From positions 1-64,000 of the forward strand of contig JALHMM010000024.1 of assembly GCA_022844045.1 (NCBI GenBank): a DNA stretch of 64,000 nucleotides, written 5' to 3'. Made by a program: the position numbers and the translations under genes. Shown in pieces: positions 1 to 64,000 of this stretch. How positions within the stretch are numbered: position 1 is the first letter of the stretch; the number at the start of each line of letters is the position of its first letter. The notes under the pieces are model-generated. The model made no database searches. It was not told where the DNA came from and saw nothing but the letters and a program-made list of their open reading frames with translations. This DNA is from Reyranellaceae bacterium (GTDB lineage: Bacteria; Pseudomonadota; Alphaproteobacteria; Reyranellales; Reyranellaceae).

Positions 1-2
1 GC

Positions 3-119
3 GATCCCGGCTCGATCAGCCGGGCGGTGGAGGCGGCGCGCCTCGAGGTGGCGGCGGATCGCGGCCTGGCGCGACGGCTGGCGGCGGCACGGCGGGCGGT
101 GGCGGAAACAACGCAATAA
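3..119 (+). CDS. C-terminal end of an unidentified protein (partial)
   Basis: An open frame enters from the left edge and ends at a TAA at 117-119. The visible 38 residues are rich in Ala, Arg and Glu and look helical, with alternating charges typical of the tail of a soluble protein. No family can be assigned from so short a piece. The stop codon lies inside the first copy of a 25-bp tandem repeat. Confidence 0.4.
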   Translation, partial: DPGSISRAVEAARLEVAADRGLARRLAAARRAVAETTQ

Positions 120-165
120 CGCAAGCCTGACACGGCTGTGATAACGCAAACCTGACACGGTTGTC
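116..165. repeat. Two-copy 25-bp direct repeat
   Basis: Positions 116-140 and 141-165 are imperfect direct copies sharing ATAACGCAA followed by CCTGACACGG, with three differences. The first copy contains the stop codon of the partial gene to the left. Function unknown. It could be a duplication of the gene's last bases or a regulator site. The rest of the gap, to 335, shows nothing else recognisable. Confidence 0.6.
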
Positions 166-335
166 GGACACCGAGGCAAGACATCATGCGATGCCGGCGC
201 GACGGTTCCGCCGTTGTCCCGAGCGCGACGAGGGATCGTGCCCTGCCGCGGCCGGTCAGCGGCCGGTGGACGCTGCGTCGGCGCCGTGCGATAGCGTCGC
301 CGGGTCGAGGTAAGGCGTAAGGCGGGCGAGGCGGC

Positions 336-1568
336 ATGACGGATGAGGCGGCGGCGGCGCGGGTTATCAGGTTCCTGCGCATGGTGGCCGTATCTATCGC
401 CGCGGCGAGCGCCCTGCTGTGCGTCCTCGCGTTGATCTACACGCTGTTCATCAAGGCGCCCGATGCGGAGGATCCCTTCGCCCAGGCGCACCGCGCCGCC
501 AACATCCGTTACGAGCTGGTGTGGCTGGGCATCAGCGCCGCCGCCGTCGCGGTGGCGCTGCTGACGCGCAGCCTGGCCTGGGCCTACGCGCCGCTCTGCC
601 TGATCGGGCTGGAGACCGGCGGCCATCTGGTGCACTGGCTGGTCGCCGGCGGTCGCTTCCACCCGCAGCCACCGGAGATCCGCGAGCGCTTCGAGCCGCA
701 CCCGCTGCTGGTCGGCGTGCCGCGGCCGGGCGTCCACGGTCCCTTCACGCATACGCCGGAGCGGCGCCGGCTGACGATCAACGAGGGCAAGGACGCCAGC
801 GCGCGCCGGGTCTTCGTCTTCGGCGGCTCGACGACCTACGACGCCGGCGTCGGCGACGCCCACACCTGGACGACGCAGCTGTCGCGCCGCCTGGGCGGCG
901 GATACGTCGTCGAGAACCATGGCATGGACGGCTTCAGCAGCGTCGAGGTGCTGGTCGCGAGCCTGTTCGCCTTCCGCGACGCCAAGCCGGCCTGCGCCGT
1001 GTTCTACATGGGCTGGAACGACCTGCGCAGCGCGCATGTCGCGACCCTGAAGCCGGATTACAGCGATTTTCACCTGCCGCACCAGCGCGGCAATCTCGGC
1101 CTGCTGCCGACCCTGTCGATCGAATCCTATTCCGTGGTGGCGCGCCTGCTCGTCTCGCTGGCGCGTCCGCCGCTGGACCGGCCGCCGGGCAAGGTCTCGG
1201 CCGAGTACGATCCCAGGCTGGCGAAGGTCTACCTCGACAATATGGCGCTGATCGCCGCCGTCACGCGCCACCACGGCGTGAAGCCGATCTTCGTGCCGCA
1301 GGTCATCGATCACGCCCGGCACGCCACCGATGCGGGCTATGGCTGGGTACCGCTGGTGCCCTATCGCGACGTGCCCCGCGTCCTCGGCCTGCTGAACGAG
1401 GATCTGCGGCGGCTGGCGGCGCGGCTCGACGTGCCGTTCATCGACACGCCGCTGTCGATCCGCTGGCACGCCGACGACTTCGTCGACGACGGCCACTTCA
1501 ACGCCGCCGGCGCGCGCAAGTTCGCCGACGGGCTGGCCGAGCCGGTCGCGCGTCACTGTGGTCCGTAG
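336..1568 (+). CDS. Membrane-anchored SGNH/GDSL-type hydrolase
   Basis: A 410-residue protein with a hydrophobic segment at about residues 17-38 and a second hydrophobic stretch around 63-100, followed by an SGNH hydrolase domain from about 158 to the end. Block I is FGGSTT with Ser165, block III is GWNDL with Asn228, and block V is DDGHFN with Asp384 and His387, so the catalytic Ser-Asn-Asp-His set is present. SGNH enzymes are esterases, lipases or carbohydrate O-acetyl/acyl hydrolases; the substrate cannot be told here. The N-terminal segments suggest anchoring in the inner membrane with the catalytic domain probably periplasmic (inference). It ends 13 bases before the first enolase-superfamily gene, so co-transcription is likely. 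Confidence 0.85.
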   Translation: MTDEAAAARVIRFLRMVAVSIAAASALLCVLALIYTLFIKAPDAEDPFAQAHRAANIRYELVWLGISAAAVAVALLTRSLAWAYAPLCLIGLETGGHLVHWLVAGGRFHPQPPEIRERFEPHPLLVGVPRPGVHGPFTHTPERRRLTINEGKDASARRVFVFGGSTTYDAGVGDAHTWTTQLSRRLGGGYVVENHGMDGFSSVEVLVASLFAFRDAKPACAVFYMGWNDLRSAHVATLKPDYSDFHLPHQRGNLGLLPTLSIESYSVVARLLVSLARPPLDRPPGKVSAEYDPRLAKVYLDNMALIAAVTRHHGVKPIFVPQVIDHARHATDAGYGWVPLVPYRDVPRVLGLLNEDLRRLAARLDVPFIDTPLSIRWHADDFVDDGHFNAAGARKFADGLAEPVARHCGP

Positions 1569-1581
1569 GTGGGGTAAAGCG

Positions 1582-2721
1582 ATGAAGATCACGGACATCG
1601 TCTGTCACGTGCTGCAGAGCAAGGTCGAGAAGCCGTTCGTCTCGGCGCGCGGCTGGGTCTATGCGACGCGCTCCTCATGCGTGGTCGAGATCAGCACCGA
1701 TCAGGGCATAACCGGCTGGGGCGAGTGCTACGGGCCGTCGGCCGTCGCCAAAGCCTTCATCGAGACGCAGTACAGGGGCCGCCTGATCGGCCGCGATCCG
1801 TTCGATGTCGAGGTGATCTGGGAGGATCTCTACAACCGCATCAAGGACTACGGCACGACGGGCATGGCGATCTCGGCGATGTCGGGCATCGACATCGCGC
1901 TGTGGGACATCATGGGCCGCGCGGTGGGCAAGCCGGTGCACAAGCTGATCGGCGGCGCCTACCGGACTTCCGTGATTCCCTACGCCACCGGCCTGTACTT
2001 CATCGACATGAACCGGCTGATCGAGGAGGCGGTCGAGGAGGCGCTGGAATTCAAGGCGATGGGCTTCCGCGCCATCAAGATGAAGATCGGCCTGGGCGAT
2101 CTGAAGCTCGACGCCGCCCGGGTCGCAGCCGTCCGCAAGGCCATCGGCCCCGACATCAAGCTGGCGGTCGACGCCAACCACTGCTTCTCCGTGCCCAACG
2201 CCATCAAGCTCGGCCGCATGCTGGAGGAGCACGACATCCTGTGGTTCGAGGAGCCGATCAGCCCCGAGGACCATGATGGTTACGTGGAGGTAACTAGAGC
2301 GCTCGACATGGCGGTGGCCGGCGGCGAGAACGACTTCACCCGCTGGGGCTTCCGCGACATCATCGCCGCCAAGGCGATGGACATCGTCCAGCCCGACCTC
2401 TGCGCCGCCGGCGGTTTCTCGGAATGTCGCAAAATAGCCGTCCTCGCCTCGGCCTTCGGCGTCGAGTGCGTGCCGCATGCCTGGGGTTCGGCGATCGGTC
2501 TGGCGGCCACGGTGCAGTTCCTCGCCGCCCTGCCCGACCAGCCGCCGGCCTTCCGGCCGATGCCGCCGATGCTGGAATTCGAGCAGACGCCCAACCCGCT
2601 GCGCGACCATCTCGCCACCGTGCCGATCGAGCAGAAGGGCGGCGTCGTGCTGGTGCCGGAGGGGCCGGGCCTGGGCATCGAGATCGATCGCGCGGTGCTG
2701 GCCAAGTACAAGGTCGCCTGA
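1582..2721 (+). CDS. Mandelate racemase/muconate lactonizing enzyme family protein (copy 1)
   Basis: Enolase-superfamily enzyme of 379 residues. It has an N-terminal capping domain (about 1-125), then a TIM barrel. Acid/base and metal residues are visible: Lys166-Met-Lys168 (KxK), Asp197 in VDAN, Glu223 in FEEP, Glu249 in GGEN and His299 in VPHAWGS. This is the mandelate-racemase-subgroup pattern, which usually abstracts the alpha proton of a carboxylate, most often in a sugar-acid dehydratase or racemase. The substrate cannot be deduced. The ATG at 1582 is preferred over an in-frame GTG at 1558 because it follows a GGTGGGG stretch and avoids overlapping the upstream gene. The next homologous gene starts three bases after this stop, and a TctC receptor follows, so a carboxylate uptake and breakdown operon is likely. 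Confidence 0.92.
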   Translation: MKITDIVCHVLQSKVEKPFVSARGWVYATRSSCVVEISTDQGITGWGECYGPSAVAKAFIETQYRGRLIGRDPFDVEVIWEDLYNRIKDYGTTGMAISAMSGIDIALWDIMGRAVGKPVHKLIGGAYRTSVIPYATGLYFIDMNRLIEEAVEEALEFKAMGFRAIKMKIGLGDLKLDAARVAAVRKAIGPDIKLAVDANHCFSVPNAIKLGRMLEEHDILWFEEPISPEDHDGYVEVTRALDMAVAGGENDFTRWGFRDIIAAKAMDIVQPDLCAAGGFSECRKIAVLASAFGVECVPHAWGSAIGLAATVQFLAALPDQPPAFRPMPPMLEFEQTPNPLRDHLATVPIEQKGGVVLVPEGPGLGIEIDRAVLAKYKVA

Positions 2722-2723
2722 GC

Positions 2724-3890
2724 ATGAGGATCACCGCCATCAGCGGCACCTGGGTGCACGTGCCGATCCCGGAAGCGGGTCAGCACGTCAGTAATTTCGG
2801 CCGGGTCGCCTCGTTCGACTCGGTGATCATACGCATCGACACCGACGCCGGCATCACCGGCTGGGGCGAGGCCAAGGCGGGCGTGGGATCGGCGGCGTCG
2901 TGCGCCGGTCTGGCGGCGATGGTCAATCTCGACCTCGCGCCGATGCTGGTCGGCCAGGACCCGCGCGACATCAGCAGGCTGTGGGACGTGATGTACAACA
3001 GCCAGCGCGAGGGTCATGCGATCGCGCGTGGCCATGGCCTGCCGCAGCTCGGGCGGCGTGGGCTCACCATCAGCGCGATCGGCGGCATCGACATCGCGCT
3101 GTGGGACATCCTCGGTAAGTCGCTCGGAGCACCGGTCTGGCGGTTGCTGGGTGGTCGCAGAGCCGAGCGCATGCCGGCCTATGCCTCGGGTGGCTGGGCC
3201 GATGCCGCCAACATAGGCAAGCAGCTGCTGGGCTACATCGAGAAAGGCGGCTTCCGCGCCGTGAAGATGCGCGTGGGCGTGATGGACGGCAGCCCGGCGC
3301 GCTCGGCCGCGCGGGTGAAGGCGGCGCGCGCGGCGCTGGGGCCGGATATCGGCCTCGCCTGCGACGCGCACGGCACCTTCACCGTGGCCGAGGCCAAGGC
3401 CTTCGCCCGCATGGTCGAGGACTGCGACCTGATGTGGTTCGAGGAGCCTGTCTCGGGCGACGACAAGAGCGGCATGGCCGAGGTGCGGCGTTCCTCGTCG
3501 GTGCCGATCAGCGCCGGCGAGAGCGAGTTCACGCGCCACGATTTCCGCGACCTCGCCGAGTTGCGCGCCGCCGACATCCTGCAGCCCGATCTCGCCATCG
3601 CCGGCGGCATCACCGAGAGCGTGCGCATCGCGGCCATCGCCTCGGCCTTCAACCTGCGCCTGGCGCCGCATCTGTGGTCGGGCGCGCCGGGCTTCGCCGC
3701 CGGCCTGGCGCTGGCGGCGACCTCTTCCGCCGGCTTCATTCTGGAGTACTCTCTGGGCAGCAATCCGATGCTGCAGGAGCTGGTGCGCGAGAAGTTCCCG
3801 GTCGAGGGCGGCATGGTCGAGATCCCCGACCGCCCGGGCTTGGGTATCACCGTCGACGAAGCGTTCCTGGCGAAGTACGCGCGAGGCTGA
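2724..3890 (+). CDS. Mandelate racemase/muconate lactonizing enzyme family protein (copy 2)
   Basis: Second enolase-superfamily enzyme, 388 residues. The visible catalytic set is Lys181-Met-Arg183 (KxR rather than KxK), Asp214 in CDAH, Glu240 in FEEP, Glu266 in AGES and His316 in APHLWS. The metal ligands are complete, and the second lysine of the KxK pair is replaced by arginine. Its chemistry may therefore use the Lys and His pair differently from copy 1 (inference). It starts two bases after the stop of copy 1 and is clearly the next cistron of the same operon. The two differ enough to be separate enzymes rather than a recent duplication. Substrate unknown; acid sugars are the usual candidates. 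Confidence 0.92.
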   Translation: MRITAISGTWVHVPIPEAGQHVSNFGRVASFDSVIIRIDTDAGITGWGEAKAGVGSAASCAGLAAMVNLDLAPMLVGQDPRDISRLWDVMYNSQREGHAIARGHGLPQLGRRGLTISAIGGIDIALWDILGKSLGAPVWRLLGGRRAERMPAYASGGWADAANIGKQLLGYIEKGGFRAVKMRVGVMDGSPARSAARVKAARAALGPDIGLACDAHGTFTVAEAKAFARMVEDCDLMWFEEPVSGDDKSGMAEVRRSSSVPISAGESEFTRHDFRDLAELRAADILQPDLAIAGGITESVRIAAIASAFNLRLAPHLWSGAPGFAAGLALAATSSAGFILEYSLGSNPMLQELVREKFPVEGGMVEIPDRPGLGITVDEAFLAKYARG

Positions 3891-3951
3891 GGCACGCGAA
3901 GACGGCAACCAGATCACCTATGGAATGGGTGTGACCGAGGGGGAGTGAGCG

Positions 3952-4923
3952 ATGCTGAGACGGACAGTGATCACGGGCGCCGCGGGCATGGCCGCGGCGG
4001 CGGCCCTGGGCGGGCCGGCGAGCGCGCAGCTCAAGGGCGACGTACGCATCTTCTGCGGCTTTCCGCCGGGTGGTACCGCCGACCTGCTGTGCCGCCTGCT
4101 CGCCGACGCGGCCGGGCCGATCGTCGGCCAGAAGGTGCTCGTCGAGACCAAGACCGGCGCCAGCGGCTTCATCGCCAACGAGGCGGTGGCCAAGTCGCCG
4201 CCCGATGGCCACAGCATCCTGCTCGCCGCCATGGCCGCGTTCTGCGTCGCGCCCGTCATGCCTGGCCAGAAGCTGCCGATCGACGTCGACAAGGATCTGA
4301 CGCCGATCATCAACATCGCCGGCGTCTACAACATGCTGGTGGTCGGCAAGCACGTCACCCTGCGCACCGTCCCCGAGATCATAGACTTCGCCAAGAAGAA
4401 CCCCGGCAAGCTCAGCTACGCCTCGGCCGGCAACGGCACGTCGCAGCATCTCGCGGCCGAGATGTTCAAGAAGATGGCCGGCGTCGACCTGCTGCACATC
4501 CCCTATCGCGGCGGCGCGCCGGCGATCCAGGACATGGTGGCCGGCAATGTCGATCTGATGTTCGGTAACATGCCGGAGTTCCTGGGCCAGATCGGCGGCA
4601 AGAACCTGATCCCCATCGCCTTCGGGGCGCCCCGGCCGTCACCGATGTTCGCCGACCTGCCGACCATCGCCAAGACGGTGCCGGGCTTCGAGGTCGTCAA
4701 CTGGTTCGGCATCTTCGGCCCCGGCGGCATGCCCAAGCCGATCATCGACTACTGGAACAAGTCGCTGACCGAAGCGGTCGCCAAGCCCGACATGCAGAAG
4801 CGCTTCCTCGAGAGCGGCATGGAGACGCTGACCGGCCCGACCGAGCAGCTGGCCCAGGTGATCGCCAAGGATCGCGCCAAGTGGAGCGAGGTCATCAAGG
4901 CGGCGGGGATGCGCGCCGACTGA
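3952..4923 (+). CDS. TctC/Bug-family tripartite tricarboxylate transporter receptor
   Basis: A 323-residue periplasmic solute-binding protein. The first 25 or so residues form an export signal starting LRRTVITGAAG and ending after ASA, with an arginine pair that allows Tat or Sec export. The mature part has the family hallmarks: VRIFCGFPPGGTADLLCR near the N terminus, KSPPDGHS, and LSYASAGNGTSQHLAAE in the middle. Bug proteins bind carboxylates and hand them to a TctA/TctB membrane complex. No tctA or tctB is visible in the window. It lies about 60 bases after the two enolase-superfamily genes, so it probably binds the carboxylate those enzymes process. Confidence 0.92.
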   Translation: MLRRTVITGAAGMAAAAALGGPASAQLKGDVRIFCGFPPGGTADLLCRLLADAAGPIVGQKVLVETKTGASGFIANEAVAKSPPDGHSILLAAMAAFCVAPVMPGQKLPIDVDKDLTPIINIAGVYNMLVVGKHVTLRTVPEIIDFAKKNPGKLSYASAGNGTSQHLAAEMFKKMAGVDLLHIPYRGGAPAIQDMVAGNVDLMFGNMPEFLGQIGGKNLIPIAFGAPRPSPMFADLPTIAKTVPGFEVVNWFGIFGPGGMPKPIIDYWNKSLTEAVAKPDMQKRFLESGMETLTGPTEQLAQVIAKDRAKWSEVIKAAGMRAD

Positions 4924-4939
4924 ACCGAGGGAGATCGGC

Positions 4940-5452
4940 ATGGGCCTGTTCGACTGGCTGACCGGCACGAAGAAGCCACCAGCGGGTGTCGTCGCGCGGA
5001 CGCCGGCGGAGGTCCATGCCGCGATCCTCGCGGTCAACCGGCCGACGGCGCCGTTCGTCGTGCGCGAGGGCGCGCCGGAGCAGGTCGACCTCGTTGCGGA
5101 GTGGCGCATCGTCGATGCCCAGTGGTACGAGATCTTCGCCAAGGCGGGCCTGACCAAGGTGTTCAAGGTGCTAATGCGGCTGGATCCGCAGAAGCGCGAG
5201 GTGCGCGCCGTCGACCAGGAATGGACGGTCGAGTGGCGCGCCGGCATTCCCGCGCTGTCGCTGTCCGTCGAAGCGTTCCGCGGTCAGAAGGTGGCGATCG
5301 AGTTCGGCACCGCCTATGCCTTCACCGAGCAGGGCGGCTACGGGCAGGTCTACAACTACAAATTCGCGACGTCGGAGATCAAGAAGCCGCTGCAGGACGC
5401 GGTCGCCGCCTCGGGCTGGACGTGGCGCGGCGTGTCCTTCGGCAGACTGTAG
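4940..5452 (+). CDS. Conserved-looking protein of unknown function, 170 residues
   Basis: Soluble protein without a signal peptide, beginning MGLFDWLTGTKKPP. I do not recognise a domain. The sequence alternates beta-like stretches with charged turns (WRIVDAQWYEIFAKAG, REVRAVDQEWTVEW, KVAIEFGTAYAF) and ends in an aromatic-rich segment. It begins 16 bases after the TctC receptor gene and has an acceptable GAGGGAGAT ribosome-binding region, so it is probably read with the upstream genes. Codon use and GC match the neighbours. An intracellular role is likely; nothing more can be said. Confidence 0.7.
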   Translation: MGLFDWLTGTKKPPAGVVARTPAEVHAAILAVNRPTAPFVVREGAPEQVDLVAEWRIVDAQWYEIFAKAGLTKVFKVLMRLDPQKREVRAVDQEWTVEWRAGIPALSLSVEAFRGQKVAIEFGTAYAFTEQGGYGQVYNYKFATSEIKKPLQDAVAASGWTWRGVSFGRL

Positions 5453-5461
5453 GAGATCGCC

Positions 5462-5866
5462 ATGCGTCGCCTCGCGCTCGCCATCGTCCTGCTCACGCTC
5501 GGTGATCCGTTACCCGCACGGGCCTATACCGACGCCGAGATCAGCCAGTTCCTGACGAGCAGCCCGTGGTGCCATTTCCGCTATAGCTCGGCTGGCGGCT
5601 CGACCACGACGCGTCGCGGCCAGTTCGGTGGCAACGGCGTGCTGACCGTGCGCAGCGGGCGCGAGGTCTATTCCTCCGGACCCGGCGGCACCTATTCCGG
5701 CGGCTCGCAGGGCGCCGAGCAGTATTACTGGCGAGTGCAGAACGCGATGCTGTTGCTGTCGCAGGACGGCGTGAACTGGCAACCCTACAAGCTCGACGCC
5801 TACCGCAATTCCAGCGGCTATCCGATCCTCGTCGTCGATGGCGACGAGTACTCGATGTGCAATTGA
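5462..5866 (+). CDS. Small secreted protein of unknown function
   Basis: A 134-residue protein with a clear Sec signal (RRLALAIVLLTL, cleavage near ARA at residues 19-21). The mature part is rich in Gly, Ser, Thr and Tyr, with two cysteines (WCHF near the N terminus and MCN at the very end) that could form a disulfide across the chain. It begins nine bases after the preceding unknown gene, with GGAGAT as ribosome-binding site. It is probably a small periplasmic beta-rich protein. No family is recognised. Confidence 0.7.
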   Translation: MRRLALAIVLLTLGDPLPARAYTDAEISQFLTSSPWCHFRYSSAGGSTTTRRGQFGGNGVLTVRSGREVYSSGPGGTYSGGSQGAEQYYWRVQNAMLLLSQDGVNWQPYKLDAYRNSSGYPILVVDGDEYSMCN

Positions 5867-5881
5867 GACTCCGTTGTCAGC

Positions 5882-5935
5882 CCGAGCCTAGCGAGGAATC
5901 TAGGCGGATTACCCTACATTCCTCGCTACGCTCGG
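5882..5935. terminator. Inverted repeat between convergent genes, likely bidirectional terminator
   Basis: Arms at 5882-5899 and 5918-5935 are 18-base reverse complements with one mismatch, around an 18-base loop. The motif ATTCCTCGCTACGCTCGGAA resembles a short dispersed repeat found between genes in many bacteria. It sits between two convergent genes, where a transcription end is expected. There is no strong U-run. Confidence 0.5.
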
Positions 5936-5952
5936 AATGACAGAAGACCCCA

Positions 5953-7083
5953 CTAATCCGCGAATTTCGGCATCACCTTCGTCGCCATCAACTCGAGCGA
6001 CTGAAGGATGCGGCCGCGGTCGTGCAGGCCTTGCGGCATCAGCAGCACGCATTCGTCGATTGGCACGCGCTTCTGCACTTCCTCGATCCGCCGCGCGATG
6101 GTGTCGGGCGAGCCGACCAGCAACTCGGGCACGCCCTGGCCGAAGGGGATCGCCCAGCGGTTCCAGAACCACATCATGTCCTCGAGCCACTCCTTGGCCT
6201 GCGCGTCGGTCGGCGCGCAGATGAAGACGCCGCCCCACGCCGCCTGGTGGCCGTTCTTCACCACGCGGCCGTGCTTCGCGGCCTCCTGCGTGTAGCCGGC
6301 GCACAGGCTTGAGAAGAAGTCGATGTTGTCGGTCAGCACGATCGGTCGCCCGCCATAGCGCGCCCAGAACAGCGCGGTGCGCATCGAGGCGGCGAAGCCG
6401 CCATAGAGTGGCGGGTGCGGGTTCTGCAGCGGTCGGGGGGCGATGCCAATCTCGTTGACTTTCATGTCGGCGGCCACGCCCTGGCCGAACTCCGTATAGA
6501 CGCCGTGCGGGTGCGGGTTGACGAAATCCTTGGGCGGGAAGTTCCAATGTTTGCCGCGATGCTGAAAGGTGTCGTGGGTCAGCGCCTTGACCACGATGTC
6601 GACGAATTCCGAGAAGTACTCGCGGTTGGCCGTGTCGGCGGGCGAGTCCTTGTTCCACGGACCCACGGCGTTGAGGTCGTCGCGGACCTTGAAGTTCTCG
6701 ACCCAGCGCGCCTGGTAGCCGCGCACCAGACCGACGCCGAAGCGGCCGCCCAGCATGTTGTCCATGGTGGCGATGTCCTCGGCCACGCGCAGCGGATTAT
6801 GCGTGGTCGAGACGAAGCCGCAGGTGATGACGCGCAGGCGCTTGGTGTGCTGGCCCAGCCACATGCCCATCAGGCGCGGATCGTTGGAGATCTCGAAGCC
6901 TTCGATCTGCAGATGGTGCTCGGGGTGACCAAAGCCGAAATAGCCGGCATCGTCGGCGAAGCGCGCATACTCCGCGATCTCGTCCAGCATGCGCTGGTAC
7001 AGCTCGGGCTTGCGCCCGGCCATGCCGGCTTCGAGCTCATGCCGCCGGCCGACGGTGCAGTACATGAACAGGCTGAACTTCAT
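5953..7083 (-). CDS. Luciferase-like (LLM class) flavin-dependent oxidoreductase
   Basis: A 376-residue bacterial-luciferase-family protein starting MKFSLFMYCTVGRRHE. Family features are the early FGHPEHHLQ stretch, the RLRVITCGFVSTTHNPLRVAEDIATMD region and GRFGVGLVRGYQARW, the usual LLM core. These enzymes use reduced FMN (or F420 in some groups) to oxygenate small molecules, often alkanes, amines, nitrilotriacetate-like compounds or sulfonates. The substrate is not evident. The start codon lies 11 bases after the stop of the old-yellow-enzyme gene transcribed before it, so the two form an operon. A flavin reductase function for the partner is possible but unproven. Confidence 0.88.
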   Translation of the reverse strand: MKFSLFMYCTVGRRHELEAGMAGRKPELYQRMLDEIAEYARFADDAGYFGFGHPEHHLQIEGFEISNDPRLMGMWLGQHTKRLRVITCGFVSTTHNPLRVAEDIATMDNMLGGRFGVGLVRGYQARWVENFKVRDDLNAVGPWNKDSPADTANREYFSEFVDIVVKALTHDTFQHRGKHWNFPPKDFVNPHPHGVYTEFGQGVAADMKVNEIGIAPRPLQNPHPPLYGGFAASMRTALFWARYGGRPIVLTDNIDFFSSLCAGYTQEAAKHGRVVKNGHQAAWGGVFICAPTDAQAKEWLEDMMWFWNRWAIPFGQGVPELLVGSPDTIARRIEEVQKRVPIDECVLLMPQGLHDRGRILQSLELMATKVMPKFAD

Positions 7084-7094
7084 CGTACCGGCTC

Positions 7095-8246
7095 CTATTC
7101 CGCCGCTTTCGGCAACACCAACGTCTTCGACCGCTTCTCCAACCACCAGCCGTACTCGGCCGGCCACATCGCGAAGCCGGGATCGCAGCCCAGCTCCTGC
7201 GCCGCGTGCAGCGCCCAGAACGGATCGTAGAGCGCCTGCCGGCCGACCGCGATCAGGTCGGCGTGGCCGTCGCGCAGCACCGCCTCGGCCTGCCGGCCGT
7301 CGAGGATCAGGCCCACCGCCATGGACTTCACGCCGCCCTGGTTGCGCACCGCCGAGGCGAACGGCACCTGGAAGCCGGGATAGCGCGGGATCGGTGCGGC
7401 GGTGGCCGTGCCGGTCAGGCCACCGGACGAGCAGTCCACGACATCGACACCGCATTCCTTCAGTGCCTGGGACAGCGCCACCGTGTCGTCGAGGTTCCAG
7501 CCATCGGCGCCGTCGAGCGCCGAGACGCGGAAGAACAGCGGCTTGTGCTGGGGCCAGGCGGCGCGCACCGCGCGCGTGATCTCCAGTGCGATCCGTATGC
7601 GCCCGGCGCGGTCGCCGCCATAGGCGTCGTTGCGCGTGTTGCTGATCGGCGAGAGGAACGAGGCGATCAGGTAACCGTGCGCGCCGTGCACCTCGCAGAT
7701 GTCGAAGCCCGCCGCGTCGGCGCGCTTCGCGCCGATGGCGAAGGCGGTCACGATATCGCTGATCTCGGCGACCGAGAGCTGGCGCGGGATCAGCCAGCCC
7801 GGCGCCACCGGCTCGGTCGTCGGTCCGACGACCTCCCACGCCTTGCGGCCCTTGGCGAAGTCCTGCGCGTTGAGGGGGCCGTTGCCCTCGGGCGCCGGCT
7901 GCGTCGCGCCCTTGCGGCCGGCGTGCGCCAGCTGCATCGCCGCCTTGGCGCCTTCGCCATGGATGAAGTCGACGACGCGGCGGAACGGCGCGATGTGGGC
8001 GTCGTCCCAGATGCCGGTGTCGAACTCGGTGACGCGACCGCGCGCCTCGACGGCCGTGCCCTCGCTGAACACCAGCCCGGCGCGTCCCCGCGCGAAGCCG
8101 CCGAGATGCACCACATGGAAGTCGTTCGCGAACCCGTCCTTCGCGTGATACTGCACCATCGGCGAGATCACAACGCGGTTGGGCAGCGTGACGCCCCGGA
8201 TGGTCAGCGGCGTGAACAGCAGCGGCCGGGACTCGGGCGCGGACAT
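7095..8246 (-). CDS. Old yellow enzyme family NADH:flavin oxidoreductase (YqjM/NamA-like)
   Basis: A 383-residue FMN-binding TIM barrel. Signature pieces are the opening LLFTPLTIRGVTLPNRVVISPM, then QLAHAGRKG (substrate and flavin contacts), FDICEVHGAHGYLIASFLSP (the VHgAHGYL motif) and SPISNTRNDAYGGD. The early ISPMVQY and HAGRKG motifs fit the YqjM/xenobiotic reductase class, which reduces activated C=C bonds with NAD(P)H. The ATG at 8246 follows GGGAG at good distance; a TTG nine bases upstream is less likely. It is the first gene of a two-gene flavoenzyme operon and is divergent from the third enolase-superfamily gene. Confidence 0.9.
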   Translation of the reverse strand: MSAPESRPLLFTPLTIRGVTLPNRVVISPMVQYHAKDGFANDFHVVHLGGFARGRAGLVFSEGTAVEARGRVTEFDTGIWDDAHIAPFRRVVDFIHGEGAKAAMQLAHAGRKGATQPAPEGNGPLNAQDFAKGRKAWEVVGPTTEPVAPGWLIPRQLSVAEISDIVTAFAIGAKRADAAGFDICEVHGAHGYLIASFLSPISNTRNDAYGGDRAGRIRIALEITRAVRAAWPQHKPLFFRVSALDGADGWNLDDTVALSQALKECGVDVVDCSSGGLTGTATAAPIPRYPGFQVPFASAVRNQGGVKSMAVGLILDGRQAEAVLRDGHADLIAVGRQALYDPFWALHAAQELGCDPGFAMWPAEYGWWLEKRSKTLVLPKAAE

Positions 8247-8358
8247 GCAGAGCAACTCCCTAGAGGATCGCGTGAACCGATCATAACCCTACGCGGCGCC
8301 GGAACTTACCGCTAGGCTGTGCGCCGTAACGAAGGGCATCGCATTTGGCTGGCTCTTC

Positions 8359-8480
8359 CCTTCCCCCGGAGGGGGAAGGTGCCCGCAGGGCGGAAGGGGG
8401 ATGTTGAAGACGAACAGAGGAGTCCGTCTTCGACATCCCCCTTCCGTCGCTTCGCGCCACCTTCCCCCTCCGGGGGAAGG
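8359..8480. repeat. Palindromic intergenic repeat, short form (122 bp)
   Basis: Both ends are self-complementary hairpins (8359-8379 and 8460-8480, CCTTCCCCC...GGGGAAGG) that also mirror each other. Inside are 22-base arms at 8391-8412 and 8425-8446 with one mismatch. Near-copies lie at 15020-15139 and 30608-30729. There is no coding content. It lies between divergent genes. Confidence 0.9.
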
Positions 8481-8513
8481 GAGAACTGACAGCCGAAACG
8501 GGGAGGGGCGGCC

Positions 8514-9692
8514 ATGCGCATCATCGGCATCGAGGATCTGCACTGCAACGCCGGCTGGCGGGTTTTCTCGTTCCTCAAGATCACCACCGACGAGGGCCTC
8601 ATCGGCTGGTCGGAGTACAACGAGAGCTACGGCAGCGGCGGGCTGACCGCGGTGATCCACCGTCTGGCGCATCACCTGATCGGACAGGATCCGCGGCCGG
8701 TCGAGCGCATCAGCTCGCAGCTCTACGCCATCACGCGTCAGGCGCCGGGCGGCATGAACGCCCAGGCGATCGCGGCGATCGAGAATGCGCTGCTCGATGT
8801 CAAGGCCAAGGCGCTGGGCATACCGGTCTACGCGCTGTTCGGCGGCCCGGTGCGCGATCGCCTGCCGCTCTACTGGTCGCATTGCGGCAGCTATCGCCTC
8901 AACAATGCCGAGGTGATGGGGCTCGAGCCGGTACGCGGCTACGACGATCTGGTGAAGCTCGGCAAGCACGTGAAGGAGCGCGGCTTCAAGGCGCTGAAGA
9001 CCAACATCTTCATGTTCGACCGCGGCAAGCCCTACATGCATCAGCCCGGCTTCGGCCGGAACCCGGGCTGGCCCGAGCTCAACGTCGACAACCGCATCCT
9101 CGGCGCGATCACCGACGGCCTGGCCGCCTTCCGCCAGGGCGGCGGCAAGGAGATGGGCATCCTTCTCGACACCAATTTCAACTTCAAGACCGATGGCTAT
9201 GTGAAGGTGGCGCGCACGGTCGAGCCCTATGACCTGTTCTGGCTGGAGATCGACACCTACGATCCCGAAGGCCTCGCCTATATCAGGCGCAAGGCCAACA
9301 TGCCGATCGCCTCCTGCGAGTCGCTGTTCGGTCGTCGCGGCTTCCGGCCGTTCTTCGAGAACCGCTCGATGGATACCGCGATCGTCGACGTGCCGTGGAA
9401 CGGGCTGCTCGAGTCGGTGAAGATCGCGGCGATGGCCGAGGCCTACGAGATCAACTGCGCGCCGCATAACTTCTACGGCCACCTGTCGACCCTGATGAGC
9501 GCGCATTTCTGCGCCGCGATCCCCAACTTCCGGGTGATGGAGATCGACATCGACGACGTGCCATGGAAGGACGACCTCGTTACTCATCCGCCGGTGATCG
9601 AGAACGGCGAGCTCATCGTGCCGACGCGTCCCGGCTGGGGCGCCGACGTCGACGAGGAAGCCGTGCGCGCCCACCCCGCGCGCGCCGGCTGA
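8514..9692 (+). CDS. Mandelate racemase/muconate lactonizing enzyme family protein (copy 3)
   Basis: A 392-residue enolase-superfamily enzyme, clearly of a different subgroup from copies 1 and 2. Candidate residues are Lys162 in LKTN, Asp219 in LDTN, Glu245 in WLEID (where the others have FEEP), Glu269 in SCES and His318 in APHNFYGH. All three metal ligands are present, so it should be active. There is an insertion between the first lysine and the Asp strand (about residues 165-205, GKPYMHQPGFGRNPGW), unusual for the family and perhaps part of the active-site lid. A GGGGAGGGG ribosome-binding site precedes the start. It stands alone between a repeat element and lptD. Likely a sugar-acid dehydratase; substrate unknown. 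Confidence 0.9.
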   Translation: MRIIGIEDLHCNAGWRVFSFLKITTDEGLIGWSEYNESYGSGGLTAVIHRLAHHLIGQDPRPVERISSQLYAITRQAPGGMNAQAIAAIENALLDVKAKALGIPVYALFGGPVRDRLPLYWSHCGSYRLNNAEVMGLEPVRGYDDLVKLGKHVKERGFKALKTNIFMFDRGKPYMHQPGFGRNPGWPELNVDNRILGAITDGLAAFRQGGGKEMGILLDTNFNFKTDGYVKVARTVEPYDLFWLEIDTYDPEGLAYIRRKANMPIASCESLFGRRGFRPFFENRSMDTAIVDVPWNGLLESVKIAAMAEAYEINCAPHNFYGHLSTLMSAHFCAAIPNFRVMEIDIDDVPWKDDLVTHPPVIENGELIVPTRPGWGADVDEEAVRAHPARAG

Positions 9693-9731
9693 AGCAGGGC
9701 GCATTGATCTCCGGCGGTGCGTGCGCATCTA

Positions 9732-9880
9732 CCTTCCCCCGCTGGCGGGGGAAGGTGGCGCGAAGCGCCGGATGGGGGTGGCTCTCGCGGCCAGACGCGG
9801 TCTTCGAAAGACATCGCCTCCGTCTTCGACAGCCACCCCCATCCGCCCTTCGGGCACCTTCCCCCGCCAGCGGGGGAAGG
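9732..9880. repeat. Palindromic intergenic repeat, long form (149 bp), abutting lptD
   Basis: Terminal hairpins lie at 9732-9755 and 9857-9880 (CCTTCCCCCGC...GCGGGGGAAGG), with an inner stem at 9770-9783 and 9831-9844. It belongs to the same family as the copies at 8359, 12901, 15020, 30608 and 54972. The end of its right arm, GGGGGAAGG, sits nine bases before the proposed lptD start codon. Confidence 0.88.
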
Positions 9881-9889
9881 TATTGGTGG

Positions 9890-12064
9890 GTGGCGCTGCT
9901 CCTATCACTGCTCGCCTGGTGCGGCGTGGCGCAGGCGCAGACGGCGCCGCCGCGCGGTGGCGGCGAGACGCTGGTGTTGGCCAACGAGGTGATCCGCGAG
10001 GCGGGCGGCCGCCGTCTGATCGCGCGCGGCATGGTCGAGCTGCGTCGCGGGGCGCGCTCGATCATCGCCGACGAGATCGTCTACGATTCGAGCAGCGACC
10101 GCCTGCGCGCCGCCGGCAATGTCGCGGTGATCGACGACAACGGCGAGGTGGTGTTCTTCTCCGACGTCGACGTCGACACCGCCTTCACCGACGGCGCCGG
10201 ACGCGACATCCGCATGGTGCTGCGGCGCAATTGGCGGGTGCGCGCCAGCGATGGCCAGTTGAGCACCAAGGATGGCCGCCAGTTCGCGCTGCGACAGGCC
10301 CAGGCGACGCCCTGCGACGAGTGCGCGAAGAATCCCGATCGCCCGCCGGTCTGGCGCATCACCGCGCGCCGTGTCGTCGTCGACGAAAGCTCCAAGGATT
10401 TCATCTACAACAACGCGGCGCTGGAGATGTTCGGCGTGCCGGTGGCCTACACGCCGTACTTCACCCACCCCGCGCCCGACGTGCGCCGGCGCACCGGCCT
10501 GGTGTCGTTCAATGTCGGCCGCAACGCCTTGCGCGGCTTCTACGGCGAGCCGCAGTACTTCATCGCTATCGACGACAGCTCCGATCTGTCGCTGCGCCCG
10601 CGCCTCTACGTGGAGCGTCCGACGCGACCGCTATTCGACGTGGAACTGCGCAAGAGAGGCGACACCTTCGATGCCTCGCTGCGGCCGCGTTTCGCCTATG
10701 ACGGCGGCCGGCTGCGCTATCTGCTGCGTGGTGCGCTGAACTGGGACATCGACCCGAACTGGCGCGCGGTGGCTGACGCCGACTATTCCAGCGACCTCAC
10801 TTTCCATCAGGACTTCAGTGTCGTCCGCCAATCCCTCGCCCGTTCGGTGGCGGCGGTCGAGCGCTTCGCCCCGCAATCCTTCCTGCAGTTCCGTGCCGCG
10901 CATTACCAGAATCTCTATATCGACACCTTTGACAGCCGCGCGCCCACCGCCGGTTTCCAGGCGCTCTCGCACCAGCGCATCCCGGTGCCCGATGCGGGTG
11001 GCACACTGGAACTGCGCACGCTGTTGCGCGAGACGCTGCGCGAGGGCGGGCCCTCGACCACCAGCGCGATCCAGACCGTGGAGTGGCAGCGCCGCGCGCT
11101 GATCGGCGGCGGTCAGGTCCTGGGTTTCGGCGCGCAGCTCATGGGCCGGCTCGATCGCACCACATCGGGACCGGCGGACATCACCGATCCGCTGTCCAGC
11201 GGCCTGCCGATCGCCGCGCGTGGCTGGGCTTCGAGCGACGCGACCGGCTGGCTCGACTGGTCCTATCCCTTCGTCGCGCCGGTGGGCGAGCGCGGCTCCC
11301 TGGTGATCGAGCCCAAGGCGATGCTGATCGGCTCGGGCAGGATCGCCGGCACGCGACCGACTCTCAACGAGGATTCGCGCAGCCTCGAAATGGACTTCAG
11401 CTCGATCTTCTCGCTGAACCGCCACACCGGCTTCGATCGGCGCGAGAGCGGGCTGCGCGTGGTCTATGGCCTGCGCTCGACCCTGGGCTTCGCCACGGGC
11501 GAGCAGCTGACGGTCGAGGCCGGCCAGCTACGCTACCTCGCGGGCAACGATAACTTCGGCGGGCGCCTGCGCGCGCCCGGCGACAAGGCCTCGGACTGGG
11601 TGCTCGGCATACGCGCCGACATCGGCCAGCCGCTGTCGCTCGACCTGTACGGCCGCTTCGATGCGCGCGATTTCGGCGTGGTGCAGGCCTATGTCGCGCC
11701 CACTGTGCGGCATCAGCTCTTCGGTCGCGAGGCGAGCCTGACGGTGGGCTATGCGCATGAAGGCTCGGCCAGTCCGCTCGGCCGCTATACGGGTGTGGCG
11801 CCGCCCCGTGACTCCGTCATCGCATTGGCGCGCTTGCCGATCGGCGAGCACTGGACCATCGATGGCGGCGCCCGTTACGACATCACCCGCCGCAATTTCA
11901 CCGACTACCAGGCCGGCATCACCTACGAGGACGAATGCTTCGTCGTTCGCGTGCTGGGCCAGCGCGGCCTCTATTTCGCCGGCGTCAGCACCGACGCCGC
12001 CGCGCGCGTCCTCGTGCAGGTGACGTTCAAGCAGCTCACGAGCCTGGGCTTCCAGTTCAACTGA
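9890..12064 (+). CDS. lptD: LPS-assembly protein LptD (outer-membrane LPS translocon)
   Basis: A 724-residue outer-membrane protein that inserts lipopolysaccharide into the outer leaflet together with LptE. From the GTG at 9890 there is a short signal (ALLLSLLAWCGVAQAQ), an OstA/LptA-like beta-jellyroll (about residues 25-180: LVLANEV, IVYDSSSDRLRAAGNV), the CDEC cysteine pair followed by NPDRPPVWRI, then a long barrel ending in the outer-membrane signature Phe-Asn (LGFQFN). The YEDECF motif near the end is typical of alphaproteobacterial LptD. The frame stays open upstream through the palindromic repeat into the previous gene, but those residues look non-coding; GTG 9890 with GGGGAAGG ahead is the best start. 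It is not next to surA, pdxA or ksgA, its usual neighbours. Confidence 0.88.
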   Translation: MALLLSLLAWCGVAQAQTAPPRGGGETLVLANEVIREAGGRRLIARGMVELRRGARSIIADEIVYDSSSDRLRAAGNVAVIDDNGEVVFFSDVDVDTAFTDGAGRDIRMVLRRNWRVRASDGQLSTKDGRQFALRQAQATPCDECAKNPDRPPVWRITARRVVVDESSKDFIYNNAALEMFGVPVAYTPYFTHPAPDVRRRTGLVSFNVGRNALRGFYGEPQYFIAIDDSSDLSLRPRLYVERPTRPLFDVELRKRGDTFDASLRPRFAYDGGRLRYLLRGALNWDIDPNWRAVADADYSSDLTFHQDFSVVRQSLARSVAAVERFAPQSFLQFRAAHYQNLYIDTFDSRAPTAGFQALSHQRIPVPDAGGTLELRTLLRETLREGGPSTTSAIQTVEWQRRALIGGGQVLGFGAQLMGRLDRTTSGPADITDPLSSGLPIAARGWASSDATGWLDWSYPFVAPVGERGSLVIEPKAMLIGSGRIAGTRPTLNEDSRSLEMDFSSIFSLNRHTGFDRRESGLRVVYGLRSTLGFATGEQLTVEAGQLRYLAGNDNFGGRLRAPGDKASDWVLGIRADIGQPLSLDLYGRFDARDFGVVQAYVAPTVRHQLFGREASLTVGYAHEGSASPLGRYTGVAPPRDSVIALARLPIGEHWTIDGGARYDITRRNFTDYQAGITYEDECFVVRVLGQRGLYFAGVSTDAAARVLVQVTFKQLTSLGFQFN

Positions 12065-12088
12065 TGGGGACCGCTGGTATCCCAGACG

Positions 12089-12886
12089 CTACGCGCCCAC
12101 CACCAAGGTCGACGCGAGCTGGCGCACGGTCTTGACCAAAGCCATGGCGACGATGCGGCCGGTCTTGCGGTTCTCGGCGCTGACGGCGACATCCTCCATG
12201 AAGGTGAAGCGGCCGAAGGTGCCGACGGCTTCGACCTCGACGACATGCGTGGTGATGGTGGGATCGGCGACGATCACCACGCGCGTGCGGTCGAGCCCGA
12301 TACCGGCCAGCGCCACGGCGGCCGAGATGTTGACGTTCTGCGGATAGAGCCGCGCGCCCTCGCGCACCGGGCCGTCGAACACGACATGCGGCCGCGTGAG
12401 CGAATCGAGATCGACGAGGTCCTGCGCCGCCGTGCCCTTCCACGCCGAGGGATCCTTGCGCACCGTCACGGTCACCGACTCGAGCCCGCCCACGGCGGCG
12501 GCCGAGAGGATGTCGATGGCGCCGATGCCGGCGGAGGGCAGGATCAGCCGCTTGCCGTTGCGCTTGGCTGCCGCCAACACCCGTTCGTACAGCGCTGTGT
12601 CGGTGAAGGCGCCGACGGAAGTCACCAGCAGGTCCATGCCGTTCTCCAGCACGCGCTCGGCATGGGCGCGCACCGCGTCGTGTCCGGCGCACTCGACCAC
12701 GACGTCCATGCCGTAGTCGAAGAAGCGCTCAGGATCGTGAGTGATGTCGGGCTTCGTGGTGATCTCCTCACGCGGCCGGCGCACCAGGGCGGCGCGCAGC
12801 TCGACGCCTTCGATGCGCCCCGCCGCCATCGCCTCGCGCACATGCAGGCCGATGGCGCCATACCCGATCAATCCCAGACGCAGCAT
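12089..12886 (-). CDS. nadX: L-aspartate dehydrogenase (NadX-type)
   Basis: A 265-residue NAD(P)-dependent enzyme. The Rossmann motif GLIGYGAIG opens the protein, followed by VVECAGHDAVR and LLVTSVGAF. The C-terminal catalytic domain has the family-specific YPQNVNISAAVALAGIG stretch and VADPTITTHVVEVEA. NadX oxidises aspartate to iminoaspartate, feeding NAD synthesis, or acts in aspartate catabolism. No nadA or nadC lies nearby, so the role here is open. It is convergent with lptD (24-base gap), and its start is 14 bases from a palindromic repeat; AGGAAG supplies the ribosome-binding site. Confidence 0.9.
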   Translation of the reverse strand: MLRLGLIGYGAIGLHVREAMAAGRIEGVELRAALVRRPREEITTKPDITHDPERFFDYGMDVVVECAGHDAVRAHAERVLENGMDLLVTSVGAFTDTALYERVLAAAKRNGKRLILPSAGIGAIDILSAAAVGGLESVTVTVRKDPSAWKGTAAQDLVDLDSLTRPHVVFDGPVREGARLYPQNVNISAAVALAGIGLDRTRVVIVADPTITTHVVEVEAVGTFGRFTFMEDVAVSAENRKTGRIVAMALVKTVRQLASTLVVGA

Positions 12887-12900
12887 GTCTTCTTCCTTTC

Positions 12901-13055
12901 CCTTCTCCCCGCGCAGGCGGGGAGAAGGTGCCGAGCGTTAGCGAGGCGGATGAGGCGCTTCCTCGCGCAACGACCAATGCCGTCGTTGTTGGGGCACCGC
13001 GAAGCCCCTCATCCGCCCTTCGGGCACCTTCTCCCCCGCCTGCGCGGGGAGAAGG
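12901..13055. repeat. Palindromic intergenic repeat, long form (155 bp)
   Basis: Terminal hairpins lie at 12901-12928 and 13027-13055 (CCTTCTCCCCGC...GCGGGGAGAAGG). The inner half contains GAGGCGGATGAGG answered by CCTCATCCGCC. It fills almost the whole gap between the divergent nadX and gnd genes, so their promoters must overlap or lie inside it. Confidence 0.88.
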
Positions 13056-13099
13056 ACTAAGCTTTACCGAGCCGTCCCTGGCACGCTATCACGACTGCC

Positions 13100-14527
13100 A
13101 TGCGATCGTCGGCATTGGGCCTGATGGGCCTCGGCGTCATGGGCGCCAATCTCGCGCGTAACCTCGCCCGCAATGGCGCACGGTTGGCATTGTTCGACAC
13201 GGCGCCCGGCGTGGCGGCACCCTTGGCCAAGGATATCGGCGAGGGCGCCGTCGGCGCCGACGATATCGCCGGCCTGATCGCAGCCCTGCCGGCGCCGCGC
13301 AGCATCATGCTGATGGTGCCGGCCGGCCAGCCGGTCGACGACGCGCTCGAGGCGCTGCGACCGCATCTCGGCGCCGGCGACATCGTCATCGACGGCGGCA
13401 ATTCCTTCTATCGCGACACCCAGCGCCGGCAGATCGAGTTCGCGCGCCAGGGCATACATGTGCTGGGCTTCGGCGTTTCCGGCGGCGCCGAGGGCGCGCT
13501 CAAGGGCCCGGCGATCATGGCCGGCGGCGAGACCGCGGCCGTGGCGTCGGTGGCGCCACTGTTCGAGGCGATCGCGGCCGAGGCGCCCGACGGCTCGGCT
13601 TGCTTCGCGCGCGTCGGCGCCGGCGCGGCGGGGCATTTCGTCAAGTCCGTGCACAACGGCATCGAATACGCCCACATGCAACTGATCGCCGAGACCTGGC
13701 ATCTGCTGCGCCGCATGGTCGGCATGAGCCACGAGGAGGCGCGCACCATCTTCGCGCGCTGGGCCGAGGGCGAGCTGTCGTCCTTCCTGATGGAATGCGC
13801 GGTGCAGGTGCTCGACACGCGCGATCCTGAAACGGGTACGCCGATGATCGAGCGCGTCGTCGACACGGCGGAGCAGAAGGGCACCGGCCAGTGGACCGCC
13901 AACGCCGCGCTGGCCTATGGCGTCGCCGCGCCCACGCTCGCCGAGGCGGTGCATGCGCGTTGTCTCTCGGCGCTGAAGAGCGATCGCCTCGCCAATGAGA
14001 CGGCGCTCGGCCCTTCGACCATGGCCTTCGCCGGCGATCGCATGGCGCTGACCGCCGCTTTGGGCCGCGCGCTGCTGGCCGCCAACATCGCCGTGTTCGC
14101 GCAGGGCTTCGCGCTGATGCGCGCCGCCGACCAGGAGGAGGGCTGGGGCGTCGACCTCGCCACCGTGGCCAGGGTCTGGCAAGGCGGCTGCATCGTGCGC
14201 TCCGATCTACTCGAGCCGATCGCCGAGGCCTGCGCCTCGCTGCCGGCGGGCACCAACCTGCTGCGCGCGCCGGCCCTGTGGCGCTTGGTCAACGCCGGCG
14301 ACGCCTCGTGGCGCCAAGTCGTGGTGACGGCGATCGCCCATGGCGTGCCGGTGCCGGCCTTCGCCTCCGCGCTGTCCTATGTCGATGCGCTGCGCACCGG
14401 CCGGCTGTGGGCCGACATGATCGCCGCCCAGCGCGACGTCTTCGGCCAGCATGGCTTCACCCGCCTCGACAAGCCCGGCCGCCATCACGCCGTCTGGGCG
14501 CCTTACGCCGGCGACGACAAAGGCTGA
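13100..14527 (+). CDS. gnd: 6-phosphogluconate dehydrogenase, decarboxylating
   Basis: A 475-residue cytosolic enzyme converting 6-phosphogluconate to ribulose 5-phosphate with NAD(P)+. The N-terminal Rossmann domain has GLMGLGVMGANLARN. IDGGNSFYRDT and GVSGGAEGA are substrate-binding motifs, and KSVHNGIEYAHMQ carries the catalytic Lys. The helical C-terminal domain has DTAEQKGTGQWT and RDVFGQHGFTR near the end. Length is normal for the long dimeric class. The stop overlaps the gluconokinase start by one base (TGATG), so the two enzymes that take gluconate to ribulose 5-phosphate are coupled. Confidence 0.95.
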   Translation: MRSSALGLMGLGVMGANLARNLARNGARLALFDTAPGVAAPLAKDIGEGAVGADDIAGLIAALPAPRSIMLMVPAGQPVDDALEALRPHLGAGDIVIDGGNSFYRDTQRRQIEFARQGIHVLGFGVSGGAEGALKGPAIMAGGETAAVASVAPLFEAIAAEAPDGSACFARVGAGAAGHFVKSVHNGIEYAHMQLIAETWHLLRRMVGMSHEEARTIFARWAEGELSSFLMECAVQVLDTRDPETGTPMIERVVDTAEQKGTGQWTANAALAYGVAAPTLAEAVHARCLSALKSDRLANETALGPSTMAFAGDRMALTAALGRALLAANIAVFAQGFALMRAADQEEGWGVDLATVARVWQGGCIVRSDLLEPIAEACASLPAGTNLLRAPALWRLVNAGDASWRQVVVTAIAHGVPVPAFASALSYVDALRTGRLWADMIAAQRDVFGQHGFTRLDKPGRHHAVWAPYAGDDKG

Positions 14528-15012
14528 TGACCGTCTATGTCGTGATGGGCGTGTCGGGCTGCGGCAAGTCGACGGTCGGCAAGCTGATCGCCGAGGGGTT
14601 GAACGCACGCTACGCCGAAGGCGATTCCTTCCATCCACCTCAGAACGTCGAGAAGATGCGCGGCGGCCAGCCGCTCGACGACAACGACCGCGCGCCCTGG
14701 CTCGCGGCGATGGCCGCGGCGATCCGGGACTGGAATGCCAAGGGCGAGACCGTGGTGCTGGCATGCTCGGCGCTGAAGCGCCGTTATCGCGACATGCTGC
14801 GGTCCGGCGGCGACGTGCGCTTTATCCATCTGGCCGGCGACAAGGCGCTGATCGCCGCGCGGCTGGCGGCGCGCACGGACCACTACATGCCGCCGACTCT
14901 GCTCGACAGCCAGTTCGCCACGCTCGAACCGCCCGGCGACGACGAGGCGATCACCATCGTCATCGATGCCTCGGTCGAGGTAATCGCCCAGCGCGCACTC
15001 GCGCGTTTATAG
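14527..15012 (+). CDS. gntK: Gluconokinase
   Basis: A 161-residue P-loop kinase, GntK class. Walker A is GVSGCGKST near residue 10. EGDSFHPPQNVEKMRGGQPL is the gluconate-binding stretch, then ACSALKRRYRDMLR and the late DHYMPPTLLDSQFATLE motif that marks this family. It phosphorylates gluconate to 6-phosphogluconate, the substrate of the gene immediately before it. The start is fixed by the TGATG overlap. No gluconate permease is seen beside it. Confidence 0.94.
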   Translation: MTVYVVMGVSGCGKSTVGKLIAEGLNARYAEGDSFHPPQNVEKMRGGQPLDDNDRAPWLAAMAAAIRDWNAKGETVVLACSALKRRYRDMLRSGGDVRFIHLAGDKALIAARLAARTDHYMPPTLLDSQFATLEPPGDDEAITIVIDASVEVIAQRALARL

Positions 15013-15019
15013 GAACTCC

Positions 15020-15139
15020 CCTTCCCCCGGAGGGCGAAGGTGGCGCGGAGCGACGGAAGGGGGATGTCTCAACGCACTCGGAGTCCGTCTTCTACATCCC
15101 CCATCCGCCCTTCGGGCACCTTCCCCCTCCGGGGGAAGG
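15020..15139. repeat. Palindromic intergenic repeat, short form (120 bp)
   Basis: Terminal hairpins lie at 15020-15040 (one base off perfect: AGGGCGAAGG) and 15119-15139. The inner stem is GGGGGATGT answered by ACATCCCCC. It occupies the gap between two convergent genes (gntK and the acyl-CoA dehydrogenase gene), where it could end transcription from both sides. Confidence 0.88.
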
Positions 15140-15143
15140 TAAC

Positions 15144-16319
15144 TCAGTGACGACTCGCCAGCCCGCGCGCCAGGCTCCAGCGATGGACCTCCGACGGGCC
15201 GTCGTAGATGCGGAAGGCGCGAATCTCGCGGAAGATGCGTTCGACCGGCGTGTCGCCGGTGACGCCCAGCCCGCCCAGCACCTGCACGCAGCGATCGGCG
15301 ACGCGGAACAACGCCTCGGACACCGCGACCTTCGACGCGCTCGACTCGAAGCGCGCGTCGCGGCCCTGGTCGAGTACCCAGGCGCAATGCCAGATCGCCA
15401 GCCGCGCCAGATGCAGGTCGATCAGATTGTCGGCGAGCTGGAAGCCGACGCCCTCATGCTCGATCAAGGTCTTGCCGAAAGCCTTGCGGCGGTTGGCGTA
15501 CTCGACCGCGATGTCGTGCGCTCGCCGTGCGGCGCCCAGCCAGCGCATGCAGTGGGTCAGCCGCGCCGGCGCCAGCCGCACCTGGGCGTAGCGGAAGCCG
15601 CGGCCGACTTCGCCCATCACGTCGTCCTTGTGCACCCGCAGATTGTCGAAGCGGATCACGGCGTGGCCGCCTGCCATCGACTCATCGATGGTGTCGAGGA
15701 TGCGCTCGGTGATGATCGCCTTGTTGGGCAGGTCGGCCATGAACATGGTGGCGCCCTTGTCGGCGCCGTCGATCAGGGTGCGCGCCATGATGATCATCAC
15801 GCCCGCGCCTTCGGCGCCGGTGATCAGCCACTTGGTGCCGTTGATCACGAAGTGATCGCCGTCCTGCACCGCGGTGGTGTTCATAGCCGAAGGGTCGGAG
15901 CCGGCGCCCGGTGACGGCTCGGTCATGGCGAAGCAGGAGCGGATGTCACCATTTGCCAGCGGTTTGAGCCAGCGATGATTATGCGCCTCGGTGGCCACCG
16001 CCTCCAGCATGTGCATGTTGCCCTCGTCGGGCGCCATGCAGTGCATCGCCATCGGCCCGAGCAGCGAGTATCCCGCTTCCTCGAAGACGATGGCGCGCTC
16101 GCGATGGGTCAGGCCCATCCCGCCCCATTCCGGCCCGCATTGCGGCGACAGCAGTCCGGCCTGGCGCGCCAGCGCATTGAGCTCGCGCCTCAGCTCGTCA
16201 CTGGGACCGTGCGGCGACTGCCTCGGATCCTTCTCGCGCGGGATGATCGAATCGCGGATGAAGGCGCGCGTGCGCTCCTGCAGCTCGCGGTCGCGGTCGG
16301 TGAGGGCGAAATCGATCAT
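15144..16319 (-). CDS. Acyl-CoA dehydrogenase family protein (ACAD10/11-like)
   Basis: A 391-residue FAD flavoprotein. The N-terminal helical domain includes LSPQCGPEWGGMGL, the middle beta domain has CFAMTEPSPGAGSDPSAM and KWLITGAEGAG, and the C-terminal domain has RKAFGKTLIEHEGVGFQLAD and VLGGLGVTGDTPVERIFRE. At the usual catalytic-base site the sequence is IYDGPSEVHR. Asp stands where medium-chain enzymes have Glu, as in the ACAD10/11-type branch, which acts on long or unusual acyl-CoAs. The start has AGGGGAG ahead. It stands alone and faces gntK across a repeat element. Confidence 0.92.
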   Translation of the reverse strand: MIDFALTDRDRELQERTRAFIRDSIIPREKDPRQSPHGPSDELRRELNALARQAGLLSPQCGPEWGGMGLTHRERAIVFEEAGYSLLGPMAMHCMAPDEGNMHMLEAVATEAHNHRWLKPLANGDIRSCFAMTEPSPGAGSDPSAMNTTAVQDGDHFVINGTKWLITGAEGAGVMIIMARTLIDGADKGATMFMADLPNKAIITERILDTIDESMAGGHAVIRFDNLRVHKDDVMGEVGRGFRYAQVRLAPARLTHCMRWLGAARRAHDIAVEYANRRKAFGKTLIEHEGVGFQLADNLIDLHLARLAIWHCAWVLDQGRDARFESSASKVAVSEALFRVADRCVQVLGGLGVTGDTPVERIFREIRAFRIYDGPSEVHRWSLARGLASRH

Positions 16320-16353
16320 GTGCTGAACTCCCCTTGAAGCTTCCTCATAACTG

Positions 16354-16374
16354 CCTTCTCCCGGAGGCGGAAGG
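16354..16374. repeat. Solo end-hairpin of the palindromic repeat family
   Basis: A single 21-base hairpin, CCTTCTCCC-GGA-GGCGGAAGG with one mismatch, matching the terminal hairpins of the full elements but without the inner stem or a second end. It is probably a decayed copy. It lies in the divergent gap between the acyl-CoA dehydrogenase gene and the ABC receptor gene. Confidence 0.55.
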
Positions 16375-16463
16375 TCAGATGGACGGCGCGTGAGCCTGAA
16401 CGGGGATCGGGGTGACGGCGGTGTGACTCACAATCGCGGACGCAGATGTGCTAACCTCGAACC

Positions 16464-17441
16464 ATGAGGCGCCGGACATACTTGTGTCTCCTCGGTGGCG
16501 CGGCAACGGTGCCGCTGGTGGCGCGCGCGCAACAGAGCGAGCGCAGGGCGCGCATAGGCGTGCTGATGCCTGTTTCCTCGGACAACTCGAACGCGCAGGC
16601 ACGTGTCGCTGTGTTCGTTCAGGAACTGCAAAAGCGGGGTTGGAGCGAGGGTCGCAATCTACACATCGAGTATCGATGGACGACGGGCGATTTTCGGAAG
16701 GCCGCGACGGAGTTGGTGGAACTGAACCTTGACGTCATCCTTGCGACCGCCACGCCACCGGTAGCCGCATTGCAGCAAGCGACCCGGACATTGCCGATCG
16801 TGTTTGTAATGGTCGCGGATCCAGTGACTTCCGGCTTTGTCGCGAGTCTGGCGAGGCCCGGTGGGAACATCACCGGCTTCGCCAATTTCGAGTATGGCGT
16901 CGCTGGCAAATGGCTGGAGCTGCTCAAGGACATCGCGGCCCACGTCACGCGTGTCGGGGTCATTCGAGACCCAGTGATCACTTCCGGCGTTGGTCAGTTC
17001 GCTGCGATCCAATCCGTGGCGTCGCGATTCGGCGTGGAGTTGACGCCACTCGGTGGACGAGACGCGAAAGATATCGAGCGGACGATCACCGAGTTCTCCC
17101 GCGGATCGCATGGTGGTTTGATCTGCACAGCGGCTCCGCTGACGCTCGACAATCGCGAACTGATCATCTCTCTGGCCGCCCGCCACCGATTACCGGCTGT
17201 CTATCCGTTCCGATTCTTCGTCGCTGAAGGCGGCCTGTCTTCCTACGGCCCTGACGCGATCCAATTTTATCGACAGGCGGCTGACTATGTTGATCGTATC
17301 CTCAAGGGCGAGAAGCCGAGCGAACTGCCGGTGCAGACGCCGACAAAGCATGAGTTGGCCATCAACCTCAAGGCGGCAAAGGCGATTGGACTCGCGGTGC
17401 CGCCAACGCTGCTCGCCCGCGCCGATGAGGTGATCGAATAG
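16464..17441 (+). CDS. ABC-type substrate-binding protein (ABC_sub_bind/TrpX-like family)
   Basis: A 325-residue periplasmic binding protein. The signal is MRRRTYLCLLGGAATVPLVARA. The mature chain begins with RRARIGVLMPVSSDN, then FVQELQKRGWSEGRNLHIEYRW, PIVFVMVADPVTSGFVASLARPGGNITGF and VYPFRFFVAEGGLSSYGPD, the standard blocks of this family of orphan receptors. Ligand unknown; related proteins bind aromatic amino acids or other small organics. No ABC permease or ATPase accompanies it. Its base composition is visibly lower in GC than the flanking genes (about 60% in lines I sampled against over 70% in neighbours, counted by eye), which suggests acquisition from elsewhere. Confidence 0.88.
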   Translation: MRRRTYLCLLGGAATVPLVARAQQSERRARIGVLMPVSSDNSNAQARVAVFVQELQKRGWSEGRNLHIEYRWTTGDFRKAATELVELNLDVILATATPPVAALQQATRTLPIVFVMVADPVTSGFVASLARPGGNITGFANFEYGVAGKWLELLKDIAAHVTRVGVIRDPVITSGVGQFAAIQSVASRFGVELTPLGGRDAKDIERTITEFSRGSHGGLICTAAPLTLDNRELIISLAARHRLPAVYPFRFFVAEGGLSSYGPDAIQFYRQAADYVDRILKGEKPSELPVQTPTKHELAINLKAAKAIGLAVPPTLLARADEVIE

Positions 17442-17451
17442 GTGGATACGC

Positions 17452-18879
17452 CTAGGTCGGAGCCGGCCGATCCAGCTCGCGGTAGCGCGACCAGAAGGCG
17501 TCGCGGCGGGGAAAGCGCATGCGCAGCTCGTCGACCCAGCCGTCATGCGTCTGCCCCTCGGCCGCTGGCGGCAGGTCGCGCACCTCGACCATGGCGCGGG
17601 CCAGCGCGGCGTAGTGATGGGCGAAGCCGCTGTCGAGGATGGTGGGCGCGGCGGCGCGGATCAGGGTCACGGCCTGCGCGGGGTGGCTCTCGCGCAGCCG
17701 CGTCGCGGCGTCGAGCAGCGCGTCGGGCGGCACCGGCTTCAGCTCGGCCAGCCGCGAATCGACCAGCGCCGCGGCGCTGTCGAGGGCTGGCCAGGTGGTG
17801 AGGAAGGCCAGCGCCTCGCCGGCCGAGCGGTGCTCTGTTGCTCGCGCGACGATGCGCTTCTCGGCCTCGGCATCGGTGAAGTCGGGCAGGCGCTTGAGGT
17901 AGTCGCGCAGCAGCGGCACGTCGAGGGTGCGCTCGAAGGTCATCAGCCGCAGCGCCTGGGCATCGTCGCGGCGGCCCAGCGCTTCCAGCACCTCCAGGCG
18001 CAGGCCGGTGGCGTTGCGCGTCACGCGCTCGAAGCGCGGGTTGTCGAGCCAGCTAAGCGCGTCTTCGGCGCGACCTGCGGCCAGCAGGCGTTGGGCGATC
18101 GCCGGCGCGTCGATCTCGGTGGGGTGGAATTCGCTCTCGACGGCGATCAGCGCGTCGACATCGCCCAGCGCGTCGGCGATCTGGCGCAGGATCTGGCGCA
18201 GCACCATGGCGCGCACCCGCGAATCGTAGTGGCGGCCGATGGTGTGCGCCCAGCGCTGGCCCACCGCCTCGCGCGGCAAGGCGCCGAACGCCGCGCCGAT
18301 GCGATCGGCCAGCAGCCGCAGTCCGCCCTCGCCCAGCGCGCGCTCGTAGGGGCGCAGGTCGATGGCGCGCTCTTGCTCTTGCTCGATGCGGCCGATGACC
18401 CATTCGACCACCTCGGCGATGTCGCGCGTCGCATGCCCAGCCCATAGGCCGGATAGATCCGCTTCCGCCCGGTCGAAGACGGCGGCGAGGGCTTCGCTGT
18501 CGCCGATCAGGTCGAGGATCGTCGGCCCCATGGCGATGAAGCGGCGTAGCAGGTCGATGGCGCGGCCGGGCAAAGCGGGCGCCACGTCGTTTGCGATGAC
18601 GTCGCGCAGCGCCTGAACCTCGCCCAGGACCTCGCGTGCGCGCGCCTCGCCGAGGCGGGAGCGGCGCGACAGGTGGGAGAGCGAGATCAGGCGGCGCTCG
18701 ATCTGCTCGGCCAGCTCCTCGGCCCCCGCTTCGGCGGCGATCGCCAGCGCCAGGCGCTCGCGGAAGGCGCGGTCGCGCTTGCCCTGCTCCATCAGCAGCG
18801 CGGCCAGACGCGCCGCGCCCAACCGCTCGAGGTTGGTCAGCGTGACGGAGGTGGTGGAACGGGTCTTGCGTGGCGCCAT
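17452..18879 (-). CDS. DUF6880-like helical repeat protein of unknown function
   Basis: A 475-residue, Ala/Leu/Arg-rich, almost wholly alpha-helical protein. It opens with a basic tail (MAPRKTRSTTSVT), then LERLGAARLAALLMEQ, a pattern I associate with the DUF6880 group. The later part resembles TPR-type helical pairs (AEDALSWLDNPRF, RRDDAQALRLMTFERTL). No catalytic motif, signal or membrane segment is seen. ATG 18879 is chosen because the lysine/arginine-rich start is natural; an ATG 27 bases upstream is possible. It is divergent from xdhA with a 66-base gap. Confidence 0.7.
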   Translation of the reverse strand: MAPRKTRSTTSVTLTNLERLGAARLAALLMEQGKRDRAFRERLALAIAAEAGAEELAEQIERRLISLSHLSRRSRLGEARAREVLGEVQALRDVIANDVAPALPGRAIDLLRRFIAMGPTILDLIGDSEALAAVFDRAEADLSGLWAGHATRDIAEVVEWVIGRIEQEQERAIDLRPYERALGEGGLRLLADRIGAAFGALPREAVGQRWAHTIGRHYDSRVRAMVLRQILRQIADALGDVDALIAVESEFHPTEIDAPAIAQRLLAAGRAEDALSWLDNPRFERVTRNATGLRLEVLEALGRRDDAQALRLMTFERTLDVPLLRDYLKRLPDFTDAEAEKRIVARATEHRSAGEALAFLTTWPALDSAAALVDSRLAELKPVPPDALLDAATRLRESHPAQAVTLIRAAAPTILDSGFAHHYAALARAMVEVRDLPPAAEGQTHDGWVDELRMRFPRRDAFWSRYRELDRPAPT

Positions 18880-18945
18880 GAGGACTCGACAGTGCCATGT
18901 CGACATGGCGGGATCGCTTGTCAACCGCGTGCTAGGGTCGGGTGC

Positions 18946-20322
18946 ATGGCTGAGCCCATCGAGATCGTGCTCAATGGCGAGCGACGGCGCCTCGACGGCG
19001 TGTCGCCGGCCATGACGCTGCTCGACTGGCTGCGCGGCCCGGCGCGGCTGACCGGCACCAAGGAAGGCTGCGCCGAGGGCGATTGCGGCGCCTGCACCGT
19101 GCTGGTCGATCAGATGCCGGTCAACGCCTGCCTCGCCCTCGTCGGCCAGATGCATGGCCGCGCCATCCTGACTGTCGAAGGACTGCGCGGCGCCCATCCG
19201 GTGCAGCGTGCGCTGGCCGAGAGCGACGGCACGCAGTGCGGCTTCTGCACGCCGGGCATCGTCATGAGCGCCGTGGCGTTCGCCTGCGGCGGCGAGCCGC
19301 CGACCCCCGAGCTGATCCACGACGCGTTGGCCGGCAATCTCTGCCGCTGCACCGGCTACCGCCCGATCGTCGAGGCCGTGGCGCGCTGCGCGCAATCGGC
19401 GGAGCCATTGCCGCCCACGCCCACGACCTCAATCGACACCACCTCGCGAACCTTCGACGGCCCGACCATCCTGCACGCGCCGCGCTCGCTGCCCGAGCTT
19501 CTTAAGCTGCGCGCCGACCATCCCGAGGCCTGGCTGCTGGCCGGCGGCACCGACCTCGGCGTCAAGATCAGCCATGACCGTGAAGTTCCCGGCCGCATCA
19601 TCCATGTCGCTGGCGTGCCGGAGCTCAACGGCCTCGTCGTGCATCCCGACCGCATCGAGATCGGCGCGGCCACGACCTACCAGCGTCTGCTGCCGATCCT
19701 GGCGCAGCATGTGAATCCCTTCGCCGAGATGATCCGTCGCCTGGGCTCGCGGCAGATCCGGGCGATGGGCACCATGGGCGGCAATCTCGGAACCGCCTCG
19801 CCGATCGGCGACACGCCGCCGGTGCTGCTGGCCCTGGGCGCGACGTTGCATCTCGCCTCGGTCAGGGGGCGGCGGGCGGTCGGGATCGACGACTTCTTCC
19901 TCGGCTATCGCCGCACCGCAATGGCGGCAGACGAGATCATCGTCTCGATCGACATACAGCTACCCGCTGCCGACGAGATCTTCCACGTCGACAAGGTCTC
20001 CAAGCGCCGCGATCAGGACATCTCCGCCGTGCTCGGCGCCTACAGGCTGCGCGTGGTCGATGGCGTCGTGCACGGCGCGCGGCTGGCCTATGGCGGCATG
20101 GCCGCGATCCCGGCGCGCGCGCCGCATGCCGAGGCGGCGCTGATCGGCGCGCCTTGGACAGAGGCGACCGTAGAGCGCGCTGCGGCGGCGTTGGCCGAGG
20201 ACTTCAAGCCGCTCGGCGACTGGCGCGCCAGCGCCGGCTATCGGCTGGCGGTCGCCGGCAATCTGCTGCGGCGGCTGTTCCTGCGCTCGACCGGCGTAGC
20301 CGTGGAACTCGACGCCCTATGA
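18946..20322 (+). CDS. xdhA: Xanthine dehydrogenase small subunit (2Fe-2S and FAD)
   Basis: A 458-residue electron-transfer subunit. The plant-type [2Fe-2S] domain has GCAEGDCGACTV near residue 45, followed by the all-helical [2Fe-2S] domain with QCGFCTPGIVMS and LCRCTGYRPIVEA. From about residue 185 a FAD-binding domain follows (LLAGGTDLGVKISHDRE, GTMGGNLGTASPIGDTPP). It passes electrons from the molybdenum centre to NAD+. The gene overlaps the large-subunit gene by four bases (ATGA). XdhC, the cofactor-insertion factor often found next, is not in the window. Confidence 0.93.
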   Translation: MAEPIEIVLNGERRRLDGVSPAMTLLDWLRGPARLTGTKEGCAEGDCGACTVLVDQMPVNACLALVGQMHGRAILTVEGLRGAHPVQRALAESDGTQCGFCTPGIVMSAVAFACGGEPPTPELIHDALAGNLCRCTGYRPIVEAVARCAQSAEPLPPTPTTSIDTTSRTFDGPTILHAPRSLPELLKLRADHPEAWLLAGGTDLGVKISHDREVPGRIIHVAGVPELNGLVVHPDRIEIGAATTYQRLLPILAQHVNPFAEMIRRLGSRQIRAMGTMGGNLGTASPIGDTPPVLLALGATLHLASVRGRRAVGIDDFFLGYRRTAMAADEIIVSIDIQLPAADEIFHVDKVSKRRDQDISAVLGAYRLRVVDGVVHGARLAYGGMAAIPARAPHAEAALIGAPWTEATVERAAAALAEDFKPLGDWRASAGYRLAVAGNLLRRLFLRSTGVAVELDAL

Positions 20323-22637
20323 AGAGCGGCGTGCACACCGCGCAGCGCCACGACAGCGCGCTGAAGCACACCACAGGCGAGGCGATCTACATCGACGATC
20401 AGCCCGAGCCGGCCGGCCTGCTGCACGCCGCCCTCGTGCTCAGCCCCGTCGCGCATGGCCGGCTCAAGCGGGTGGATCTCGCCGCCGCGCGCGCGATGGA
20501 TGGTGTGGTCGATATCGTGGTCGCCGCCGACGTGCCTGGTGCCAACGACATCGCGCCGAGCATGAAGGGCGAGGCGATGTTCGCCGACGGGTTGGTCGAG
20601 TATGCCGGCCAGCCGATCGCGGCGGTGGTGGCGACGAGTCTCGACATCGCCCGTGCCGCGGCGCGCGCCGTAACGCTCGACATCGAGACGCTGCCGGCGA
20701 TCCTCACGATCGACGAGGCGCTGCAGAAGGCATCGTTGCTTTATCCGCCGTCGACCGTCGCGCGCGGCGACGTGACGACGGCGATGGCGGCCGCGCCACG
20801 CCGGCTGAAAGCCGAATTGCGCTGCGGCGGGCAGGAGCATTTCTATCTCGAGGGCCAGATCGCCGTCGCCACACCGACCGAGGACGGCGATCTCGTGGTG
20901 CAGTCCTCGACCCAGCATCCCACCGAGGTGCAGCACATCGTCAGCCGCGTGCTGGGCCTCGACTACAATCAGGTCACGGTGATGGTGCGTCGCATGGGCG
21001 GTGCCTTCGGCGGCAAGGAGAGCAACGCCTCCTGGGTCGCCGCCGTCGCGGCGCTCCTGGCGCGTCGGACACATCGCCCGGTGAAGCTGCGCCTGCCGCG
21101 CGGCGACGACATGGTGGCCACCGGCAAGCGCCACGGCTTCCTCTTCCGCTACGAGATCGGCTTCGACGACGAGGGCCGTGTGCTGGCGCTCGATGCGTTG
21201 TTGGCGGCCAATGCCGGGCACTCGGTCGACCTGACGCCCGGCGTGCTGGGCCGTGCGCTGACGCATATCGACAACGTCTATTGGATCCCGCATCTGCGCG
21301 CGGTCGGCCACCCCTGCAAGACCAACACCGTGTCGAACACGGCCTTCCGTGGCTTCGGCGGACCGCAGGGCGTGCTGCCGATGGAGGATGCGATCCTGCG
21401 TATCGCGCGCGCGCTGGGCCGCACGCCCGAGCAGGTGCGCGCGGTCAATTTCTATGGCGAGGGCATCAACGACGAGACGCCCTACGGCCAGAGGGTCGAA
21501 GACAATCGCATCCGCGCTTGCATTGAGCAGGTCACGCGCGAGTCGGACTGGCAGGCGCGGCGCGCCGAGGTCGACGCCTTCAACCGGCAGGGCGGGCCGC
21601 TGCGGCGCGGGCTCGGCATGTTCCCGCTGAAGTTCGGCATCTCCTTCAACGTGCCGAGCATGAACCAGGCCGGCGCGCTGGTGCATGTCTACAGCGACGG
21701 CTCGATCCGCCTGAACCATGGCGGCACCGAGATGGGGCAGGGCCTGTTCGTGAAGGTGGCGCAGGTCGTGGCCGAGGTCTTCCAGGTCGATCTCGATCGC
21801 ATCCGCGTCACCGCGACCTCCACCGGCGAGGTGCCTAACACGTCACCGACAGCGGCGTCGACCGGCTCCGATCTCAATGGCTGGGCGGCCTTGGAGGCGG
21901 CGAGCACGATCAAGGCGCGGCTGACGGCGTTCGCCGCGGCGCATTTCGACGTGCTGGCCGAGTCGGTGGCCTTCCGCGACAACCACGTGCATCTCGGCCC
22001 GCCCGGCGCCAACCGCGTCGTCGAGTTTGGCGAGCTGGCGCGGCTCGCCCATTTGGGCCGTATCTCCCTGTCGTCGACCGGCTTCTACCGCACACCCAAC
22101 ATCCACTGGGACCCGGTGGCGATGAAGGGCCGGCCGTTCTTCTACTTCTCCTTCGGTGCCGCGGTGGCCGAGGTGGCCATCGACACGCTCACCGGCGAGA
22201 GCCGCGTGTTGCGCGCCGACCTGGTGCAGGATTGCGGCCGCTCGCTGAACCCGGCGATCGATCTCGGTCAGATCGAGGGCGCCTTCGTCCAAGGCATGGG
22301 CTGGCTGACCTGCGAGGAGCTGTGGTGGGACGCCGAAGGCCGGCTGCGCACCAAAGGTCCCTCGACCTACAAGATCCCCGGCAGCCGCGACGTGCCGCCG
22401 ATCTTCAACGCGCGCTTCCTCGAGAACGCGCCGTCGCGCGAGGACACGATCTTCCGCTCCAAGGCGGTGGGCGAGCCGCCGTTGATGCTGGCCACGGCGG
22501 TGTGGACCGCGCTGAAGGACGCCATCGCCTCGGTCGCCGATCACCGGGTCGATGTCGACCTCGACGCGCCGGCGACACCGGAGCGCATTCTGATGGCGGT
22601 GGAGCGCGCGCGGCGCGATCGTCAGGTTCTGGCTTGA
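20319..22637 (+). CDS. xdhB: Xanthine dehydrogenase molybdopterin-binding subunit
   Basis: A 772-residue molybdenum hydroxylase subunit that oxidises hypoxanthine and xanthine to urate. Diagnostic pieces are GGQEHFYLEGQ (the purine-binding Glu), MGGAFGGKE and FRGFGGPQG (the substrate Arg and molybdopterin contact), GTEMGQGLFVKV, and AVGEPPLML near the C terminus with the catalytic Glu. These residues argue for a true purine hydroxylase rather than an aldehyde or CO dehydrogenase. Its start overlaps the xdhA stop. Purine oxidation would supply nitrogen, consistent with the amide locus downstream, but a link in regulation is only inferred. Confidence 0.93.
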   Translation: MKSGVHTAQRHDSALKHTTGEAIYIDDQPEPAGLLHAALVLSPVAHGRLKRVDLAAARAMDGVVDIVVAADVPGANDIAPSMKGEAMFADGLVEYAGQPIAAVVATSLDIARAAARAVTLDIETLPAILTIDEALQKASLLYPPSTVARGDVTTAMAAAPRRLKAELRCGGQEHFYLEGQIAVATPTEDGDLVVQSSTQHPTEVQHIVSRVLGLDYNQVTVMVRRMGGAFGGKESNASWVAAVAALLARRTHRPVKLRLPRGDDMVATGKRHGFLFRYEIGFDDEGRVLALDALLAANAGHSVDLTPGVLGRALTHIDNVYWIPHLRAVGHPCKTNTVSNTAFRGFGGPQGVLPMEDAILRIARALGRTPEQVRAVNFYGEGINDETPYGQRVEDNRIRACIEQVTRESDWQARRAEVDAFNRQGGPLRRGLGMFPLKFGISFNVPSMNQAGALVHVYSDGSIRLNHGGTEMGQGLFVKVAQVVAEVFQVDLDRIRVTATSTGEVPNTSPTAASTGSDLNGWAALEAASTIKARLTAFAAAHFDVLAESVAFRDNHVHLGPPGANRVVEFGELARLAHLGRISLSSTGFYRTPNIHWDPVAMKGRPFFYFSFGAAVAEVAIDTLTGESRVLRADLVQDCGRSLNPAIDLGQIEGAFVQGMGWLTCEELWWDAEGRLRTKGPSTYKIPGSRDVPPIFNARFLENAPSREDTIFRSKAVGEPPLMLATAVWTALKDAIASVADHRVDVDLDAPATPERILMAVERARRDRQVLA

Positions 22638-22698
22638 AACTTGCTGCGGTGAGGCGTGGCCCGGAGAGAGGCCGCGTTGGGGCGGCGCGATGGAACGG

Positions 22699-23139
22699 TC
22701 AGCCGGTTCGTTGGATCAGGGTTTCGAGCAGCCGCTTGAGCTCGCTCGTCGCCGCGTCGCCGTAACTGCCGGCGATGTGCTCCTCCTGGCTTTGCACCAG
22801 CGGATCGAGCCGGCGCGCCAGCTCCTTGCCGCGGTCGGAGCTGAAGATCAGCACCTTGCGCCGGTCCTGCGGGTCGGAGATGCGATAGACCAGCGCGTCC
22901 GCCGCCATGCGGTCGATGATCTTGGTCAGCGTCGGATGATTGAGCAGCACGGCGTCGGCCAGCTCGCCCATCGACTTGCCGTTGCTGTTGGACAGCACCT
23001 TGAGGATGCGCCAGCGTTCGACCGGAACGCCCTCCACGCTCAACCGCGCCTCGAGCTGCCGGTTGATCTCGCGATTGGCTTGGGCAAGCAGGTAGGCCAA
23101 ATGGCCGGAGATGGGAGAGGTAGCGGCGGAGTCGGACAA
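22699..23139 (-). CDS. MarR-family transcriptional regulator
   Basis: A 146-residue winged-helix regulator. The N-terminal helix (ISGHLAYLLAQANREINRQLEARL) dimerises. The DNA-binding region is MGELADAVLLNHPTLTKIIDRMAADALVYRISDPQDRRK, with the DxRxK-type wing typical of MarR. These proteins usually sense small aromatic or lipophilic ligands and repress neighbouring genes. It is transcribed away from the AmiC-like receptor gene, and a 14-base palindrome lies in the shared gap, overlapping its own probable -35 box. Likely an autoregulated repressor of the amide locus. Confidence 0.92.
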   Translation of the reverse strand: MSDSAATSPISGHLAYLLAQANREINRQLEARLSVEGVPVERWRILKVLSNSNGKSMGELADAVLLNHPTLTKIIDRMAADALVYRISDPQDRRKVLIFSSDRGKELARRLDPLVQSQEEHIAGSYGDAATSELKRLLETLIQRTG

Positions 23140-23171
23140 GAGCTAGGTCCCGATATCACCAAGGGCCGCTT

Positions 23172-23201
23172 TATATGGCCGGCAAATATTGAAGTTTCAA
23201 T
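23172..23201 (-). promoter_or_regulatory. marR promoter with overlapping palindromic operator
   Basis: On the minus strand TTGAAA (23200-23195) and CATATA (23177-23172) are separated by 17 bases, a good sigma-70 promoter for the marR gene. The perfect palindrome ATTGAA-GT-TTCAAT at 23188-23201 covers the -35 box and lies upstream of the divergent receptor gene. It is a natural MarR dimer site (inference). Confidence 0.6.
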
Positions 23202-23243
23202 GATTAATCTGTGGGGTAAAACGGTATCGGGAGGGTCATCGCC

Positions 23244-24395
23244 ATGATGATGCGCCAGGATCCCTACGTTGCGTTGCGCATCCGGCCACCCGTGCCTGCG
23301 CTGTTTCCGGCTGACCCCGATATCGCCGGCCGGCTGCGCCGCCGATCGAAGGCCAGACTGCGGGTGGCGCATTTTCCGGCACTATCGGGGCCTGCGGGAA
23401 TATGGGGCATCGCCTCGATCAACAGCGCGATCCTGGCGGCGTCCGAGATCAATCAGCGCGGGGGCATTCAGGGTCGCGAGATCGAGCTGTCCGTCCATGA
23501 TGCCGGCGGCTCGCCCGAAACCGTGGCGCGCGAGGCCGCGCGCCTGATCGACGATGACGATGCCGACGTCATCATGGGCTGCCACACCAGCGCCGTGCGC
23601 TTGGCGGTTCGGCGCGCGGTGGGTGGGCGGATTCCCTACGTCTACACGCCAATTTACGAGGGCGGCGAGCGCACGCCGGGCGTGCTGGCCATCGGCGAGA
23701 CGCCGTCGCGGCAGGCGCGGCCCGCGATCCAATGGTTGGCGGAGCACAGGAACGCCCGGCGCTGGTATCTGATCGGCAGCGACTATGTGTGGCCCTGGCT
23801 GTCGCATCGCGCGGTGAAGCGCTACATCGCCGAGGCTGGTGGTGCGGTTGTCGGCGAGGATTTCGTGGCGCTGGGCGAGCATGACCACACACCGCATTTC
23901 GAGCGTATCCGCCGCGCCCGGCCGGATGTCGTCTTCATCTCGCTGATCGGCGTCGACGGCATCGTCTTCAATCGCGCCTTCGGCGAGCATGGCCTGTCGC
24001 GCCATATGCTGCGGCTGGCCAATTGCGTCGATGAGACCGTGCTGCTGGGCGTGGGCGTCGAGAACACCGAAGGCCTGTTCGCCGCCTCGGGCTATTTCGA
24101 GCGCCATCGCAGCGCTGCCAGCGAGCATTTCCAGGGCCTCTATCACGCAGCCTACGGCCCAACCGCGCCGGTGCCCGGGGCCACGGCGCAATCCAATTAT
24201 GAAGGGCTGCACTTCCTCGACGCTGTGATTCGCCGTGCCTCTGATGGCGATGTTCTCGCGCTTGCCCAGGCGGCGGAGGGGGCCGTCTATAGCGGCGGGC
24301 GTGGCACGATCGGCATGCGGCGTGGCCGCGTGGAGATGCCAATCTTCTTCGCCGAGGCCGACGGCTTCGATTTCCGGCTGCTCGACCGCTTCTAA
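23244..24395 (+). CDS. AmiC/urea-amide-type ligand-binding protein without signal peptide
   Basis: A 383-residue type I periplasmic-binding-fold protein. Ligand-domain blocks are GIWGIASINSAILAASEINQ, IQGREIELSVHDAGGSPE, YVYTPIYEGGERTPG and WYLIGSDYVWPW; GSDYVWP is shared by the amide sensor AmiC and by urea/amide receptors. The first 38 residues are charged and proline-rich with no hydrophobic export signal, so the protein should stay in the cytoplasm, as AmiC does in Pseudomonas. A true periplasmic receptor is encoded two genes downstream. GGGAGGG precedes the start. A sensing role is inferred; no AmiR-like ANTAR antiterminator is in the window. Confidence 0.8.
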   Translation: MMMRQDPYVALRIRPPVPALFPADPDIAGRLRRRSKARLRVAHFPALSGPAGIWGIASINSAILAASEINQRGGIQGREIELSVHDAGGSPETVAREAARLIDDDDADVIMGCHTSAVRLAVRRAVGGRIPYVYTPIYEGGERTPGVLAIGETPSRQARPAIQWLAEHRNARRWYLIGSDYVWPWLSHRAVKRYIAEAGGAVVGEDFVALGEHDHTPHFERIRRARPDVVFISLIGVDGIVFNRAFGEHGLSRHMLRLANCVDETVLLGVGVENTEGLFAASGYFERHRSAASEHFQGLYHAAYGPTAPVPGATAQSNYEGLHFLDAVIRRASDGDVLALAQAAEGAVYSGGRGTIGMRRGRVEMPIFFAEADGFDFRLLDRF

Positions 24396-24422
24396 CGGTT
24401 CGGTCTGCTGCATCGCAAATAA

Positions 24423-24455
24423 TACTTGAAAAGGAAAAGATTTCCCGTTCAAGTA
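24423..24455. promoter_or_regulatory. Nested inverted repeat just upstream of the amide ABC operon
   Basis: Outer arms TACTTGAA (24423-24430) and TTCAAGTA (24448-24455) are perfect complements. Inner arms GGAAA (24433-24437) and TTTCC (24441-24445) nest inside with a three-base loop. It ends five bases before the permease ATG, so no Shine-Dalgarno sequence lies between it and the start. It could be an operator, a translation-controlling hairpin or an attenuator; there is no U-run. Confidence 0.6.
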
Positions 24456-24460
24456 CATTA

Positions 24461-25318
24461 ATGGACACCGGCATCAAGCTCGCGTTCGACCTCCTGGCGT
24501 TCACATCGGTGATGGTGCTGATCGTGCTCGGGCTCGGCGTCATCGCCAGCATGATGGGCATCTTCAACTTCGCCCACGGCGAGTTCGTGATGCTCGGCGC
24601 CTTCACGGTGTTCGTGTTCGAGAGCAACGGGCTGCCCGTCTGGGCCGGTATCCTGGCCGCGCCGATTGTGCTCGCGCTTCTCGGGCTGGTGCTCGAACGC
24701 CTGGTGATCCGACGATTCTACGTCGCGCCGATCATCGCCATGCTCGGCACATATGCCATCGGCCTGATCATCCGCGAGATCGTGCGCGGCCTTCTGGGCG
24801 GCCACTACAAGTCGGTGAGCGAGCCGCTGCCCGGCGCCTTCACCCTGTTCGGCCTCGACTTCTCGATCTGGCGCACGGTGATCGTCGTGCTGACGCTGCT
24901 GGTGATCGCCGGCACCTGGCTGTTCCTCGCCCGCACCTCGATCGGCCTGCAGGTGCGCGGCTCGCTCGAGAATCCGATGCTGGCGCGCGCCAGCGGCATT
25001 TCGACCACCACGCTCTATGCCGCGACCTTCGCCTTCGGCTCGGCGCTGGCCGGGCTGGCCGGCGCGCTGATCGTGCCGCTCTACCAGCTCTCGGCGGATA
25101 TCGGCACGCGCTTCCTGGTGCAGGCCTTCCTGTCGGTGATGCTGGGCGGCGTCGGCACCTTCGAAGGGCCGGTGCTCGGCGCCGCCGTGGTCGGCGCCAC
25201 CACCGCCGGCCTGCCGTGGATCGTCATCCCGGTGCTGGCCGATCCGCTCGTTTTCGTGCTCGCGCTGGCGATCGTGAAGTTTCGCCCGCAGGGCTTCATC
25301 ACACAGGGGAGACTCTAG
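24461..25318 (+). CDS. Urea/short-chain-amide-type ABC transporter permease (UrtB/LivH-like)
   Basis: A 285-residue inner-membrane protein with about eight hydrophobic segments. Family blocks are MMGIFNFAHGEFVMLGAF near residue 28, AGLAGALIVPLYQLSADIG, LVQAFLSVMLGGVGTFEGPVLGA, and the closing AIVKFRPQGFITQGRL. It forms half of the channel with the second permease downstream. The start is odd: no ribosome-binding site lies between the ATG and the hairpin ending at 24455. It is the first gene of a five-gene transporter set followed by an amidase. Confidence 0.92.
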   Translation: MDTGIKLAFDLLAFTSVMVLIVLGLGVIASMMGIFNFAHGEFVMLGAFTVFVFESNGLPVWAGILAAPIVLALLGLVLERLVIRRFYVAPIIAMLGTYAIGLIIREIVRGLLGGHYKSVSEPLPGAFTLFGLDFSIWRTVIVVLTLLVIAGTWLFLARTSIGLQVRGSLENPMLARASGISTTTLYAATFAFGSALAGLAGALIVPLYQLSADIGTRFLVQAFLSVMLGGVGTFEGPVLGAAVVGATTAGLPWIVIPVLADPLVFVLALAIVKFRPQGFITQGRL

Positions 25319-25320
25319 CC

Positions 25321-26565
25321 ATGTCGCATGATCCCAACCAACCCGGACTCATCGGCCGACGCCGCCTGTTGAGCGGCGCATCGGCGCTCGGCGCCGCCGG
25401 CTGGGTGGCCGGCGGCGCGGGCGGTTGGATGCTCGCGCCCAAGGGCGCCGCGGCCGCCGATGCGATCAAGATGGGCATCGCCACCGACATCACCGGCGCG
25501 ATCGCGCCGTCGGGCAACGCCAACTGGCAGGTCGCGCAGTTCGCCGTCGAGCAGATCAACAAGGCGGGCGGCGTCGCCGGCCGGCAGATCACGCTCTTCC
25601 TCGAGGACACCGCGTCGGATCCCAAGATCGCCGTCGGCAATGTCCGCAAGCTGATCCAGGAGCGCAAGGTCGACGTCGTGCTGGGCGGTATCACCTCGGC
25701 GATGCGCCAGGCGATCAAGGACCCGATCGTCAACCGCGGCCGCACGCTCTACATCTATCCGCAGCTCTACGAAGGCCAGGAGTGCACGAAGAACCTGTTC
25801 TGCACCGGCCCGACGCCGGCGCAGCAATGCGATGAGCTGATACCCTACATCATCAAGACGCTGGGCAAGAAGCGCTTCGCCATGCCCAGCGCCAACTACG
25901 TCTGGCCGCAGCTGCTGAACAAGTATGCGCGCAAGGTGATCGAGGCGAATGGCGGCGAGGTCGTGTTCGAGGAGTACTACCCGCTCGACCAGCCCGAGTA
26001 CTCGGCGACAATCGGCAAGATCAGGGACGGCAAGGTCGACGTGGTGTTCAACACCGTGATCCCGCCCGGCCTGCAGCCCTTCGTGAAGCAGCTCTACGAA
26101 TCGGGCTTCCAGCGGAACGGCGGCGTCCTCTCGTGCGTCTACTACGACGAGAACCTGCTGAACTATCACCCGGCGCAGGAGATGGAGGGGCTCTACAGCT
26201 GCCTCGACTATTTCCAGTCGATCAACGATCCGTTCAGCAAGCAGCTCCAGGCCGACTACGCCAAGAAGTTCCCCGACACCAAGTTCCTGTTCACCGCCGG
26301 CTCGGCGGCGACCGGCATGTATCGCGGCGTGAAGTTCTACGAGGCGGCGGTGAGGGCGACCGGCGGCAAGCTCGATCGCGACTCGGTCGCCGCGGCGATG
26401 GACAAGGCCAAGATCGAGCAGGGCCCCGGCGGCGGCGCCGAGATGGTGCCGGGCAAGATGCACTGCAAGATGAACATGTATGTCGCGCAGTGCAAAGTCG
26501 ACGCCGGCAAGACCCGCTACGACGTCATCAACAGCTTCAAGATGGTCGATCCCAAGGAATGCTGA
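25321..26565 (+). CDS. Urea/short-chain-amide-type ABC transporter substrate-binding protein
   Basis: A 414-residue periplasmic receptor. The N terminus carries a Tat-like signal (IGRRRLLSGASALGAAGW, cleavage near AAAADA). The mature part has GIATDITGAIAPSGNAN, TLYIYPQLYEGQECTKNLFC (a tyrosine-rich ligand stretch with a likely disulfide) and NYVWPQLLNKYA, and ends with PGGGAEMVPGKMHCKMNMYVA, a block I associate with FmdD/UrtA-type receptors. It starts two bases after the permease stop. Most likely ligands are urea, formamide or acetamide-like amides, given the amidase in the same operon. Confidence 0.92.
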   Translation: MSHDPNQPGLIGRRRLLSGASALGAAGWVAGGAGGWMLAPKGAAAADAIKMGIATDITGAIAPSGNANWQVAQFAVEQINKAGGVAGRQITLFLEDTASDPKIAVGNVRKLIQERKVDVVLGGITSAMRQAIKDPIVNRGRTLYIYPQLYEGQECTKNLFCTGPTPAQQCDELIPYIIKTLGKKRFAMPSANYVWPQLLNKYARKVIEANGGEVVFEEYYPLDQPEYSATIGKIRDGKVDVVFNTVIPPGLQPFVKQLYESGFQRNGGVLSCVYYDENLLNYHPAQEMEGLYSCLDYFQSINDPFSKQLQADYAKKFPDTKFLFTAGSAATGMYRGVKFYEAAVRATGGKLDRDSVAAAMDKAKIEQGPGGGAEMVPGKMHCKMNMYVAQCKVDAGKTRYDVINSFKMVDPKEC

Positions 26566-27644
26566 ACGAGGTGGGTGTCGGCGCTGAGGCGGCGCCTGTG
26601 GACCAGGAGCGTACGGCACCGGCAAGCGGCAAGCCCGCTTCCCGGCGCCGGTTTCCCACCGGTGTGCTGCCGATTGTCGAGGCGGTGACGTTGGTGGTGG
26701 CGATCGCCGTGCCGTTTGCGTTCGCCGAGCGTACGGACCTGGTGACGCTGGCGACCAACGTGTTGATCCTCTCGCTGCTGGCCATCAGCTTCGACCTGTG
26801 CTGGGGCCTGTCGGGCATCATGAGCTTCGGCCAGGCCCTGTTCTTCGGCGTGGCGGGCTACGCCATCGCGCTGGTCGGCCGCGATCTCCAGTTCAGCGAG
26901 CTGTGGGGAACCTTGCCGCTTGCGTTGCTGGTGGGATTCGTTCTGTCGGCGTTGTTCGCGGCGTTCCTGCTATTGGGCCGCAAGCCGCCGACGACGATCT
27001 TCGTCGCGCTGGGAACACTCACCGGCTCCTATGCGGCCGAGCGCCTGGTGTCGGGCTGGCAGTATGTCGGCGCCGGCAACGGCCTGTCCTCGGTCAAGCT
27101 GCTGAAGATCGGCGCCTACGAGTTCGTCGAAGGGACGACCTTCTACTGCCTGGCGCTGGCCATCCTGCTGCTGGTCTATGGCGGCGCGCGATTCCTCAAG
27201 CGCTCGCAGCTGGGACTCGTGCTGGCGGGCATGCGCCAGAACGAGGAGCGGCTGGCGTTCTTCGGCTACCGCGTGCAGCTCTTCAAGGCGCTGGTCTTCT
27301 CGCTCGCCGGCGCGGTCGCCGGCCTGGGCGGCGCGCTCTACAGCTACCACCAGGGCTTCATCGGTCCCGGCAACATGGGCCCCGGCCTGTCCACGGCGGC
27401 GGTGATCTACTGCCTGTTCGGCGGCTCGGGCACGATCATCGGCCCGATCCTCGGCACCGCCGCGGTCGAGGTGCTGTCCTACGTGCTGGCCGATGTCGAC
27501 GCGATCAAGCGCTTCTGGCCGGTGATCCTGGGCGCCGTGCTGCTGATCGTCGTGATGTTCCAGCCCAAGGGCATCCTTGGCCTGTTCGTGTCCGAACGCG
27601 AGCGCATCGGCAGCTATGGCGTGCGCCGCAAGGACAAGGGCTGA
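26559..27644 (+). CDS. Urea/short-chain-amide-type ABC transporter permease (UrtC/LivM-like)
   Basis: A 361-residue inner-membrane permease. After a polar N-terminal tail of about 38 residues come roughly ten hydrophobic segments, with WGLSGIMSFGQALFFGVAGYAIA, YSYHQGFIGPGNMGPGLSTAAVIYCLFGGSGTIIGPILG and VMFQPKGILGLF as family marks. The ATG at 26559 overlaps the receptor gene's stop by seven bases; a GTG at 26571 is an alternative since neither has a good ribosome-binding site. It pairs with the first permease to form the membrane channel. Confidence 0.9.
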   Translation: MLNEVGVGAEAAPVDQERTAPASGKPASRRRFPTGVLPIVEAVTLVVAIAVPFAFAERTDLVTLATNVLILSLLAISFDLCWGLSGIMSFGQALFFGVAGYAIALVGRDLQFSELWGTLPLALLVGFVLSALFAAFLLLGRKPPTTIFVALGTLTGSYAAERLVSGWQYVGAGNGLSSVKLLKIGAYEFVEGTTFYCLALAILLLVYGGARFLKRSQLGLVLAGMRQNEERLAFFGYRVQLFKALVFSLAGAVAGLGGALYSYHQGFIGPGNMGPGLSTAAVIYCLFGGSGTIIGPILGTAAVEVLSYVLADVDAIKRFWPVILGAVLLIVVMFQPKGILGLFVSERERIGSYGVRRKDKG

Positions 27645-27647
27645 GCC

Positions 27648-28382
27648 ATGGCGCTGCTGGAGATCCGTGGTGTCGGCAAGTCGTTTCGCGGGCTGCGCGC
27701 GCTCGATGGCGTCGACATCGACGTACAGGCCGGTTCGTTCCACGGACTGATCGGGCCCAACGGCTCGGGCAAGAGCACGCTGCTTAAGGCGATCGCCGGC
27801 GCGCATTTCGCCGACAGCGGCAGCATCACTTTCGCCGGCCGCGACATCACCCGCGCCACGCCCTACGAGCGCGCCCGCGCCGGGCTCAGCCTGAAGTTCC
27901 AGATCACCGCCGTGCTGCCGGAGATCACCACCTACGACAACATCCTGCTGGCGGCGCAATCCGGCGAGACGATGACCAGCCTGCTGTTTTCCCGCCGCCG
28001 GCGCGCGCTCGACGACGAGGTCTGGTCGCTGCTCGAGCGCTTCCGCCTCGCGGAGCGCGCGCACGATCCGGCCGGCGAGCTCAGCCACGGCCAGCAGCAA
28101 TGGCTGGAGATCGCGATGGCGCTGGCGTTGAAGCCCAAGCTGCTGCTGCTCGACGAGCCGACCGGCGGCATGAGCCCGCAGGAGCGTCGCGTCACTGGCG
28201 AACTGCTGGAGCCGATCAAGTCCGACTGCGCGCTGGTGATCGTCGAGCACGACCTGCATTTCATCCGCGACATCTGCGACCAGCTGACAGTGCTCGACCA
28301 GGGCAAGGTGCTCGACCAGGGCGACGTCGAATCGATCCAGCGCTCCGCCAAGGTCCAGCAAGTGTATACGACCCGTGTCTGA
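27648..28382 (+). CDS. ABC transporter ATP-binding protein (UrtD/LivG-like)
   Basis: A 244-residue ATPase. Walker A is GPNGSGKST at about residue 36, the signature is LSHGQQQWLEIAMAL, Walker B is LLLLDEPTGGMSP, and the H-loop is VIVEHDLHF. The LSHGQ..WLEI signature is the form I associate with urea/amide UrtD-type ATPases rather than LivG. It starts three bases after the permease stop and powers uptake together with the next gene. Confidence 0.93.
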   Translation: MALLEIRGVGKSFRGLRALDGVDIDVQAGSFHGLIGPNGSGKSTLLKAIAGAHFADSGSITFAGRDITRATPYERARAGLSLKFQITAVLPEITTYDNILLAAQSGETMTSLLFSRRRRALDDEVWSLLERFRLAERAHDPAGELSHGQQQWLEIAMALALKPKLLLLDEPTGGMSPQERRVTGELLEPIKSDCALVIVEHDLHFIRDICDQLTVLDQGKVLDQGDVESIQRSAKVQQVYTTRV

Positions 28383-29076
28383 CGCCGCGCTCCTTACAGT
28401 GCAGGACCTCAACGCCGGCTACGGCCGCAGCCAGGTGCTGTTCGACGTGTCGCTGACGGCGCCGGCGCGCGGCGGCGTCGCCATTCTTGGCCGCAACGGC
28501 GCGGGCAAGTCGACCCTGTTGCGGACGTTGTTCGGCGAGCTTCCGCCGCTGTCGGGAGCAATCGTTTTCTCGGGTGCGCCGGTCGGCGCGATGCCGGCCG
28601 AGGAGCGTATCCGGCGCGGCCTCGGCTACGTGCCCCAGGAGTATGCGATCTTCTCCAAGCTGTCGGTGCGCGAGAACCTTGTGCTCGGCGCCATCCGACA
28701 GCCCAAGCGCAACGCGATCGACGATGCGCTCGATTTCTTCCCCAAGCTGGCGCAGCGCCTGGATCAGACGGCGGGCACGCTCTCGGGTGGCGAGCGCAAG
28801 ATGCTGGCGATCGGCCGCGCCATTCTAGGCCGGCCGCGCCTGCTGATGCTCGATGAGCCGACCGAGGGTGTCTGGGTCGGCGTGATCGAGGAGATCGCCG
28901 ATCGGCTGCGCCTGCTGTCGCGCGAGATGACGGTGATCCTCGTCGAGCAGCACATCGAGCTCGCGCTGGATCTCGCGGACTACGCCTACGTCATGGACCG
29001 CGGCCGTATCGCGCTGGAAGGCACCGCGTCCGCGGTCAAGTCAGATCCCGCTCTCATCACGCATCTCGCGCCTTAA
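28375..29076 (+). CDS. ABC transporter ATP-binding protein (UrtE/LivF-like)
   Basis: A 233-residue ATPase starting at a GTG that overlaps the previous gene by eight bases. Walker A is GRNGAGKST, the Q-loop region is GYVPQEYAIFSKLSVRENL, the signature is LSGGERKMLAIGRAI, Walker B is LLMLDEPTEGVW and the H-loop is VILVEQHIEL. After Walker B the usual GIQP/GLAP stretch reads GVWVGV, a departure that could alter the dimer interface. All residues needed for ATP hydrolysis are present. It completes the five-part transporter. Confidence 0.92.
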   Translation: MSDAALLTVQDLNAGYGRSQVLFDVSLTAPARGGVAILGRNGAGKSTLLRTLFGELPPLSGAIVFSGAPVGAMPAEERIRRGLGYVPQEYAIFSKLSVRENLVLGAIRQPKRNAIDDALDFFPKLAQRLDQTAGTLSGGERKMLAIGRAILGRPRLLMLDEPTEGVWVGVIEEIADRLRLLSREMTVILVEQHIELALDLADYAYVMDRGRIALEGTASAVKSDPALITHLAP

Positions 29077-29086
29077 GGAGGAAATC

Positions 29087-30601
29087 ATGGCAGTGCAAGT
29101 TCCGACGCCGACGCAATTGCGCGCAGCCGCCGATGAAATCGGCCTGTCGCTGACCGACGCCGACGTCACGTCCTTTATCGAGCTGATCCGTCCCAGCATC
29201 GGCGCCTACAACGTCGTCGACGCGATGCCCGACAACCTGCCGGAAGTGAAGTATCCGCGCACGCCAGGGAAGCGACCTGCGCCGGAAGAGAACAAGCACA
29301 ACGCCTGGTACTACAAGACGACGGTGAAGGGCGCCGCCGACGGCAAGCTCAAGGGCAAGACCGTGGCGCTCAAGGACAACATCATGCTGGCCGGCGTGCC
29401 GATGATGAACGGCGCCTCGACACTCGAAGGCTATGTCCCCGACATCGACGCCACGGTCGTGCAGCGCGTGCTGGATGCCGGCGCCACGATCCTCGGCAAG
29501 ACGCATTGCGAGTATTACTGCATGTCCGGCGGCAGCCATACCAATGCCGCCGGCGCGGTGCACAACCCGTTCAAGATGGGCTACTCGGCTGGCGGTTCAT
29601 CGTCGGGCAGCGCGGTCGTGGTGGCGCTGGGCGAGGCCGACATGGCGCTGGGCGGCGACCAGGGCGGCTCGATCCGCATGCCCGCCTCGTTCAGCGGCAT
29701 TTACGGCATGAAGCCGACGCATGGGTTGGTGCCCTATACCGGCATCATGCCGATCGAGATCTATGTCGATCACACCGGGCCGATGACCAACACGGTGGCC
29801 GACAACGCATTGCTGCTGGAGGTCTTGGCCGGACCGGACGGTTACGACCCGCGCCAGTACAATGTGAAGACCCACGCCTACACCAAGTCGCTCGAGGGCG
29901 GCGTGAAGGGCATGAAGATCGGCGTGGTGAAGGAAGGCTTCCAGCAGGCGAACGCCGAGGAGACGGTGAACGCCAAGGTGCGCAAGGCGGCGAAGCATTT
30001 CGAATCGCTCGGCGCCATCGTCGAGGAGGTGTCGATCCCCATGCATCTGGTGGCGCCGGCGCTGTGGACGCCGATCGGCACCGAGGGCATGACGCAGACG
30101 ATGATGTACGGCGACGGCTATGGCGTGAGCCGGCCGGACCTCTACGTGACCAGTCTGATGGACTTCCACCGCCACTGGCGCAGCCGTGCCAACGAGCTGT
30201 CGGAGACCACCAAGATCTTCCTGATGCTGGGCACCTATATCCGCAAGAACTACGGCAGCCGCTATTACGGCAAGGCGATGAACATCACCCGCCTGCTCAC
30301 CGCGGCCTATGACGCGGCGCTGGCCAAGCACGACCTGCTGCTGATGCCGACGACGCCGATCAAGGCGACGCCGCTGCCGCCGCCCGACGCGCCGCGCGAG
30401 CTCTACGTCGAACGCGCGCTGAACATGATCTCCAACACCGCGCCGTTCGACATCTCGCATCATCCGTCGATGGCGCTGCCCTGCGGCTTCATCGACGGGC
30501 TGCCGGCCTCGGTGATGCTCACGGGTAAGCACTTCGACGAGCCCACGATCTATCGCGCGGCCTTCGCCTTCGAGCAGTCCGGCGACTGGAAGTCGATGTA
30601 G
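29087..30601 (+). CDS. Amidase-signature amidase, aliphatic/nitrile-pathway type
   Basis: A 504-residue amidase-signature enzyme hydrolysing R-CONH2 to acid and ammonia. The catalytic triad is Lys96 in VALKDN, the cis-Ser of GGSSSGS (residues 169-175) and Ser195 in GGDQGGSIR. The DQGGS variant and the long N-terminal helical region (PTPTQLRAAADEIGLSL) match the amidases linked to nitrile hydratase in actinobacteria and proteobacteria rather than GatA. It lies ten bases after the last ABC gene with AAGGAGG ahead. It is the enzymatic step of the locus, with ammonia as the nitrogen product (inference). Confidence 0.92.
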   Translation: MAVQVPTPTQLRAAADEIGLSLTDADVTSFIELIRPSIGAYNVVDAMPDNLPEVKYPRTPGKRPAPEENKHNAWYYKTTVKGAADGKLKGKTVALKDNIMLAGVPMMNGASTLEGYVPDIDATVVQRVLDAGATILGKTHCEYYCMSGGSHTNAAGAVHNPFKMGYSAGGSSSGSAVVVALGEADMALGGDQGGSIRMPASFSGIYGMKPTHGLVPYTGIMPIEIYVDHTGPMTNTVADNALLLEVLAGPDGYDPRQYNVKTHAYTKSLEGGVKGMKIGVVKEGFQQANAEETVNAKVRKAAKHFESLGAIVEEVSIPMHLVAPALWTPIGTEGMTQTMMYGDGYGVSRPDLYVTSLMDFHRHWRSRANELSETTKIFLMLGTYIRKNYGSRYYGKAMNITRLLTAAYDAALAKHDLLLMPTTPIKATPLPPPDAPRELYVERALNMISNTAPFDISHHPSMALPCGFIDGLPASVMLTGKHFDEPTIYRAAFAFEQSGDWKSM

Positions 30602-30607
30602 CCTTTA

Positions 30608-30729
30608 CCTTCCCCCGGAGGGGGAAGGTGGTGCGGAGCGACGGATGGGGGATGTTGAAGACTGACTCCTGCGTTCGTCTTCGACATCCCCCATCCGCCC
30701 TTCGGGCACCTTCCCCCTCCGGGGGAAGG
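30608..30729. repeat. Palindromic intergenic repeat, short form (122 bp)
   Basis: Perfect terminal hairpins lie at 30608-30628 and 30709-30729 (CCTTCCCCC...GGGGGAAGG). Inner arms 30642-30662 and 30677-30697 are 21 bases with one mismatch, enclosing a 14-base loop. It lies between convergent genes (amidase and the cyclase fusion). This is the closest relative of the copy at 8359-8480, about 22 kb away. Confidence 0.9.
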
Positions 30730-30766
30730 TATTTGTCGTCAGTCGTCTCGGCGCCCGGGCTGACAG

Positions 30767-31963
30767 TCAACCGTTGAACCGCCACGCCTTGATGCGGCCG
30801 ACGTTCTTGGCGTCGATCGGTGGCGTCTCGGCGAACTGTGCCGCCGCGGCGTCGTCGAGCGTCTGGTGGAAACGGTTGCTGACGACGATCTCGCCGGGGC
30901 CGGCGGTCGCCATCAGCCGCGCCGCCATGTTCACCGCGTCGCCGATGAAGCCGTAGTGCCGGGAAGAGAAGGCGCGCAGGCGCATCAGGTTGAGATCGCC
31001 CATGGCGATGCCGAGATGCACGCCCTTGGCGTCCTGCACGCGATCGATGCGCCGCTGCCAGTGGTCCGACACGGACTCGCCGATATCGATCAGCCGGCGC
31101 GCGCAGCCGAGCGCCGCCTCGGCGTCGCCGCGCCGCGGGGTGGGATAGCCGAACACGCCGATCACCTCGTCGCCGACGAACTTGTCCATCATGCCGCCGG
31201 CATCGAGCACGGCCTGGCGCGCCTGCGAGTAGAACGAGGTCAGGGCCAGGCGCACCAGCGCATCGTCGCGCGTGTCGCGCACGTAGCTGGAGAAAGCGCA
31301 GAGATCGGCGATGACGATGATGATGTCGCGATAGGTGCCGGGCTGCATCACGTCGTCGGGGCCGAAGCCGCGCTCGCGGTGCAGGCGCGCCAAGGTCCAC
31401 GGGCTGAAGTGCCAGAGCAGGGTCGGCATCATGCGTTCGTCCGCGGCCGTGCCGAACGCCGACCGCCACTCGGCGCGCATCACCGCGTCGCGAATCAGGC
31501 GCAGGCTGCCGCCGCTGAAGCCGTCGAGATCGAGGCCAAAGCCGGCCTGCACGCGCGCCAGCAGCTCGCGCTCGCCCCAGGCTTCGATGGCGAGATCGGG
31601 CGACAGGCGCTCGCGCAGGCGGCCGAGCGTGCCGCTCCAATCGTCGCCGTCGACCAGATCGCTGACCAGCAGCAGCCGGCGGGCGTCGGAGTCGGGATTG
31701 TGCTCGTACTTGCGCGCCAGGCGCTCGATCAGCTCGCGGCCGCTATAGCCCCATTTGACCTCGACGAAGTACGGCGCGGCGCCGTCGGGCGCGACATGGA
31801 GGTCGGCGAAGGCGGCGGACCTGCCGAGCGACACCTCGCGCCGCACCTTGATCGCCTCGGCCGCGAGATGGTCGCGTGCGACGTGATCCATGCGGCAGAG
31901 CTCGCCGCAAATCTCCTCGAGGAAGAGGCGGACCTCGCCGAGATCGGGCGCGCCGTCCGACAT
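30767..31963 (-). CDS. PD-(D/E)XK-like domain fused to a class III nucleotide cyclase domain
   Basis: A 398-residue cytosolic protein. Residues 30-105 carry a nuclease-fold pattern: Asp54 in FADLHV, then FVEVKWG with Glu68-Val-Lys70, followed by the strand RRLLLVSD. Residues 205-398 form a class III cyclase domain with metal ligands Asp220 (IADL) and Asp265 (VGDE), the base-contact Lys261 and the transition-state Asn345/Arg349 (AVNMAAR). The residue that normally fixes purine choice as Asp is Gly338 (HYGFIGD). So it is probably an active cyclase, with nucleotide specificity uncertain. The N-terminal domain may cut or only bind nucleic acid, or may be a degenerate sensor. Its ATG shares a base with the stop of the enolase-superfamily gene before it (TGATG), so the two are coupled. 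Confidence 0.75.
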   Translation of the reverse strand: MSDGAPDLGEVRLFLEEICGELCRMDHVARDHLAAEAIKVRREVSLGRSAAFADLHVAPDGAAPYFVEVKWGYSGRELIERLARKYEHNPDSDARRLLLVSDLVDGDDWSGTLGRLRERLSPDLAIEAWGERELLARVQAGFGLDLDGFSGGSLRLIRDAVMRAEWRSAFGTAADERMMPTLLWHFSPWTLARLHRERGFGPDDVMQPGTYRDIIIVIADLCAFSSYVRDTRDDALVRLALTSFYSQARQAVLDAGGMMDKFVGDEVIGVFGYPTPRRGDAEAALGCARRLIDIGESVSDHWQRRIDRVQDAKGVHLGIAMGDLNLMRLRAFSSRHYGFIGDAVNMAARLMATAGPGEIVVSNRFHQTLDDAAAAQFAETPPIDAKNVGRIKAWRFNG

Positions 31964-33105
31964 CAATGGCTCTCCCGCCGGTCGGTCAGCCAACGACCGC
32001 AGGACTCCAGGTCGGGCTCGACGCCGATGCCCGGCGCGCCCGGAATTGGCAATGCGCCGTCGCGCAGCGTCGGTACGGCGACCAACGCGGTGCGCAGCGG
32101 GTTGTCGTTGGCGTCGATCTCCAGGCAGCCGGCGCCGCCGACGGCCGCGAGCGCGTGGGCGGAGTGCATCAAGCCCACGCCACCGCTCAGCCAATGTGGG
32201 CAGTAGCGCTTGCTGGCGGCCACGGCGGCGCGGCCGACCGCGACGCAGCCGCTGACGCCGCCCCATTTGCCGATATCAGGCTGGATCACCTGCAGCACGC
32301 CGCCATGCGCCGCCGACATCAGATCGTCACCGCGCAGGTTCTCGCCGCCGGCCAGCGGCACTTCATAGGCGGCCGCGCAGGCGCGCCACTCGGCCTCTGG
32401 CCGGTCGGCGACGATCGGCTCCTCGACCCAGTCGAGCGCGAACCCGGCCATGACGGGCGCCAAGCGCACCGCCTGCTCGATGCTCCAGCCCTGATTGACG
32501 TCGACCATCAGCCGCTCGTCCGCGCGCAGCACCTGACGCAACGCGCGGAGGTTGGCCACATCGGTGTCCTCACCGAAACCGATCTTCTGCTTGAACGCGC
32601 GGTAGCCCTCGGCGCGCTTGCGCTCGACGATCGCCGGGCCGTCACCGGGATTGATGCCGCTGGCATAGACCGGCACTGCGTCCAACGCGCCGCCGAGCAG
32701 GGCGCAGAGCGGCATCCCGGCGCGCCGCGCGGCGAGGTCCCACACCGCCTGGTCGAGCCCGGCCAAAGCCGCGGCCAGCGGGCCGGGCTCGCCGCTCTGC
32801 ACCGCCCAGACATGGGTCGCGGCGCTGAGCGTGCGCCAGAGAGCGGCGGGATCGCCCACCGTCTGACGCAATGCGCGCGGCGCCACGGCGGCGTGCAACA
32901 CGCGCGCGCGATGCTCGGCGCCATAGGACGGGAAGTTGCTCCAGATCTCGCCCCAGCCATGCGCGCCGTCGCGATCCTCGACGCGCACCAGCACCGCCAC
33001 GCGATCGGTGAAGGTGCCGAAGGCGGCGATCACCGGCTTGTCGATCGGCACGCGCAAGACGAAGGTCTCGATGCGCGCGATGGTGAAGGGGGAGGGTAGA
33101 GACAT
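31963..33105 (-). CDS. Mandelate racemase/muconate lactonizing enzyme family protein (copy 4)
   Basis: A 380-residue enolase-superfamily enzyme. Motifs are FKQKIGFG (KxK), VDVNQGW (metal Asp), VEEPI (metal Glu), GGEN (metal Glu) and CPHWLSGGVG with the catalytic His, so it is a complete member of the mandelate racemase subgroup. It lacks a transporter or dehydrogenase partner next to it; instead its stop codon overlaps the start of the nuclease-fold/cyclase gene. That coupling of a metabolic enzyme to a signalling protein is unusual. Substrate unknown. Confidence 0.9.
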   Translation of the reverse strand: MSLPSPFTIARIETFVLRVPIDKPVIAAFGTFTDRVAVLVRVEDRDGAHGWGEIWSNFPSYGAEHRARVLHAAVAPRALRQTVGDPAALWRTLSAATHVWAVQSGEPGPLAAALAGLDQAVWDLAARRAGMPLCALLGGALDAVPVYASGINPGDGPAIVERKRAEGYRAFKQKIGFGEDTDVANLRALRQVLRADERLMVDVNQGWSIEQAVRLAPVMAGFALDWVEEPIVADRPEAEWRACAAAYEVPLAGGENLRGDDLMSAAHGGVLQVIQPDIGKWGGVSGCVAVGRAAVAASKRYCPHWLSGGVGLMHSAHALAAVGGAGCLEIDANDNPLRTALVAVPTLRDGALPIPGAPGIGVEPDLESCGRWLTDRRESH

Positions 33106-33150
33106 GTCGGACGCGATCTAGCCGCGTCCGACACGATTGGGCAACGCCGA

Positions 33151-33399
33151 TCAGGCACGCTCGGCGATCAGGTCGACCAGGGCGCCGAAGGTCGGCACGT
33201 GTGAGAGATCGTCGTCGCTCAGCGTCACGCCGATGCGCCGCTCGACGCCCAGCGCCACTTCGATGGCGTCGAGCGAATCGCCCAGCGCCTCGGGCATCGG
33301 CGTTTCGTCGTCGATCGCCGCCGGTGAGCGGCCCAGCGCCACGACGATCTCCCCGATCGCCTCGCGCGTCCAACACGCCTCATGCCTGACCGTGATCAT
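33151..33399 (-). CDS. Stand-alone acyl carrier protein
   Basis: An 82-residue carrier protein. The LGDSLDAIEVALGVERRIGV segment carries Ser42, the phosphopantetheine attachment site (DSL), on helix II of a four-helix bundle. It is too divergent from housekeeping AcpP to be the main fatty-acid carrier; stand-alone ACPs of this kind serve special lipids or natural products. No ketosynthase or adenylating enzyme adjoins it. It has a strong AGGAGGG ribosome-binding site and a promoter whose -10 box is covered by a palindrome matching the TetR-type site upstream of the divergent regulator gene. Confidence 0.85.
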   Translation of the reverse strand: MITVRHEACWTREAIGEIVVALGRSPAAIDDETPMPEALGDSLDAIEVALGVERRIGVTLSDDDLSHVPTFGALVDLIAERA

Positions 33400-33423
33400 C
33401 GTTCCCTCCTGTGAAACGATTTA

Positions 33424-33440
33424 ATTGAACACTGTTCAAT
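33424..33440. promoter_or_regulatory. Palindromic operator O1 at the ACP promoter
   Basis: A perfect 8-1-8 palindrome, ATTGAACA-C-TGTTCAAT. It overlaps the -10 box of the acyl carrier protein promoter by two bases and shares 15 of 17 positions with O2 at 33475-33491. Size and symmetry are those of a TetR-family dimer site. Confidence 0.75.
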
Positions 33441-33467
33441 ATTGAGGCTTGCGCCCACGCGAGTCAA
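33439..33467 (-). promoter_or_regulatory. Sigma-70-type promoter for the acyl carrier protein gene
   Basis: On the minus strand TTGACT (33467-33462) and CAATAT (33444-33439) are 17 bases apart, close to consensus. The -10 box runs into operator O1, so a bound repressor would block this promoter directly. Confidence 0.6.
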
Positions 33468-33474
33468 CGGAAAT

Positions 33475-33491
33475 ATTGAACATTGTTCATT
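33475..33491. promoter_or_regulatory. Palindromic operator O2 at the tetR promoter
   Basis: ATTGAACA-T-TGTTCATT, a near-perfect 17-base palindrome with one arm mismatch, 51 bases centre-to-centre from O1. It overlaps a plausible weak -10 box for the regulator gene (AATATT, 33472-33477, with TTGCGC 17 bases upstream) and lies 13 bases before the TetR start codon. Confidence 0.7.
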
Positions 33492-33504
33492 CTGATCGGA
33501 ATCC

Positions 33505-34131
33505 ATGGCTCGCCGCTCCGACCACAGCCCGCAGGAATTGCGCACGATGATCATCGACGCCGCCGAGCGCCTGGTGGCTCAGGGCGGCACGTCGGCGGCC
33601 AACGCGCGCGAGATCGCGGCGGCGATCGGCTATACGCCGGGCACGATCTACAACCACTTCGCCAATCTCGACGACCTGATCCGTCACGTCACGGCGCGCA
33701 CGGTGGACGGGCTGACGGCGGCGCTGTCCTCGGCGCACGAGAGCGATCCGGTGCGCCAGCTGCACGCCATGGCCGACGCCTACATCGCCTTCACCACGCG
33801 CAACCGCCGGCTCTGGGAAGCGGCGTTCGAGCCGCTGCCCAAGGCCTCGGCGACACGCGAGGCGTGGTATCGCGCCACCCTGGAGCGGCCGCTGGCGCTG
33901 CTGCAGGATGCGCTGCGTCCGCTCGATCCCGGCGCGAGCGAGGAGGAGCGGCGCGTCGCGGCGCTCTCGACCTGGGGCGCGCTGCATGGCGTCGTGACCC
34001 TGGTCGAGGGCGATGGGCGCATCGGCCGGCTCGACGCCGCGCCTGCCTCTGAAATGGTGCACTTCCTGATCGACTGCGTCGTCGCCGGCCTGGCCGCGCG
34101 GCGCAAGGCGCGACGCGTGCGCGTGACATGA
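33505..34131 (+). CDS. TetR-family transcriptional regulator (WHG-type C-terminal domain)
   Basis: A 208-residue repressor. The N-terminal helix-turn-helix reads IIDAAERLVAQGGTSAANAREIAAAIGYTPGTIYNHFANLDDLI. The C-terminal ligand domain includes the Trp-Gly-x-x-His-Gly stretch (STWGALHGVVTL) of the WHG subgroup. Two 17-base palindromes in the upstream gap are its obvious targets, predicting control of both itself and the divergent ACP gene. Its stop overlaps the start of the O-GlcNAc-transferase-like gene by four bases (ATGA), so the repressor also governs that enzyme. Confidence 0.92.
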   Translation: MARRSDHSPQELRTMIIDAAERLVAQGGTSAANAREIAAAIGYTPGTIYNHFANLDDLIRHVTARTVDGLTAALSSAHESDPVRQLHAMADAYIAFTTRNRRLWEAAFEPLPKASATREAWYRATLERPLALLQDALRPLDPGASEEERRVAALSTWGALHGVVTLVEGDGRIGRLDAAPASEMVHFLIDCVVAGLAARRKARRVRVT

Positions 34132-35684
34132 GCGGCGAGCTTGAGGCCCTGGCCGACGCCCATCGCGCGCATGAGGCGGGGCGGTTCGCGGAGGCGATCG
34201 CGCACTATCGTGTGGCGCTGGCGCGGCGGCCCGAATCGGCCGAGGGCTGGTACGGGCTGGGCTCCGCGGCGCAGTCGCTGGGTGCCCACGGCGAGGCGGC
34301 GGAGGCGTTGGCACGCGCCATCGCCTGCGGTGCGACGGCCGCGCCGACACGCCTGGCACTGGGCCGCGCGCTGTTCGCGCTGGGCGAGGTCGAGGCATCG
34401 ATCGACCAGTACGGACTGATCGAGGACGCGCCCGACGCCGCGCATCGCGACATGGCGCTGCTGAACAAGGCCGTCGCCCTGCCTGGCGATCCGCGCGCCG
34501 ACGATGCCGCCGTGCTGCAGGCGCGCCGGAACTGGGCGCACGCCGAGATTGGCAAGGCCAAGGGCCTATTCCATGCACCCGGCCGTCACCGTGCGCCGGG
34601 TGACAAGCTCAAGGTCGGCTATATCTCCTCGTTCTTCGCTGCGGCCAACTGGATGAAGCCGGTCTACGGCGTGATCAACCGGCACGATCGCGCCGCCTTC
34701 GAGCTGCACCTGTTCGCCGATGGCGGCCTGCCGTCGCCCGAGGTCGGCTATCGCGATCACGATGCCGACGTGGTGCATCGCATCCGGCGCGCCGGCACCG
34801 CGGAGTTCGCCGACTACATCCGACGGGTCGGCGTCGACGTGCTGGTCGACCTCAATGGCTACAGCGCGCCCGGCCGCCTGGGCCTCTATCTGCGTCAGCC
34901 GGCGCCGGCGATTGTCGGCTGGTTCAACATGTTCGCCACGTCGGGAATGCCGGGCTATGGCCACATCGTCGGCGACGAGCAGGTGATCCCGAAACGCGAG
35001 GAGCGGTACTACAGCGAACGCGTATGGCGCGTGCCCGGCAGCTATCTCGCCTTCGAGGTCGCCTATCCCGTGCCCGAGATCGCACCGCCGCCCTGCATCG
35101 CCAACGGCCATATCACCTTCGGCTGCCTCGGCTCGCAGTACAAGGTCACGGACGGCGTGATCGCGACCTGGGCGACGATCCTCAAGCGTGTGCCGACATC
35201 GCGTCTCTATCTGCGCAACGGTGAGCTATCGGACACATCGAGTCGCGAGGCGTTGCTGGCCCGATTCGCCAAGGCGGGTATCGAGAGGGCGCGCATCGAC
35301 CTGGACGGCCGCACCGCGCATTTCGACTTCCTCGCCTCCTACGCGCGCGTCGATATCGCGCTCGACACATTTCCCTACAATGGCGGCACGACGACGACCG
35401 AGGCATTGTGGCAGGGCGTGCCGGTATTGACCTTCGATGGCGACCGCTGGGCCTCGCGCACCAGCAAGTCGCTGCTGGTCGCCGCCGGCCTGGGCGATTG
35501 GTGCCTGGCCGACGAGACGGCTTATGTCGACCGGGCGGTCGCGCTGGCGACGGACCCGGCGACACCCGCGATGCTTGACGCCATGCGCAAGGGCATGCGC
35601 GCGCGGCTCGCGGCCTCACCCGTCTGCGACTGCGCGCGTCTCTGCCGCGCGCTGGAGGACATCTACCGGCGTGTGGCCAGCTGA
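34128..35684 (+). CDS. TPR protein with O-GlcNAc-transferase-like (GT41) catalytic domain
   Basis: A 518-residue protein. Three or so tetratricopeptide repeats occupy about residues 1-110 (ALADAHRAHEAGRFAEAIAHYRVAL, WYGLGSAAQSLGAHGEAAEAL). From about residue 160 follows the SPINDLY/OGT catalytic region: KVGYISSFF, DVLVDLNGYSAPGRLGLYLRQPAPAIVGW, ITFGCLGSQYKV, YARVDIALDTFPYNGGTTTTEALWQGVPVLTF. GT41 enzymes move a sugar from a UDP donor to Ser/Thr of proteins. Bacterial targets vary and are unknown here. It is translationally coupled to the TetR repressor and convergent with the thiolase gene. Its pairing with an ACP regulon is unusual. Confidence 0.88.
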   Translation: MSGELEALADAHRAHEAGRFAEAIAHYRVALARRPESAEGWYGLGSAAQSLGAHGEAAEALARAIACGATAAPTRLALGRALFALGEVEASIDQYGLIEDAPDAAHRDMALLNKAVALPGDPRADDAAVLQARRNWAHAEIGKAKGLFHAPGRHRAPGDKLKVGYISSFFAAANWMKPVYGVINRHDRAAFELHLFADGGLPSPEVGYRDHDADVVHRIRRAGTAEFADYIRRVGVDVLVDLNGYSAPGRLGLYLRQPAPAIVGWFNMFATSGMPGYGHIVGDEQVIPKREERYYSERVWRVPGSYLAFEVAYPVPEIAPPPCIANGHITFGCLGSQYKVTDGVIATWATILKRVPTSRLYLRNGELSDTSSREALLARFAKAGIERARIDLDGRTAHFDFLASYARVDIALDTFPYNGGTTTTEALWQGVPVLTFDGDRWASRTSKSLLVAAGLGDWCLADETAYVDRAVALATDPATPAMLDAMRKGMRARLAASPVCDCARLCRALEDIYRRVAS

Positions 35685-35686
35685 GC

Positions 35687-36853
35687 CTACTTCACCCGCT
35701 CCAGGATGCTCACGTAGTTGGCCACGGCGGTGCCGCCCATGTTGAACACGGCGCCGAGCTTCGGCGACGCGAGCTGCATGGCGCCGGCGGCCTCGGCGAG
35801 CTGCATCGAGGTCATCACGTGCATCGACACGCCGGTGGCGCCCACGGGATGGCCCTTGGCCTTCAGTCCGCCGGAGACGTTGACCGGCAGCTTGCCGTCG
35901 CGCTCGGTCCATCCCTCGAGGATGGCGCGCTCGCCCTGGCCGCGCGGCGTCAGGCCCATCGCCTCGTACTCGATCAGCTCGGCCGAGGTGAAGCAGTCAT
36001 GCGTCTCGACGAAGCTGAGATCCAAGAGGTCGAGCCGCGCCGACGCCAGCGCGCGCTGCCAGGCGAGCGTCGGGCCGTCGAACTGGATGATGTCGCGCTT
36101 GGACATCGGCAAGAAGTCGTTGACATGCTCGGCGGCGCGGAAGGCGATCGCCTGCTTCATGCCCAGCGCCGTGTCGCTGTCGGCGAGGATCACGGCGGCG
36201 GCGCCGTCGGTCACCGGCGAGCAGTCGGTGCGCTTCAGTGGCCCGGCGACGAAGGGGTTCTTGTCCGAAGGATTGCGGCAGAAGGCATAGTCGAACTCGC
36301 GCTGGAAATGCGCGTAGGGGTTCTTCATGCCGTTCTTGTGAGCCTTGACCGCGATACGCGCCAGCGCGTCGGACTTGTCGCCGTAGCGCTGGAAATAGGC
36401 CGAGGTGATCTTGCCGAAGATGCCGGCGAAGCCCGCGTCGATCTCGGCCTCCTCGGCGACATAGGAGGCCTTGATCAGCACGTCGCCGGCCTGCGTGCTG
36501 TTGAGCTCGGTCATCTTCTCGACGCCGACGACCAGCACGAAGCGCGCCTTCTTCGCCGCCAGCGAGTTGATGCCCATGTGGATCGCCGCCGATCCTGTGG
36601 CGCAGGCGTTCTCGACGCGGGTCGAGGGCTTGAAGCGCAGATCGGGATGGGTCTGCAGCGGCAGCGAGGAATGAAACTCCTGCTTCACGAAGCCGCCGTT
36701 CATGTTGCCGACGTAGATCACGTCGACGTCCCTGGGCTCGATGCCGGCATGGGCGATCGCCTCGCTGGCGACCTTGGTCACCAGCGATTCGCTGGTCTCG
36801 CCGTCGAGCTTGCCGAACTTGGAATGGGCCCAGCCCACGATACAGGCGGTCAT
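35687..36853 (-). CDS. Thiolase family protein (SCP-x/acetyl-CoA acetyltransferase-like)
   Basis: A 388-residue thiolase-fold enzyme. The acylated Cys84 is in VENACATGSAAIH, the late His is in GGLKAKGHPVGATG, and ETHDCFTSAELIEYE is the HDCF motif of SCP-2-type thiolases. A second catalytic Cys in the usual CGGG context is missing, as is normal for this branch. It splits or forms beta-ketoacyl-CoA, often for branched or sterol-derived chains. The ATG at 36853 has GAGGAGAG ahead; an upstream in-frame start is less likely. No dehydrogenase partner is adjacent. Confidence 0.9.
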   Translation of the reverse strand: MTACIVGWAHSKFGKLDGETSESLVTKVASEAIAHAGIEPRDVDVIYVGNMNGGFVKQEFHSSLPLQTHPDLRFKPSTRVENACATGSAAIHMGINSLAAKKARFVLVVGVEKMTELNSTQAGDVLIKASYVAEEAEIDAGFAGIFGKITSAYFQRYGDKSDALARIAVKAHKNGMKNPYAHFQREFDYAFCRNPSDKNPFVAGPLKRTDCSPVTDGAAAVILADSDTALGMKQAIAFRAAEHVNDFLPMSKRDIIQFDGPTLAWQRALASARLDLLDLSFVETHDCFTSAELIEYEAMGLTPRGQGERAILEGWTERDGKLPVNVSGGLKAKGHPVGATGVSMHVMTSMQLAEAAGAMQLASPKLGAVFNMGGTAVANYVSILERVK

Positions 36854-36985
36854 GGAACTCTCCTCGCGTTTCGCAGCGACCCTAGTCGCGTCGTGTCGTC
36901 CGGTCAAATAAGTGTATATGCACTTAAGGGCCAGCGGACAAGGGGCCGCGACCCGCGCGACCGGAAACGGCGCTATGCTTCCGAG

Positions 36986-37255
36986 ATGGTGGTGTCGATC
37001 CGGATACTGGCACTCTTGCTCGCAACCCTGTTGTCGGGCATGCCCACAGCGATCGCCCAGCCGCGGGACCCGGCGTCGCCATCAACCGGGTGCCTGATAA
37101 AGGGCAATGTCTCGGCCCGAGGCGAGCGAATCTATCATCCGCCCGGCTGTCGCTACTACAACGCGACCAGGATCGATCCGGCGCGCGGCGAGCGCTGGTT
37201 CTGCAGCGAAGCGGAAGCGATGGCCGCAGGGTGGCGCCGTACAAAGGTGTGCTGA
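36986..37255 (+). CDS. Small secreted protein resembling the C-terminal module of ExoI-like proteins
   Basis: An 89-residue protein with a Sec signal (IRILALLLATLLSGMPTAIA). The mature part reads CLIKGNVSARGERIYHPPGC, then a tyrosine-rich turn and RGERWFCSEAEAMAAGWRR. This cysteine- and aromatic-rich module is common as the tail of secreted staphylococcal-nuclease-like/ExoI proteins in rhizobia, here standing alone. Four cysteines could form two disulfides. Function unknown. It is convergent with the VOC protein gene. Confidence 0.7.
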   Translation: MVVSIRILALLLATLLSGMPTAIAQPRDPASPSTGCLIKGNVSARGERIYHPPGCRYYNATRIDPARGERWFCSEAEAMAAGWRRTKVC

Positions 37256-37273
37256 GGCGCGATCGCGTCCGCG

Positions 37274-37636
37274 TTAGCCCATCACGAAGGCGTTGAGCTT
37301 GTTGCCGTCGGGGTCGCGGAAGTAGCCGGCGTAGAAATTGTCGCCGCGCGGCCCGGGTTTGCCCTCGTCGGCCGCACCCAGCGACATCGCCAGATTGTAC
37401 AGGCGGTCGACCTGCGCCTTGTCCTTGGCCGCGAACGCCACCATCACGCCGTTGCCCACCGTCGCCGCCTTGCCATCGAAGGGCTTGGTGACCGCGATAC
37501 CGGCGCCGCCGCCCGACCAGGCGATGAAGCCCTCGAACTCCATGATGCGCTTCGCCCCCAACTCCGCGGCGATCGCGTCGTAGAACTTCGCCGCGCGGGC
37601 GAGGTCGCTGGTGCCCAACGTCACATAGCCGATCAT
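37274..37636 (-). CDS. VOC (glyoxalase/bleomycin-resistance) family protein
   Basis: A 120-residue protein made of two beta-alpha-beta-beta-beta modules: MIGYVTLGTSDLARAAKFYDAIAAELG in the first half and NFYAGYFRDPDGNKLNAFVMG in the second. The DPDGN...F ending is typical of small VOC enzymes. They bind a divalent metal or a small ligand; a specific activity cannot be given. The ATG at 37636 has GGGAGGG ahead. Confidence 0.88.
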   Translation of the reverse strand: MIGYVTLGTSDLARAAKFYDAIAAELGAKRIMEFEGFIAWSGGGAGIAVTKPFDGKAATVGNGVMVAFAAKDKAQVDRLYNLAMSLGAADEGKPGPRGDNFYAGYFRDPDGNKLNAFVMG

Positions 37637-37752
37637 GACAGCCCTCCCTTGGCATGAGGTCGTTACCCTAGGCGGCGGATGCCGGTTCCTCCAGTCGGAA
37701 CCATGCACCGCGCACCAACTTGTGAACGATGGCACATGGCTATGATCGGCCA

Positions 37753-38610
37753 ATGACGTCGGTGGTCATCGCCCTCGCTTCGGCCGTGTGCTTCGCGCTG
37801 GCGCTCATTCTCGCGCAGGTCGGGCTGCGCCACATGCCGCCGCTGGCCGGGGCCGCCGTCAGCGTGCCGACGGCGACGGCGCTGTTCTGGCTGGCCGCGC
37901 CGTTCACCATCGACGTCGCCGCGGTCGATGGCGGGGCGGTGGCGATCTTCGCCGCCGTCGGCCTGCTGTTTCCCGCCGCCGTTACCGTGCTGACCTTCGC
38001 CGCCAACCGCCATATGGGCCCAACCATCGCCGGCACGCTGGGCAACTTCACGCCGCTCTTCGCCGTGCTGGTCGCCTTCGTTGCGTTGGGCGAGCGGCCG
38101 GGTCTGGCGCAGCTCGGTGGCCTCGCGGTGATCGTCGCCGGGGTGCTGCTGCTATCATGGCCGGCCGGCGCCTTGGGCGCGAGCCGCTGGCCGCTCTGGG
38201 CGCTGCTGTTGCCGCTGGCCGCCGCCGCGATCCGCGGCGCCATCCAGCCGGCGGTGAAGGCCGGCCTGGCGTTGTGGCCGGCGCCCTTCGCCGCCGGACT
38301 GATCGGCTACAGCGTCTCAACCATCGTGCTGCTGGCTGTCGCGGCGCGCGCCGGCGCCCTGGGCGGGATCACACCGCGGGGCGCGAGGCTCTTCGCCGGC
38401 GTCGGCCTGTGCAATGGAATGGCCGTGCTGTTGATGTACATGGCGCTGGCCGGCGGACCCGTCAGCCTGGTGTCGCCGCTGATCGCGACCTATCCGTTGT
38501 TCACCCTGGTCTTCGGCGCCGTCGCCATCCGGGCCACGCCGTTGGGGCCGCGCGTCGTCGCCGGCGTCGTGTTGTCGGTGGCCGGCGTCATGCTGCTGCT
38601 CGCGGGGTGA
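37753..38610 (+). CDS. EamA (DMT superfamily) transporter
   Basis: A 285-residue integral membrane protein with ten predicted segments in two EamA repeats. The first repeat ends in NFTPLFAVLVAFVALGERPGLAQLGGLAVIVAGVLLL, the second in SPLIATYPLFTLVFGAVAIRATPLGPRVVAGVVLSVAGVMLLLAG. These proteins export metabolites or amino acids by proton exchange; the substrate is not predictable. The ATG at 37753 is preferred, as the chain then starts directly with a membrane helix. Confidence 0.88.
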   Translation: MTSVVIALASAVCFALALILAQVGLRHMPPLAGAAVSVPTATALFWLAAPFTIDVAAVDGGAVAIFAAVGLLFPAAVTVLTFAANRHMGPTIAGTLGNFTPLFAVLVAFVALGERPGLAQLGGLAVIVAGVLLLSWPAGALGASRWPLWALLLPLAAAAIRGAIQPAVKAGLALWPAPFAAGLIGYSVSTIVLLAVAARAGALGGITPRGARLFAGVGLCNGMAVLLMYMALAGGPVSLVSPLIATYPLFTLVFGAVAIRATPLGPRVVAGVVLSVAGVMLLLAG

Positions 38611-38650
38611 GAAGTTTCGGTCTAGGCTGCGCCGCAAATCGGAGGAACTC

Positions 38651-40162
38651 ATGGCCGCGCCCTTAGCCATCCGCCTGCATGCCGCCGACAACGTCGTCGT
38701 CGCGCGTATGGACATCCTGCCCGGGACCGAGGTCGAGCCCGGCGCCAAGGCGACACAGACCATTCCCGCCGGCCATAAGATGCTGACCCGCGCGGTCAAG
38801 CAGGGCGAGCCGATCCGCAAGTACAACCAGATCATCGGCTTCGCCACGTCGGACCTGGCGGTCGGCACGCATGTCCACACGCAGAACTGCGCCATGGGCG
38901 ATTTCGAGCGTGACTACGCCTTCTGCGCCGATGCGCGGCCCACCGACTACGTCGCCAATCCCGCGACCTTCCAGGGTTATCGCCGCGCCGATGGCCGCGC
39001 CGCGACGCGCAACTACATCGGCATCGTCACCACGGTGAACTGCTCGGCCGCGACCAGCCGCATGATCGCGGGCAAGCTCGGCCCGCTGCTCGAGGCCTAT
39101 CCCAACATCGACGGCGTCGTCCCGCTCACACACGGCGGCGGTTGCGGCATGGCCGCCTCGGGCCTGGAGATGGATGTGCTGCGCCGCACCCTGGCGGGCT
39201 ACACGCGCCACCCCAACATGGCCGCTGTGGTGGTGCTCGGCCTGGGCTGCGAGACCAACCAGATCTCGGGCCTGATGCATGCCGAAGGCCTGAAGGAAGG
39301 GCCCAAGCTGATCCCGATGGCGATCCAGGACGAGGGCGGCGTCGCCAAGACTGTGGCGCGTGCCGTGTCGTTCCTGAAGGAAATGTTGCCCGAGGCCAAC
39401 AACGTCAAGCGCGAGCCGATCCCGGCCAGCGAGCTGATCCTCGCTTTGCAATGCGGCGGCTCCGACGGCTATTCCGGCATCTCCGCCAATCCGGCGCTGG
39501 GCGCGGCGGTCGACCTGCTGGTGCGCCACGGCGGCTCGGCGGTGCTGAGCGAGACGCCGGAGATCTACGGCGCCGAGCACTTGCTGACGCGCCGCGCCGT
39601 GAACCGCGAAGTCGGCGAGAAGATCGTCGAGCGCATCAAGTGGTGGGAAGGCCACTGCGCCCGGACCGGCGGCGAGATGAACAACAACCCGTCGCCGGGC
39701 AACAAGGCGGGCGGCCTCACCACCATCCTCGAGAAGTCGCTGGGCGCGGTGGCCAAGGGCGGCACGACCAACCTGGTCGACGTCTACAAATACGCGGAGC
39801 CGATCACGGCAAAAGGCTTCGTCTACATGGACACCCCAGGCTACGACCCGGTCGCGGCCACCGGCCAGGTGGCGGGCGGCGCCAACGTGCTGTGCTTCAC
39901 CACGGGCCGCGGCAGCGTCTTCGGCTGCAAGCCGACACCGTCGATCAAGCTCGCCACCAACTCCTCGCTCTATCGCCGCATGACCGACGACATGGACATC
40001 AATTGCGGCACCGTCGTCGATGGTGAGGAGAGCATCCAGCAGGCCGGCCAGCGCATCTTCGACCTGATCCTGCGTGTCGCCTCGGGCGAGCAGACCAAGA
40101 GCGAGGCCATGGGCATCGGCGACGACGAGTTCGAGCCGTGGAAGATCGGCGCCACGATGTGA
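38651..40162 (+). CDS. Altronate/galactarate-type sugar-acid dehydratase (UxaA family)
   Basis: A 503-residue enzyme. The N-terminal SAF domain runs to about residue 90 (IPAGHKMLTRAVKQGEPIRKYNQIIGFAT, HVHTQNC). The catalytic UxaA/GarD part follows with GYRRADGRAATRNYIGI, THGGGCGMAASGLEMDVLRRTLAGY, LGCETNQI, LQCGGSDGYSGISANPALG and FTTGRGSVFGCKPTPSIKL. Conserved Cys and His residues fit an iron-dependent lyase removing water from a hexonate or hexarate. It could act with one of the enolase-superfamily enzymes in acid-sugar breakdown, though none is adjacent. A GGAGG ribosome-binding site precedes it. Confidence 0.9.
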   Translation: MAAPLAIRLHAADNVVVARMDILPGTEVEPGAKATQTIPAGHKMLTRAVKQGEPIRKYNQIIGFATSDLAVGTHVHTQNCAMGDFERDYAFCADARPTDYVANPATFQGYRRADGRAATRNYIGIVTTVNCSAATSRMIAGKLGPLLEAYPNIDGVVPLTHGGGCGMAASGLEMDVLRRTLAGYTRHPNMAAVVVLGLGCETNQISGLMHAEGLKEGPKLIPMAIQDEGGVAKTVARAVSFLKEMLPEANNVKREPIPASELILALQCGGSDGYSGISANPALGAAVDLLVRHGGSAVLSETPEIYGAEHLLTRRAVNREVGEKIVERIKWWEGHCARTGGEMNNNPSPGNKAGGLTTILEKSLGAVAKGGTTNLVDVYKYAEPITAKGFVYMDTPGYDPVAATGQVAGGANVLCFTTGRGSVFGCKPTPSIKLATNSSLYRRMTDDMDINCGTVVDGEESIQQAGQRIFDLILRVASGEQTKSEAMGIGDDEFEPWKIGATM

Positions 40163-40199
40163 GGACAGGCCGGGCGAGGAGTCGGATCGCGCCATCGCC

Positions 40200-41957
40200 A
40201 TGAAACGTCGCCTCAGCGCCATTGTCAGCGCCGATGTCGTGGGCTTCAGCCGCATGGTCGAAGCCGACGAGATGCGCACGCTCACCGCCGTCGCCGGCGT
40301 CTTCCGCAACGTCGTCGAGCCGGCGGTGACGCGGCACGGCGGGCGCGTCGTGAAGACGGCCGGCGACTCCGCGCTGATGGAGTTCGAATCGGCGGTCGAG
40401 GCTGTGCGCTGCGCCGTCGAGATCCAGGCCGGGGTCCAGCGCAGCGGCGCGCCGATTCCGATCGAGCGACGCGTGCAGATCCGCATCGGCATCAATGTCG
40501 CCGACGTGGTGGTCGAGGGCGACGATATCTTCGGCGACGGCGTCAACATCGCCGCGCGGCTGCAGTCGCTGGCCGAGGCCGGCGGCATCCTGCTGTCGGA
40601 TCGCGTGCGCGAGGATATCGAAGGCAAGATCGAGCTGCCGCTGATCGATCTCGGCGAACGGCGCCTGCACAACATCATGCGTCCGCTGCGCGCCTGGGCG
40701 GTGGTCGACGACGCGCCCGTGCCACCAGTACAGCCTCAGCTCACGCTGCCGGCGCGGCCCTCGATCGCCGTGCTGCCGTTTGACAATCTGGGCCACAATC
40801 CCTCTGACGACGCTTTCGTCGACGGCATCTGCGAGGATGTCACGACCGAACTGTCGCGCTTCTCCTCGCTGTTCGTGATCGCCCGCAACAGCGCCTTCAC
40901 CTACAAGAGCCGCGCCGTCGACGTGCGCCAGGTCGCGCGCGAGCTGGGGGTGCGCTACGTGCTGGAAGGCAGCGTCCGCATGTCGGGCAAGCGCGCGCGC
41001 ATCAACGCCCAGTTGATCGACGCGCTCAGCGGCGGCCATCTCTGGGCCGAGCGGTACGACAGCGTGGTCGAGGACGTTTTCGATGTGCAGGAGGACATCA
41101 CGCGGCGCATCGTCGCCGCCGTGGCGCCTGAGGTCGAGGCCGCCGAGGTGGCGATCTTGCGTCGCGCCCGGCCGGCCAACTTCAACGCGCACGAGCGGGC
41201 GCTACGCGCCTGGGCGGATGCCTCGCAGGCCTATGTCCGCGGCGACTCGCGCTTGCGCGATCACGCCATCGCCCAGGCCGAGGAGGCGTTGCGGCTCGAT
41301 GCGAGCTGCGGCCGGGCGCTCTCGACCCTGGCGTTCGCCTATTGGCAGCACGCCAACTTCCGCACCGGCCTGCCGCCCGAGGAGGCCATCGCCCGCGCTA
41401 TCGAGCATGGCAGCCGCGCGCTGGAGCTCGATCGCGGCAACTACATGGCGCGCGTCTATCGCGGCGCGGCGCTGTGGATCGCGCAGAAATTCGACGAGGC
41501 GCTCGAGGATATGCGCGACGCCTGGCAGCAGAACCCCAACGATGTAAGCACGCTGATCGCGCTCGGCTGGGCCGAGGTCGCCTCGGGCGACACGACCAAC
41601 GGCACGCGCCGGTTGCGCGAGGCGCTGCGCATCAGCCCGCGCGATCCGCAGCAGTACAACGCCTATACATGCCTGTGCGCTGGCGCCTTCGTCGACGCCG
41701 ACTACGCGCACGGTGTCGAGTGGGGCAATCTGGGCAAGCGTCAGCAGCCGGGCTACGCGCCGATCATCCACTATCTGGCGCTGAACTATGCCGGGCTGGG
41801 TGACATGACCCACGCTGCCGCGGAGATCGCGCAGCTGCGCCGGATCGCGCCGGAGTGGCTGGAGCAACGGCTGGCCGGCTTCTCGGCGCTGGTGCGGCCG
41901 GCGGATCGCGCGCGATCGCTCGAACTGTTGCGCAAGGCCGCCGATCACGCGGCGTGA
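40200..41957 (+). CDS. Adenylate cyclase with C-terminal TPR region
   Basis: A 585-residue protein. The class III cyclase domain is at the N terminus: metal ligands Asp12 (SADVVGFS) and Asp56 (TAGDSALMEF), adenine-contact Lys52, and EGDDIFGDGVNIAARLQ, with Asp at the purine-specifying position plus Asn and Arg. It should therefore make cAMP. From about residue 185 comes a conserved linker (SIAVLPFDNLG, VRYVLEGSVRMSGKRARINAQLIDALSGGHLWAERYD), then TPR-like helices to the end. This cyclase-TolB-like-TPR layout is abundant in rhizobial and related genomes. The TPR part may sense a protein partner. Confidence 0.9.
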   Translation: MKRRLSAIVSADVVGFSRMVEADEMRTLTAVAGVFRNVVEPAVTRHGGRVVKTAGDSALMEFESAVEAVRCAVEIQAGVQRSGAPIPIERRVQIRIGINVADVVVEGDDIFGDGVNIAARLQSLAEAGGILLSDRVREDIEGKIELPLIDLGERRLHNIMRPLRAWAVVDDAPVPPVQPQLTLPARPSIAVLPFDNLGHNPSDDAFVDGICEDVTTELSRFSSLFVIARNSAFTYKSRAVDVRQVARELGVRYVLEGSVRMSGKRARINAQLIDALSGGHLWAERYDSVVEDVFDVQEDITRRIVAAVAPEVEAAEVAILRRARPANFNAHERALRAWADASQAYVRGDSRLRDHAIAQAEEALRLDASCGRALSTLAFAYWQHANFRTGLPPEEAIARAIEHGSRALELDRGNYMARVYRGAALWIAQKFDEALEDMRDAWQQNPNDVSTLIALGWAEVASGDTTNGTRRLREALRISPRDPQQYNAYTCLCAGAFVDADYAHGVEWGNLGKRQQPGYAPIIHYLALNYAGLGDMTHAAAEIAQLRRIAPEWLEQRLAGFSALVRPADRARSLELLRKAADHAA

Positions 41958-41967
41958 GGGGAGACTA

Positions 41968-43362
41968 GTGGTGAGCAATCCCTGGTACATGGGCCTCGTC
42001 GAGGCCGGCCGCGCCATCGCCGCGCGCAAGCTATCGTCGGTCGAACTGACCACCGCGATGCTCGAGCGCATCGCCGCGCTCGATACGACGTTACACGCCT
42101 ATGCCACCGTCACCGCCGATCAGGCGCTGGCGCAGGCGAAGGCGGCTGACGCGGAGCTCGCCGGCGGCCGCTCGCGCGGCCCGCTGCACGGCGTGCCGAT
42201 CGCGGTGAAGGATCTCTGCTACACCAAGGGCATCCCGACCGGCGCCGGCATGGCGATCCATCGCGACTTCCGGCCCGACCACGACGCCACCGTGGTGGTG
42301 AAGCTGGCCGAGGCCGGCGCCGTGTCGCTGGGCAAGCTGCAACTCACCGAGGGCGCGTTCGGCGCGCACCATCCCGAGATCACCCGGCCGGTGAACCCCT
42401 GGCTGGCCGATGCGTGGACCGGCGTGTCGTCGAGTGGCTCGGGCGTCGCGACGGCGGCCGGGCTGTGCTTTGGCTCGCTGGGCAGCGACACCGGCGGCTC
42501 GATCCGCTTTCCCTCGACCGCCAACGGCATCACCGGGCTGAAGCCGACCTGGGGTCGCGTCAGCCGCTTCGCCGTCTTCGAACTCGCGGGCTCGATGGAC
42601 CATATCGGCCCGATGACGCGCAGCGCCATCGATGCGGCGGCCATGCTCGGCGCCATCGCCGGCGCCGATCCCAACGATCCGACCGCCACGCGCGAGCCGG
42701 TGCCCGACTATCTCCAGGGCATCGACGGCGGCATCTCGGGCGTGCGCATCGGGCTGGATCGCGCGTTGATCGCCAGCGCCGACGCCGACGTGCAGCGGGT
42801 GATCGGCGAGGCCGAGCGCGTGCTGACGAGTCTGGGCGCGCGCATCGTGCCGGTAACCGTGCCCTCGGTCGATCGGGTCGTCGCCGAATGGTCGACGCTG
42901 TGCGCGGTCGAGGCCGCTGCGGCGCACGAGGCGACGTTCCCGTCGCGCGCCGAGCGCTACGGCCCGGTGCTACGTATGCTGCTGGAGCGCGGCCGATCGG
43001 TCGACGGACTCACCATCTCCAAGATCTGGACCGAGCGGCAACGCTTCTCCGGCGCGCTGGCCAACATGATGCGCGACATCGACCTGCTGCTGGTGCCGGC
43101 GATGAATCGCGCGGCGCTGAGCTGGGCCACGATCGAGGCCGCGGGCCGAGAGCCGGCCGAGATCGCCGGCCGCCTGCGCTACACCGCCCCCTTCGACATG
43201 AGCGGCAGCCCGACCATCACCCTGCCGGGCGGTTTCACCGCCGCTGGTTTGCCTGTGGGCTTCCAACTGGTCGGCCGGCATTTCGACGAGACGCTGGTGC
43301 TGCGCGCCGGCCATGCCTACCAGGGCGCCACCGACTGGCACACGAGACGCCCGCCGGTGTGA
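41968..43362 (+). CDS. Amidase-signature family amidase
   Basis: A 464-residue amidase-signature enzyme. The catalytic Lys is in IAVKDLCYTKG, the cis-Ser in SSSGSGVATAAG and the nucleophile Ser in LGSDTGGSIRFPS, so the triad is intact. It resembles GatA-like amidases but is solitary, with no gatB or gatC, so it is probably a catabolic amidase or carbamoyl hydrolase. It has two adjacent GTG codons as possible starts (41968 or 41971) with GAGGGGAGA ahead. It is convergent with thiM across six bases. Confidence 0.9.
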   Translation: MVSNPWYMGLVEAGRAIAARKLSSVELTTAMLERIAALDTTLHAYATVTADQALAQAKAADAELAGGRSRGPLHGVPIAVKDLCYTKGIPTGAGMAIHRDFRPDHDATVVVKLAEAGAVSLGKLQLTEGAFGAHHPEITRPVNPWLADAWTGVSSSGSGVATAAGLCFGSLGSDTGGSIRFPSTANGITGLKPTWGRVSRFAVFELAGSMDHIGPMTRSAIDAAAMLGAIAGADPNDPTATREPVPDYLQGIDGGISGVRIGLDRALIASADADVQRVIGEAERVLTSLGARIVPVTVPSVDRVVAEWSTLCAVEAAAAHEATFPSRAERYGPVLRMLLERGRSVDGLTISKIWTERQRFSGALANMMRDIDLLLVPAMNRAALSWATIEAAGREPAEIAGRLRYTAPFDMSGSPTITLPGGFTAAGLPVGFQLVGRHFDETLVLRAGHAYQGATDWHTRRPPV

Positions 43363-43368
43363 CCTGTG

Positions 43369-44166
43369 TCAAGACACGCGCAGGCCGGCGCGGATCGTGG
43401 CCGCGTCGAGATTGTGCAACGCGTCGATCAATCCGACCCGCAGCGAGCCGGGGCCGCGCGCGTCGCGCGCGGCGATCTCGCCGGCCAGGCCGAACAGCGC
43501 CGTGGCGACGGCGGCGTCGCTGAGCGCGTCGTCGCCGACGGCGAGGAAGGCGCCGGTGATCGCGGTCAGCGCGCAGCCCAGCGCGGTGACGCGCGGCATC
43601 AGCGGATGGCCGTTGGCGATGCGCAGCGCGCGTTCGCCATCGGTGACGATATCGAGCGCGCCGGTCACGACGACGACGGCGCCGAGCGAGGCGGCGAGCG
43701 TCCGCGCCGGAGTCTCGGCCTCGGCGCTGTCGCGTGCGCTGTCGACGCCGCGCGCCGTGACGCCGGCGATGCCCGCGAGTGTCATGATTTCCGAGGCGTT
43801 GCCGCGCACGACCGTGGGCTTCAGCGCCAGCAGCGACTGCGCCGTGGCACGGCGCAGCCGGGTGGCGCCGACGCCGACGGGGTCGAACACCCAGGGCTTG
43901 CCTGATGCCAGCGCGGCGCGCGCCGCCTCGAGCATGGCGTCGATCCGCTCCGGCACCAGCGTGCCGATGTTGATGGTGAGCGCGTCGGCCACCGCGACGA
44001 TCTCGGCGACCTCCTCGCGCGCGTGCGCCATGACCGGCGAGGCGCCGACGGCCAGCACCGCGTTGGCGGCGGTGTCCATCGCCACGGGATTGGTGATGCA
44101 ATGCACGAGTGGCGAGCGGGTTCGCACTCGTTGATGCAGGTCGCAGGCGTGATCGGAAAGGCTCAT
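43369..44166 (-). CDS. thiM: Hydroxyethylthiazole kinase
   Basis: A 265-residue ribokinase-like enzyme that phosphorylates 4-methyl-5-(2-hydroxyethyl)thiazole for thiamine salvage. Marks are SPLVHCITNPVAMDTAANAVLAVGASPVMAHA at the start, PWVFDPVGVGATRLR, VVRGNASEIMTLAG and MPRVTALGCALTAITGAFLA with the catalytic Cys region. Length is normal. It stands alone, without thiE or thiD, and I found no TPP-riboswitch motif upstream (44167-44304). Confidence 0.93.
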   Translation of the reverse strand: MSLSDHACDLHQRVRTRSPLVHCITNPVAMDTAANAVLAVGASPVMAHAREEVAEIVAVADALTINIGTLVPERIDAMLEAARAALASGKPWVFDPVGVGATRLRRATAQSLLALKPTVVRGNASEIMTLAGIAGVTARGVDSARDSAEAETPARTLAASLGAVVVVTGALDIVTDGERALRIANGHPLMPRVTALGCALTAITGAFLAVGDDALSDAAVATALFGLAGEIAARDARGPGSLRVGLIDALHNLDAATIRAGLRVS

Positions 44167-44304
44167 GGTCGCGGCGAAGATAGAGGGCGCGGCGGCGCGG
44201 CTCAATGTCCCTGGTCGAAAGAGCTCCCGAGCCCAGCCGGCGCGCATTGAGGGCGGCGACGCGGTGCGCCACTATGGTACGACGAAAGCCTGGAGAGCCA
44301 CTCG

Positions 44305-45279
44305 ATGATCCTGACCAGACGCCGCGCGCTGGGTGCCGCGACCGCCATGGCGCTTGCCGCGCCCGCGATCGGCCGCGCGCAGTCCTTCCCGTCGCGTTCG
44401 GTGCGGATCATCGTGCCCTACGCGCCGGGCGGCGGCGCCGACACCGTCGCACGGATGTTCGCGCCGGCGCTGCAGGAGGCGTTGGGCCAGCCCGTTGTGA
44501 TCGACAACAAGCCCGGCGCCGGCGGCATGATCGGCGATGACATCGTCGCCAAGGCGCCACCGGACGGCCATGCGCTGCTGATCGGAGCCTTCGCACATGC
44601 CGTCAATCCGTCATTGCACCGCACGATGCCGTTCCGTACCCCCGACGACTTCGCGCCGGTATCGCTGCTCGTCGTCGTGCCCGAGCTTCTCGTCGTCTCA
44701 CCGGCCTTTCCCGCCAAGTCCGTCGCGGAGCTGGTGGCGATGGCCAAGGCGCAACCCGGCAAGCTGTCCTATGCGTCGTCCGGCAACGGTTCGGCGCAGC
44801 ATCTCGCCGCCGAACTCTTCAAGCTGCGCACCGGGACCGATATCCAGCACATTCCCTACAAGGGCGGCGGACAAGCGATCATCGACATCGCCGCCGGCCA
44901 TGTGCCGATGTTCTTCGGCAACATGAGCGCGGCGTGGCCGCACGCCAAGGCCGGGCGGGTGCGCGCGCTGGCGGTGACCAGCCCGACGCGTTCGCCGGCC
45001 GCGCCCGAGGTGCCGACCCTGGCCGAGGCCGGGGTCGCGGGCTGCGAGATCTCCGAATGGAACGCGCTGCTGGCGCCGGCGGGTACGCCCTTGGCGGTGA
45101 TCGAGCGGCTGCACAAGGAGGTCGCCGCCATCTTCACGGCCGCGCCCATGCGCCAGCGCCTCGCCGATCTCGGCGCCGATGCCGTCGGCTCGACGCCGTC
45201 GGAGCTGGCCGCTTTTCTGCGGTCCGAGATCGCCAAATGGGCCGACGTGGTGAAGACCGCCAACATCAAGGCCGATTGA
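44305..45279 (+). CDS. TctC/Bug-family tripartite tricarboxylate transporter receptor
   Basis: A 324-residue periplasmic receptor. The signal MILTRRRALGAATAMALAAPAIG has a twin-arginine look. Family blocks are VRIIVPYAPGGGADTVARMF, VVIDNKPGAGGMIGDDIVAKAPPDGH, KLSYASSGNGSAQHLAAE and HIPYKGGGQAIIDIAAGHV. Its stop overlaps the start of the next gene, a short-chain dehydrogenase, by one base (TGATG). Its carboxylate ligand may thus be that enzyme's substrate or a precursor (inference). No membrane components are present. Confidence 0.92.
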   Translation: MILTRRRALGAATAMALAAPAIGRAQSFPSRSVRIIVPYAPGGGADTVARMFAPALQEALGQPVVIDNKPGAGGMIGDDIVAKAPPDGHALLIGAFAHAVNPSLHRTMPFRTPDDFAPVSLLVVVPELLVVSPAFPAKSVAELVAMAKAQPGKLSYASSGNGSAQHLAAELFKLRTGTDIQHIPYKGGGQAIIDIAAGHVPMFFGNMSAAWPHAKAGRVRALAVTSPTRSPAAPEVPTLAEAGVAGCEISEWNALLAPAGTPLAVIERLHKEVAAIFTAAPMRQRLADLGADAVGSTPSELAAFLRSEIAKWADVVKTANIKAD

Positions 45280-46142
45280 TGCAATCCTATCGTTCGATCT
45301 TCCGCCCCGACCTGTTCGCCGGGCAGACCATCATCGTCACCGGCGGCGGCAGCGGGCTGGGCCGCTGCGCCGCGCACGAGCTGCGTTCGCTGGGCGCGCG
45401 GCTGGCGCTGATCGGCCGCACGCGCTCGAAGCTGGAGGAAGTGCGCGAGGAGCTGGGCGATCCCGACACCGTGATCCACGCCGCCGATCTCAGGCGCGAG
45501 GACGAGGTCAAGGCGGCGATCGACGCCGTGCTCGCCGCCACCGGCCGCATCGACGGGCTGGTCAACAACGCCGGCGGCCAGTTCCCGGCCAAGCTGCGCG
45601 ACATTTCCCTGAATGGCTGGAACGCCGTGGTCGCCAACAACATGACCGCGACCTTCCTGGTGTCGAAGGAGGTCTATCTGCGGTGGATGGAGGCCAATGG
45701 CGGCGCCATCGTCAATGTCGGCGCCGACTGGGAGCTCGGCATGCCCGGCATGGGCCACAACGGCGCGGCGCGCGCCGGCCAGGCGAACTTCACCTACACC
45801 GCCTCGGTCGAATGGGCGCATTCGGGTGTGCGCGTGAACAGCGTGGTGCCGGGCTTCATCGCCTCCTCGGGACTTGACCGTTATCCCGAAAGCGCACACG
45901 ACGTGCTGCGCAACGTCGTCGGTCGCGTGCCGCTCAAGCGCCATGGCACGGAGTCGGAGATCGCCGCCGCCGTCGTCTTCCTGCTGAGCGAGGCGGCGGC
46001 CTACATCACCGGCACGCAAGTGCGTGTCGATGGCGGGCTGCACAACAACGCGCGCTCCTCGTTCTACGCGGTGCCCGACCACGACCGTTCGAAGCCCTAC
46101 AATGGCTTCCCATTGTACCGCCCACCCCGGATGCTGAGTTGA
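45279..46142 (+). CDS. Short-chain dehydrogenase/reductase, PECR/DECR-like branch
   Basis: A 287-residue Rossmann enzyme. The cofactor motif is VTGGGSGLGRCAAHELRSLGA, NNAGG is present, and the Ser region reads IVNVGADWELGMPGMGHNGAARAGQANF. In place of the ordinary YxxxK there is HNGAARAGQANFTYTAS, the arrangement of peroxisomal trans-2-enoyl-CoA and 2,4-dienoyl-CoA reductase-like SDRs, and here the usual Tyr and Lys positions are Ala and Tyr. It may therefore reduce an enoyl-CoA without the classical proton relay, or be altered in activity. It is coupled to the TctC gene before it. Confidence 0.88.
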   Translation: MQSYRSIFRPDLFAGQTIIVTGGGSGLGRCAAHELRSLGARLALIGRTRSKLEEVREELGDPDTVIHAADLRREDEVKAAIDAVLAATGRIDGLVNNAGGQFPAKLRDISLNGWNAVVANNMTATFLVSKEVYLRWMEANGGAIVNVGADWELGMPGMGHNGAARAGQANFTYTASVEWAHSGVRVNSVVPGFIASSGLDRYPESAHDVLRNVVGRVPLKRHGTESEIAAAVVFLLSEAAAYITGTQVRVDGGLHNNARSSFYAVPDHDRSKPYNGFPLYRPPRMLS

Positions 46143-46152
46143 GTCCGCTCGT

Positions 46153-47028
46153 ATGAAAGAGATCAAGGGCCTGCGCGACGTCGCCGATCGCTACGACGCC
46201 TTTATCCTCGACGTCTGGGGCGTGCTGCATGACGGCGTGAAGCCATTTGACGGCGTGCTGCCGGCGCTCGAGGCGCTGAAGCGGCTCGGCAAGCCTGTCC
46301 TGCTGCTATCGAACGCCGCGCGCCGTTCGGCCTCTGTGACGCCGCACCTGGCCGGGATCGGCGTGCCGCGCGAGCTCTATCAGGACATGCTGACCTCGGG
46401 CGATGAGAGTTGGCGCGGGCTGAAGACGCGTGGCCGCGCCGATGCACTGCCGTTCTATCGCGATCTCGGGCGACGCGGCTTTGTGCTCGGCGCGGGGCGG
46501 GATCCGGGCTTCTTCGATGCGCTGGATATCGAGCGTGTCGAGGACCCCGCCACGAGCGACTTTATCTTGGCCAACTCGTTGGTGCGGCCCGGCATGACGC
46601 CGGCCGACTTCGAGGACGTGATGCAGGCGGCGCACAGCAATGGCGCCGCCTTCATCTGCGCCAATCCCGATCTCGTGGTGGTCTATGCCGGCAAGCTGGA
46701 GTACTGCCCCGGCTCGCTGGCGCAGCGCTACGAAGAGCTGGGCGGCAAGGTGATGTACCACGGCAAGCCGCACGCGCCGGTCTATGCCCGGGCGCTGACG
46801 ATGCTCGGCAACCCCGACCCACGCCGCGTCCTGTGTGTCGGGGATTCACTGCGCACGGACATCGCCGGGGCCAATGCCGCCGGGCTGGACAGCCTTCTGC
46901 TCGCCAGCGGCATCCACAGGGACGAGTTCCTGCGTATGGACGGCACCGCCGACATCGCGACGATGACGGCGGCGGCCGGGAAGCAGGGCGTGCGTCCGAC
47001 CTGGCTGGCCTGCCGGCTCGACTGGTAA
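46153..47028 (+). CDS. HAD superfamily class IIA hydrolase (TIGR01459-type)
   Basis: A 291-residue NagD-like phosphatase. Motif I is FILDVWGVLHDG, motif II is LLLSNAARRS, and motif III/IV is RRVLCVGDSLRTDIAGANAAGLDSLLLASGIH. The cap lies between about residues 85 and 190, with CANPDLVV. The YRDLGRRGFVLGAGRD and CPGSLAQRYEELGGKVMYHGKPH stretches mark this alphaproteobacterial subgroup. The substrate is a small phosphorylated metabolite, not known. It begins 10 bases after the SDR gene. Confidence 0.9.
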   Translation: MKEIKGLRDVADRYDAFILDVWGVLHDGVKPFDGVLPALEALKRLGKPVLLLSNAARRSASVTPHLAGIGVPRELYQDMLTSGDESWRGLKTRGRADALPFYRDLGRRGFVLGAGRDPGFFDALDIERVEDPATSDFILANSLVRPGMTPADFEDVMQAAHSNGAAFICANPDLVVVYAGKLEYCPGSLAQRYEELGGKVMYHGKPHAPVYARALTMLGNPDPRRVLCVGDSLRTDIAGANAAGLDSLLLASGIHRDEFLRMDGTADIATMTAAAGKQGVRPTWLACRLDW

Positions 47029-47041
47029 GGGGGAGCTGTCC

Positions 47042-48850
47042 ATGCCGCGACGCGACTGGGTCTGGCACTTCCAGGATCTGCCGCCTCAGCGTCTGTGGCC
47101 GGTGATCGCCGACACCAATCGCTTCAATGAGGCGCTGGGCCTGCCCGCCTACAAGTTGGAGGAGATCCCGCAGGCCAATGGCACCGTGCTGCGGCACGGC
47201 ACCGGCAAGGTCGCCGGCATGGAGCTGGCCTGGGAGGAAAAGCCCTACGAGTGGGTGATGAACCGGCAGTTCCGCCAGACCCGCGTCTTCTCCAAGGGCC
47301 CGTTCGAGCGCTTTGGCCCGGTCTTCGAGGTCGTCGCCGACGGGGCGGGTTCGCGCGTGACCTATGCGCTGCAATGGGAACCGCTGACATGGCTCGGCCG
47401 GCTCACTGGTCGGCGGCTGACCGAGAAGGCGGGTACCGCGGTCAAGCAGCGCGTCGAGCAGGCCGCCGCCTTCCTGCGCGGCGAGCGGCCGACGGTCTTC
47501 GACTTCCCGCCGCCCCCGCCGCCGTCCGGTGCGGCGGAGCGCGCCGAGGCGATGGTCACGCTGGCCGAGGGCACCGGCTATGCGCACGGCCTGGCGCGGC
47601 GCCTGGTCGAGCACATTCGCGGCTCGATGGACGTCGACCTGCAGAACATCAGGCCCCGGACGCTGGCGCGTCTGTGGGACGTGCCCGAACGGCACGCTAT
47701 CGAGCTCTGCCTCGCGGGCGTGAAGAGCGGCATGCTCGACATGCGCTGGAACCTGCTGTGCACCAATTGCCGCGGCGCCAAGGTCGCGGTGCCGTCGCTC
47801 GACCAGCTGCCGCGCGGCGCGCATTGCGGCTCGTGCAACATCGACTACGGCCGTGACTTCGCGCGCAATGTAGAGCTCGGCTTCGCGCCGGCCGCCTCGT
47901 TGCGCCCGGTGGCTAGTAGTGGCTTCTGCCTGAGCGGCCCCAGCGTCACACCGCATGTCCTGGTGCAACAGCTCCTGGCGCCGGGCGAGCGCCGCACGGT
48001 GAGCATCGACATCGCGTCGGGTCGTTATCGCCTGCGCACGCTTCATCCCGGAAGCGCCGTCGAGATCGAACATGAGGGCGGCGCGTTTCCCGGGCTGCGT
48101 GCGACAGCCGCCGGTATCGAGGCGCTGCCAGCGGGCGCGGCCGGCACCATCGACTTCGTCAACGACGCCGGCTTCGAGCTGGCGATGCTGATCGAGACCC
48201 GCGAGTGGGTGCGCGACGCGCTCACCGCGCACGAGGTCACGACCCTGCAGGCCTTCCGCGACATGTTCGCGGGCGCCACGCTGAGGCCCGGCGACGAGGC
48301 GGGCGTCGGCCAGGTAGCGATCCTGTTCACTGACCTGCGCGGCTCGACGGCGCTGTACGAAAGCATCGGCGACGCCCAGGCCTTCAACCTGGTGCGCGAG
48401 CATTTCGCCGTGCTGGGCCGCGTGGTGCGCGATCACAACGGCGCGGTGGTCAAGACGATCGGCGACGCGGTCATGGCCGCCTTCACCGATCCGGCGGAAG
48501 CCGCCAGCGCGGCGCTGGCGATCCGCGAGGCGATCGTGGCGTTCGACAGCCGCTTCGCGCGGGAACACGGTGTGGACGATGGTCTGGTGGTGAAGCTCGG
48601 CGTCCATACCGGACCCTGCATCGTCGTGACGCTCAACGACCGGCTCGACTATTTCGGCGGCACGGTGAACATGGCGGCGCGGCTGCAGGGCCAGTCGGGC
48701 GGCGGTGACATCGTGCTGTCGCGCGCCGTGGCCGAAGATCCCGCCGTGCGCCCGCTGCTCGCCGACCTGCCCAGCCGCGCCGAGACCGTGGCGCTCAAGG
48801 GCTTCGCCGAGCCGGTTCCGTTCCTGCGCGTGCTGCCGGCGTCAACGTAG
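47042..48850 (+). CDS. DUF5939-type adenylate/guanylate cyclase with N-terminal SRPBCC-like domain
   Basis: A 602-residue multidomain protein. Residues 1-155 resemble an SRPBCC/polyketide-cyclase-like ligand pocket (WVWHFQDLPPQRLWPVIADTNRFNEALG, FEVVADGAGSRVTYALQWEP). The middle, about 190-390, fits DUF5939 and contains a zinc-ribbon-like LLCTNC...HCGSC pair. The C-terminal class III cyclase has FTDLRGST, VVKTIGDAVMAAF and LDYFGGTVNMAARLQ, so both metal Asp, the adenine Lys and Asp, and the catalytic Asn/Arg are present. It likely makes cAMP in response to a hydrophobic ligand or redox/metal state (inference). Its last nine bases overlap the convergent hydrolase gene. Confidence 0.88.
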   Translation: MPRRDWVWHFQDLPPQRLWPVIADTNRFNEALGLPAYKLEEIPQANGTVLRHGTGKVAGMELAWEEKPYEWVMNRQFRQTRVFSKGPFERFGPVFEVVADGAGSRVTYALQWEPLTWLGRLTGRRLTEKAGTAVKQRVEQAAAFLRGERPTVFDFPPPPPPSGAAERAEAMVTLAEGTGYAHGLARRLVEHIRGSMDVDLQNIRPRTLARLWDVPERHAIELCLAGVKSGMLDMRWNLLCTNCRGAKVAVPSLDQLPRGAHCGSCNIDYGRDFARNVELGFAPAASLRPVASSGFCLSGPSVTPHVLVQQLLAPGERRTVSIDIASGRYRLRTLHPGSAVEIEHEGGAFPGLRATAAGIEALPAGAAGTIDFVNDAGFELAMLIETREWVRDALTAHEVTTLQAFRDMFAGATLRPGDEAGVGQVAILFTDLRGSTALYESIGDAQAFNLVREHFAVLGRVVRDHNGAVVKTIGDAVMAAFTDPAEAASAALAIREAIVAFDSRFAREHGVDDGLVVKLGVHTGPCIVVTLNDRLDYFGGTVNMAARLQGQSGGGDIVLSRAVAEDPAVRPLLADLPSRAETVALKGFAEPVPFLRVLPAST

Positions 48851-49786
48851 ACGCCAGCGCCGCAGGAAATCCCAGACCGTGTCGGTGATGTTCAGCGCGT
48901 TCGATGCCGGACCGGCGATCGAGTCCGGGAGCATGTCGCGCCCCCCGCCGGCCCAGCGATGGCCCAGCCCCTCGACCAGCACGTAGCGCACCTCGACGCC
49001 GTCGCGGCACGGGCTCGCCAGCTCGAGATTAACCGACGGCGCGATCACGCTGCGCGTTGGCGGCGGGCAGCCATTGAGCTCGCGCCAACGCTGACTGATC
49101 GCGGCGTGCGCCGGCTTGGTGAAGGTGGTGCCCCAGGGCGTCCGCACTGGTCCGCCCTGCACCGGGTTGAGCGGATCGCGATCGCCCGAGACATAGAGGA
49201 ACGGCACCGCGCGCGCCGGCGCCGTCGGTGGCACGACGACGATGCCGGCGATGGGCGCCACGGCGGCGTAGCGATTGGCGCGGTCGATCGCCATGCGCTG
49301 CGCCATGCCGGCGCCACTGGAAAAGCCGACGACGTAGATGCGCGCGCGATCGATCGCCGTGATGCGTGCGATGTCATCGACCATGGCGTCGATGAAGCCG
49401 ACATCGTCGCTGCGCTGGATCGCGGCGTTGCCGCGCGCGCCGCCGTCGTTCCAGAAACGTGGGTTGGTGAGGACGTTCGCCGGCCAGTCGGGGAATGGGC
49501 GTGAGGCGTCGGGGCCGGCGACGACGAAGCCTTCGCGTTCGGCCTTGCCTTCCCAACCGTAGCGGCGCACCGCGTGCTCGCCGTTTCCGCCGGCGCCGTG
49601 CAGCATGATCACCAGCGGACGCGCGCCCGTGTTCACGGTCGCGCTGCCGGCGACGTAGTAGGCGCGGCTGACCCCGGCGACATTGATCGTGCGCTGCTCG
49701 CCGGCCTCGACCAGCGAGGCCGACAGCAGCAGCATCGCCAGGCCCAGCGCGATCGCCGCCAAGGCCCATCGGCTCGCATGTGGCAT
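48842..49786 (-). CDS. Secreted PHB-depolymerase/esterase-like alpha/beta hydrolase
   Basis: A 314-residue exported hydrolase of the LpqC/poly(3-hydroxybutyrate)-depolymerase-like group. The signal is ASRWALAAIALGLAMLLLSASLVEA. The oxyanion region is LVIMLHGAGGNGEH, the nucleophile is in YVVGFSSGAGMAQRMA, and the late EGLGHRWAGGG carries the catalytic His; the acid is probably in VSGDRDPLNP. Likely substrates are short polyesters or feruloyl-type esters. The ATG at 49786 fits the signal peptide. Its 3' end overlaps the convergent cyclase gene. Confidence 0.88.
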   Translation of the reverse strand: MPHASRWALAAIALGLAMLLLSASLVEAGEQRTINVAGVSRAYYVAGSATVNTGARPLVIMLHGAGGNGEHAVRRYGWEGKAEREGFVVAGPDASRPFPDWPANVLTNPRFWNDGGARGNAAIQRSDDVGFIDAMVDDIARITAIDRARIYVVGFSSGAGMAQRMAIDRANRYAAVAPIAGIVVVPPTAPARAVPFLYVSGDRDPLNPVQGGPVRTPWGTTFTKPAHAAISQRWRELNGCPPPTRSVIAPSVNLELASPCRDGVEVRYVLVEGLGHRWAGGGRDMLPDSIAGPASNALNITDTVWDFLRRWRLR

Positions 49787-49851
49787 CGCTACGCCTCCAT
49801 CCGCGGCTCCCGTGGATGGATACGCAAGAGCGGCGCCGGCCATCCCCGTGC

Positions 49852-50799
49852 TCAGCGGCCGAAGAACGCCGCCAGCACGCCCGCGGCTTCGTCGTTGGCG
49901 ACCAGGCCTTGCCGGAGGAATCTCGTCAGCGAGAAGAAGCCGTGGATGGTGCCGGGGAACTCGCTGTAGACCGTGCGCACGCCCGCCGCGCGCAGCTTGG
50001 TGGCGTAGGCCAGCCCCTCGTCGCGCAGCGGATCGTAGCCGGCCGTCAGCACATAGGCCGGCGGCAGACCCGACAGATCCTCCGATAGCAGCGGCGACAT
50101 CCTGGGGTCGTTGCGGTCCGTGCCCGCCGGCGCGTAGTGGCCGAAGAACCAGTCCATCAGCTCCTGGGTGAGGAAGTAGCCCTCGCTCTTGGCGCGCCGC
50201 GAATCGTCATGCCCGACGCTGTCGGTCGCCGGATAGATCAGCATCTGGAAGGCGGGCATGATCTCGCCGGTCTTCCTCGCCTGCTGGCAGACCACGGCCG
50301 CGAGGTTGCCGCCGGCTGAATCGCCACCCACGGCGATGCGATCGGCCACTGTGTCGAAGGCGGCGGCGTTGTCCCTGATATGGCGGAACGCGGCCAGCGC
50401 GTCGTCGACCGGCGCCGGGAAGGGGTGCTCCGGCGCCAGGCGGTAGTCGATCGAGATCACCTGGCAGCGGCTCTTGTCGGCGATGCGTCGGCAGGTCGAG
50501 TCGTGCGTCTCGATGTTGCCGATCACGAAGCCGCCGCCGTGATAGTAGACCAGGGTCGGGATCATCTTTTCATCGACGCCCAGCGGCCAATAGCGACGAT
50601 AAGCGATCGCGCCGCCTGGGCCGGGCAGGGCGCCATCGACCGCGCGCGCGACGTCGGGCGGATCGGCCTCGCCCTCGCAGGACATGCGATCGACAGCGGG
50701 CCGGCCTACCGATACCGGCAGGTCGCTGAGCTTGGGCCGCCCCGCGGCGGTCGCTTTTTCCAGAAGGTCGAGGAAGAGGCGGACTTCGGCGTCGAGCAT
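49852..50799 (-). CDS. Alpha/beta hydrolase of the hormone-sensitive-lipase family
   Basis: A 315-residue cytosolic esterase. Oxyanion motif is YYHGGGFVIGNIETHD, nucleophile elbow is VGGDSAGGNLAAV, acid is in YDPLRDEGLAYATKL, and the His is in FPGTIHGFFSLTRF. All three triad residues are present. The family hydrolyses short to medium acyl esters. It lies 21 bases after the TctC gene start region on the same strand, with the TctC gene transcribed after it, so the two may be one operon. Confidence 0.92.
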   Translation of the reverse strand: MLDAEVRLFLDLLEKATAAGRPKLSDLPVSVGRPAVDRMSCEGEADPPDVARAVDGALPGPGGAIAYRRYWPLGVDEKMIPTLVYYHGGGFVIGNIETHDSTCRRIADKSRCQVISIDYRLAPEHPFPAPVDDALAAFRHIRDNAAAFDTVADRIAVGGDSAGGNLAAVVCQQARKTGEIMPAFQMLIYPATDSVGHDDSRRAKSEGYFLTQELMDWFFGHYAPAGTDRNDPRMSPLLSEDLSGLPPAYVLTAGYDPLRDEGLAYATKLRAAGVRTVYSEFPGTIHGFFSLTRFLRQGLVANDEAAGVLAAFFGR

Positions 50800-50820
50800 G
50801 GGGTTCCTATTCGAGCGGGC

Positions 50821-51798
50821 CTATTCGAGCTTGACGTTGGCGGACTTCACGATCGCGCCCCACTTCTCGTGCTCCTCGCGCATGAAGGCGACGAGCTCGG
50901 CCGGCGTCAACGGACCGGTCACGGCGCCCTGGGCCTTGAACGCCTCGATGACCTCAGACGTGTTGAGCGTCGCGACCGCCGCGGCGTAGAGCTTGTCGCG
51001 CGCGGCCTGCGGGACGGCGGCGGCCGTGTAGAGCCCGTACCAGTTGTCCGACAGCACGCTGGGATAGCCCGCCTGCGCCGCCGTGGGCACGCCCGGCAGC
51101 AGCGGCGCCGGGACCTTGCTGGTCACCATCAGCGGCTTGATCTTGCCGCTGCTGATGTGCGGCAGGAAGACCGTGATGTCGAGAATGGCGTAGTGCACGC
51201 GACCGGCCAGCAGGTCGACCACGGCCGGCGCCGCGCCGCGATAGGGCACGTGCACGGTGTCGATACCGGCCTCCCGCTTGAACAGCTCGCCGGCGAGATG
51301 GGTGATGCCGCCCAGTCCGGCCGAACCGTAGTCCAGCTTGCCCGGTTCCGCCTTGGCCTTGGCGACCAGGCCCTTGACGTCGGTGACGCCGATATCGGCG
51401 TTGACCGCGAGCACCTCCTGCACGCGGTTCACCATGGTGATCGCGGCCAGGTCCTTGAACATGTCGAACGGCATGCGCGGACCCATCAGGTGCGGCATGA
51501 TGGTCGCGGCGCTGGAACTCGCCAGGCCGATGACATGGCCGTCGGGGATGGCTTTGGCGACGAAATCGACGCCGGTGACGCCGGCGGCGCCGCTCTTGTT
51601 CTCGACGATGACCTGCTGGCCCAGCCGCTCGGACATGCCCCTGGCCAGCAGCCGGCCGTAGACGTCCGCCGGCCCGCCGGCCGGGAAGGGCACTACCAGC
51701 GTGATCGTCCGCGTGGGGAAGGCCTGCGCCAGCGCCGGCGCGGGTAGGGCGGCCAAGCCGGCGACGCCGGCCAGCGCGGCACGCCTTGTGATCCTCAT
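50821..51798 (-). CDS. TctC/Bug-family tripartite tricarboxylate transporter receptor
   Basis: A 325-residue periplasmic receptor, third of its family in the window. The signal is [24 protein letters not shown], with an arginine pair. Mature blocks are [65 protein letters not shown] and [26 protein letters not shown] precedes the start. It is divergent from the methylmalonyl-CoA mutase gene. No TctAB is nearby, so it must rely on a complex encoded elsewhere. Confidence 0.92.
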
Positions 51799-51945
51799 GG
51801 TGTCCTCCCGCCGCGATCGCCCGCGGCGCGACTGTGCCCGTTTTCGCCATACGGCGGAAGGTGTGGCGACCGGGCTTTGCCTGTACCGGGCGCATGCGCT
51901 AAGACCGCGCGTGGAGCGTGCCACAGCAGGACGCAGGGCAGGACG

Positions 51946-54102
51946 ATGGCCGACTTCCCGAAGAAGACCCTCGAAGATTGGACCAAGCTGGCGCAGCGCG
52001 AGCTGAAGGACCGTCCTTTGGCGTCGCTCGACTGGATCACCCCCGAGGGCATCAAGGTGAAGCCGCTGTACACGGCGGCCGACCTCGAGGGCCTCGAGAC
52101 GCTCGGCACCCTGCCGGGCATGCCGCCCTTCCTGCGCGGACCCAAGGCGACGATGTATGCCGGCCGTCCCTGGACGGTGCGCCAGTACGCCGGCTTCTCG
52201 ACGGCGGAGGAGAGCAACCGCTTCTATCGCGCCAATCTCGCCGCCGGTCAGCAGGGCGTCTCGGTGGCCTTCGATCTCGCCACCCATCGTGGTTACGACA
52301 GCGATCATCCGCGCGTCGTCGGCGATGTCGGCAAGGCCGGCGTGGCGATCGATTCCGTCGAGGACATGAAGATCCTGTTCGACGGCATCCCGCTCGACAA
52401 GATGAGCGTGTCGATGACCATGAACGGCGCGGTGCTTCCGGTGCTCGCCGGCTACATCGTCGCGGCTGAAGAGCAGGGCGTCAGCCAGGACAAGCTCTCG
52501 GGGACCATCCAGAACGACATCCTCAAGGAGTTCATGGTCCGCAACACGTATATCTATCCGCCCGGCCCCAGCATGCGGATCGTCGCCGACATCATCGAGT
52601 ACACGGCGCAGAACATGCCGAAGTTTAACTCGATCTCGATTTCCGGCTACCACATGCAGGAAGCCGGTGCGACGCAGGTGCAGGAGCTGGCCTTCACCCT
52701 GGCGGATGGTCTGGAGTATGTGCGCGCCGCGCTGGGCAAGGGTCTCGACATCGACGCCTTCGCGCCGCGGCTGAGCTTCTTCTGGGCGATCGGCATGAAC
52801 TTCTTCATGGAGATCGCCAAGATGCGCGCCGCCCGCTTCCTGTGGGCCGAGCTGATCGCGCCGTTCAATCCGAAGAAGACCGACAGCCTGGCGCTGCGCA
52901 CGCATTGCCAGACCTCCGGCGTGTCGCTGACCGAGCAGGATCCCTACAACAACGTCGTGCGCACGGCGATCGAGGCGCTGGCGGCGGTGCTGGGCGGCAC
53001 CCAGTCGCTGCACACCAACGCCTTCGACGAGGCGATCGCGCTGCCGTCGGTGACCTCGGCGCGCATCGCGCGCAACACCCAGCTGATCATCCAGCACGAG
53101 ACCGGCGTCACCAATGTGGTCGATCCGCTGGCCGGCAGCTACTACCTCGAGAGCCTGACCGCCAGCATGGTGGCCGAGGCGCGCAAGCTGATCGCCGAGG
53201 TCGAGGCGATGGGCGGCATGACCAAGGCGGTCGAGGCCGGCATGCCCAAGCTGCGCATCGAGGAGGCCGCGGCGCGGCGCCAGGCGCGCGTCGATCGCGG
53301 CGACGAGGTGATCGTCGGCGTCAACAAATACAAGCTGAAGCAGGAAGACCCGGTCGACATTCTCGATGTCGACAACGCCGCCGTGCGCGAGGCGCAGGTG
53401 ACGCGGCTCAACACGATCCGGTCGAAGCGCGACGCGGCGAAGGTCAAGGCGTCGCTCGACGCGCTGACAGCCGCCGCCGCCGACGGCTCGGGCAATCTGC
53501 TGGCGCTGGCCATCGAGGCGACGCGCGCGCGCGCCACGGTGGGCGAGATCTCCGACGCGATGGAGAAGGTCTTCACCCGGCACAACGCGGTGATCCGCTC
53601 GATCGCCGGTGTCTACAACCAGGGCTGGGAAGGCGACGAGGGCTACCAGCGCATCCAGCGCGAGATCGCCGCCTTCGCCGAGGCCGAGGGCCGCCGTCCC
53701 CGCATGATGGTCTGCAAGATGGGCCAGGACGGCCACGACCGCGGCGCCAAGGTGATCGCCACCGCCTTCGCCGATCTGGGCTTCGACGTCGATATCGGGC
53801 CGCTGTTCCAGACGCCCGAGGAAGCCGCGCGCCAGGCGATCGAGAACGACGTGCACGTCGTCGGCGTGTCCTCGCAGGCGGCCGGCCACAAGACGCTGGT
53901 GCCTGAACTGATCAAGCACATCCGCGCACAGGGCGGCGAGGACATCCTCGTGGTCTGCGGTGGCGTGATCCCGGCGCAGGACTACGACTTCCTGCGCGCG
54001 GCCGGCGTCTCCGGCATCTACGGCCCCGGCACCAACATCCCGAAGGCCGCGCACGAGATCCTCGAACTGATCCGCAAGCCCGGCCGCATCGCCGCCGAGT
54101 AG
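51946..54102 (+). CDS. scpA: Methylmalonyl-CoA mutase
   Basis: A 718-residue B12-dependent mutase interconverting methylmalonyl-CoA and succinyl-CoA. The TIM barrel covers about residues 40-400 ([44 protein letters not shown] region, [18 protein letters not shown]-like [23 protein letters not shown]). The C-terminal cobalamin domain has [11 protein letters not shown], with Asp595, His597 and Gly600 as the DxHxxG cobalt-binding motif, and [10 protein letters not shown]. It matches the large active subunit; no small-subunit gene is adjacent. The chaperone MeaB is encoded 5.6 kb downstream on the same strand. I saw no convincing cobalamin riboswitch in the upstream gap. Confidence 0.95.
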
Positions 54103-54105
54103 ATT

Positions 54106-54127
54106 CCTTTCCCCCTCCGTGGGAAGG
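54106..54127. repeat. Decayed end-hairpin of the palindromic repeat family
   Basis: CCTTTCCCCCTCCGTGGGAAGG resembles a terminal hairpin of the full repeats. Some of the inner sequence survives in the following bases (GGCTTCGACATCCCC at 54164-54178). It lies in the gap between the mutase gene and the convergent phage-like gene and runs into the latter's 3' end. Confidence 0.5.
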
Positions 54128-54146
54128 TAAGAAATCTGTCGATGCC

Positions 54147-54815
54147 TCAGTGACTGATGCGTTCGGCTTCGACATCCCCTGTGCCTCTACGGGCGAGGGA
54201 ATGGGTCGCGAGATAGTCCGACACCGCCTGCAATCCCGCCAGCGGCTGTCCGGCGGCGGCGGCCTGGCAAACCGCGTCGATCGCCGGCAGCACGTCACGC
54301 TGCAGCTCGTGGCCTTCGACCAACCAGCGCGCCATCCAGCGTTCGATGTCGGCTGGCGGTCTGCCCGGCCAGGACTTGTGCAATCGATGCCGGATCGCCT
54401 TGCGCCAGCGCGATGACACCCTGACGCCATCGGCGCCGGTCGCGGAGGATGCGACGGGCGGGGGCTCTGCCGGCACGGGCTTGGCGGGATCCGCCGGATA
54501 TCGATGCCGCGCCCGGCGGCTGACCCGCTGGACCTGCTCCCAATGGACCACCGACAGATAGTCCTGGCCCTCGACCGTGAAGATGCGCACCAGCCCGCGT
54601 GCCACCAGTTCGTCGATCAGGGCGCGCACCGCGTTCTCATCGATCGCGTCGCCGGGAAATATCTGCAGGCGGATGGTGCGTGGCCGCAGGGGCTGCACGC
54701 CGTGATCGTCGGCGAAGTTCCAGAGGCCAAGGAACAACAGGCGTGCCGTCATCGAGCAGTCGATGACGGCCTCCCAGGTCCAGAAGTCTGATGGCAGAGT
54801 GCGGTCGCGGGCCAT
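54147..54815 (-). CDS. Phage-replication-like winged-helix protein
   Basis: A 222-residue protein beginning MARDRTLPSDFWTWEAVIDCS. The first 100 residues (LLFLGLWNFADDHGVQPLRPRTIRLQIFP, AVRALIDELVARGLVRIF, DYLSVVHWEQVQRVSRRARHRYP) match the pattern of small winged-helix proteins from prophage replication modules, which act before a DnaC-like loader. The rest is proline-rich, then helical. No phage structural or integrase gene is nearby, so it is a stranded phage remnant or a co-opted gene. The 3' end overlaps remains of the palindromic repeat. Confidence 0.65.
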   Translation of the reverse strand: MARDRTLPSDFWTWEAVIDCSMTARLLFLGLWNFADDHGVQPLRPRTIRLQIFPGDAIDENAVRALIDELVARGLVRIFTVEGQDYLSVVHWEQVQRVSRRARHRYPADPAKPVPAEPPPVASSATGADGVRVSSRWRKAIRHRLHKSWPGRPPADIERWMARWLVEGHELQRDVLPAIDAVCQAAAAGQPLAGLQAVSDYLATHSLARRGTGDVEAERISH

Positions 54816-54868
54816 GGGTCGGTCTCCGATTGAAAAGATGGGATCGGTGTACCGACTATTTTCGCCAT

Positions 54869-54903
54869 CTCCAATTTCCGCAGCTACGGGCGGCAAATTG
54901 GAG
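54869..54903. repeat. Inverted repeat upstream of the phage-like gene
   Basis: Arms CTCCAATTT (54869-54877) and AAATTGGAG (54895-54903) are perfect complements, extended by CCG/CGG. It lies about 54 bases upstream of the minus-strand start at 54815 and is AT-richer than its surroundings. It could be an operator or a hairpin. The remainder of the 54816-55181 gap holds only the repeat at 54972-55125. Confidence 0.5.
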
Positions 54904-54971
54904 CATCCGTTGCTTGTGGCTCAGCGCTTTTGCCTGCCGCTACGGCGGAGATGTCGCGTATGGACTTCTTC

Positions 54972-55125
54972 CCTTCTCCCTGCGAAGGCGGGGAGAAGGT
55001 GCCCGAAGGGCGGATGAAGGGCTTCGCGGAGGCTCGACGACGGCGATGGTGGTTGTAGCGCGAGCAAGCCCCTCATCCGCCTCGCTGGCGCTCGGCACCT
55101 TCTCCCCGCCTTCGCGGGGAGAAGG
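54972..55125. repeat. Palindromic intergenic repeat, long form (154 bp)
   Basis: Terminal hairpins lie at 54972-54999 and 55098-55125 (CCTTCTCCCTGCGAAGGCGGGGAGAAGG type). The inner half has GGCGGATGAAGGGCTT answered by AAGCCCCTCATCCGCC. It is closest to the copy at 12901-13055, including the CTCATCCGCC block. Confidence 0.88.
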
Positions 55126-55181
55126 GGAGAAAGCAATATGCGACCGCCTTCCACCTTCGGATCAAGCCAGCCACATGCGGG

Positions 55182-56066
55182 TCAGCGACTCATCGCCTGG
55201 CGATCCTCGGGACGGAACTCGCGGATCTCGCGCTTCTTGAGGCGGCCGACCAGCGTGCCCCAGCCGGTCGATAGCGTCACTCGCACCGGGAACTCGACGC
55301 CGCTGTCGTCGAGCTTGCCCAGCCAGACGCGGATCGGCTCGTCGTCGGTCGCCTGGTCCTTGGGGTTGCCGTCGCCGTAGCCGGCGATCTTCTTCATGCG
55401 CATCTCACAGGTATTGGTCTCGCCCGAGAATAGCGTGGTGAAGCCCGGCGGCAGCACCTGCTGCGTCGCTGGCCCGGCGACCAGATCGAAGCGGCGCTTG
55501 CTGTCGAACATCTTGATGGTGCGATTGCACGGACCGCCCGGGCTGAAGGCGGCGATCATCAGGGCCGTGGCCGGGTCGACCGCGCCCTTCTTTTGCGCCG
55601 GGGTGGGCTTGAAGCTCTCGGGCTGGTCGAGATTGGTGTGGGTCTCGTCCAGGGAGCCGTCGGGCAGATAGCGTACAGTCCAGGTCCGCTTGAAGTCCCG
55701 GCCGACGGCGATGCCGGTATAGGCGGTTCCCGGCGTCACGCCGGCGGGCCCAAGTGTGCCGATCGCCTGGTTGCGCGAGCCGAACGCCGCGGTCAGCGCA
55801 CGCAGCACGCCCTCGTTCTGCACGCTCATATCGAACTGGTAGCGCGTACCGTCGATGCGCGTGATGGTGTCGACCGTCAGGGTCCGCAGGCCGATGATAT
55901 GGACCTCGTACTCCAGCACGATGACCCGGCTCTGTGGTGGTGCGGTATTGGTGCGCGGCGCCTGTGCCTGTGCCGCCGTGCCGGTCAAGGTGGCCGCCAA
56001 ACACAGGGCGGCCAGTACCCGGCCGGCCTTGCCCCGACCTCGGGTCGTTCTCATATCCGTGATCAT
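55182..56066 (-). CDS. DUF3108-domain periplasmic protein
   Basis: A 294-residue exported protein. After an arginine-rich start the signal reads GRVLAALCLAATLTGTAAQAQA. The mature part fits the DUF3108 pattern: VIVLEYEVHIIGLRTLTVDTITRIDGTRYQFDMSV, then GTAYTGIAVGRDFKRTWTVRYL, and a late CEMRMKKIAGYG with IRVWLGKLDDSGVEFPVRVTLSTGWGTLVGRL. Two cysteines (PCNRT, TCEMR) may pair. It is beta-rich and probably periplasmic or outer-membrane-associated. Function unknown. ATG 56066 has GGAGCAG ahead; 56054 is an alternative. Confidence 0.8.
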   Translation of the reverse strand: MITDMRTTRGRGKAGRVLAALCLAATLTGTAAQAQAPRTNTAPPQSRVIVLEYEVHIIGLRTLTVDTITRIDGTRYQFDMSVQNEGVLRALTAAFGSRNQAIGTLGPAGVTPGTAYTGIAVGRDFKRTWTVRYLPDGSLDETHTNLDQPESFKPTPAQKKGAVDPATALMIAAFSPGGPCNRTIKMFDSKRRFDLVAGPATQQVLPPGFTTLFSGETNTCEMRMKKIAGYGDGNPKDQATDDEPIRVWLGKLDDSGVEFPVRVTLSTGWGTLVGRLKKREIREFRPEDRQAMSR

Positions 56067-56179
56067 CAGGCTGCTCCAGGCGCTCCCTGCAAGACTTTCG
56101 CTGCGATTCGCGGTATGGGGGCCGCCGCGCGGCATATCGCGTCCCCTCCGCGTCGTCCAGCACCGGTATTTGTCACCAT

Positions 56180-58045
56180 ATGTCGCCGCCCGATTCGCCG
56201 TTACCCAACATCAAGGCCGCCAACGCCTGGCGGGTCGTGCGAATCCTCCTGCCCCATCTGTGGCCGCGCAATGCGGTGGAATTGCGGCTGAGGGTCGTCG
56301 CCGCCGGCGTCCTGCTGGTCCTGGCCAAGCTGGTCAACGTCAACGTCCCGCTGCTCTACAAATACGCCGTCGATGCGCTGTCGGATCAGCGCGCCCAGGT
56401 CGTCGCGGTGCCCATTCTGCTGCTGGTGGCCTATGGCGTCTCGCGGGTCGCGGCGCAGGCCTTCGGCGAGATGCGCGACGCGATCTTCGCCAATGTCGCG
56501 CAGCGCGCCGTGCGCTCGCTGGCGCTATCGACCTTCGAGCACATGCACAAGCTCGCGCTGCGCTTCCACCTGGAGCGCCGCACCGGCGGCCTGTCGCGCG
56601 TCATCGAGCGCGGCACGCAGTCGATGGACTTCCTGATCAACTTCATGACCTTCAACATCATCCCGACGATCCTGGAGATCCTCCTGGTCGCCGGGATCCT
56701 ATGGTACCTGTACGATTGGCGCTTCGCCGCGGTCACCATGGCGGCGATCGCCGGCTACATCGTCTTCACCATCAAGCTCTCGGAATGGCGCACCTCGCTG
56801 GTGCGGCGCATGAACGAAAGCGATACCGAGGCCAACGCCAAGGCGATCGACAGCCTGCTGAACTACGAGACGGTGAAGTACTTCGGCAACGAGAAGCACG
56901 AGGCCGCACGCTTCGACGTGGCGCGCAAGGCCTACGAGAAAGCCGCCGTGAAGAGCCGCGTCTCGCTATCGCTGCTCAATGTCGGCCAGGGCTTCATCAT
57001 CTCGGTCGGCCTTGTGGTCGTCATGGCGATGGCCGGTCAGGAGGTGGTCAAGGGCACGATGACCATCGGCGACTTCGTCGCGGTCAACGCCTTCCTGATC
57101 CAGCTCTACCAGCCGCTCAACTTCCTGGGCTTCGTCTACCGCGAGATCCGCACCGGCCTGGTCAACATAGAGAAGATGTTCGGCCTGCTCGAGGCCGATG
57201 TCGAAGTCGCCGACAAGCCCGGCGCGCCCAGTCTCGCGCCCGGCCCCGGCGCTGTGCGCTTCGATCACATCGACTTCCACTACGAGGCCAACCGGCGGAT
57301 CCTGCACGACGTCAGCATCGCGGTGCCGGCCGGCCATACCGTGGCGATCGTCGGCCCTTCTGGCGCCGGCAAGTCGACGATTTCGCGCATCCTCTACCGC
57401 TTCTACGATGTCGCCGGCGGCAGCGTGCGCATCGACGGCCAGGATATCCGCGACGTCACCCAGACCAGCCTGCGCGCCGCGATCGGCATCGTCCCGCAGG
57501 ACACGGTGCTGTTCAACGACACCATCTACTACAATATCTGCTACGGCCGCCCCGAAGCGACGCGCGAGGAGATCGAGGCCGCGGCCAGGCTGGCGCGCAT
57601 CCACGACTTCATCGCCGGCCTGCCCGAGGGCTACGACACCATGGTCGGCGAGCGCGGCCTGAAGCTGTCGGGCGGCGAGAAGCAGCGCGTCGCCATCGCC
57701 CGCACCATCCTCAAGGATCCGCGCATCCTGCTGTTCGACGAGGCGACCAGCGCGCTCGACACGCGCACCGAGCAGGAGATCGCCCAGTCTTTGCGCGAGG
57801 TCTCCCGTGGGCGCACGACCATCGTCATCGCCCACCGCCTGTCGACCGTGGTCGACGCCGACGAGATCGTCGTGCTGGTCGAGGGCCGGATCGCCGAACG
57901 CGGCACGCACGCTGCGCTGATGGTGAAGAACGGCGTCTACGCCGACATGTGGCGCCGCCAGGCCGAGGCCGCCGAGGAAGCGACCGCCGCGCTGCCCGAA
58001 GCGCCATCGCTGCGCTCCGAAGGCCGTCTGCGCGCGGGCGACTGA
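56180..58045 (+). CDS. Atm1/HMT-type ABC exporter (fused permease and ATPase)
   Basis: A 621-residue half-transporter. Six membrane helices in about residues 30-320 include the Atm1-class pieces FNIIPTILEILLVAGILWYLYDWRFA and NESDTEANAKAIDSLLNYETVKYFGNEKHE. The ATPase has Walker A GPSGAGKST, signature LSGGEKQRVAIART, Walker B ILLFDEATSALD and the His switch IAHRLST. The family exports glutathione-linked compounds or persulfides used for Fe-S protein assembly and heavy-metal tolerance. It functions as a homodimer. It stands ahead of the small MNT gene. Confidence 0.93.
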   Translation: MSPPDSPLPNIKAANAWRVVRILLPHLWPRNAVELRLRVVAAGVLLVLAKLVNVNVPLLYKYAVDALSDQRAQVVAVPILLLVAYGVSRVAAQAFGEMRDAIFANVAQRAVRSLALSTFEHMHKLALRFHLERRTGGLSRVIERGTQSMDFLINFMTFNIIPTILEILLVAGILWYLYDWRFAAVTMAAIAGYIVFTIKLSEWRTSLVRRMNESDTEANAKAIDSLLNYETVKYFGNEKHEAARFDVARKAYEKAAVKSRVSLSLLNVGQGFIISVGLVVVMAMAGQEVVKGTMTIGDFVAVNAFLIQLYQPLNFLGFVYREIRTGLVNIEKMFGLLEADVEVADKPGAPSLAPGPGAVRFDHIDFHYEANRRILHDVSIAVPAGHTVAIVGPSGAGKSTISRILYRFYDVAGGSVRIDGQDIRDVTQTSLRAAIGIVPQDTVLFNDTIYYNICYGRPEATREEIEAAARLARIHDFIAGLPEGYDTMVGERGLKLSGGEKQRVAIARTILKDPRILLFDEATSALDTRTEQEIAQSLREVSRGRTTIVIAHRLSTVVDADEIVVLVEGRIAERGTHAALMVKNGVYADMWRRQAEAAEEATAALPEAPSLRSEGRLRAGD

Positions 58046-58059
58046 CGGCCGGTGATACG

Positions 58060-58356
58060 ATGAAACTTGATGAGGCTATCACTCGCCTTAAGGCCGCCGA
58101 GCCCGTGCTGCGGGCGCGCGGCGTAAGGCGTCTTGCGTTGTTCGGATCGATCGCCCGAGGCGACTCTCGCGCCGACAGCGATGTCGACGTGCTGATCGAT
58201 GTCGATGCGTCGTCCAAGTTCTCGCTGCTGGATCGCGCCGGCGTCGTCAACGCCTTGACCGATTCGCTGGGCTGCGCTGTCGACGTTGTTCGCCGCGACC
58301 TGCTGCCGGCCACGTCGCTGGGCCGTATTCTGCCGGATAGCGTGGACGTCTTCTGA
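58060..58356 (+). CDS. MNT-type nucleotidyltransferase, antitoxin-like (MntA family)
   Basis: A 98-residue minimal nucleotidyltransferase. The active-site motif is LFGSIARGDSRADSDVDVLID, with the GS...DxD set intact. In MntA/HepT (type VII) toxin-antitoxin pairs such a protein adds AMP to the HepT toxin to silence it. The gene's stop overlaps the start of a short open frame matching the first residues of HepT, but that frame ends after 22 codons. This antitoxin has apparently lost its toxin. Confidence 0.88.
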   Translation: MKLDEAITRLKAAEPVLRARGVRRLALFGSIARGDSRADSDVDVLIDVDASSKFSLLDRAGVVNALTDSLGCAVDVVRRDLLPATSLGRILPDSVDVF

Positions 58357-58424
58357 TGCCGAAGCGGGATTCGCGCGAACCGTTGCGCGATATCCTTCGA
58401 CCCTGCGAGCTCGTGGCCGGCTGA
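58356..58424 (+). pseudogene. Truncated HepT-toxin remnant
   Basis: A 22-codon frame starts on the MNT stop (TGATG). It reads MPKRDSREPLRDIL and then loses similarity before a TGA. The opening resembles the HepT start (MSKRDxxLxLEDIL). The HEPN RNase motif (Rx4-6H) that makes HepT toxic is absent, and only 76 bases remain before the next gene, so most of the gene has been deleted. Confidence 0.6.
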
Positions 58425-58500
58425 GCCCGTGCGCCGCTTGCGCAGTCGCGGCGGGACCAGCTAGACACCGCCCTCCCGCGTTCAGGATTGGTCTCTCGCG

Positions 58501-59673
58501 ATGGCTTCGGCCGCACCTCCGTCACTGGCCGGCGCTTCGGCGCTGTGGCCTGTCTACGTCGCCATCTTCGGCGCCGGCGTCATGATGGGCACGTCGATTC
58601 CCATCGTGCCGCTGGCGCTGGAGGATCGCGGCGTCGATAAGTTGACCATCGGCTTGAGCGGCGCGCTGTGGTCGGTCGGCTTGCTGGTGTTCGGCGCCTA
58701 TATCCCGCGCTGGGCCGAGCGCGTCGGCGCGGTGCGGCTGATCTGGATCGCGCTGATCGGCTCGGCGGTGATCCAGCTGGTGCAGGCCTTCACCCTCGAT
58801 CTGCCGATCTGGACGTTGCTGATCCTGTGGTCGGCGCTGCGCTTCGTGCAGGGCGCGGCGGTCGGCATTCCCTGGCTGGTCACCGAGATCTGGATCAACC
58901 TCGTCGTCGAGGAGCGCCATCGTGCGCGGGCGCTGGCGATCTACGCGACCTTGATCGCTGGCGGTCTGGCGGTCGGGCCGTTGGTGCTGCAGGTCGTTGA
59001 CGTCAAGGGTCCGGCGCCGTTCATCGCCTGCGCCGTGCTGACGCTCGCCGTCGGTCTGCCGCTGCTGGCCGCGCGCGGCGCGCCGCGGATCGAGCCGGAA
59101 GCCGGCGGCCGGTTGATGGACACGGTGTGGATCGCGCCGGTGGCGATGCTGGCGGCGCTGGCCGCCGGCACGGGCGAGACGGTGGTCTTCACCTTTCTGC
59201 CGATCTACGGCGTCGAGGTCGGCGTCAACGCCCAGGAAGCGACCCTGTGGCAGACCGCCTTCGTCATCGGCAACCTTGCGCTGCAACTGCCGATCGGCTG
59301 GGTCGCCGACCGTCTGCCGCGCCTGGGCGTGCTGCTGGCCTGCGTGCTGGCCAGCGCGCTGGCGGCCGCCATTCTGCCCTTCGTCGGCGCCTCGCCCTGG
59401 ACGATGTGGCCTCTGCTGGTGATCTGGGGCGGCATCGCTTTCGGCATCTACACCGTGGGCCTCACCATCCTGGGCCAGCGCTTCGCCGCCGGCGACATGG
59501 CGCGCGCCAATGCCGCTTTCGTGATGATTTACACCGTGGGCAGCTTGGTCGGCCCGCCGATCAGTGGCGCGGCGATGGACGTCTTCGGTGGCCGCGGCCT
59601 GGGCTGGTCGCTGGCGGGGGCGTATGCACTTTGCGCACTGGCCATCGTGGTCATGGCCCGGCGCCGTGGCTGA
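58501..59673 (+). CDS. Major facilitator superfamily transporter
   Basis: A 390-residue membrane protein with about twelve hydrophobic segments. VYVAIFGAGVMMGTSIPIVPLALEDRGVDKLTIGLSGALWSVG opens the chain, and a central loop near ARGAPRIEPEAGGRLMD separates the two halves. It resembles bacterial sugar/drug efflux MFS proteins; the substrate is unknown. It precedes meaB by 31 bases on the same strand. Confidence 0.9.
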   Translation: MASAAPPSLAGASALWPVYVAIFGAGVMMGTSIPIVPLALEDRGVDKLTIGLSGALWSVGLLVFGAYIPRWAERVGAVRLIWIALIGSAVIQLVQAFTLDLPIWTLLILWSALRFVQGAAVGIPWLVTEIWINLVVEERHRARALAIYATLIAGGLAVGPLVLQVVDVKGPAPFIACAVLTLAVGLPLLAARGAPRIEPEAGGRLMDTVWIAPVAMLAALAAGTGETVVFTFLPIYGVEVGVNAQEATLWQTAFVIGNLALQLPIGWVADRLPRLGVLLACVLASALAAAILPFVGASPWTMWPLLVIWGGIAFGIYTVGLTILGQRFAAGDMARANAAFVMIYTVGSLVGPPISGAAMDVFGGRGLGWSLAGAYALCALAIVVMARRRG

Positions 59674-59704
59674 CATTTCGGGCGCCATCGGCTAGACCGC
59701 AGCG

Positions 59705-60703
59705 ATGACCGCCGCCGCCTCGCGCTCGCAGGCTTCCGACGATCCGCTCCATGCCCCGTTGCTGGCCGGCGACCGCCGGGCGCTGGCGCGCGCCATCACC
59801 TTGGTCGAATCGACCCGCGAGGACCACCGGCTGCGCGCCGACGCGCTGCTGAGCGCGCTGCTGCCGCGCACCGGCGGCTCGACGCGGCTGGGCATCACCG
59901 GCATCCCCGGCGTCGGCAAGTCGACCTTCATCGAGCGCTTCGGGCTGGAGCTGATCGGGCAGGGTCATCGCGTCGCGGTGCTGGCGATCGATCCCTCCTC
60001 GAAGCGCACCGGCGGTTCGATCCTGGGCGACAAGACGCGCATGGAGCTGCTGTCGCGCGATCCCGGCGCCTTCATCCGCCCGTCGCCCGCCGGCACCACC
60101 TTGGGCGGCGTGGCGCGGCGCACGCGCGAGGCAATGCTGCTGGTCGAGGCCGCGGGCTACGACGTGGTGATCGTCGAGACGGTGGGCGTCGGCCAGTCCG
60201 AGACGGCGGTGGCCGACATGGTCGACATGTTCGTGCTGCTGCTGCCGCCGGCTGGCGGCGACGATCTGCAGGGCATCAAGAAGGGCGTGGTCGAGCTCGC
60301 CGACCTGCTGGTGGTCAACAAGGCCGACGGTGCGTTCAAGGCCGCCGCCAACCGCGCCGCCGCCGACTACGCCAACGCGCTGCGCCTGCTGCATCCCACC
60401 ACCGCGCAATGGACGCCCGAGGTGCGGACATGCTCGGCGGTCGAGGGCATCGGCATCGCCGAGGTGTGGGAGACGGCGGGTCGCTTCCGCGCGGCCATTG
60501 GCGAGGCGGGTATCGCCAAACGTCGCGCCACGCAGGCGCGCGCCTGGCTGTGGAACGAGGTCGGCGAGACCTTGATGAGCGCGCTGCGCGGCCATCCCGA
60601 TGTGAAACGCCAGGTGGCGCAGCTGGAGCGCGAGGTCGAGCGCGGCGCACTGACGCCGTCGGCCGCCGCGCGCCGCTTGATCGGGGCGTTCCTCGGCCGA
60701 TGA
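59705..60703 (+). CDS. meaB: Methylmalonyl-CoA mutase-associated GTPase MeaB
   Basis: A 332-residue G3E-type GTPase that guards loading and repair of the B12 cofactor in methylmalonyl-CoA mutase. Walker A is [18 protein letters not shown]. Other marks are [56 protein letters not shown] and the NKADG base motif, with a C-terminal dimerisation helix. It belongs functionally with scpA 5.6 kb upstream. Its stop overlaps the start of the next gene (ATGA). Confidence 0.95.
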
Positions 60704-61254
60704 AGAAACGCACCCTCACCCAAGGCCGCAAGGCGGTCGCCAAGACCATCGCGCGCAAGCTCGGTGTGAAGGCCAACGGCGCCCGCGGGCAGAAGGTCGA
60801 TCGCGCCGAAGTCGCGGGCGACGCGCTGCCGTTCTGGAAGCGCAAGACGCTGGCGCAGATGAGCCTGCGCGAGTGGGAGTCGCTGTGCGACGGCTGCGGC
60901 AAGTGCTGCGTGCACAAGCTGGAGTGGGAGGGCACGACCGAGGTGGTGCAGACCAATGTCTGCTGCCAGATGCTCGACACACACTCTTGCCAGTGCAAGG
61001 ACTACCCCAACCGAAAAGCGGTGGTGCCCGATTGCATCCAGCTCACACCCGGCGTGGTCGCCGAGATGGACTGGCTGCCGTCGACCTGCGCCTACCGCCT
61101 CGTGCTGCAGGGCAAGGACCTCTACTGGTGGCATCCGCTGGTCTCGGGTGACCCTGAAACGGTGCACGAGGCCGGCGTCTCGGCGCGCGACAAGGTGATC
61201 TCCGAGCTCGAGATCGAGGACCATCGCGACCACGTGCTCGACGACTGGATGTGA
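60700..61254 (+). CDS. YcgN family (UPF0260) cysteine-cluster protein
   Basis: A 184-residue cytosolic protein of unknown function. After a basic N-terminal extension ([20 protein letters not shown]) comes the family core [32 protein letters not shown], with CDGCGKCC and later [17 protein letters not shown] and VPDCIQLTP, eight or more cysteines suited to metal or Fe-S binding. The closing [10 protein letters not shown]...[10 protein letters not shown] is also typical. It overlaps meaB and the GNAT gene by four bases on each side, so the three are one transcription unit. Confidence 0.92.
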
Positions 61255-61802
61255 GCGTGTCGGGTCCAGTCCTGAAGACCGAGCGGCTGATCCTGCGGCC
61301 GTGGCGCGACGCCGACCTCGCGCCCTTCGCGGCGTTGAATGCCGATCCCGAGGTCATGCGCTATTTCCCGGCGACGCTGAGCCGCGCCGAGAGCGACGCG
61401 GTGGCCGGCCGTATCCGCGAGAGCTTCGCGGCGCGCGGCTTCGGAAACTGGGCGGTCGAGGTGCCGGGCGTGACACCTTTCGCCGGCTTCGTCGGCCTGT
61501 CGGTCCCGCGCTTCGACGCCTCCTTCATGCCCTGCGTCGAGATCGGCTGGCGGCTGGCGCGGGCGTGCTGGGGCAAGGGCTACGCCAGCGAAGCCGCCTG
61601 GGCGGCGCTGGACTTCGGTTTCGGCACCCTGAAACTGCGGGAGATCGTCTCCTTCACCGTGGTCGCCAACCTGCCGTCGCGCCGGGTGATGGAACGGCTG
61701 GGCATGCGCCACGACCCATGTGGTGATTTCGACCACCCCTCGCTCCCCGAGGGCCACTGGCTGCGACGCCATGTGCTGTACCGGTTGCGGGCGCCCAACT
61801 GA
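61251..61802 (+). CDS. GNAT family N-acetyltransferase (RimJ/RimL-like)
   Basis: A 183-residue acetyltransferase. [22 protein letters not shown] is the standard start of RimJ/RimL-type GNATs. The acetyl-CoA loop lies around [28 protein letters not shown], and [24 protein letters not shown] is the conserved late block. Substrates may be a protein N terminus or a small amine. It starts at a GTG within the previous gene's last codons (GTGA overlap). Confidence 0.9.
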
Positions 61803-61840
61803 TTGATCAGAAAGAGATTTTGGGCGCCGACCCGCGCTGC

Positions 61841-61869
61841 TTGACCGCGCCCGCCCTCTTGCGTACAAG
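61841..61869 (+). promoter_or_regulatory. Sigma-70-type promoter for rpmB
   Basis: TTGACC (61841-61846) and TACAAG (61864-61869) are separated by 17 bases, in the gap ahead of rpmB. Transcription would start near 61876, giving a leader of about 48 bases that contains the hairpin at 61882-61898. Confidence 0.6.
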
Positions 61870-61881
61870 TCCGCCCGCACG

Positions 61882-61910
61882 CCGGCCCCTCGGGCCGGTT
61901 CTTCGTTTTT
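61882..61910 (+). promoter_or_regulatory. Terminator-like hairpin in the rpmB leader
   Basis: CCGGCCC (61882-61888) pairs with GGGCCGG (61892-61898) over a three-base loop and is followed by a T-rich run ending TTTTT at 61910. It lies between the proposed promoter and the ATG at 61924. It could be an attenuator or a site for autoregulation, or could end upstream transcription. Confidence 0.5.
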
Positions 61911-61923
61911 CGGGACCCGTATC

Positions 61924-62229
61924 ATGACCCGTCGTTGCGAGCTCTCCGGCAAGAGCGTCCAGGTCGGCAACATTGTCAGCCATGCCAACAACAAGACCAA
62001 GCGGCGATTCCTGCCCAACCTGCAGGACACCTCGGTCCTGTCGGATGTGCTGGGCCACAGCGTGCGCCTGCGGCTCACCCCGCGCGCCATCCGGACCCTG
62101 GAGCACAATGGCGGGCTCGACGCCTACCTGCTGGGAACCGGCAACTCCAAGCTCACCGACGAGATGAAGGCGCTGAAGCGCCGCGTCGTCGCCGCCAAGG
62201 CCCGCAAGGACGCCAAGGCCGCCGCCTGA
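61924..62229 (+). CDS. rpmB: 50S ribosomal protein L28
   Basis: A 101-residue ribosomal protein. The conserved RRCELSGKSVQVGNIVSHAN and NKTKRRFLPNLQ at the start are typical of alphaproteobacterial L28, with a basic alanine-rich tail. It binds 23S rRNA near the L1 stalk and E site. It has its own promoter, a hairpin in its leader and a strong terminator downstream, so it is a single-gene unit. Confidence 0.97.
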   Translation: MTRRCELSGKSVQVGNIVSHANNKTKRRFLPNLQDTSVLSDVLGHSVRLRLTPRAIRTLEHNGGLDAYLLGTGNSKLTDEMKALKRRVVAAKARKDAKAAA

Positions 62230-62253
62230 TCCGGCGATCGGCGCCAGACGACC

Positions 62254-62279
62254 AAGGCCCGCGCGAGCGGGCCTTTTTT
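62254..62279 (+). terminator. Rho-independent terminator of rpmB
   Basis: AAGGCCCGC (62254-62262), loop GCGA, GCGGGCCTT (62267-62275), then further T residues to 62279. Perfect nine-base-pair stem with a tetraloop and a T-run. It ends rpmB transcription 25 bases after the stop, and may also serve the convergent gene. Confidence 0.92.
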
Positions 62280-62284
62280 GTCGC

Positions 62285-64000
62285 CTACTGGATGACGCGC
62301 AGGATGCTGTTGAAGTCGTCGGTCCACAGCCCGACCTCGGGCCGGTCGGGCAGGCCGGTGGCGATCGGCGCGATGCGGGGGTGCTTGAGCAGCGCGATAT
62401 CCGTCGTCATCAGCACCCAGTCGCTGACGCGCTTGCCGTCCGACCCTCGGTCGACGATGCGGAACGAGGTCAGCCCGCGGCTGCGCGCCAGATTGAACAG
62501 CGGCGCGCTCAGGTCGAGGAAGCGGTTGCTGATGTGGAAGGCGATCACGCCGCCCGGCCTTGTGTGGCGGATGTAGAGGTCGAGCGCTTCGGCCGTGATC
62601 AGATGCATGGGAATCGAATCGCCGGAGAAGGCGTCGACCGCCAGCACGTCGTACTGCTGCGGCTTCTCGCGCTCGAGCTTGAGCCGCGCGTCGCCGAGCA
62701 CGGTCTCGATCGTGGCCTTGCTGTCGGCAAGGTAGGTGAAGTCGCGCTGGGCGATGTCGATGACGCGCTGGTTGATCTCGTAGAAGCGGATCACGCCGCC
62801 CGGCTTGCCGTAGGCGGCGAGCGCGCCGGCGCCCAGGCCGATGACGCCGATGCGCAGCGGTGTGTCGCCCTGCGCATCGATGACGCGTCCGGCGCCGCCG
62901 TCGCGACGATAGTAGACGCTGGGCTCGAAGCGACGCTCGGGTGTCAGATACTGCCGGCCGTGCGAGATGCCACCGTGCGACAGGCCGCGCTCGCGCTCGG
63001 CGCCCGCGCCGGTCTCGTTGATCCGCAGCACGCCATAGAAGTTGCGCGTCACCAGCAGCGTCTGGGTGCGGATCTGCTGGACGTGGATGCCGACGGCCAG
63101 CGCGACGCCGAACAGGCCTAGAAGCAGCGGGATGCGGGCGTAGCGGATGGCCTCCGTCGTGCGCTTCATCGCCAGCACCAGCAGCGCCGCCAGCCCGATC
63201 TCGAGCTCGAAATAGTCGGGCAGCACCAGCGGCGAGAGCACGCCGACCAACGCCGCGCCCACCGCGCCGCCGAGCGCGATGGTGAGATAGAATCCGGTGA
63301 GATGCGCAGGCGACGGTTTGGCCCGCACCAGTTCGCCGTGACAGACCATGCAGCCGACGAAGAGACCGCCGCAGAACAGGCTGACCTGCACGATCAGGTC
63401 GAAGCGCAGGCGATCGTCGAGCAGCGCCCAGCACATGCCCATCACCAGCACGCCGAGCAGCGGCATGAAGATCGCCGGCCGATACCAGCCGGCGCTCTCG
63501 AAGGTCAGGATGAAGGTGATCAGGTAGAGCGCCAGCGGCAGCACCCACAGCATCGGCACCGCGGCGACGTTCTGCGTGAGGTGGTTGGAGACCGCCAGCA
63601 GCAGGACGGAGCCGATCGCCGCGAAGGTGGTCCACAGCGCGTAGTCGCCGGCCGCCGGCGCTGCGCTCGGTTCGACGGTTGTCTCGGTGATCACGACACG
63701 CGTCGCCGGCAGGCGCGAATCGCGCCACGTCGCGAACAGCGCGACGGCGACGAACAGCACATAGCCACCCGACCACAGCCAGGCCTGCGGTTTCGTCGCC
63801 AGCATCGGCTCGAGCAGCAGCGGATAGCTCAGCAGCGCCAGCAGCGAGGCGAGGTTGGAGAGCGCGAACAGGCGATAGGGGCTGGCGCCGGGGTTCTCGC
63901 GCGCGAACCAGGCCTGCACCAGCGGGCTGTTGGCCGACAGCGCGGCGAAGGGCAGGCCGATGGTGACGGCGAGAAAGCCGATGATGCGCAAGGTCGGGCT
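62285..64000 (-). CDS. Fused MFS/spermidine-synthase-like membrane protein (N terminus beyond window)
   Basis: At least 571 residues; the reading frame runs open through the right edge, and the visible start (SPTLRIIGFLAVTIGLPFAALS) matches an internal region of this family, so the true N terminus lies outside. Up to residue 320 or so there are many hydrophobic segments (MFS-like). The C-terminal part is a spermidine-synthase-like Rossmann domain: IGVIGLGAGALAAYG, RFYEINQRVIDIA, LGDARLKLE and YDVLAVDAFSGDSIPMHLIT. Whether it binds polyamines or decarboxylated S-adenosylmethionine is unproven. It is convergent with rpmB. Confidence 0.88.
   Translation of the reverse strand, partial: SPTLRIIGFLAVTIGLPFAALSANSPLVQAWFARENPGASPYRLFALSNLASLLALLSYPLLLEPMLATKPQAWLWSGGYVLFVAVALFATWRDSRLPATRVVITETTVEPSAAPAAGDYALWTTFAAIGSVLLLAVSNHLTQNVAAVPMLWVLPLALYLITFILTFESAGWYRPAIFMPLLGVLVMGMCWALLDDRLRFDLIVQVSLFCGGLFVGCMVCHGELVRAKPSPAHLTGFYLTIALGGAVGAALVGVLSPLVLPDYFELEIGLAALLVLAMKRTTEAIRYARIPLLLGLFGVALAVGIHVQQIRTQTLLVTRNFYGVLRINETGAGAERERGLSHGGISHGRQYLTPERRFEPSVYYRRDGGAGRVIDAQGDTPLRIGVIGLGAGALAAYGKPGGVIRFYEINQRVIDIAQRDFTYLADSKATIETVLGDARLKLEREKPQQYDVLAVDAFSGDSIPMHLITAEALDLYIRHTRPGGVIAFHISNRFLDLSAPLFNLARSRGLTSFRIVDRGSDGKRVSDWVLMTTDIALLKHPRIAPIATGLPDRPEVGLWTDDFNSILRVIQ

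What the first reader, a model, noticed from the sequence alone, without database searches (positions are those of the whole stretch)
9732..9900. Repeat element appears to provide the lptD ribosome-binding site
There is no ATG in the lptD frame between the repeat and the signal peptide; the best start is a GTG nine bases after the repeat's terminal GGGGGAAGG. An essential outer-membrane gene seems to have lost its original leader to a mobile-type repeat and now relies on it. As the same GGGGGAAGG can be locked in a hairpin, translation may depend on folding.
Basis: partly seen in the sequence, partly recalled or inferred. Interest (0 to 1): 0.5.

Follow-up and report, generated by a model that had tools for sequence, protein, structure and literature searches.

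The report
Common palindromic repeat abutting lptD start
A very common palindromic DNA repeat lies just upstream of the likely start of an outer-membrane transport gene, where its end could help ribosomes begin; the same arrangement recurs at other genes in these bacteria, and nothing shows that the gene lost an older leader because of it.

Summary
A 153-nt palindromic repeat (9730-9882) ends in GGGGGAAGG (9872-9880), nine bases before GTG 9890; no in-frame ATG lies between repeat and signal peptide.

The repeat is one copy of a high-copy family (596 exact arm hairpins). Its ends lie 5-12 nt before called starts in 15 of 122 start-facing cases, against 2 of 106 for three other palindrome families. 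Its AAGG falls in the spacing window this genus uses. A weak Shine-Dalgarno role is plausible and would not be unique to lptD.

Against it:
- the motif is fully paired in all six modelled transcripts holding the whole right hairpin;
- relative G002 keeps the repeat but has GCG, not GTG;
- four g5 relatives without the repeat there also seem to start lptD with GTG, so "lost leader" is unsupported.

"Essential" is doubtful: LpxC and LpxB were not found in the four genomes of the genus, though LptD, LptF/G and LptC were.

In G002 the repeat's inner part is inverted, which places an ATG in the lptD frame.

The parts
8514..9692 (+). upstream gene, mandelate racemase/muconate lactonizing enzyme family
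   Evidence: PF13378 and PF02746; ORF 392 aa
9704..9706 (+). alternative in-frame start TTG upstream of the repeat; at the same codon distance (87) in G000, G001 and G002
9730..9882 (.). interspersed palindromic element, longer type (type B, GCTGGC arm loops), 153 nt
9730..9757 (.). left arm, itself a 12-bp hairpin
9755..9757 (+). alternative in-frame GTG in the left arm; at the same codon distance (70) in G000, G001 and G002
9758..9854 (.). inner 97 nt (with an inner stem 9769-9799 / 9815-9845); inverted in relative G002
9855..9882 (.). right arm, itself a 12-bp hairpin whose 3' strand holds GGGGGAAGG
9872..9880 (+). GGGGGAAGG, candidate weak Shine-Dalgarno motif; predicted paired in transcripts that hold the whole right hairpin
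   Evidence: duplex -8.5 kcal/mol with a standard 16S tail typed from recall; P(unpaired) 0.000-0.001 in six transcripts
9890..9892 (+). most likely start codon GTG of lptD in this genome; also in G001; GCG in G002; a GTG at the same codon distance (25) in G003
9890..9937 (+). signal-peptide-like stretch VALLLSLLAWCGVAQA, without a basic residue (judged by eye, no predictor run)
   Evidence: sequence
9890..12064 (+). lptD homologue, 724 aa
   Evidence: PF04453; partial matches to two NCBIfam LptD models, far below their cut-offs

Best explanation
The feature is one copy of a high-copy, REPIN/MITE-like palindromic element that reached the lptD upstream region before the four known genomes of the genus diverged. 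LptD is most likely started at GTG 9890. The outer end of the right arm puts AAGG nine bases before it, inside the spacing window this genus uses, so it can act as a weak Shine-Dalgarno site once the hairpin is opened or cut. It is an instance of a recurrent, tolerated arrangement rather than a special rescue of an essential gene. Shown: the element, its copy number, the spacing, the recurrence near called starts. Inferred: that GTG 9890 is used, that AAGG pairs with the ribosome, and that something (RNase III cutting the perfect arm stem is my guess) exposes it.
For: Element anatomy and 596 exact arm hairpins in the genome. SD-like 4-mers before 1166 ATG genes cluster at 5-10 nt spacing: 131 at 9 nt against 18-31 at each spacing from 13 to 26 nt. 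Exact ends of this family lie 5-12 nt from called starts in 15 of 122 cases (14.6 expected for uniform placement), while 0-4 nt holds 0 (9.1 expected); three other palindrome families have 2 of 106 at 5-12 nt (Fisher p = 0.004 pooled, 0.04 and 0.02 in parts). An earlier count with looser arms gave 14 of 122 at 5-12 nt (16.2 expected) and 1 at 0-4 nt (10.1 expected). The 15 do not include lptD itself, whose start my gene caller put at 9926. Between G000 and G001 the first 24 codons from GTG 9890 change mostly at third positions (2,1,6), the 32 inner-element codons do not (3,3,2).
Against: The motif is paired in all six modelled transcripts that contain the whole right hairpin. G002 keeps the motif but lacks the GTG. 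Two of the other palindrome families have SD-like ends themselves (GGGGAGAGG, GGGGAGAAGG) and yet hold only 1 of 57 places at 5-12 nt, so SD content alone does not explain the pattern. For five near-start elements an orthologous upstream region without that arrangement could be read: one has a clear SD, four do not (by eye), so such genes may not need one. The signal peptide would have no basic residue. The 16S tail was assumed: its pattern did not match in this genome. Start calls come from a home-made gene finder. The family contrast was chosen after seeing the distribution.
Confidence: 0.45

Rival explanations
1. LptD starts at GTG 9890 but without any Shine-Dalgarno help; the repeat is an incidental neighbour, as elsewhere between genes.
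For: The four g5 LptD genes have a likely GTG start, no arm of this family within 450 nt upstream and no clear SD before that GTG (SD judged by eye). Only 56% of ATG genes have an SD match of 4 or more, against 40% after shuffling. The motif is sequestered. Four of five orthologous upstream regions show no clear SD.
Against: This family is found at SD spacing more often than three other palindrome families.
Confidence: 0.35
2. Translation starts inside or upstream of the repeat (TTG 9704 or GTG 9755), so the repeat encodes part of a long N-terminal region that supplies the missing basic residues; in G002 an in-frame ATG inside the inverted repeat would serve.
For: The frame is open through the element in all four genomes of the genus; TTG is at -87 and GTG at -70 codons in three of four. 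In G002 the only in-frame starts near the signal peptide are TTG (-21) and GTG (-18), both inside its hydrophobic stretch. 'GRYWW' would add a basic residue before the hydrophobic core.
Against: Open frames are expected: 84% of all frames through 111 elements are open. The 12 substitutions between G000 and G001 in 9704-9889 hit codon positions evenly (3,4,5), with 5 synonymous codons against 2.9 expected by chance, too few to decide. G003 has in-frame starts at -89 and -82 but none at -87 or -70.
Confidence: 0.17

Closest known systems
REPIN (REP doublets forming hairpins; PMC3116915, passages seen)
   Same: two inverted palindromic arms around a spacer, intergenic, hundreds of arm copies, single-arm copies also present
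   Different: no consistent GTAG tag; Y1 transposase genes exist in all four genomes of the genus, but the held flanks show no intact arm pair of this family
Correia repeat enclosed element / NEMIS (PMC2649163 and PMC2229807, passages seen)
   Same: about 150 bp, inverted-repeat ends, found 5' of genes; RNase III substrate there; a table note says one ATG begins with the last A of the element; element reading frames fused to genes are reported
   Different: no sequence comparison made; the documented effects in the passages are promoters, IHF binding and RNase III; the words 'ribosome' and 'Shine' do not occur in PMC2649163, nor 'ribosome binding' and 'Shine-Dalgarno' in PMC2229807 (main texts as held)
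RIME and other alphaproteobacterial palindromic repeats (recalled, not compared)
   Same: large intergenic palindromes in Alphaproteobacteria
   Different: not tested here

Membership tests
REPIN | two inverted copies of a short palindrome forming a larger hairpin | tested here: met
   111 paired elements in the contigs scanned, arms allowed 2 mismatches
REPIN | extragenic, high copy | tested here: met
   596 arm matches; none of 62 units of the first scan lay inside a called gene by the script's rule; one search left out units inside genes before counting
REPIN | RAYT/Y1 transposase in the genome, flanked by the same repeat | tested here: inconclusive
   Y1_Tnp found in 4 of 4 genomes, 6 places. 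Held flanks (loci of 2.2-3.3 kb) of the six show no intact arm pair of this family; two carry a different palindrome and one single 8-nt match each
REPIN | GTAG tag at one end of the palindrome (GTAG-type REPs) | tested here: not met
   of 454 arm ends (both sides of each exact arm), 205 continue inward as TGC or TGG; of the other 249, 66 continue as TAG (giving GTAG) and 77 as TAA
CREE/NEMIS | RNase III cleavage of the transcribed stem | not testable with these tools
   28-nt perfect arms would be a suitable substrate (inference)
LptD | PF04453 domain over its cut-off | tested here: met
LptD | standard lipid A pathway present, so that LPS would be the cargo (a functional expectation) | tested here: not met
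   LpxC and LpxB found in 0 of 4 genomes of the genus; LpxA, LpxD, LpxK and others not searched

The most novel reading that the evidence does not exclude
The element is an invertible start-site module: its perfect 28-nt arms let the 97-nt inner part flip in place, and the flipped form in G002 puts an ATG in the lptD frame, 65 codons upstream of the conserved ETLV motif, where the GTG start is absent. Orientation would then decide which N-terminus LptD receives.
Probability: 0.06. Interest if true: 0.65.

Novelty: new member of a known kind. Interest (0 to 1): 0.3.

Why it matters
If the element end really works as a Shine-Dalgarno site, a repeat family could rewire translation at many genes at once, and its tolerance at 5-12 nt could be tested with simple reporters. 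The comparison also shows that intergenic sites in this genus can hold one palindrome in one species and another in the next, and that the element has probably flipped in place at lptD. Otherwise the finding is an ordinary intergenic repeat.

Tried and rejected
Rejected: a second LptD copy in this genome (one match only; the genome is a draft). Rejected: a known RNA family; the 8 Rfam hits are microRNA precursor models, all below their gathering scores, explained by the palindrome. No sigma-70-like promoter and no intrinsic-terminator-like site was found in 9600-9950 (other promoter types are not covered). Coding test on the element: too few substitutions to decide. The 16S tail pattern gave no match in this genome, so the anti-SD is assumed. 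Literature: one search listed one unrelated paper; two searches listed none; some searches gave listings, and of the papers listed I opened passages of PMC3116915, PMC2229807, PMC3733652 and PMC2649163 only. These listings and passages showed me no case of a repeat supplying a Shine-Dalgarno site; that is not proof that none is in print.

Limits: gene starts come from my own order-3 codon model, which put the lptD start at 9926. The near-start statistics rest on partial genomes: stretches of 7 contigs of G000 (0.78 Mb), 9 of G001 (0.91 Mb) and 2 of G003 (1.06 Mb). One search left out genes with under 30 or over 1500 nt of upstream space and motif ends without a partner within 220 nt. One search shows 21 elements that I chose from 31 with both flanks colinear; one of its rows printed empty. 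Of the 15 near-start cases only a few starts were compared with orthologues. The family contrast was made after seeing the distribution, so its p-values are exploratory. The G003 element at lptD was recognised by eye; the script found only one of its arms.

Full report
What is there. The window lies in a draft genome (6.4 Mb in 144 contigs, 91.9% complete, 5.8% contaminated). Two close relatives are recorded as Alphaproteobacteria MAGs. Between a mandelate racemase-like gene (8514-9692) and an lptD homologue lies a 153-nt palindromic element, 9730-9882: two perfectly complementary 28-nt arms, each itself a hairpin, and an inner stem. GGGGGAAGG (9872-9880) is followed, nine bases on, by GTG 9890. 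After ATG 9563, inside the upstream gene, no in-frame ATG occurs before the signal peptide; TTG 9704 and GTG 9755 are other possible starts.

The element is common. The pattern CCTTCCCCC-N(1-8)-GGGGGAAGG matches 596 places in this genome; 76, 119 and 536 in the three other genomes of genus g1; 291, 94, 15 and 99 in the four g5 genomes; 35 in the one g2 genome; 0-3 in each of 65 g3 genomes; 0 in the one g4 genome. In the contigs fetched, 111 paired elements (arms allowed two mismatches) fall into a shorter type A and a longer type B (12 of 136 nt or more), to which this one belongs.

The lptD site in relatives. All four genomes of the genus carry an element here. G001 (LptD 88% identical) has the same element, motif and GTG. 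G002 (81%) has the same length and arms, but its inner 97 nt match the reverse complement of G000 (87 of 97, no gaps) far better than the forward strand (70 identities, 22 mismatches, 10 gaps). Among 110 other elements its best match is the G000 lptD copy, inverted (0.90); the G001 lptD copy (0.86) is hardly better than the nearest non-lptD copy (0.85). In-place inversion is the simplest reading because the flanks and end points are the same; replacement by another copy is not excluded. At the GTG position G002 has GCG. G002 is a 67%-complete draft, so a one-base error is possible. G003 (81%) has a degenerate element of the other type (by eye; the script found one arm) and GTGs 27 and 25 codons before the ETLV motif; that of G000 is at 25.

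Does the repeat supply the ribosome-binding site? For: SD-like 4-mers before 1166 ATG genes peak at 5-10 nt spacing, and 9 nt is inside that window. Exact ends of this family lie 5-12 nt before called starts in 15 of 122 start-facing cases, close to the 14.6 expected for uniform placement, while 0-4 nt holds none (9.1 expected). Three other palindrome families have 1 of 49, 0 of 31 and 1 of 26 at 5-12 nt (Fisher p = 0.004 pooled). A looser earlier count gave 14 of 122 and one case at 0-4 nt. Against: two of those three families have SD-like ends themselves, so SD content is not the whole reason. The motif pairs with a standard 16S tail at -8.5 kcal/mol, near the best 5% of random 13-mers (-8.2), but it is unpaired with probability 0.001 or less in all six modelled transcripts that include the whole right hairpin; transcripts starting at 9868 or 9872 free it in part (0.35, 0.40). 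For five near-start elements whose orthologous upstream region could be read, four orthologues show no clear SD and one does (by eye).

Did lptD lose an original leader? The data do not support it. The four g5 LptD genes (29-30% identical) have no arm of this family within 450 nt upstream, and their likeliest start, judged by the signal peptide, is GTG. In one (L007) this GTG is the first start codon after an in-frame stop; in L006 and L008 in-frame ATGs exist but lie more than 100 nt further upstream; L005 has none in its open frame. More distant LptD genes mostly have ATG at the signal peptide (7 of 9 loci; one GTG, one unclear, by eye). So the change to GTG may be older than the repeat at this site. 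What may be special to this genus is that no basic residue follows the GTG.

Is the gene essential for LPS? LptD matches occur in 4 of 4 g1, 4 of 4 g5 and 2 of 65 g3 genomes (10 of 75). LptF/G matches occur in all g1 and g5 genomes plus two g3 (10 of 75), LptC in 4 of 4 g1. LpxC is over its cut-off in 1 of 75, with one weaker match, both in g3; LpxB is found in 0 of 75. Both searches ring in the E. coli and Caulobacter controls. Other lipid A genes, and LptA, LptB and LptE, were not searched. These bacteria thus appear to keep an Lpt machine without the standard lipid A pathway, and essentiality cannot be assumed.

Start-site alternatives. The frame is open through the element in all four genomes, but 84% of all frames through 111 elements are open. 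From GTG 9890 on, differences between G000 and G001 fall mainly at third codon positions (68,33,177 over 724 codons), while in the inner element they do not (3,3,2). This favours a start near 9890 but rests on few upstream substitutions.

Verdict. A real and correctly described arrangement, most likely a weak, recurrent case of a common repeat abutting a start codon. The special claims (lost leader, essential gene, folding switch) are not supported. The probable in-place inversion and the Lpt genes without LpxC and LpxB are the more interesting leads.

Noticed in passing
genomes of the family: LptD and LptF/G are kept in genera g1 and g5 (and LptC in g1, the only genus searched for it), although LpxC and LpxB are not found there; 63 of 65 g3 genomes show no LptD. 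The cargo of this Lpt machine is unknown.
   Followed up: partly
L004, about 3631-3479 on the reverse strand, against window 9730-9882: The 97-nt inner part of the element is inverted in relative G002 compared with G000 and G001, with the same arms and flanks.
   Followed up: partly
contigs of G000, G001 and G003: Stop-facing ends of the element cluster just after stop codons: 89 of 166 lie 5-16 nt from a called stop.
   Followed up: no
orthologous sites shown: The same intergenic site can hold different palindrome families in different species (CCTTCCCCC, CTCTCCCC and CTGTCAT...ATGACAG types).
   Followed up: partly
window 8357-8482: Another copy of the element, upstream of the racemase-like gene; the site is empty in G001 and G003, and the AGGGGCGG stretch before the ATG is the same in all three.
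   Followed up: yes
window 54953-55144 and 12901-13055: Copies of a different palindrome family with CCTTCTCCC-type arms.
   Followed up: no

Follow-up and report, generated by a model that had tools for sequence, protein, structure and literature searches.

The window, a stretch of 64,000 nucleotides, carries on its minus strand a fusion gene of 398 codons plus stop, whose product joins a PD-(D/E)XK-like domain to a class III nucleotidyl cyclase domain (Table 1). Its translation contains the residues described in the earlier note, which were Asp54 (FADLHV), Glu68-Val-Lys70 (YFVEVKW), Asp220, Lys261, Asp265, Gly338, Asn345 and Arg349, and the joining of a nuclease-like domain and a cyclase in one chain was confirmed by full-length homologs in eight genomes. 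The open reading frame is a real gene. Comparison with two same-genus orthologs gave dN/dS values of 0.22-0.24 for the N-terminal domain and 0.08-0.37 for the cyclase, indicating that the gene is under purifying selection. A long plus-strand open reading frame across the same stretch was rejected as a mirror-frame artefact, typical of a genome of roughly 68% GC.

Table 1. Features of the fusion gene and its upstream neighbour (window coordinates).
Feature	Position	Strand	Evidence
Whole gene, PD-(D/E)XK-like / class III cyclase fusion protein, 398 aa	30767..31963	-	Translation; full-length homologs, 45-88% identity
N-terminal PD-(D/E)XK-like domain, residues about 7-150	31514..31945	-	Invariant triad; AF2 element order (low confidence); profile hits in register but weak (Mrr_cat, UPF0102, pPIWI_RE_REase)
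Asp54 codon, putative metal ligand, predicted strand 2	31802..31804	-	Homolog alignment, AF2, profile comparison
Glu68-Val69-Lys70 codons, ExK motif; predicted strand 3 contains Glu68 and ends right before Lys70	31754..31762	-	Homolog alignment, AF2, profile comparison
Linker, residues 155-208; about 182-200 (LLWHFSPWTLARL and after) resemble a cyclase transducer element	31340..31501	-	Near-invariance in homologs; agrees in position and pattern with RRFLAPQLAQAI / SRFLAPEVAERI of genome paralogs
Class III nucleotidyl cyclase domain, residues 209-396	30776..31339	-	Pfam PF00211, E 7e-8; solved cyclases
Asp220 codon, first metal Asp	31304..31306	-	Alignment to known cyclases
Lys261 codon, first base-selecting position; Gln in two distant homologs	31181..31183	-	Homolog alignment
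Asp265 codon, second metal Asp	31169..31171	-	Alignment to known cyclases
Gly338 codon, second base-selecting position; Gly in 8/8 homologs	30950..30952	-	Homolog alignment
Asn345 to Arg349 codons, transition-state pair; Asn to Lys in L029	30917..30931	-	Homolog alignment
Upstream gene, mandelate racemase / muconate lactonizing enzyme family protein (context only)	31963..33105	-	Stop overlaps fusion start codon (TGATG)

The N-terminal domain carries an invariant triad and probably has a PD-(D/E)XK fold

Asp54, Glu68 and Lys70 were invariant in all eight homologs, down to 37% identity of the N-terminal domain. The earlier note had named homologs without these three residues, or a confident structural match to a non-nuclease fold, as grounds for giving up its nuclease reading; every homolog keeps the triad, and no confident match to another fold was obtained. 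Glu16, Glu17, Arg42, Glu43, Arg84, Lys85 and Tyr86 were likewise invariant. Since the triad falls among few invariant columns (29 of 166 in the domain, and 9 of its 33 Asp, Glu and Lys residues), the hypergeometric chance that three chosen residues are all invariant is about 0.005 over all columns and about 0.015 over Asp, Glu and Lys only, and by this count the PD-(D/E)XK triad exceeds a chance motif.

The AF2 model of the domain, computed from a three-sequence alignment, reached a pLDDT of 51 (36 for the full-length protein, from three close sequences). At this low confidence its elements are H2-24, E33-37, E46-50 (Asp54), E60-63 (Glu68), H69-81, E90-94, H103-113, E119-123 and H125-136 in domain numbering, to which 6 is added for residue numbers, and the order alpha-beta-beta-beta-alpha-beta-alpha-beta fits PD-(D/E)XK. 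Foldseek with the model returned nothing at or below E 1e-3; TM values were about 0.3 and the best matches were not nucleases. The match lists did include some folds of the restriction-endonuclease type (EcoO109I, BstEII and Can2; viral restriction endonucleases, endodeoxyribonuclease I, and RPB5 with its N-terminal domain of this fold), but many unrelated ones stood beside them, and the lists were given little weight.

Profile comparisons were made by hhalign with a profile built from the eight homolog sequences. The alignment to Mrr_cat covered 107 columns with the Asp and the ExK motif in register and scored 23.9, which was reached by none of 280 column shuffles (reversed control, 20.3); that to UPF0102 spanned exactly the D...ExK motif, with a score reached by none of 80 shuffles. 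In Pfam, single members matched pPIWI_RE_REase (E 0.0096-0.14, positions 28-112 of 117; best 16.4 bits versus the 26.1 cut-off) and PDDEXK_10 (E 0.015; 15.6 bits versus 21.2), in both cases below threshold. No curated PD-(D/E)XK family in Pfam was matched above its cut-off, a criterion that is supporting rather than defining in so highly diverged a superfamily. A pPIWI_RE_REase search over 249 genomes found no matches, not even in controls, and therefore carries no weight; PHROGs gave only weak matches, to families without function.

Taken with the invariant triad, these lines, each weak alone, make a restriction-endonuclease-like PD-(D/E)XK fold the most likely one, and we consider this assignment probable. 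The claim of the earlier note is supported by the triad, the element order and the weak in-register matches, while the fold itself is unproven at a pLDDT of 51 and with no Foldseek match at or below E 1e-3. The domain shares with Mrr_cat, UPF0102 and pPIWI_RE_REase the D...ExK in register and the predicted element order, at weak sequence similarity; it differs from them in being always joined to a cyclase, without helicase, PIWI or methylase partner.

The cyclase domain keeps its catalytic residues and its base-selecting pair suggests ATP as substrate

Residues 209-386 matched Pfam Guanylate_cyc (PF00211) with E = 7e-8 (32.7 bits versus the 21.9 cut-off), and solved bacterial adenylate cyclases matched the domain at 4e-11. 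As the earlier note had read it, and as judged by alignment, this part is a class III nucleotidyl cyclase in which the metal (Asp220, Asp265) and transition-state (Asn345, Arg349) residues are all present. All four are kept in seven of the eight homologs. The exception is L029 (1489-2673, plus strand), the most distant homolog, which has Lys for Asn345 and Gln for Lys261 and retains the full PD-(D/E)XK triad. These changes may alter or abolish the activity of its cyclase; one cyclase whose transition-state Asn is replaced by Ala is described as active (PMC4215837). With Lys261 replaced by Gln in both distant homologs and Asn345 by Lys in one, substrate and activity may vary across the fusion family.

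The contrast drawn in the earlier note between Gly338 and the Asp of the two other cyclases in the window (about 40.07-41.95 kb and 46.97-48.85 kb) was borne out by alignment. Asp is not the local norm at this position, since the seven further cyclases of the same genome that were checked all have Thr there. Synechocystis Cya2, a guanylate cyclase, has a Glu-Gly base-selecting pair (PMC4215837) and shares with the fusion the Gly at the second position; it differs in its CHASE2/transmembrane input and in the Glu of the wild type. The Cya2 substitution E488K gives an adenylate cyclase specific for ATP (PMC5995499) and turns Glu-Gly into Lys-Gly, the same pair as Lys261/Gly338. By this analogy, conversion of ATP to cAMP is our best guess for the reaction of the fusion cyclase. 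A reading of Gly338 as the sign of a non-purine or pyrimidine product was dropped, because the Lys-Gly pair is that of the adenylate cyclase Cya2 E488K.

In a tree, the fused cyclases grouped with one solo relative, apart from nine genome paralogs (support 96/96). The nearest relative found that is without the N-terminal domain is L124 (1462-2151, minus strand), a stand-alone cyclase of 229 aa with Arg and Ser at the base-selecting positions. The genome of the window (G000, 6.4 Mb) contains 18 class III cyclase matches.

A transducer-like segment precedes the cyclase

Residues 182-200 of the linker (LLWHFSPWTLARL and after) are nearly invariant across all homologs, and this segment shares place and pattern with RRFLAPQLAQAI and SRFLAPEVAERI of genome paralogs. 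A cyclase transducer element has been described at the same position in sensor-cyclase proteins (PMC5995499). By pattern and position, the segment favours control running from the N-terminal domain to the cyclase over the reverse direction. The fusion resembles CyaB1 of Anabaena (1wc0) and the phytochrome-Cya2 PaaC construct in its cyclase (by sequence), the two metal Asp, the Asn/Arg pair, and an input domain with a transducer-like linker before the catalytic domain. It differs from them in that its input is PD-(D/E)XK-like instead of PAS, GAF, CHASE or phytochrome, and in its Lys-Gly pair.

The fusion gene is patchily distributed and has no fixed partner

Of the eight genomes with the full-length protein, six belong to the family, half of them to the fusion's own genus and half to a second genus (59% identity); the other two come from separate families of the class (50% and 45%). 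Its own genome aside, the protein was found in 5 of the 76 genomes searched in the order, and in 2 further ones among 385 of the class. Same-genus genome G002, listed as 100% complete, gave no match, so the gene is accessory by this comparison. All eight homologs of the N-terminal domain found in about 850 genome scans are fused to this cyclase; no copy lacking it appeared when profiles of the domain were run against 76 genomes from the order, 385 from the class and 398 from the phylum. These sets overlap in part, and in the two larger ones at most nine candidates per genome were scored, which may have let free copies slip through. Viral contigs, phage records and plasmids yielded no homolog of the domain.

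The TGATG overlap of the enolase-superfamily gene (mandelate racemase / muconate lactonizing enzyme) with the fusion gene is conserved in three genomes of the genus, the own genome and both orthologs, from which the two genes probably form one operon. Directly upstream of the enolase-superfamily gene lies a small acyl-carrier-like gene (82 aa, GDSLD motif; 33151-33399, minus strand), and all three genomes have the carrier, enolase-type enzyme and fusion genes in this order. Amidase and branched-chain-type ABC transporter genes occupy the other side of the fusion gene in two of them. In the other genus, the gene before the fusion encodes either a CBS-domain or a DUF2063 protein, and the fusion gene faces one for a PAS histidine kinase. 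The neighbours in the two distant genomes, with names read from translations without a family scan, are dapA and smpB-like genes in one and periplasmic-binding-protein-like and GNAT genes in the other. No partner, effector, mobile-element or defence gene recurs among the neighbours, which were assigned by Pfam or synteny in six genomes and, for the two distant ones, from the translations themselves. The survey of homolog neighbourhoods for defence genes that the earlier note had proposed thus found none beside any copy examined.

Proposed function and alternative explanations

The gene, the fusion, the intact residues, the co-inheritance of the domains, the linker pattern and the lack of a fixed partner gene can be read from the sequences themselves. 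The explanation that we prefer, tentatively and with slightly less than even confidence, is a one-component signalling protein in which a nuclease-fold input domain controls an adenylate cyclase. In such a soluble enzyme, the N-terminal PD-(D/E)XK-fold domain would be the input and would most likely bind, possibly cleave, nucleic acid or a nucleotide-like ligand through Asp54, Glu68, Lys70 and metal. The transducer-like segment 182-200 would pass the input state to a homodimeric class III cyclase, which would make cAMP from ATP through the Lys261/Gly338 pair; the targets of this cAMP would be regulators that bind cyclic nucleotides and are encoded at other places in the genome. Against this explanation stand the low model confidence of the N-terminal domain, the non-nuclease best matches in Foldseek and a top profile match to acyl carrier proteins, and against ATP selection stands the Gln at position 261 of the two distant homologs, by which Lys261 is not strictly conserved.

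A more specific version, a nucleic-acid-gated adenylate cyclase, is possible but rather unlikely: the PD-(D/E)XK domain would recognise or cut particular DNA or RNA ends and thereby switch cAMP synthesis in the same chain. If true, DNA damage or foreign nucleic acid would be coupled directly to cAMP signalling. Many input domains have been recorded for class III cyclases, but no report of a nuclease-fold one or of such a cyclase fusion was found in the searched literature (open-licence papers). If the domain does sense or cut nucleic acid, one soluble protein of 398 residues would feed a nucleic-acid signal directly into cAMP signalling.

Less likely than the preferred explanation is that the domain, a PD-(D/E)XK fold or a look-alike, serves as a non-nuclease input that binds a ligand or protein, its acidic and Lys residues being structural or ligand-binding. 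Class III cyclases pair with very many domains, with 746 Pfam architectures (PMC4886424); the profile matches of the N-terminal domain are weak; and the gene is, in the genus, translationally coupled to a metabolic enzyme gene. What speaks against a non-nuclease input is the invariance of the triad at 37-54% identity, in register with Mrr_cat and UPF0102.

Reverse control, with the PD-(D/E)XK domain as an effector nuclease switched on or off by the state or product of the cyclase, for example in stress or defence, appears unlikely. The complete Asp/Glu/Lys triad of all homologs suggests catalysis rather than mere binding, and the patchy presence would also suit such a role. However, the domain order and transducer-like linker are those of sensor-to-cyclase proteins, Pfam finds no cyclic-nucleotide-binding domain in the protein, and none of the copies examined adjoins a defence gene. 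Were the cyclase to control a nuclease in this way, a nuclease and its cyclic-nucleotide link would be united in one compact protein, in contrast to CBASS and Pycsar, in which effector and cyclase are separate.

We regard it as still less probable that the N-terminal domain is another alpha/beta domain, outside PD-(D/E)XK, whose helical end resembles an acyl carrier. Acyl carrier proteins do give the domain its strongest profile match (residues 90-162, window about 31478-31696, minus strand; hmmsearch E 5e-4, several chains; hhalign score 25.5, residues 123-163). Yet this match does not reach the Asp54-Lys70 core, the carrier-like part lacks the phosphopantetheine Ser, no single member matches Pfam PP-binding, and the model shows strands in place of the helix I and loop of the carrier fold. 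The similarity is probably a coincidence.

A Pycsar-type pyrimidine cyclase with a fused nuclease, a connection raised in the earlier note, is highly improbable and was rejected on PycC scores, pocket residues and neighbourhood. The fusion has the class III cyclase core in common with PycC, and PADLOC PycC models match its cyclase domain, but the match is generic, since PDLC00734 gives 38 bits here versus 71-114 for six ordinary genome paralog domains (five of them at least 72). The pyrimidine-selecting residues of PycC are Tyr50/Asp94/Arg97 in BcPycC and Phe60/Lys104/Phe109 in AnPycC (PMC11224242). By position, these correspond here to Ile218/Val263/Glu266 and Ile218/Val263/Ile268, and neither PycTM nor PycTIR adjoins any copy examined.

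A minor observation on the preferred input-domain and adenylate cyclase protein concerns the two halves of its gene. Between the window and L002, dS was 0.54 in the N-terminal domain and much lower, 0.18, in the cyclase half, a gap that recombination inside the gene could have produced.
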